A stretch of 27,466 nt of DNA from Chromera velia. Taxonomy: Eukaryota; Sar; Chromeraceae. Location of the stretch: positions 12,137 through 39,602 of the forward strand of contig JAHBMJ010000864.1 of NCBI GenBank assembly GCA_018398765.1. Reading direction: 5' to 3'. The translations under genes were made by a program, and so were the position numbers. Positions within the stretch are counted from its first letter, which is position 1, and each line of letters starts with the position of its first letter. This document shows, one piece after another, positions 1 to 27,466 of the stretch. The notes under the pieces are model-generated. The model made no database searches. It was not told the origin of the DNA and saw only the letters and a list, made by a program, of their open reading frames with translations.

Positions 1-14
1 CCCCCCCCCCCCCC
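1..14. repeat. Homopolymer C run at the window edge
   Basis: Fourteen consecutive C residues open the window and ordinary mixed sequence follows at once. It may be a genuine C tract or a contig-end artefact; the sequence cannot decide. No telomere-like repeat accompanies it. Confidence 0.7.
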
Positions 15-1999
15 TGACCGCCAGACTCTGTGAACTTGACTGCTGACTGATGGTGACAAACGGAGACGGCTGACTTGTCCTCATTCTCATCGGTTGGTTC
101 GAACCTTCTGGAATCTGGTTGTGCCCTTCTCTGTGCGGAAGGAGGACACGCAGTCTCTGACTGAGGGCCAGACAGACCAGCATGCTCACTCTCTTTCTGT
201 GGGTGCTCTGTGTGTCTGTTCGGGTGAAGAGGGAGCAGACCGAGCTGCACACTCTCAGGAATGCCCCACTCAACCGAAATTCCAACCACCTCCGGATTCT
301 GCTGCTGCTCTCCTCCCCCCTTTGCACCGACATGGATGATGTTGACACCCCTCGCTCCCACCAAAGAGGAGTCAACGGGAGCAACCCCATCAAGCAGACG
401 CACCACACGGAAGTCTCCCCCCTTCAGAGGCTCTAGACAAATGAGGTGGAGGGGATCCGAAACCGTCACCGCGTCTGCCTCGTTCGGAATTGCAACCAGT
501 CGAAACTTCAATTCTGACACCCCCAACCCCACCCCCCCAGACTCCCCCCGCATCCCCATGCCATATGCGGAAACTCCCGACGCACCGAACGGCGACTCGG
601 AGAGATCCACCTCCACCTCACTCGACACCCACAACGGACGCCCACACGGTGCAGGTCTCATACACAACGCACCACCCAAATCCCACCCTCCCAGCTCAGG
701 ACATTCCCCCACCACAACAACGCGTTGATTCTCTCCCAACTCAGCACAATGCGCAACAAAAGCCACAAAACTCTTCATTGTGCCGAGACAAATGAAGATG
801 TGGACGGCTTCAATTCTAACTGAAGAGTTAAAAGGGCACACGACTGGCAGTAACCGTCGACGCCCTCACTTGATGGTCAGCTGCACAGAATCACAAACGC
901 ACGGAAATGAGACACATCCATGAAGTCTTTAGTGGTTTACCGTGGGCGTACAAGCTTTCGGAGACCGAGCAACATCATCAATTTGATGAAGAAGAGAATT
1001 GAACTCACCTGCAGTATTCCGCAGTACGATCAGCTTCAAAGAACGTCTCCTCCTCCTAGCACGGAAAAGAGAAAGCAGAATCGACTTGACGTGGAAAGAG
1101 TGATCGAGGACACGACGGGATCCAACGCGCAAGGGTTAATTGCGTTGACTGCCCAGGAAAGAAGTGGCCTTCCTCTACAGTACAGTCGAAATCCAACTGT
1201 GAAGTCACGAGGCAGTGAACCACTTGCTGGAAAGCTTGAAAAGCCTGACAAGATCAAGAGACAAACTGAGTTGCGGCAATTTGGACGCTGCCTGCCTGTC
1301 GAACTCGATCGGCCTGAGAGAGCACTCAAGCAGCAGTGAATGTCGATCGGTCAGTCTGATCGCGTCTGCATGACAATCAAACAGATTCACCCCTTCAGTC
1401 TCGAGAGTTGAGACAGCAACTCGTCAATCTACGTAAGGTAACGATGAGTGTGTAATAGTGTGTACGGGTGCCGATCAGTGATCACTGAAGCTTTCTGTGA
1501 CAACTGTGTAGAAAATCAAGAAGAAGCTTCAACTGATTTCAACTGTCATGGCAGAGAATGACGCGAGAATGGCAGAGAAGATGCATGACGTCTGATCGCG
1601 TCCGTCCGTGATGTAGACGGGCGATGACGCACTTCCGATGCCACTGCAAACCTTCCACACATCTCCACTCTTCTCATCTCTTCTCGTCTGTCAGAGAGAG
1701 TCTTAGAATGTCTTGGACAGTATCATGCATTGAATGATGATTGGATGAATCCTCAACCAACTTAGTTTGAATTCTCCTGCTGAGAACTGATTTGGTTTGC
1801 CTCTTTCGTGTCTTGTTGAGTCTTGGACCAAGTATACATTTCCATCGACCAGACTGATTGAATCAGACTTGCCTGCTTGCTGGCAAGAGAGCACGAAGAG
1901 CTTAGAGCATCAACAGTCACAGAGCGTCCTGTCCTGTCTGACTCTTTTGGAAGCTTTAGAGCTTAGCTGACAGTGCATGAGCAAGTGGCGTAATACCAG
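15..1999. other. Upstream region without a convincing gene
   Basis: The first 800 bases are C-rich on the plus strand and give overlapping Pro/Thr/Ser-rich reading frames with no domain or splice pattern. From about 1340 to 2000 the sequence is mixed, with several short direct repeats but no long frame. The only frame of balanced composition is the 139-codon one at 920-1339, listed separately. The stretch is best read as intergenic DNA or as exons of a gene that begins outside the window. Confidence 0.5.
920..1339 (+). CDS. Possible small hypothetical protein (139 aa)
   Basis: An ATG-initiated frame of 139 codons ends at a TGA. Unlike the surrounding frames it is not low-complexity: it is basic, mixes hydrophobic and polar residues, and starts MKSLVVYRGRTSFRRPSN. 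I recognise no domain, signal peptide or membrane segment. No TATA element or splice sites around it could be judged convincing. It could be an isolated exon or a chance frame. It would need transcript support to be accepted. Confidence 0.2.
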   Translation: MKSLVVYRGRTSFRRPSNIINLMKKRIELTCSIPQYDQLQRTSPPPSTEKRKQNRLDVERVIEDTTGSNAQGLIALTAQERSGLPLQYSRNPTVKSRGSEPLAGKLEKPDKIKRQTELRQFGRCLPVELDRPERALKQQ

Positions 2000-2013
2000 G
2001 CGTATATATACGC
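2000..2013 (+). promoter_or_regulatory. Candidate TATA element, perfect palindrome
   Basis: The 14-mer gcgtatatatacgc is its own reverse complement and contains an uninterrupted TATATATA core. It lies 425 bases before the ATG at 2439, in otherwise mixed-composition DNA. If transcription starts about 30 bases downstream, the leader would run through the likely 5'-UTR intron at 2237-2383. Being symmetric it has no intrinsic direction. The promoter role is an inference. Confidence 0.4.
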
Positions 2014-2236
2014 AAACAAAGGAGCATTCCCCTTTCAGACAGCAACAAATCACAGAGGCTAAGCGTCTCTGCTTTTCAAGTGGATCGTTTGTCTAGCTGT
2101 CGTCTTGATCCTGATAGGATCGCGGTCGATTGAGAGAAAAAGAGGGGCATAGATAGACTTGGAGGGGGCAAGTCGGCCAAGGTGATTGGTTGCGGCTTTC
2201 TGTCCGGACACGCTCTCCTTGAAGAGAAGCAAGTCG

Positions 2237-2383
2237 GTGAGTCACAGTCTCCGGAAACTCGAGCGCACAACAACTTTCTTGCTCGAGCTCTCCACGCATG
2301 GCTGCTTGTGCTTTGCTCGATTCAATCTTCTGACTGTCCTGCCTGTTTGCTTGTCTGTTTGATTCTGACTGTCCTCTGTGCAG
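2237..2383 (+). other. Probable 5'-UTR intron of the CBM20/EHGR gene
   Basis: A strong donor, gtgagt at 2237, is followed 147 bases later by the acceptor ctctgtgcag ending at 2383. The last 60 bases before the acceptor are rich in C and T with repeated ctgtc and ttgtct words, as expected of a polypyrimidine tract. Both sites match the consensus of the kinase gene in this window. The intron ends 55 bases before the ATG at 2439 and a TGA lies in frame at 2409-2411, so it would be wholly in the leader. Inferred from splice signals only. Confidence 0.45.
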
Positions 2384-2438
2384 AGATCACTCGGAAGGTC
2401 ATTTTGTCTGAACGAACGGTCGACGGATTTCGGTCACG

Positions 2439-4637
2439 ATGATCAAGGCGGAGACGGGTGCCGTGCTTTTTGCTTGCACGGGCGTGGAGCCTCGGCAGGG
2501 GCAGACGCTGGTGGTTGTGGGAAGCAGCGCTGAGCTCGGAGGGGGGGACGCAAGTCGCGGTGTCACCCTCCATCAATTGAAGAACCCTGCCTTCTCAAGC
2601 GTGTGGATGTCTTTTCCGATCTGTCACAGTGCGTGTTCTAACGTCAGATTTCAGTTTGCGCTTGTCGGACCAGGTCTCGACAGTGTTGAATCGGGTGCGT
2701 CGGCGTCTGGTGGTGTGCCGTTGATCGCCGGTGCGTCTCTGGTAGAGGGTGTTCAGAACTCTTCTGCTGTTACCTCCTCAGCCCTTCCATCCGCAGTTCC
2801 CACAGACGATCGAAGTCATGACTGTCATGGGTACGTGACACTGTGTGAGCCTTTGGGGTGTGGGTTGCGGGAGATGGAGGTTGTTGATGGTGGGCTTGTG
2901 TTGTTTGGTGGGCGTTGGGGAGAGGGGGGAACTCAGGTGACTCCGTTGACATGGAATGACATGGTGACAGCGCAGCAGCAACTAGAGCAGGATGCGTCCC
3001 CCTCTGTCTCTGCAAAGTCCGACAGCGAGAGGGAAAGGGTAAGGGAGAGGGAGGGTACGGGTGACAGGGAAAATTTTGGGGGTCTGCCTGAGAGGGGCAT
3101 GAGAGGCAGCAGCTTCACTGTAGGTGATGGTGTTGTTGTCTCAGCTGCACCTCTGACTTTCGCCTTCTCAGAGAGAGAGGGTGAGAGGGAAAGAAAGAAC
3201 GGGGAGGGAAGGGCTGTGCAGTCTGAAGCTGAATTCTCCTCCAACAGAAGAAGCACGCTGTCGGTCCAGCAGGGGGGTTGTGGAGAGAGAGTGACACTGA
3301 GTGAGCTTGGTGTGGTGGGGGGTGGGGGCGTCGTGCCGATCACTGCGAAAGAAGGCATTCTGATGGCGTCTGTAGACTCTGCACAGAGAGGAGGTGCGTC
3401 TGTTTCCGGGGGTCGTCCTGAGACCTCTGAGTATGTGTCTACGCAGGCGCGGGGGGATGAGGTGATGGAGGAGAGAAGGCGGTATGGGAATTCTGATCAG
3501 GCAGTTCGATTCGCACCTGCAGCTGTGAAGAAACGGGGATGGGTGGGTGGGAAAGGGGGGGATCTGTCGGGAGGGAAGACTGCAGAGAGTGTGAATGGTC
3601 TGGCGGGGTGTGATGGTAGTGTTCTGATAGTCAGGGACGGTCATGCGGTGTCCCGAGAGGGGGAGTCTGTGTGTCCTTCTGCCGCCGCGTGTGAGGGGTC
3701 GAAGCGCCGCCGTCTCTCTTCTCTTTCCGTTGCTGTCTCTGTTTCTGGCTCTGAAAGGAGAGGGGGTGAAGAGCCGTTGGTGACAGAGAGGTCTTCCGTT
3801 CGTCCCTTCCCATCCGTCTTACCACAGCACTCCCACTGTCAGAAGAGCCTTCTCTCGTTTGCCAGTGACACTCATCCATTCAGAATGCCCAATGGAGACG
3901 TCGCATGCGAACGTGAGACAGTCTGCGGATTGCACGGAGAGGGGGAAACTCGTAAATGGTTCACAGAAGGGGAAAGTCTTAGAGCGGGTGAGCGGGGAAC
4001 AGCCACGGAGGCTTCCAAGAGCCCCCTTTGTCTCTATGACCGTTGTCACACAGAATGCGGGGGGGGAGGGAAGAAGCACCCTGTCACCTCAATTGTTCGA
4101 GACGATAGCACTAGAGGCGTTGGTGTGGGAAGAGAAGGGAAGACGAGAGAGTGCACAGGGGAGGTCAAGAGGGACCGTTACGGAAACATTCTCTGTCCAC
4201 ATGGACGGGTCCGCTGCTGTTGCAAGGAATGCGGAGGGAAGAGCATCTGTGAGCACGGTAGGCAACGGAGCAGGTGTAAAGATTGCGGAGCGAAGAGCTT
4301 CTGTGAGCACGGTCGACAGCGCTCTCAGTGCAAAGAGTGTGGAGGGAAGGGTATCTGTGAGCATGGTCGGAAGCGATCTGAGTGCAAAGATTGTGGAGGG
4401 AAGAGTATCTGTGAGCACGGTCGACTGCGGAACCGGTGCAAAGAGTGTGGAGGCAAGAGCGTCTGTGAGCACGGTCGCCGGCGCTGTCAGTGCAAAGAGT
4501 GTGGAGGAAAGAGTATCTGTGAGCACGGTCGGCAGCGCTACTACTGCAAGGACTGTGGAGGGAACGGAATATGTGTTCACAGAAAGCAGCGCCGCCACTG
4601 CCAGGAGTGCAAGCTGCTCTCAGTTCTTCAGCATTGA
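2439..4637 (+). CDS. CBM20-like domain protein with eight C-terminal EHGR Cys/His repeats
   Basis: A 732-residue single-exon frame. An in-frame TGA at 2409-2411 makes this the first Met. Residues 7-76 look like the first half of a CBM20 starch-binding domain (GQTLVVVGSSAELG, then NPAFSSVWMSFP and VRFQFALV). After a roughly 50-residue Ser/Gly-rich insert, residues 131-161 look like its last strands (CEPLGCGLREMEV, DGGLVLFGGRWG). CBM20 domains bind alpha-glucans, but the Trp expected after ELG is Gly36 and the later site-1 Trp position appears to be Cys136, so starch binding is doubtful. Residues 170-583 form a long, low-complexity Ser/Gly/Arg/Glu-rich linker. Residues 584-725 are eight 18-residue CEHGRxRxxCKxCGGK units, probably zinc-binding. 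No signal peptide or membrane segment is seen. The cellular role is unknown; a nuclear or cytosolic adaptor is a guess. Confidence 0.8.
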   Translation: MIKAETGAVLFACTGVEPRQGQTLVVVGSSAELGGGDASRGVTLHQLKNPAFSSVWMSFPICHSACSNVRFQFALVGPGLDSVESGASASGGVPLIAGASLVEGVQNSSAVTSSALPSAVPTDDRSHDCHGYVTLCEPLGCGLREMEVVDGGLVLFGGRWGEGGTQVTPLTWNDMVTAQQQLEQDASPSVSAKSDSERERVREREGTGDRENFGGLPERGMRGSSFTVGDGVVVSAAPLTFAFSEREGERERKNGEGRAVQSEAEFSSNRRSTLSVQQGGCGERVTLSELGVVGGGGVVPITAKEGILMASVDSAQRGGASVSGGRPETSEYVSTQARGDEVMEERRRYGNSDQAVRFAPAAVKKRGWVGGKGGDLSGGKTAESVNGLAGCDGSVLIVRDGHAVSREGESVCPSAAACEGSKRRRLSSLSVAVSVSGSERRGGEEPLVTERSSVRPFPSVLPQHSHCQKSLLSFASDTHPFRMPNGDVACERETVCGLHGEGETRKWFTEGESLRAGERGTATEASKSPLCLYDRCHTECGGGGKKHPVTSIVRDDSTRGVGVGREGKTRECTGEVKRDRYGNILCPHGRVRCCCKECGGKSICEHGRQRSRCKDCGAKSFCEHGRQRSQCKECGGKGICEHGRKRSECKDCGGKSICEHGRLRNRCKECGGKSVCEHGRRRCQCKECGGKSICEHGRQRYYCKDCGGNGICVHRKQRRHCQECKLLSVLQH
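4188..4613 (+). repeat. 54-bp tandem coding repeat, eight units (EHGR zinc-finger-like array)
   Basis: Eight in-phase units of 18 codons encode variants of SICEHGRQRSRCKDCGAK. The invariant pattern is C-x-H-x6-C-x2-C, giving four potential zinc ligands per unit. Unit 1 reads ILCPHGRVRCCCKECGGK, with Pro replacing Glu and two extra Cys. The final unit (GICVHRKQRRHCQECK) lacks the EHGR core but keeps all four ligands. Internal units differ mostly at the two positions after R and at Asp/Glu before the last Cys. Similar EHGR repeats occur in several algal and protist genomes, to my knowledge without an agreed function. Confidence 0.9.
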
Positions 4638-5154
4638 TCTTTTGCTTCCCTTCTCCTTTTTCTGTGCATGAATAGATGGAAGGAACCGGAGAGTTCGTCC
4701 CTGTTCCTGTGAGGGCACGTGCTTGCTCAGATGGTTTGGGGCAGTGGACGGCAGTGGAGGCTTCTCCGCTTGCTTTGCTCTGGGCAAGGGGGGTGTTCTA
4801 ACCGCATGCTTCTATCTCTCCTCTTGACTCCCACAGGTGGCACAAGAGCTGTCGGCTTCTCCTTCTCATCTTTCACGTCTGTCAGGTCTTCATTGCTTGC
4901 GTCCCTGTTGAGTCTGCGTATTCTTTCTTTTGTATTCGTGCTCGCGCGTTTCACATGGACGGACAAGAGCAACCTACTCTCCTCCTTCTCATCATTTGTT
5001 GCTACGTTGATGGTGTCCATCTGGAGCTCTCTCAACTGCGCTCAGGACGAGAGTTCTGTCGGATGGGGTGGAGAGAGAGAAGTACAAACACACAGTCTGA
5101 CAAAGTCTCAAAGAGAAAAACCTAAACACGCTCACACACAGTGAGAAACTTTAA

Positions 5155-5216
5155 GAGAGAGAGAGAGCGAGGGAGAGAGAAAGACAGACAGATAGAGAGA
5201 GACAGTCTCAGACAGA
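5155..5216. repeat. Imperfect GA-rich simple repeat
   Basis: About 60 bases of interrupted (GA)n and (GACA)n on the plus strand, just after a CA-rich patch. It is typical of the simple repeats that punctuate the intergenic DNA and introns of this window. Confidence 0.8.
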
Positions 5217-5750
5217 GCACGGATTCCTCAATTCAACCATAGCTTCTTCTTTCTGGCTCTTGACCTCGACCTTCGTTCTTTCTGTGCGCCATCTGTTCTT
5301 TCCTTTTAAATTTCTGGTCAGCTGACGGTGACAGTCCGTCACCTTCCACTCTCCTCCCTCTCTGTTTGCCCGCCTGCCTGCCAGTGTCTGCCTGCTTCCC
5401 GGGCCCTCTCTCTCCCATCTGCCTCCCGGTGTCTGCCATATGCCATGCAGTGTCTCTCTGTGTTGTGAGATGAGACGGGATCAGTCTGCATGCATGATCA
5501 CCTTCCAATTCAATTGAAGGTTTGGGTGAGAAGCATGTTTGGCAAATCGAGAGACACAGAGACGGAAAAAAAGGGAGGGGCTGGAAGGGAGGGATGAAGA
5601 CACGACTGCCTCGTTCTTGTGCATCTTTTATTTCTTCCGGCATTGCGCCGCACCGTTTCTTTTGAGGCAGGAAGAGACCGAGTTCATTTTCAAGCAGCAG
5701 TCGTTTCCATTTGATTCCACCTCCCTCGTTCTGATTTCGCCATGTCATTC

Positions 5751-5751
<1 letters not shown>

Positions 5752-5825
<74 letters not shown>

Positions 5826-5826
5826 C
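5752..5826. repeat. (CT)n microsatellite, about 75 bp
   Basis: Nearly uninterrupted tc dinucleotides with a few single-base interruptions. The frames that run through it on both strands, poly-Ser/Leu or poly-Arg/Glu, are artefacts of the repeat. It lies in intergenic DNA about 200 bases before the AT-rich island. Confidence 0.95.
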
Positions 5827-6417
5827 GCTGGTGAGTCTGTCGGCTCTTCTTTCTTATTGTTTCGCTTCGGGAGATATGATGAGATATGGTCACCATCCGT
5901 CAGAGCTTCTGCCGTGGGCATGGCTCACTCTCTTTCTGTGTGGAAAGGAAGGACGGATGCAGTGCGTGATGGCACTTTTTGAGGCGAAACTCGTGGTAGG
6001 GCGCTTCTTGTGCTGAAATGCTTTCTTGCCCTGGCTTCAGCCTGCATACATCACGGCATTCGTAAAACAACAGATTTATAGGGACCAAAATGTGCTCTAC
6101 AGATGCGCACAGTATGAGAATGTGAAGTAGAAATAAAATTTGATAGAGCCTTTTCCGGTGGTGCATGGAGCTATATAGAGGTATAGTCTCAGGTAGAAGG
6201 ATGTAGATAATGAAAATTAGATAAAACTTTCTAACACAATTATACACAATTGACTTATGCAGTTCTCTTAGAACTAGTAGCCCTAGAATGAATTATGAAT
6301 ATAGAATCAAGATATGAAAATTATGACTCAGACAAGAGTCACACTAGGAGTTACAGGATGCTATTTTTTGATAATTTACTTTTTTATTACCCTGCAAAAA
6401 TGAGTGACTTTATGAAT

Positions 6418-6556
6418 GAATTTAAGTGAATTTAGATGAATTTACGTGAATTTATGCAGTGAATTTAGTTGAATTTAGATGAATTTACGTGAATTTAAGC
6501 AGTGAATTTAGTTGAATTTAGGTGAATTTACTAGTGAATTTAAGTAAATTTTGAGG
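6418..6556. repeat. AT-rich minisatellite with higher-order structure
   Basis: Tandem units built on gaatttaNNt (10 bp) alternate with longer gaatttaNgcagt units (13 bp). A block of four units in the order gaatttagtt, gaatttagat, gaatttacgt, then a 13-mer, makes a 43-bp higher-order period. Its last three members precede a complete copy, and a partial diverged copy follows. The array runs straight into inverted copies of the same word at 6557-6591. Confidence 0.85.
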
Positions 6557-6591
6557 CTAAATTCACCGTGAATTTAGATTTCTAAATTCAC
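6557..6591. repeat. Two overlapping palindromes sharing a central arm
   Basis: The arm gtgaatttaga at 6568-6578 pairs perfectly with tctaaattcac at 6581-6591 (11-bp arms, 2-nt loop). Its first ten bases also pair perfectly with ctaaattcac at 6557-6566 (10-bp arms, 1-nt spacer). The same arm can therefore form either of two mutually exclusive hairpins or cruciforms. All arms are copies of the word in the adjacent array. Confidence 0.9.
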
Positions 6592-9508
6592 TTCGAAATG
6601 AATACACCAAGCTTTGCATATACACTAGTGATTAAGAAGTTTTTGATAGTCTTTTACGTACTAAAAAAAAATATAGAAAACATATTTGGTTCTTGTTCCG
6701 GGATCGAAAATGATGCTTACTGACTGTCACATAATTTATTGATAAATTCCACACAGGACTTCTCACTTTTTAGACTTATTTAGACTATATGTTTTGGTAT
6801 TCTCGCAGAATATTCAAGTTTGTCTTGTTGTTCTGACCTCATAAAGACATGCATGCACCTTTGCTGTTTCTCTCACACACGCGCTTTTGCTTGCTGTGAC
6901 TACAACACACATACACGCACCTTTTCCTGCCACTTCAAGACCACACCGAAGCACACACGCACCTGATTTTCTTCTTTCGGACATGCGCATGCACCTGTAC
7001 CCGCAGATCGACTACTCTTCCTTGTCTCAAACCGCAGCGAAAGTGCTGGCATCATCAACCATTCAGACACACACATGATTTGTTGGTCAAACACGCACAC
7101 TTGACAGGTGCTCTGGCGAAGAGCATCACACACACTCTTGATGCGAATGTTTTCACACAAAGCCAGTAGTCAGGTAAGAAAACAAGCAAGTAATGCACGT
7201 ACACGCACACTCACACACGAGCACCTCTTGAGACTCTTTTCACACGCGCGCCTCTGAAAGCACCACACTGGTAGGCCCTGCTGCTGTTCATCCTTACACA
7301 CAAACACACACGCGAAAGAGAGAGAGTCTTTGTGAATTCGATCTACAACCAAAGGGGGACACACTGCATTCATTCCTTCATTCCTCACACAAACCTTGGC
7401 AGTCGCGAGTCAAGAAGTGAAAGGAAGGAACTGAAGAAAGAAAGGGCCGTGAATGAACCATCAAGAGCAAAAGAGAGAAGGGAGGCCACCAAGCCAGAAA
7501 GGGGGGAAGTGAAGAAAGAGATGCGATTGGATGAATGCGCAACAAAAGGGAAAAGCCGAATAAATAAGAATGGAAGGAAGGAACAATTCACATGGGACAA
7601 AGAGAAGAGCCAAACAACGGACACGCAAGCAACAGTCGTTGCAGAAAGCTAGTCAGTTGCAAACAAATCGGACAGAAAAACCTTTTCGTACAAACCCGCA
7701 ACAGTCGCTGCGAAAGGACAGACAAACAAACAAAGCAAGACAAATTGTTAATCGGACACAAAAGAAGGAACCGAACCAAACCGGACACGCTTGCTTTAGC
7801 GTATGGTGAGAAACAAGAAACCCACAAACATGCGCTAACCAAGGGACAAACAAATAGTTTTGTAATAGACGGACGCACACAAGGACGATCAGGGGGCATG
7901 CTCTGAAGGACACAACGACAACGAACGAACACACCGATCGATTGAGACCTCACGAACCATGCCGGACAAACAAACGAACAAACGAACGCACAAGCCTGAG
8001 AAAGCAAGACAGACAGGCAGGGTGGGAGAAAGTGGAAGGACAAAACCCGAGGATACATCCACGCTCTTGCCACCCGTTCTTTCAGTCCTCTCTGCTACGC
8101 TTCAACTGAAACATCCCCTGATCGTTCCAGTCAAGTGTCTGTCTTACCCTCTCACATACAGTCAATGAACGGACACACTACTCTGTTACTGACACACAGA
8201 CGAAGTCGGGAAGGAGGAATCGACATTTGGCTTAACTTGACTCGGACGTCACTACATCAAACAGAAAAGGAAAGAAGAGATGCAGAAACTGAGAAAATCG
8301 GACGACAGACAACTCCGATCCGAGAGCTGCACGCAACCACGTCGCCAGTCTTTCGTTTCTTCCTCTCCTTTCCTCCCGGAGAACGCACGCGCGCGCAAAG
8401 AAAGAAATGCCATGCATGCGCACACGGTTTTCTGATTGATTGAAAGCACAGTCATCGTGTCCTAAGTGCCTCTTCCCAGCAACTTTCTGAGAAACATACA
8501 CACAAACAGACCCACACTCACACACCAGCCTTTTCACACACACTTCCACACCAGTGCACCCTCGACCGTTTTACACACGCAAAGGGAGGGCATGTGGTGG
8601 GAGAACGAACGATGTGAGACACAAAGAATTCCTTCCCTTTCGTTCCTCCTGTTTTCATTCTCCATTCGTTCCCGATTGATTCACAATTCCCGCGGACCTT
8701 CAAACGGACACACACGTGCGGACACGCTGAGAGCCCCTCACCCTGTTTGTCGGGTCTGAATCATCTTCACGACGACACAGACAGACAAACAGACAGACAC
8801 ACAGAAAGACATATGTACAGACAGGACCCGACACTGAATTGAAAAGAAAAAAAAAAAGATGTCACAGAAGCCATTCCAAATGGCTTCATCGATTGATCGA
8901 CCGATCGGGGGAAAGGATACCATGAAAATTTGAATTAGGTGGGAAATGAGGTAAGGAGAGAAAGGAGAAAAGAGGAAGAAGTTAACCGATTCAGTGGAGC
9001 AGAGAGGAACAAAGAATGACAAGAGTGGGAGATCGACACAGACGTCAAAAACCAGCTAAGGAGGATGCGATCGAATGATCGATCAACGATTTCCTTTTCC
9101 TTCCTTGATAGGTGTAAGGTTCTTTCTGCTATCCAACAAACAAGGCTCTGTCTGTCTCTCGGTCTGTCGGAACGGTTTTATCAGCCACAGATCGACCTTC
9201 CTTTCTTTTTTTCTTTCTTCATTCTCTACGGCTACTTGCCCGTCTCTCTCTGAGCTCTTGAACGACTTTTTCTTTCTTTCTTTCTCTCTATCTTTCGTCT
9301 CTCTTTCCTCAGCTTCCGTTCTAATGCGTCGTCTTTATCTGTCTGAGTAGTCGCTCTCTGTCAGTGCGACAAAGCGAAAGGATGGGGTGGGTCACCTTTC
9401 CATGCACCTGCTGCTGATTTTCTCAATCGAATTCCTTTTTCACGCCCAGGTTGCGTTTCTCTTTCCCCCCTTTCTGAACGTCTGAAATGACCCAAACTCC
9501 ACCTCATA

Positions 9509-9542
9509 CCCCCCCCAACCCCCCCACCCACCCACCCACCCC
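9509..9542 (-). other. G-quadruplex-forming motif on the minus strand
   Basis: The plus strand has C runs of 8, 7, 3, 3, 3 and 4 separated by one A each, or AA between the first two. The minus strand therefore carries GGGGTGGGTGGGTGGGTG and then longer G runs. Single-nucleotide T loops between G3 runs are the pattern of very stable parallel quadruplexes. The motif lies about 1.5 kb beyond the AP2 stop codon, on the AP2 sense strand. Confidence 0.75.
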
Positions 9543-10377
9543 AAAAACTCAATTCCCTGAACTTCGCTCGCAAGGCTAGAAGCTCCCCTCCTTGACCCCC
9601 ACACCTCTCCCCTGCACCATGTGCGATTACCCTTCCAGATATCTCCCCTGTCCCACTCCCTCCCACAAGCACCTTCGACACTTCGTCGAATTCTCTCTTC
9701 ACGGTGCTCTCTCGTTCAAGTTCTCTCTCTGTGCTCTTCCTTTTCTGCATTTTGACTGAGGAAAAAGAAAAGCATCCCGTGAAAGAGATTGACAAAAAAA
9801 AGAAAAAACGGGAAAATGGTGGGTAGGCGAAAGAAAGCAAAGGCAGAAAGGAAAAGTAAGAAGGAAGGAAAGACAGAAAGAAAGTGCAAGGACGATTTTT
9901 TTCTTCCTTAAACATGCGGAAAAGAGAAGGAAAGATAGATAGAAAGAAACGAAGGAAGGAAGGAAGAAAAAGACAAGAATCTAGGGATCCATGACAGTCA
10001 GCAGCTGGCCAAAAAAAACGAAGAGAAGAGCCTGCCGCGAAGTAGGAAGGCTGCTGTAAAAAAGCTTCTTTGCTGGTTGGAAAATCTCGGGACAAACCAG
10101 ACCACTCAGAACCACCCGCGTCTGCCTTACTCCCCACATTGTTGATCAAAATCAATCAATACAGCCATCACTGATATTTACACTTAGATCCTTCCTCCTG
10201 CTCGGGAAACTCCTCGTCCTTCTCGGCCGTCCGTTCCAGTTAATTATTTTTCCACCTCCGATTCTGGCACAAGAAAAAGTAGGTCAAAGCACTCACTCAC
10301 ACATGCACACACATGCATACAACCAAAGGAAGTGAGAAAGAGGAGAGTACAGACGGAGAAAGGAAAGTCAACCTGAA

Positions 10378-10396
10378 GAGAGAGAGAGAGAGAGAG
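10378..10396. repeat. (GA)n microsatellite
   Basis: A short uninterrupted dinucleotide repeat in purine-rich intergenic DNA downstream of the AP2 gene. Confidence 0.85.
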
Positions 10397-11054
10397 GTAG
10401 ATGGTCACCTGAAGGAAACGACAGGCAGACACGTCGACCTCGACAAGGAGTCCTCCCTCAACAAACCGTCCATTTCCTTTCTTTGTACGAAAAAACGGAG
10501 CAGAGAAGAGAAGACGCTGGGAGGAAGGAAGAAGTGCGAACCTCCCCCCAACCAACCTACCAATGAAGGATTGAAGGCAGGAAGGAAGGGAGAGAAGCAT
10601 CTGATCGATCGAGAGGGAGGAATGCCGGCAGCCGAATCAACGGCCTCAAAAAAGAGGATGAAAGGGAAGAGAGAAAGATTGGAGGAGAGGGAAGGTGAGG
10701 AGAATAGTCTTCTTTCTTTTCTTTCTACCATATCATGCGACTACAGAACATCCTGTTCATACATCCATTCATTCTCTCGTTCTGTCAAGGACAGAACGAC
10801 AGATCGAAAGAAAATCGAGGGCAAAGAATCGAATCGAATGGCCCCAGATTCTTCCTTCACACAGCCGTGCTTCAGTCCCTTCATTCTGGTATCTGTCCCT
10901 TCCTCCCTTCCGACCGACCTAAAGCTCCTCCCTTTCCATTTGCCTTTGATCCTCTCTGCTCCAATTCCGGCTAACAGGCACAACACGAAAACAAGCCACA
11001 CACCTAGTGGGGGGGTTTGGAGGTTTCCCTCTTCCCTTCTAGCTGCTCAATTCT

Positions 11055-13575
11055 TCAGAAGCCCGCAGACCCTTGAGGAAGAAAGAACCCCCCACTCCCC
11101 CCTCCAAATGATCCTCCACTACCTCCACCACTGCCCTCCCCGTCTTCTTCTTCGTCCATCTCTGCCAGGGGCGTCCCTCCACCCCCCTCCTGACAGAACT
11201 CTTCATGGTCAGGGTCGGGGAGGGGAGCGCACATCGGGGTCTGGTCGTGCCTGCGCGGCGCGACGCCAACCGCAAAACCTCCATGCTGATGTCCGACCTG
11301 ACCGTTCATGCCTCCGTGATGTGCGTGCGCATGGACATGCCGCACCGTCCCGACGTCTCCCTCACCACCCCCCGATGACGCATGACTCGAGTGGCTGCGG
11401 GGAATGCTGAGCATCGACTGCGCGTCTGTTGACCTCGTCGCAGTCCTCACATGTCCTGCTGCTCTGACAGCAGACGAATGAGGAGACGCTCTTGCAGGAA
11501 GGGGAAGGCCCCAAGCGGCAGCCGCCTGCATGGGCTGCTGTTGCATTTGCTGCTGCTGCATCTGTGAATGCGGGTGGAAGGAAGGATGGAGAGGAGGGGC
11601 GCGCTGCTGGGCAGCATGGCTTTCCGCATCCCCTTCATGTACGGAGTCCTCTTCATGATCGGACACAGCCCCGACTGAGGACGAGCACCCGATATCGGCG
11701 TCATCAGACCTCGTGTCCCTGTGTCTGTCTCCTCCGTGAACCCCCATTAGGGCATCCCCTGCATGACCATGGCCGCCTTGCTGGATGAATTGAGGAGGAG
11801 GACCCTGGTGAGGCATGAAGGCGTACCTAGTTGCACCGGTCTGGGAGGCAGCTGCTGCCTGAAGAGACAAATGAGATTGCTGAGAGGGGTAGGGGGAGAA
11901 CGCAGTGAGGGAAGTTGAATGAACCTGCGGCGTGGAAGGCAGCCATGTGCTGAGAGGAGCGGGAGCAACAGGCCGCTGTTGAGTTGTGGGAGCCAAGAAC
12001 GGGTTTGGATTCTGCGGCTGTTGGGGAGAAGGAAAGTGGGTGAAGGGGGGGACCTGTCCGGAAGCCTGGGGCACTGTGGTAAAGGGGGTGAACCCAGGAG
12101 AACGGGGAATGAGGGCTTGTGCGGGTATGGGGACGAGAGGGAACAGCTGTTGGGGGGATGAGGCGCTAGCAGAGGATCCGGTGGAGCTGGACGAAGCTGA
12201 AGTTGAGAGGCATGGAAGGGGGGGAATGAGGGAGGGCAGTGCGGTGGTGGTTCTACTGCCCCTCTCTCTCTCTCTGTCTGCAGTCGACTGCTGTCCGATC
12301 CCTTTTCTTCCCGATCCTGAGCTCCTCTTCCTTCCCGGAGTTCTTTTCACCTTCGATCCATCGGAAGGGGGAGACTTCGGGGGTTTGCCTCCCGACCTCC
12401 TGCCTCCTGATGTCACAGAAGGACTCTGGGAGGGTGTCACGCTGCTGGTTCTGCCCTCCGAGGAACAAGGCGAACGGGGGGGGCTGTGCTTTCCTGGCGA
12501 CCCAGAATTTGCAGCACTTCGGTGGAAGGAGATGGTGAGCCAGTCCGAGCTAGCGGGAGACCGTGGGAGGGGGAAGGCCCAAAGGCCGTCTCCTGTTGGT
12601 TTAGTGCCTTGAGACTGGGAAGAGGCCCCAGCATTACCCAAAGTTTCCATCCCCCCATGCAACCCCAGCGATGCTCTCTGTACCTGGTACCGAGGCGGGC
12701 TGGAAGCCCAAGAAGAGATGGATGAGGAAGTCGAAGAGACGGAAGAGTGGTTGAAGGACCGGTCGGTGTCTGTGTCTGACGGGTGCTCTCCTCTCAACAC
12801 GCGTGCTGCCCTGCGCTGACGTTTCTGCTGCCGTCTCTCGTGTCTCTCTCCCTCAGTTTCTTCGCCCTGAGGTGCGCGGAGAGCCAGAGCTGTGGACGCT
12901 ATCTCCATGCTTGAAGAAGGAAGACGGGAGGGCAAGGCAGTCCAGTCTGTGCCTTCTCTGGAAGGGGAGGAGGCAATCTGAAGCTGTGCAAGCGAAGCAG
13001 TAGCCTGACAGCTCAGCGACCCTCCATCCTCCCCCCCCTCCTGTTGCTTCCCCCTTGTGTTTGTCGTTTGACGGCGTGACCTCTTCTGTCCTCTGCCAAC
13101 AGCAGCAGAAGAGGCAGCAGAAGCGGAAGCAGAGGGATCGTCCCCTGTCGCAGGAGGGAGAGGGGGTGTGAGAGAGGGACGAAGCCTCACGTGTGTGTGC
13201 TTAAGCAACTCATTTCTCTCCCCCTCAGAGAGACGATGGGAAACGCGCAGGGCCTCCTTCCACTGGATGGCACGCAAAAAAGCGCGCGAGACGTCATCCA
13301 GATCGACTGGCATGAAGCGGCGGCGGAGCACACGGTCTCCGAGAGGCAACTCTGCCCTCCACACTTTCTGCTTCGAGTCCCAATAGATCCCTGCAAACAG
13401 AGTTTTGAGAGAGAGAGGCGGGTAAGACATGAGAACCAGAAAAGAAGAATGCGCAAAACGTTGGACAAGGGTCAGGGAGATGAGGAAGGAAGAGGAAGAC
13501 TGAGAAAGGGGAACAGAGAAGCGGCGTATAGAGGGGCGGAGAGACTTTACAAACACAGACACCGAAGCTTTGAGA

Positions 13576-13622
<47 letters not shown>

Positions 13623-13640
13623 AAGAGAGAGAGAGAGGGG

Positions 13641-13690
<50 letters not shown>

Positions 13691-15420
13691 GAGAGAGAGC
13701 CTCAGAACTCATGAATCCACCCACCAGTGATCTTTTCTGTCCCCGGAGTTTCCGTGATGGAGACTTCAAGTGCGACCTTGACCTCTGGCGACCAGCCGAG
13801 AGATGCTGCGAGGAGCCTCTGGGCCTCTGGGTTCACAGGGGGCGTACGCATGATACCGAAAGAGAGGCAGCGCTCGACCTCCTGCTTCACCGACTTGGCA
13901 GCTTCGGATGAGAACGCGGTTTTCCTTTTCCTCCTTTCGCCAGTAGGAGAGAGACGGCTGTCTGAGGATGACAGTGACCGATGGTCGCTCTCAGAAATCG
14001 GCTTTGGGGCAGTGCAGGGGACACCTCCATGCGCCCAGGCTGGAACAGGAGACGGGATAATGGCACACGAATGGGGGGCGAGCGGGGATCTGACTGGTTG
14101 AGGTGGAAAAGAAGGGAGAGGCGGTTCTGCTGGAGTGACCATTTGAACGTCCTCGAGAGCCAGCTGCTGCTGTTGATGGTATGGGTATGTGATGGTGGGT
14201 GTCTGTGGGTTCTCCTTCTGTTGTTGCTGCCCCTTTAGAAACTTCAACTGCTCCACTGGCACCTTGGCAAGGGCTAAGTGGGAGAGGGTCGATCGGACGG
14301 CACTCGACGTTCCAGCGGTCAATCCACGCGTCTCGTCTTCTGCACTCTGCGCGACGGGAAGGGGGACGAGAGCTGTACATGATGCAGCTGCCGAGTGGTT
14401 TTCTTCTTCTGAGGCCATCGGCACGTCTGCACGACTCTCCATGGTCACTCCCATCGGCTCCTCGATCACTCCGGGGGACTGGTGGTGCAGAAGGGAGCCG
14501 TCAGAAGGGGGGCCGTCCCCCACGATGGGGGAGGAAGAGGCAGAGGCACGGTCGGAGGGCATGTGGGGAGAGACGGGCGAAACCGTTGCTGCTGTTGGTG
14601 CCGATGAAGAGAACACTGCGTGGGAGGCGGTATCCCCACAAGAGCCATGCAGTGCCGCAGTGGGTACAGAAAGAGTGGCTTCTCCTCCCTGGTGCCCCCC
14701 CTCAACAAACCCGGAGGCTGAGGGAGAAACGGGAGACTGGTACAGTCGCACCGCAGCATCAAGAGAGGACACCAGAGAACTGAGGGAAACAGGGAAAAAC
14801 CGCACCTCCCCCTCACCCCGTCTCCTCTCTATCCACCCGTTTCCTTGTGTTTCCGTTTGACCCAAATGCCCCCCCTCCTCTGAGGACCCCCATTCCTCTG
14901 TCCCTCTCAGACCAGTCCAATCGGTCTCTTCCGTCCTGTCCTGTCTCTGCCTTCTTACTGTCCAGCACCTCTCAGAAGAGTCCCAGGAAAGGGATCCAGA
15001 CGGACAAGAGAGCGATGGGAGGCCTGCGGAGACGGCTGACAAGAAGCCAGAAGCCAAGTTGGTCAGCTCCGTCTCCGCCAAGGTCGAAAGCGTTTGCCCT
15101 GAAGACACCGGAACAAACGAAGAGGGATGTTGGATGAGTAAGTCAGCAAGGAGAACATAAAAGATGAAGAGGAAGGAAATCAGAGACCAATGCCCACACA
15201 AATGGGAGGAGACGGAAACTTTGTAGGGAAGGGACAAGAGAAGAGCACTGTTGACGAAAGCGCTGGTCTCTCACTCACCTTCTGTCACTGAGAGGCCCGG
15301 TGTTCCGAGATTCTGCAGGCAGAGAAGCAATACAGACAGGAAGGTGGATTGGGAGAACTTCTTTGATGGGACATACAACCCTCGTTCAGGGGGACAACGA
15401 ACGTATGCGCGTACCTGCAT
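11055..15420 (-). CDS. Large AP2-domain (ApiAP2-type) DNA-binding protein, four exons
   Basis: Proposed join on the minus strand: 15420-15415, 15312-15279, 15098-13725 and 13390-11055, giving 1249 aa. Donors are gtacgc, gtgagt and gtgggt; acceptors are cctgcag, cttcag and tttgcag; phases agree. The ATG at 15420 is the only Met in its open frame before the first donor, but a further 5' exon is possible. One AP2 domain spans about residues 470-520: strands around GIYWDSKQKVWRAEL and VLRRRF, then the helix DDVSRAFLRAIQWKEAL. AP2 domains of this type bind DNA and are the main specific transcription factors of apicomplexans. A basic RRKRK cluster at 402-406 may be a nuclear localisation signal. 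The rest is Ser/Pro/Gln-rich with short poly-Gln tracts and ends in an acidic Gly-rich tail, typical of disordered regulatory regions. The gene diverges from the kinase gene at 16330. Target genes cannot be inferred. Confidence 0.8.
13391..13724 (-). other. AP2-gene intron splitting the AP2 domain
   Basis: The donor gtgggt starts at 13724 and the acceptor ctgtttgcag ends at 13391; the intron is phase 1 within a Gly codon. It falls immediately before the first DNA-contacting strand (IYWDSKQK), so the 457-codon N-terminal exon and the AP2 exon meet at the domain edge. The intron contains adjacent CA and GA microsatellites, which appear as TG and CT in the transcript. Confidence 0.8.
13576..13700. 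repeat. Adjacent (CA)n and (GA)n microsatellites in the AP2 intron
   Basis: About 44 bp of (CA)n with a cgcgcg interruption (13576-13619) is followed by about 75 bp of (GA)n (13624-13700). In the AP2 transcript they read as a CT-rich block followed by a TG-rich block. Both are wholly intronic, and length variation should not alter the protein directly. Confidence 0.9.
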
Positions 15421-16329
15421 TTCAGGACAGGCTGCAGATCCAGACAGATAGGGCCAGAGCGACCCGCAACTGAGCAATCTAGTTTGCTGCCACTGTCACC
15501 TGAAGCACTTTCTTCCCCTCTTCTCAACGGGAACGTGAACCCACTCGAACAATCAACGACTCTTACGACAGAAACGTTGCAGCACCGCAGCATCAATACA
15601 AGTTACGTTGATCTGATTCAGGCCCAACAGGTAGCTGTTCGGGAAGAAACCGCGAGCAAACATCAAACAGCGTGGCCGAAAGTGACCATGCTTGCTCAAC
15701 ACTTCCCTAGACTAGTGAAGAACTTCACGATCCTTCCATGGAGGCTCGAGACTTCGATTGACGTGCAGAGACTCGAAAAGCCGTCTCGCGCGCTCTTTTT
15801 TGTTGCAAGAGTTGCAAAAGCAAATTGTCTGGGACTGCGTCACGCGGTTATTCTATAGCGCGGTCCCGCTTGGCAGATTTTGCATGGGGCACATGTGGCC
15901 CGGCCCCGGCAATTATAAGCCCTTTCCCGTAAGTGCCCCTCACCCGGAACAATACGTGACCTGTTGCATGCGTGACTATAGCCTGTATCGCATTTCCTAC
16001 CGTTCGCACGGAGTGCAACGCGTTTCTTAATTTGCATGCGTTCCTCTCGATCTTCTTCCTGCTTGGCAGTGAGAGGATAACTGAGAATTTGTCTTGGAGA
16101 GCTTCGATTTGCGGGCTTTGGTATAGAGGCAGTAAAGCCGCTCCATGTAGCAGACTCCCTTCTTCGTCCTGCTGCTGCACAGCTCATCGTGTTGGCTCTG
16201 CAGCGCGGTTTCCTAGCTAGCTGTCTCGATCATTCGTGCTTTTGCTGATCACTTGACGTTGTTGTGACCATCTTTTGTCATTCGTGCTGTTCGGCTGCCT
16301 GACGCATTGTTGGGCGTTTCTGTGGAAAC
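15421..16329. promoter_or_regulatory. Divergent intergenic region between AP2 and MAP kinase genes
   Basis: About 0.9 kb separates the proposed start codons of the minus-strand AP2 gene and the plus-strand kinase gene. It must hold both leaders and probably both promoters. A TATA-like attataag lies at 15911-15918 on the plus strand. A TGA at 16300-16302 closes the kinase frame upstream of its ATG. A plus-strand frame at 15484-15858 has no ATG near its start and was not accepted as a gene. No known binding motif is obvious. Confidence 0.5.
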
Positions 16330-19300
16330 ATGTCGCACGAGGTGAGTATTAACTTACCTAGCAGTGCGCAGCTTAGTCCCTCGGAGGCACAAACAGGCGG
16401 GCTGCATGGGCCTTCTTGACCTTGATTCCTGTTTCTCTGCAGAGACGACGGAATGAGTGGCACGGTGTCTCCGATCGTTATGACATCAGGGCCGTGATCG
16501 GAACGGGATCTTATGGTCAGCTGGGCAGAGAAAGAGAGGAAATCGTATGTGGGGGTCGAGTCTGTTGAGTGAGGAGTGCTGTTGAAACAAAGGAAACGCA
16601 TGCTGTGTCAGATAGACTCGTGACCCAGAAAGAGAAGGAATTGGGGCAGAGGATGCAAATAGGGGCAGGTAGACAGGGTGCTCCCGGAAAGCATAGTAAC
16701 TATGCGTTACTTACCTAGTGGAAAGATAAATGGTTTTAGTGACACTATTCCGTTTCTCACCTTTGCAGTGGGATGTTTGACCACTTCTGCCCACGTCTCT
16801 TGAATCAACACATTCGTTTGAGTGCATGTGGGTGTGGGTATGCAGGCTCCGTGGCAGAGGCAAGAGACCTTCGGACGGGGTCAAACGTCGCAGTGAAGAA
16901 GATCCATCGGTAGGGCTGGCAGAATTTTTTGTGCGAGGCTGCTCGTGTCCCTTCTAGGTTGTCGGTGTGTTGTTCTTTCTTTAATTTTTCCTTTCCTTTT
17001 TTTCTAAATAATGTCTCTCATCTTTCAGAAGGTTCCTAGACGTGCTGCCCTTTTGCTTCCATGTTTTTGTTCACATTTCTGACTTCCTTCCTTGCTGTGT
17101 GAATACGCAACTGCACTCTCTCGTCTCGCAGTTTTTCGTTTCCTCCCCCGACGGCCTCAAAAAGTGTATTGGAGGGTTTACCGAAGTGCCAAAAATTCCA
17201 TTCTTCTACTGGCTTCAGTGTGTTTATGTTCTTGTCCTTTGTGATCCTGGCGACTGCAAGATGATCCACGATTCTTCCCTGCAGTGTGTTTGATGACCTT
17301 GTCGACTGCAAGAGAATACTCCGGGAGATCGCCATTCTGAACAGACTCAGCCACCCGTTCGTTGTGCGCCCCATCGATCTCTGCGTCCCCACAGACTTGG
17401 AACGGTTCAATGTGAGTTGAGTTGAGTTGACCGGCTGGTGGATGTCGTGACTGCGTGCGTCATTATAAGCCATCTGAGGGGGGGAGGCAAACGTGTGTCT
17501 CATAGTGAGGGTAGTCTTTTCCTTTTGTGTGTCTGTTTGATCGCTTCTTGGCCACTCGAGTTTTGTATCTGTTCATCTGATCAGGTTTTCCCCCTCCATC
17601 CATGCACATCTGCAGGAGTTGTTTCTCGTCCTCGAAATTGCGGACTCTGACTTCAAGAAACTCTTCAAGTAGGTCGATCAGCGCGCGCTGTCTCTTTTTC
17701 ATACAGCCTTCCTCTCAAACAATACAGGACAGGGCAGTTGGTGTTCCTGTCTGCCGTTTATTTATTTGTCCACTTCTGAATTTATCCATCCAGCTTTTCT
17801 TTCTGTCCTGCCTTGTGATTGCTCTGATCCATCCTTCCATGCTCCCTTCCTCCGAGGATATGCTTGCATATGCCTGCCTGGCTGCCTGCCTGCAGGACCC
17901 GCGTGTTCCTGGGGGAGGTGCACGTGCGCGTCCTTCTGTACAACCTGCTCGTGGGAGTCAAGTACATCCACAGTGCCGGGATCTACCACAGAGACTTGGT
18001 TGGTGCATGGGGGGGGCGGGGAAGGGGGGTCGTCTGTTGGGCAGGGAAGGGGGGGAAGAGGAGATGATCCGAAACGGAAAGGGAAGGGAAAGTATGCGAC
18101 AGATGTTTTCTCGCTTGCTTTGGCTAGGCGTGCTTCGAATTGATGTGTCCGTCCGTGTGTTTCTTCATCCAGTTCATATCCCTTTCTGGCTGACTTTCTT
18201 TCTTTCTTTCTTTGTTTCTGCAGAAACCCGCGAACTGCCTGGTCAACCAGGACTGCACTGTGAAAATCTGGTCGGTTGTTTTTGTCGGTCTGTCTGTCAG
18301 CTGTCTCTTCGAACACGCCACTAGAACGGACACACAGACAGGAAATTGGAAAAGCATGTGGGACTATCGACAAGCAGTTCCCTTCTCTTTCTCCGTCTTC
18401 TGTTTCTTTCTCTCTCCGCGTTTGCTTGTCCGTCACTTCTGTTTTCTTGTCCTGTCTGTTTTTTCGTCGGGATTCCATTCTGATCTCATACGTTCGTCCT
18501 TGGTGCGTGCAGCGACTTTGGACTAGCTCGGACTGTGCACGACTATTGCAACGGCATCGAGACGCCCTCCCACCAAGCGTCGACAACCGCCTCGTCAGTC
18601 GCTCCCTCCCTCGGCATGCATGCATGCGGCCTTTCTCTTCTTCTTCTTCTTGTTGTTGTTGTTGCCTCTCTCTCTTTTCTTCTCTCTTGCTTCCGTCTTT
18701 TCTCTGACTGCTCTTTCCGAGGGTCCTTCTGGTCGATCCCGAAATCTGTCTTTACTGCCGAGCAAATTCTTGTGCCCTTCAATCTTTCTAACTGAAATGA
18801 ATTCACTCCACTGACTGCAACTGCTGCAGGGAGACGGCGTCGCCTCGGACAGCAAGCCCGCCGTCACAGTCCGTCAGCCCGCAGCCACAGCAGGGCCACA
18901 CCGCAGCCCCTCCCCACTCTGCCCCCGCCGCCTCGAAGGACGGACCAGCAAGTGGAAATGGAGAGACCGGAGGACCGATTCGCCGTCTCGCCAGCAGAGG
19001 CGGTCCCGTGACCAGGGGGATGGCACAGGCGATCGAATCATTCCGACGCCTCACGGAACGGGCAGCGCCCCCCCCTCCCCCACCTCCCCCCCCTCCACCC
19101 AAAATCAAGAGAACCCTAACAGCTCATGTGGTCACACGATGGTACAGGGCGCCAGAGCTCATTCTCCTTGAAGTCAGTCAGCCTTCCTTTTGCACCCTCT
19201 TTCCGTTCTTTATTTATTTATTCCAGAAAATATGGAGCTCATTCTCCTTCAAGTCAGTCAGCCAGCCAGGCGTTCGTTCAGTTGGTCAGACAGGAAGGCT

Positions 19301-21696
19301 GTCGGGGTAGTCAGGCAGGCTTTCAGTAAACCAGTCACTCAAGGCGAGTTTGCAGGTCATTTACTGAATGAATAAAATAGTTTCCCTGGCTGTCTCTCTC
19401 CTTCCTTCTGCTTGCAGGAGTCGTATAGCGAGGCTGTGGACCTCTGGGCAGTCGGCTGCGTGTTCGCTGAGTTGATGAACATGATGAAGACGAACCTGCC
19501 GTTTCCAGAAGACAGAACCGCGTTGTTCCCCGGGGGATCGTGCTTCCCTTTGTCACCTGACAAGAACGATTACAGGTAGGCGTGTGTTATCTCCATTTCT
19601 TTGCCTTTTTCTTTCTGCTTTTGCTTCGGTTTTTTTCTCCGATCTCCTTTATTGCCTGGAGCAAAAAGAGGTCCCGTGTGACAGAACTTTTCCTGAAATT
19701 CACGAGGGGCCCTTTGCACTGTCAATTTTTGTCTCCTCCGTGCTCGTTCTCTTTTTCTGTTTCTGCCCTCTGCTCTCTCTGCGCGTTGGCAAACGCACCC
19801 ACGCAAAGCCCCTCTCTTTCATATCTTCCTGCACTGCTACCTGCCGGCCATTCGCACACCACACGAACAACCACACCTCAATCCCTCCCTCCCTCCCTCC
19901 CTGCAGGCACGGCGTCTCCTCGTCCTCCTCCAGGTCAAAGATCCAGGACCAGCTCTCTCTGATCTTCAACGTCATCGGTACTCCCTCAAAGGAAGACCTG
20001 CAGGGATTGCAGAAGACGGATGCGCAATCGTCAGTCGATCTGTCCGTTGTTTGTTTGTCTCCCTTCATTATTCCTTCCCTCAGCCTGCCCCTGTTTGGAA
20101 TGAATGGATGGATGACCACTCCACCTATCTGACGTTCCGTTCCCTCCCTGCAGTGGCGACTTTGCCTGCCACAAATGGTAGAGGGTGTGAAAAGAGGCGT
20201 CGTAATTTGCTGCAAATACTTTGTTGGGCTGTCCGTCTGGTTGCTTGTTTGTTTGTGCAGGTATGTGAAGGGATTCGGTCACAAGCAGAGGCAGGACCTT
20301 CGGGCGAAGTTTCCGGGATCCTCGGGTTCGTCTCGTTGGGGCGTGTGTTGGGGAATCTATCTGCATGTCTGCCTGTTGTCTGTCCGTACTCCCATCTGTT
20401 TGTCTTCCTGTCGGAGAAAGAAAAAGAGGGAACGGTATAGTCAGTCTGGGTGCGAAGCTGTTGAGGAACGCCTGTGGTGTTCATGAAGTCTGGCAAGCAA
20501 CGAAAAAAGACACACCAGAATTACCCTTTGAGAACCAACGAGTGAGCACGCAGGGTGTTGCACGTGTTGCAGTTCTATCCAGTCTGTCTGTTGGACTCTC
20601 TCCAAATTATCTCTCAACATCCTCCCTCCCTCCCCCCCTCCCTCCCTGCAGAGGCTGCCCTGGACCTTCTCGCGCGTTTCCTAATCTTCAACCCTCAGAA
20701 GAGAATCACGGCAGAGGACGCACTCGAACATCCGTTCTTCGATGGGGCAAGGGACAAGAAGCTTGAGGTGAGTTTGCTCTCTCTGCCTTTTCATTTTCTC
20801 ATAGAAGGACAGTGCGTTTCCCTTCTGTAGACCCTTCACAGAACAAGAAGAAAACCTTTTGACTCTTGCTTCGTTATGGCATGCAGGTGGACGCTGAGGG
20901 TCCCTGCGTCCTTCCATTCGACGACGACGCAGCTCTGACTGAGGAAGAACTCCGGTAGGCAGGCCTCCTCTTCTCTTTCTTTCTCGGGGAATGATCGAAG
21001 GGATGGGCCGTTGATGGACTCTTCCTTCCTTTTGGTTCCTGCACGTGCGACCCTGTTTGTCGTCTTTTCCTTCCGTGCTTTGATGACTTGCTTGCCTGCT
21101 CTACCCTTTCCCTTTCTAGTTCGAATTGTGTTGTTTTCGTTCGCTGCGTTCCAAATTTGGAGGCAGCAGCTCTGTTTTGCCACTTTTCTCAGTTTTTTGG
21201 CGAAGGAGTCGCTGACCTATCCAATGACTCCGTTGTCCCTTTCCTTTTTTTGCACTTAGTTCTACAACCTTACATTTCCTTTTTCGTTCTTTAACCCTTC
21301 TTTTCTAGTCTAGCTGTCTTCTTTTTTTGGCTGAACCTGTTTTCTCCCTCCCTCTCATGGCCCTTCTTCCTCAAATGTACAGAACTAAACGTATGTACGT
21401 GCAGCACTGCCCTTCTTCGAGAGGTCGGCCGGTTCCACCCCGAGGTCCTCCAAGCCATCCCTTCTGCTGCAGGGCAGCCTCCGTCTGCAGCAGCAGTTTC
21501 GGCACCGCAGCAACAGCACGGGGGGCTCTTGGCACCCCCCACGTCTATGCACCCGCACTATCACCACCACGCGCACCCCCACCACCACCACCCACCCCCC
21601 CAGCCCATCCACGCCCCAGTTCCCCCTCCTGTCAGCAGAAAGGGGCCCCTGCCCCCTCCCGCACGGGTGTCTTCCTCGTGTCGGCGCGTCCTCTGA
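16330..21696 (+). CDS. MAP kinase related to apicomplexan MAP-2, fifteen exons, TAH activation motif
   Basis: Exons: 16330-16341, 16443-16515, 16846-16909, 17285-17411, 17616-17668, 17896-17998, 18224-18270, 18513-18593, 18830-19172, 19418-19575, 19907-20029, 20261-20325, 20652-20767, 20887-20954, 21405-21696; 574 aa with all phases consistent. It phosphorylates Ser/Thr of protein substrates. All catalytic landmarks are present: Gly loop GTGSYGSV (24-31), Lys46, helix-C Glu64, HRD with Asp143, Asn148, DFG at 161-163 and APE at 294-296. KKLFK, LLYNLLVGVKYIHSAGI, HRDLKPANCLVNQDC and GSCFPLSPDK closely recall Plasmodium MAP-2 (compared from memory). Where classical MAPKs have TXY this has Thr284-Ala285-His286; Plasmodium MAP-2 has TSH. 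About 117 residues separate DFGLAR from TAH, against about 12 in ERK2. The domain ends at FHPE (488-491), followed by a His/Pro-rich tail to 574. The in-frame stop at 16300 supports this start. Confidence 0.93.
17874..17895 (+). repeat. TGCC-repeat acceptor tract of kinase intron 5
   Basis: Tandem tgcc/ctgc tetranucleotides run directly into the ctgcag acceptor of exon 6. The polypyrimidine signal here is effectively a short microsatellite. Confidence 0.8.
18009..18055 (+). other. G-quadruplex-capable G-rich block in kinase intron 6
   Basis: Seven or more runs of three to eight G lie within 50 bases, starting about ten bases after the gttggt donor that follows the HRDL exon. The G-rich strand is the coding strand, so the pre-mRNA could fold a quadruplex next to an atypical 5' splice site. 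A splicing effect is inference. Confidence 0.6.
18188..18214 (+). repeat. (TTTC)n tract near the kinase intron 6 acceptor
   Basis: Tandem tttc tetranucleotides form the polypyrimidine tract that ends at the tttctgcag acceptor of exon 7 (18224). It is one of several simple-repeat acceptor tracts in this gene. Confidence 0.8.
18636..18665. repeat. Trinucleotide repeat (CTT)n-(GTT)n in kinase intron 8
   Basis: Five cTT-type units are followed by four GTT units in the intron between exons 8 and 9. It is purely intronic and near neither splice site. Confidence 0.8.
19155..19263 (+). repeat. Intronic duplicate of exon 9's 3' end and donor site
   Basis: The 29-base word at 19155-19183, covering the last 18 bases of exon 9 and the first 11 of intron 9, recurs at 19235-19263 with a single mismatch (G at 19170, C at 19250). 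Copies are 80 bp apart. The second copy carries an intact gtcagt donor, and ttattccag lies 10 bases upstream of it. It could act as a decoy donor or bound a 26-nt cryptic exon. Either use would break the kinase frame, because neither 80 nor 26 is a multiple of three. Confidence 0.9.
19881..19906 (+). repeat. (CCCT)n acceptor tract of kinase intron 10
   Basis: Five tandem ccct units lead directly into ctgcag before exon 11. A near-identical arrangement, ccctccct plus ctgcag, precedes exon 13 at 20622-20651. Confidence 0.85.
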
Positions 21697-23582
21697 GGTA
21701 GAGCACCCAGCCGACAGATAGACACCCCAATTTGCCGACTGTGCTGCAAGTAGACAGAGAAAGTGAAAGTGAAAGAGAGAGAGAGAGAGAGAGAGAGACT
21801 GAGTGATTGAGGGAGGATGGACACCGCTGGAGAAGGGAAGTCCAAACGGCAAGAGAGAGAAAGGATCCAACTGGCTGCTCGAATGATTGAAAAAACTGGA
21901 AAGGGAAGAGTGAGAAAGAAAGAGACTTTGTTGCGATGAGGCTGATGAGACAAAAGAAGAAGAGAAGCAGAAGCAGTCGACGTTGGTCTTTCGACAGTAC
22001 AAGCACGTGTACGTCGAAATCGCGACAAAATGCCGGTGCTTATTTTCTTTTCTTCTTTTCTTTTACTTTCTTTCCATTCTATTGGGGTCTGTGTGTTAAA
22101 CCCAACTGTACCGCCACCTGTCAACAGGAGGAAGGGAGAGGAAAGAGAGACAAATCTATACTGCATGCGTGTCAGTGAATGCATGGCTGCAGGGGGAACA
22201 AGGTTTAAAAAACTAATAGACACGGGAAAAGAAAATTAAGTGAAGAAGTGGATGAGGGAGGATGCGCACCTCCCTTCCGTCCGGAATTTTTGGGAATATA
22301 TCTGCATCTGTTTCAACAATCGACTGCGCCTGTGCAGCGTAAGAGACTACGAAGGGACACGAATGGAAAATGAACGGAAAACGTCAAAGCAGGGGAGGGC
22401 CTTTTGAGAAAGAGGGGAAAAGAAAAGCATCGTGTGGGTGCGTTCAGGAGAGAGAAGGAAGGAACAGATGCTTGATCTTGTCCTTTCATGCAGTGCGAAG
22501 AGAGAAAGGAAGTCGGCAAGAGAAGGAACCAAGGGCACGACTGTGAAAGAAAGAAAGGAAAAGAAAAGGAACGGAGCGAGCGTGCAGGTATGCATGCGTG
22601 TGTACCTTTAAAACTCATTTTTTGGCAACCCATTTTCTTCCTGCTTCCCGTCTTCCGTGCCGTCTCTTTCTTTTCGTGTGTACATGCATGGTGGCTTTCG
22701 CTTTTTTGATCTTTGTCTTCCTGTCTGTCTGTCTGCCTTTCATTCTGTCTGTCCAGGTTCGTCTCGTCAAGTCGTCTGGTCTGTCTGTCAGAATGTGTGT
22801 GTCATTCATTCATTTATTGCGTTTGGTTGCGGTCTTGTTCAGACCGGAGAGAAAACACAACAGCCAGACAGGACGAACGTAGTATTGAGCGGACAACCAA
22901 CCAGGTGCAAAAAGTGACTCTTGCATATTTGAATGCTTCCTTCGCCCAAGCAGTGAAGACAGAGGGGGCGACATGTTCCTTCGGAAATTTGGGGCGGAAA
23001 AAGCAGCTCTCTCTATACTTGCTTCCTTCGTTTGTTTGATTCTCTCCGTCCTTCTTTCCTTCGTGCTTTGTATCCTATCGGTAGCGATGGCGAGCAAACG
23101 AAGGATGGACAGAAAACGGAAATCAAACGCATCAGCGAAGACAAAAAAAACAAAACGACACGGCAAAGGTTACTTGGTCTACCCCCCCATTCCTTTCTTC
23201 TGTCTTCCTTCCCACCTTCCTGACTCCCTTCCCGACCTTTTGGTTTGTTTGTTCGTTTGTATCATCTATCTGTGTTCCAGTCAGGCTTCATTCAATCAAC
23301 TTGCTTCATTCACTGCTCGAAAGGATTCATTATCTCTCCCTCTCTGTTGAGTGCTGAAAAAGGAAGAACAGTACTCTAGCGTCGTCCCGCCTTCCTTCGC
23401 TCCTGCCTCGTGCTTTGTCGTTTTTGACTCCCCCCCTTGCGCAAGGGAGGGACCCTTTCCTTCCTTTCCCTGCCCCTTTTTCTCTTCTCTCCCGGCATGC
23501 CCTACTTCTCTCTCACATTTTTTCCCCCTTTCAGTCTTGGGGGGTGTTGCAGCTCAGTCTGCTCTCGTGCTCCCATGTGTCC
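21697..23582. other. Downstream region without a supported gene
   Basis: This follows the kinase stop codon and presumably starts with its 3'-UTR. It contains a (GA)n repeat at 21773-21798 and alternating purine- and pyrimidine-rich blocks. A short frame starting at the ATG at 23087 encodes a Lys/Arg-rich peptide (MASKRRMDRKRKSNASAK), but its only donor, gttact, lacks the +5 G found in every kinase intron, so I do not accept it as an exon. Nothing else is supported. Confidence 0.5.
21773..21798. repeat. (GA)n microsatellite downstream of the kinase gene
   Basis: A continuous GA dinucleotide repeat about 80 bases after the kinase stop codon, so probably within the 3'-UTR. Preceded by gaaagtgaaagt units. 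Confidence 0.85.
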
Positions 23583-23813
23583 GTGAGGAAGGAAAGAAAA
23601 CATTGAGGAAGGAAAGAAAACAGTGAGGAAGGAAAGAAAACAGTGAGGAAGGAAAGAAAACAGTGAGGAAGAAAAGAAAACATTGAGGAAGGAAAGAAAA
23701 CAGTGAGGAAGGAAAGAAAACAGTGAGGAAGGAAAGAAAACAGTGAGGAAGGAAAGAAAACAGTGAGGAAGGAAAGAAAACATTGAGGAAGGAAAGAAAA
23801 CAGTGAGGAAGGA
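23583..23813. repeat. 20-bp minisatellite, about 11.5 copies
   Basis: Head-to-tail units of cagtgaggaaggaaagaaaa occur with very few differences. Units 2, 6 and 11 start catt instead of cagt, unit 5 has one G-to-A change and unit 1 starts ccgt. The array ends three bases before the ATG at 23816. The unit length is not a multiple of three, so the long minus-strand frames through it (Phe/Leu/Ser-rich, 20-residue period) are artefacts. Confidence 0.97.
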
Positions 23814-23815
23814 GG

Positions 23816-24688
23816 ATGCGGGAGCGAAGAGAGAAGCGTACAAATATACCGCCCACCGGTGAGACAGACGGACAGACTCAGGCAGGCAGGACTGGGTGGA
23901 AGGGAGAAAAGGAAACGGCCGGCAGAGGAGGAGAGGAGGATTGCGGACCCATGACCGACGCACTTGTGTACTCTATAGAGTCAGACAGACAGACACATTT
24001 TGATTTGAATACTGCTGCCTTGCTGCATGCCCATCCTCGCCGACTCCGTCTCCCTCCCTCCCTCCCTCCCTCCCCACTTGTCACCGTTCAACTGACCGCC
24101 CACTTTGAGTCCTCCTGCAGTCACCCCTCTCCTTTCTCTCTCTCTGGATCCGACAACGACACACCCACTCACCGCAGAAAGGCAGGAGACAGGTAAACAA
24201 GGAAGAATGGAGGAAATGGATGAATGGGTAGATGCATTTTCTGCCACGCAGTGTGTCCTGTGCGACAAAGACAAGCCAATCCTTCCTTGGAAGGAAATCG
24301 TGACGTGCCCCGAGGTGGGCCGGCCGACTTGAGAGAGAGAATCTGTTCTCGGTCCTTTTTTCGTCTACGTCGTCTCATGGCCAAAAGGTCTTTCTTTTTC
24401 TGTTTTTTCTTCTGTTCTTTGGATCTCTCTCGCACACACTCGATGTGTTGTTTTTTTTTTCAATTCCGTCCTCATGTGTTTCCTCTCCAGAGAAAAAGAC
24501 AAGACTTTTGTTTCATCACTATACTGCTCGACAGAAAGACAGAAGGAACAGAAACTTGGAAGGGGGGAATATGGGGCGAGGGGAGACGCCGAAGATCTCC
24601 TGCGTGGAGGATCGGAGTGAGGCCGGAGGGAGCAAGGGGGCGGGCAAAGTCTCGATCAGAAGAAGGAAGGAAAGAGGAAAGGAATCCG
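23816..24688 (+). CDS. Candidate exons of an unrecognised gene (5' part)
   Basis: Proposed exons: 23816-23858 (MRERREKRTNIPPT, donor gtgaga), 24121-24314 (acceptor tcctgcag, donor gtgggc) and 24493-24688 (donor gtaggt). Phases agree if the third exon begins after the second AG of a cagag tandem acceptor; using the first AG shifts the frame. The middle exon is the most protein-like: it contains EEMDEWVDAF and a Cys-rich stretch CVLCDKDKPILPWKE followed by TCPE, possibly half a zinc-binding site, and its third-codon positions are GC-rich. The third exon is Arg/Lys/Gly-rich. No domain is recognised. It may continue into the exons at 25072-26346 through the phase-1 donor at 24689 and a poor acceptor ending at 25096. 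The ATG at 24207 is an alternative start. Confidence 0.3.
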
Positions 24689-25071
24689 GTAGGTAGGTAG
24701 CTCGGCTTTCTTCATGTTGTAGGTGTATGAATGCATGAATCCTTCTTCCTTCTTTTTCCCTCGCTGTCCTTACATTCTCCTTTCTCAAGCTGCTCTCCCT
24801 TCTTTTCTGTGAACCCCCCCCTCTAAGCCCCGAAGTAAAAAAGACGAAAATGTGGAATGACGAGAGAAAAGGAGTGGCGCACCTAGTGACCTACCGACGG
24901 CAGACACAAAACAGCGGGTAGACCCTGGAACTGAACGGAATGGAACAAAACAAAGGAATGCCGTCTCTCTGGAGTCGCTGTGCAGTTGGTTGTCCATCCA
25001 TCCCATGGATCCCTCACCTCACCTCGGAATCCCGCCTTATGGGCGTTAGGCCAGTCGCTTAATGTTGCCGA

Positions 25072-26346
25072 ATGTTTCGCCGACAAAACAAAACAGCTGC
25101 GTGGCAGAAGGCTAACATCATCCGAGTGAGGCCGGTGCAGTTCTTGAAGGCCTCTAGAGAGCTTGAAGAAGAAGAAGAAAAGGGAATGAGGGGGACGCTG
25201 GAGGGGTCCTGGCTTATTTGGCTTGTTTCTTCCTCCCGCTCTTGTTCTCTTTTAGACTTTCACACCCCTTTCCAAAGAACCCCCCCCTAATTTTTCTTTC
25301 GCTTCTTTTCGAATCCTTTCATTCACTTCTGCTGCATCATGCCAGTGCATCATGTCTAAGATCATCCCCTGAAGATTCGAGAAGGACCTCGGCGGATGAG
25401 TGCCTTAGACTGGGCAGTGCAGGCAGGGATCTTCGGGGATCTTGGCTGAAGCGGGAAGAAGAGATGAAGTCATCTGAAGGTTACAGGGGGAAAAAAGAAA
25501 ACCTGGGCAGAAAGGGGTGTTCTTGCTTTGGCAGGTAGACCTAGACTGATTCATTGAGGGGTGAGCGGGTTAGAAAGGATTCTTTCTTGTACTTGCAAAG
25601 TAAGGAAAGGAGCGAAAAAATGGCGAAAGGGGTCCATTCCATCAAGATGTATCGCTTTTCTTTTTTTCTTTCATATTCGTTTACCAGCACAACTTGTCTT
25701 TCTCTTTGTCGCGTTGCTTCCCTCGCTGTGGAAGCACAAAGGTGTCCTCATTCTTTTCTGTCTCTCTTTTTGCTTGTTTATGTATCGTTTCTCTCAAAAT
25801 TTCTGTAGGAGAAACAGGAAGCTGAATCAATGTGTCTGGCGGAAAGACAAGAACTCGGGCAGACTGATAGGGGTAGGTTAGAAAGATGTTGGTCTGTCTG
25901 TTTGGAGTGCCTTTCTGTCTAACGACAGTCTCGTCTCACCAGGGAAGCGGGCTCATTCCACGTAAGCAGAGCGTGGGACATACACGATACGATAGCGAGG
26001 TAAGAGCACGCACGCATGGTCCCGATGCGATCCGATTTATTCTTTCGAACGTCATTAGACTCCGTTCTCTTCTGTATGCAAATGAATGATCTCTATGCGT
26101 GCATGCATGGATGCACGATCGCGATGCTGCACTTGTCGAGAGAAATGGGAGGGGCCCGCATGTCGTATGTCTCTGTCTGCTTGGGTGATTGGGGAGGCAG
26201 GAAGGAAGAAAGGGCCGGTAAGGAGGTACACCCAGAGACCCCAAATATGAATGAATCTAGGAATGAATGAGGAAGTGAGTGTTTTACTGCAGGCCATGTC
26301 TCGATCGGGGCATCGGTTCATCAGCTGTGCGTGCATTGTCGAGTGA
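25072..26346 (+). CDS. Candidate multi-exon gene or 3' part of one, product unknown
   Basis: Proposed exons: 25072-25205, 25346-25534, 25809-25872, 25943-25999 and 26293-26346; 165 aa if started at the ATG at 25072. Acceptors are good (gccag, tttctgtag, tctcaccag, ttactgcag). Donors are gtcctg, gtagac, gtaggt and gtaaga; the first two lack the +5 G that all kinase introns have, which weakens the model. The frame stays open through all joins, and the short exons have about 60 percent G/C at third positions. Sequence features are an acidic run (ELEEEEEKG), a CSC motif with a nearby Cys, and a basic segment ending in GSGLIPRKQSVGHTRYDSE. The last exon gives a 17-residue tail. I recognise no family. 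If 25097 is used as an acceptor, it joins in phase to the exons ending at 24688 to make about 301 aa. Confidence 0.35.
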
Positions 26347-26519
26347 ATGCATTTCAATGCACGAATGGATCTTGTGTGCGTGCATGCCCGCGTGTCTGCG
26401 CAAGTTTATGCATGCGAATGTGTTGCTGAGTGCATTTCTCACAGGTTGACTTTTTATTGATTCATTGATTGATTGAAACAGTGAGTGTGGATGCATGTAG
26501 ATCGAATGAAATGCATAAG

Positions 26520-27095
26520 AACACTATCTAGATCCGTGACTGTAACTAGGACTGTAATGGTTATAATCCGTATTCCTCCGGTAGTTAATCAAGAATCTAA
26601 TCAAAAATTTGATATGATCGTTTCGATATTAAATTAATTCAGTGTTCATTAATTTTTTTTTTTTTCTGAAGTTAATTTAAACATGCATAGTTATTAAATT
26701 ATTCTAAACAGCCTAGTCTCAAGTAGGTTGTTTCGGTAACTTGAATACTAACTTCGGTTTACTTCGATTAGATTAAATTCTAGATTACACTTAGAATATC
26801 TGTATTAATTGTATACATTGTATGCATGTTACGGTTGTTTGCTAGTACGCGTGCAACTTGTGTTAGTTTTGAATTGAGCTAGTAAACTTAAGTTTATCAA
26901 TTAACTAATTTCTACATTGGAACTATACTGTGTCACAATGAGAATTTCTAGAATCCTTTGTGTCACAATTAATGATTTGTGATACAATAATTGTGATACT
27001 AAGAGCTTTTGACGGATTCAATTAAATTACAATTATGTGTAAAAAAAATAGTTGTAGATCGCGTGTTTACTGTGTTTTTTTTTATTGATTGATTG
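26520..27095. other. Second AT-rich island with inverted repeats
   Basis: Composition falls sharply in G/C between about 26520 and 27095. The island holds a perfect 12-bp palindrome (aaacttaagttt, 26884-26895), T and A homopolymers, and four copies of a ten-base word: tgtgtcacaat starting at 26929 and about 26959, and inverted ttgtgatac at 26977-26985 and 26991-26999. A gattgattgattg patch closes it. No coding frame is convincing. It resembles the island at 6041-6850 in composition but shares no obvious repeat with it. A MITE-like or decayed element is possible; no target-site duplication was identified. Confidence 0.5.
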
Positions 27096-27466
27096 ATTGA
27101 TATGTTCCGCCCTAGGGCCTTCCCGCTATGTCTATCTGTCGCCAGAGCTAGCAGGGCGGGGCGTTCCCCAGCCTAAGCTGAGGTATCAGACCCCGCCCTC
27201 GGGGCCCGCCAGAGTCTGTTGCCCTGGCCGCTGCTGCATGATTGTTCGTTGTTCGAGCCACGGCTCTGGATCCGCGTTGGCTTTCCGGCCTGAAAATCGA
27301 TCTGAAACGGCATGTGATTTGGGCTTCCTCGCTCTTTTTGTTTGCTTTATCAATCTTCTTCTGCGGCTCCCTCCTTCCCCACCCTAACGCTCCTTCGGTC
27401 GTCTCTAAGTTATCAATTGTCTCCTCATATTCTTTTGTTAGTCTCTCGATCGCCCGCTGCCTTCCG
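27096..27466. other. GC-richer window edge, no supported gene
   Basis: Composition rises abruptly after the AT island. The segment includes a stem-loop with perfect 9-bp arms at 27153-27161 (agggcgggg) and 27191-27199 (ccccgccct), enclosing 29 bases that contain a smaller cagc/gctg stem. The only long frame (27097-27387) has a Cys/Pro/Leu-rich composition with no recognisable motif. The last 150 bases are pyrimidine-rich. It could be the edge of an element or a gene start continuing beyond the window. Confidence 0.45.

Follow-up and report, generated by a model that had tools for sequence, protein, structure and literature searches.

The window, a 27,466-nucleotide stretch of Chromera velia DNA, contains a MAPK2-type protein kinase gene on the forward strand. 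We rebuilt the gene model from splice sites. The 16 exons join into 582 codons in a single open frame, from the ATG at 16330 to the TGA ending at 21696, and an in-frame stop lies upstream of the ATG at 16300. The 15 introns are 83-450 nucleotides long, and all of them start with GT and end with TGCAG. Pfam Pkinase matched the 582-aa protein at 186.8 bits, split over two stretches. All catalytic motifs are intact: GTGSYG (residues 24-29), VAVKK (43-47), CKRILREIAIL (58-68), HRDLKPAN (141-148), DFG (161-163) and APE (294-296). The gene and the parts of it discussed below are as follows.

16330..21696, + strand: MAPK2-type kinase gene, 16 exons, 582 aa, start codon to stop codon
18224..18270, + strand: exon 7, end of the catalytic loop region (KPANCLVNQDCTVKI)
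18513..18593, + strand: exon 8, DFGLAR and the initial 20 loop residues
18594..18829, + strand: intron 8, phase 2, within the activation loop
18830..19172, + strand: exon 9, the remaining loop, TAH and VVTRWYRAPELILLE
19014..19064, + strand: putative helix, residues 249-265, from a single-sequence AlphaFold2 model of the exon-9 peptide
19068..19100, + strand: run of 11 prolines, residues 267-277, adjoining KIKRTLTAH; a short tandem repeat was called at this site
19119..19127, + strand: codons of Thr284-Ala285-His286, read from the sequence
19173..19417, + strand: intron 9, phase 0, after LILLE
21405..21696, + strand: exon 16, C-terminal tail rich in His, Pro and Ala

Exons 8 and 9 are read in one frame through DFGLAR (residues 161-166), 117 further residues, TAH (284-286) and VVTRWYRAPE. 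This spliced reading bears out the original prediction, which had Thr284-Ala285-His286 preceded by a stretch of about 117 residues after DFGLAR and had placed the insert mostly in exon 9; exon 8 holds only 20 of the loop residues. His286 replaces the Tyr of the TxY motif of classical MAPKs (ERK1/2, p38 and JNK type), so that the dual-phosphorylation motif is absent and, as had been predicted, a single phosphorylatable residue is left. With its catalytic core intact, the kinase is most likely active and switched via Thr284 alone, judging from its sequence.

Elsewhere in the window, an open frame at 2412-4634 (+ strand, 741 aa) gave a weak match to the starch-binding family CBM_20 (24.2 bits; cut-off 23.3) and by eye has Cys-rich EHGRxRxxCKxCGGK repeats near its end. 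Pfam matched no family in the long ORFs at 11055-13832 and 13702-15270. In the former (- strand, 925 aa), the stretch LFAGIYWDSKQKVWRAE looks AP2-like by eye.

Coding status of exon 9

Skipping of exon 9, splicing within it and a sequencing error at the TAH codons had been named as ways in which the insert or the motif might be spurious. Exon 9 is 343 nucleotides long (3n+1), so its skipping would shift the frame and lose VVTRWYRAPE, and no working kinase would be possible. Its coding frame has no stops, and the other two frames have one and two. A TGCAG acceptor for internal splicing was sought in all 343 nucleotides and none was found; of 27 AG dinucleotides, seven would preserve the frame as acceptors, and none is of the TGCAG type. 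An exon/intron score built from trinucleotides in the remainder of the kinase gene gave +53 bits for exon 9, although this is a modest tool, being below zero for all 15 introns but also for five of the 16 exons (5, 6, 7, 10 and 12). The middle codon of the motif is GCT, compared to GGC in both TGH copies in the same genome. These are two base differences, which makes one sequencing error an unlikely source of TAH. We also searched the DNA for another, nearly identical gene copy in which the substitution pattern of exon 9 could be read; the search returned the window and 15 short partial matches, none of them suitable.

It is highly improbable that exon 9 is partly intron, with the C-rich run before AAAATCAAG serving as a pyrimidine tract and the true loop being short. 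The C-rich tract is indeed followed by AAG AGA (19068-19110), and an in-frame AG at 19110 would yield a short loop. However, the TGCAG that ends every intron of the gene is absent from exon 9, and the exon, with its open coding frame, is T-poor (T fraction 0.117) compared to the T-rich introns (0.341). Moreover, the matching exon of the probable sister gene, C1593, likewise carries a long loop, and other kinases of the same genome have 57-142 loop residues in a single open frame. A misplaced intron at the C-rich tract was rejected in view of the acceptor type, the composition and the long C1593 loop. We conclude that the 117-residue loop appears to be translated.

Relationship to MAPK2

The three highest matches in a PDB search were 3rp9 (471 bits), 3n9x (429 bits) and 3nie (417 bits), which we take to be apicomplexan MAPK2 chains (Pfmap-2 and TgMAPK2). 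The next match was plant MPK6 at 229 bits. In a tree of 16 rows, the window gene, three copies from its own genome and the three PDB chains formed a seven-row clade with 100/100 support; L026 and L048, having no single open frame, were left out, and the rows held no MAPKL1 sequence. Once the loops were excised, the core of the window gene was 61.5-72.5% identical to the other six MAPK2 rows, compared with 34.7-46.6% for the nine rows outside MAPK2. By PDB scores and tree, the window gene is a MAPK2 orthologue, consistent with its earlier designation as a MAP-2 relative; it has TxH in the form of TAH, an insert before TxH, its closest sequence matches in MAPK2 and a place in the clade.

A typical MAPK has about a dozen residues between DFG and the motif. 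The original prediction used this yardstick, which fits typical MAPKs but not MAPK2: counted from the PDB alignments, 36 residues separate DFGLAR from the Thr of TGH or TSH in 3rp9, 31 in 3n9x and 34 in 3nie. Since these relatives already have 31-36 residues, the excess in the window-gene loop is ~80 residues rather than 105. The proposed check against orthologues, made with these three chains, returned TGH or TSH with an insert, and Ala was not among their middle residues. MAPK2 kinases as a rule lack the Tyr (PMC9560070), and among the members compared the middle Ala alone is new. Pfmap-2 is described as carrying TSH with an insert of ~26 residues before the motif, and its orthologues in the surveyed apicomplexan genomes as carrying TSH or TGH and an insert (PMC3239843, 2011). 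The text of PMC9560070 gives TxH as the MAPK2 motif, though TxH is also found beyond MAPK2. As TxH and the insert before it are published for MAPK2, the two features first regarded as surprising are family traits in kind. Beyond the published traits, only the loop length and the Ala in the motif are left.

MAPK2-like genes in the C. velia genome

The genome searched has 4,040 contigs totalling 177.8 million bases; it gave many kinase hits, with dozens of MAPK-like matches. It has four MAPK2-like genes, the window gene (TAH, loop of 117 residues) and the following three.

C1681: TGH, loop of 33 residues; loop and downstream sequence in one exon, without the loop intron and without intron 9
C1593 (L050): TGH, loop of 75 residues; phase-2 loop intron and phase-0 intron after LILLQ; an assembly gap removes the 3' part
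C3631 (L062): SEH, loop of 57 residues; no intron after LILLQ; read only in pieces

The C3631 motif has Ser in place of Thr and an acidic middle residue. Intron 7, between C and DFG, is common to all four genes. The window gene and C1593 share the phase-2 loop intron and the LILL[EQ] intron, both of which C1681 lacks. No alignment is possible around the loop introns, and their shared origin is read from phase and neighbourhood. In the tree the two genes were grouped at 91/93, under the 95/80 mark, and on this sequence evidence they are probable sisters. In the simplest history, the ancestor would have had a short TGH loop; on the branch shared by C1593 and the window gene this loop would have lengthened and two introns would have been acquired, and the window gene would afterwards have exchanged Gly for Ala.

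The ends of the loop, DFGLART and KxKRxLTxHVVTRWYRAPE, are conserved among the aligned copies, and little of the middle can be aligned. Together with the range of 33-117 residues among the copies of this genome, this favours a tolerant linker. The tripeptide SPR is common to the loops of the window gene, C1681 and C1593 in their alignment, a resemblance on which we rest no claim.

In the window gene, the end of exon 9 with its donor (19155-19183) recurs 80 bases downstream within intron 9 (19235-19263), with 28 of 29 bases matching. At Glu301 the exon has CTTGAA, and the copy in the intron has CTTCAA, giving the Gln that the relatives have in LILLQ. On the minus strand in C1593, the exon end and donor occur three times in the matching intron (reverse-complement positions 4154, 4255 and 4369; offsets of 101 and 215 bases). 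These copies perhaps reflect repeated tandem duplication at the splice site, possibly tied to the gain of the intron after LILL[EQ].

Composition and predicted structure of the loop

The window-gene loop is composed of 20% Pro, 13% Ala, 11% Ser, 9% Thr, 9% Gly and 5% Gln. It is, as first described, long and of low complexity. The original label of Ser/Pro/Gly/Gln-rich was only roughly right, as Pro and Ala are highest and Gln is at 5%. By the charge-hydropathy line, the loop falls on the disordered side (0.404 vs 0.429), as does the C1681 loop, and the C1593 loop falls on the ordered side (0.468 vs 0.423). A single-sequence AlphaFold2 model of the exon-9 peptide had a mean pLDDT of 63.4; its block means rose to 82-90 around residues 248-277, a part that includes the proline run, and no three-residue run fell below 50. 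The confident helix at 249-265 and the absence of any run below 50 suggest that the loop is perhaps partly structured; the alignment held no relatives, so this helix is a hint only.

Ser/Thr-Pro sites in the loop were not enriched (4 observed vs 4.7 in 5,000 shuffles), and the idea that proline-directed sites cluster in the loop was rejected. Basophilic motifs numbered 4 vs 1.9 in shuffles, a count reached by 11% of the shuffles. These predictions are best summed up as a tether that is disordered for the most part, with a possible helix and, beside the KIKR anchor, a putative polyproline rod.

Activation loops of other kinases in the genome

The pattern RWYRAPE, which picks up only kinases with this stretch uninterrupted, some of them not MAPKs, was found at 25 sites in the genome. 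Four were set aside: L032, L069 and L086, with no DFG in the open frame, and L046, which has DMG followed by 60 residues and TEG. Of the 21 readable loops, 19 could be read from DFG or DLG within a single open frame; the other two are those of the window gene and C1593. Their lengths in residues and their motifs, from longest to shortest, are:

Loops 1-7: 142 TSY, 117 TAH, 100 TES, 80 TSY, 75 TGH, 69 TSH, 65 TGH
Loops 8-14: 62 TGL, 57 SEH, 45 TEY, 45 TDY, 39 TEY, 38 TEY, 33 TGH
Loops 15-21: 32 TPF, 23 TEY, 21 TDY, 15 TDY, 11 SEY, 8 TEY, 8 TDY

The window-gene loop is the second longest. Loops of at least 32 residues were found in 15 of the 21, with the proviso that a small intron might go unnoticed when only one frame is read. 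Long loops are thus common in the kinases of this genome, and the 117-residue loop is no singular event. Loops of at least 32 residues occur in all nine kinases without [TS]xY and in six of the 12 with it (Fisher p 0.019, Mann-Whitney p 0.036), a comparison that was picked after seeing the data, on related genes, and is treated as a lead only. TGH and TSH also occur outside the MAPK2 clade, in L033 (C3110) and L024 (C306), with loops of 65 and 69 residues.

Discussion

In ERK2, arginines from the alpha-C helix, from HRD and from DFGLAR bind the phospho-Thr, and the counterparts of R290 and R293 bind the phospho-Tyr. The window gene has counterparts of the arginines that hold the phospho-Thr (in CKRILREI, R142 and R166), so that a switch by Thr284 only is to be expected. 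It also keeps R290 and R293, despite the His in the Tyr position. The 117-residue loop is an extreme form of a known MAPK2 trait. We consider it likely that the window gene encodes a MAPK2 orthologue with a Thr284-only switch, and that the family loop, enlarged on the branch of the window gene and C1593, acts chiefly as a length-tolerant tether that is disordered for the most part. With TxH, phosphorylation of Thr284 alone would switch the kinase, and a dual-specificity MAP2K, which phosphorylates both Thr and Tyr, would not. Activation would come from the kinase itself or from a different one, such as a NEK, the Plasmodium candidate. The family loop of 31-36 residues would have grown to 117, probably near-neutrally, in a line that also gained the loop intron, between the fixed ends DFGLART and KxKRxLTxHVVTRWYRAPE. 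Pfnek-1 phosphorylates Pfmap-2 and is named as its activator (PMC3239843). PMC9560070 describes the role of the motif His as unproven and the activating role of NEKs as lacking rigorous validation; it also reports that chromerids encode MAP2Ks, with ~75 MAPKs in C. velia and ~40 in V. brassicaformis. By the domain boundaries in its Table 1, Vitrella kinase domains span ~391-405 residues, which suggests that loops are short in Vitrella.

It is rather unlikely that the loop is a lineage-specific regulatory module. In such a module, access to Thr284 would be controlled by the helix (249-265) together with the polyproline rod beside KIKR (267-277), which would serve as a latch or as a docking site, for instance for a proline-binding domain. 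The helix of the single-sequence model with its high block means, the position of the proline run directly beside the conserved KxKR anchor and the retention of long loops in many other kinases of the genome are consistent with such a module, as is the TgMAPKL1 loop of ~100 residues, which is called potentially structured (PMC9560070). However, the helix and the proline run are absent from the C1593 and C1681 loops, and the counts of proline-directed and basophilic sites speak against it. Relatives with the same loop were not found, so conservation cannot be demonstrated. The window-gene loop may have a function peculiar to it. It is very doubtful that the gene is a decaying copy, in which loop growth and the change from Gly to Ala reflect relaxed constraint, backed up by C1681 with its TgMAPK2-like loop and motif. 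The branch of C1681 (TGH, 33 residues) is near zero, compared to 0.40 for the window gene and 0.47 for C3631, as such decay would have it. Yet every catalytic motif is intact, the frame is open across 16 exons, and core identity of the window gene to TgMAPK2-type 3rp9 (67.8%) is as high as that between C1681 and the window gene (67.0%).

A wider reading appears improbable: that the MAP kinases of this genome as a group dropped the TxY dual switch and grew long, disordered, Pro/Ser/Ala-rich loops, so that activation would depend on how long the loop is and what it contains instead of on recognition of TxY by MAP2K, and the window gene, with its helix and polyproline rod by a lone Thr, being one rebuilt switch. 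If the long-loop pattern holds on transcripts, it would represent repeated rebuilding of the MAPK switch. In a literature search that covered the text of PMC9560070 (its figures include a tree with C. velia), no listed paper dealt with Chromera MAPK loop length.

MAPK2 occurs across Alveolata and is essential in Toxoplasma (PMC7667025), Plasmodium requires it for male gametes (PMC9560070, PMC7667025), and work in Toxoplasma and Plasmodium has assigned it roles in centrosome duplication or male gamete formation (PMC7667025, PMC9560070). How MAPK2 is activated without a MAP2K and without the Tyr is presented as an open question (PMC9560070, PMC7667025). The four MAPK2 copies of this free-living relative, from 33 residues with TGH to 117 with TAH, are natural variants for probing the loop and the middle residue, and the value of the finding lies in their presence within one genome.

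Like apicomplexan MAPK2, the window gene has TxH, an insert between DFG and TxH, the LFPGxSCFPLSPD stretch specific to the family and intact catalytic motifs. In contrast to it, the window gene has Ala rather than Ser or Gly in the middle of the motif, a loop of 117 rather than 31-36 residues, no long N-terminal extension and a His/Pro-rich C-terminal tail. Among other Toxoplasma kinases, TgMAPK3 carries TGH, and TgMAPK1 has a predicted insert of 93 residues (PMC3100106). The latter represents MAPKL1/BARKY, which resembles the window gene in its insert of ~93-100 residues from DFGLAR to the phosphorylation lip (PMC3100106, PMC9560070) but is another MAPK subfamily, with TDY where the window gene has TAH. 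Judged by the tree of families, the MAPKL1 insert and the window-gene insert have independent origins.
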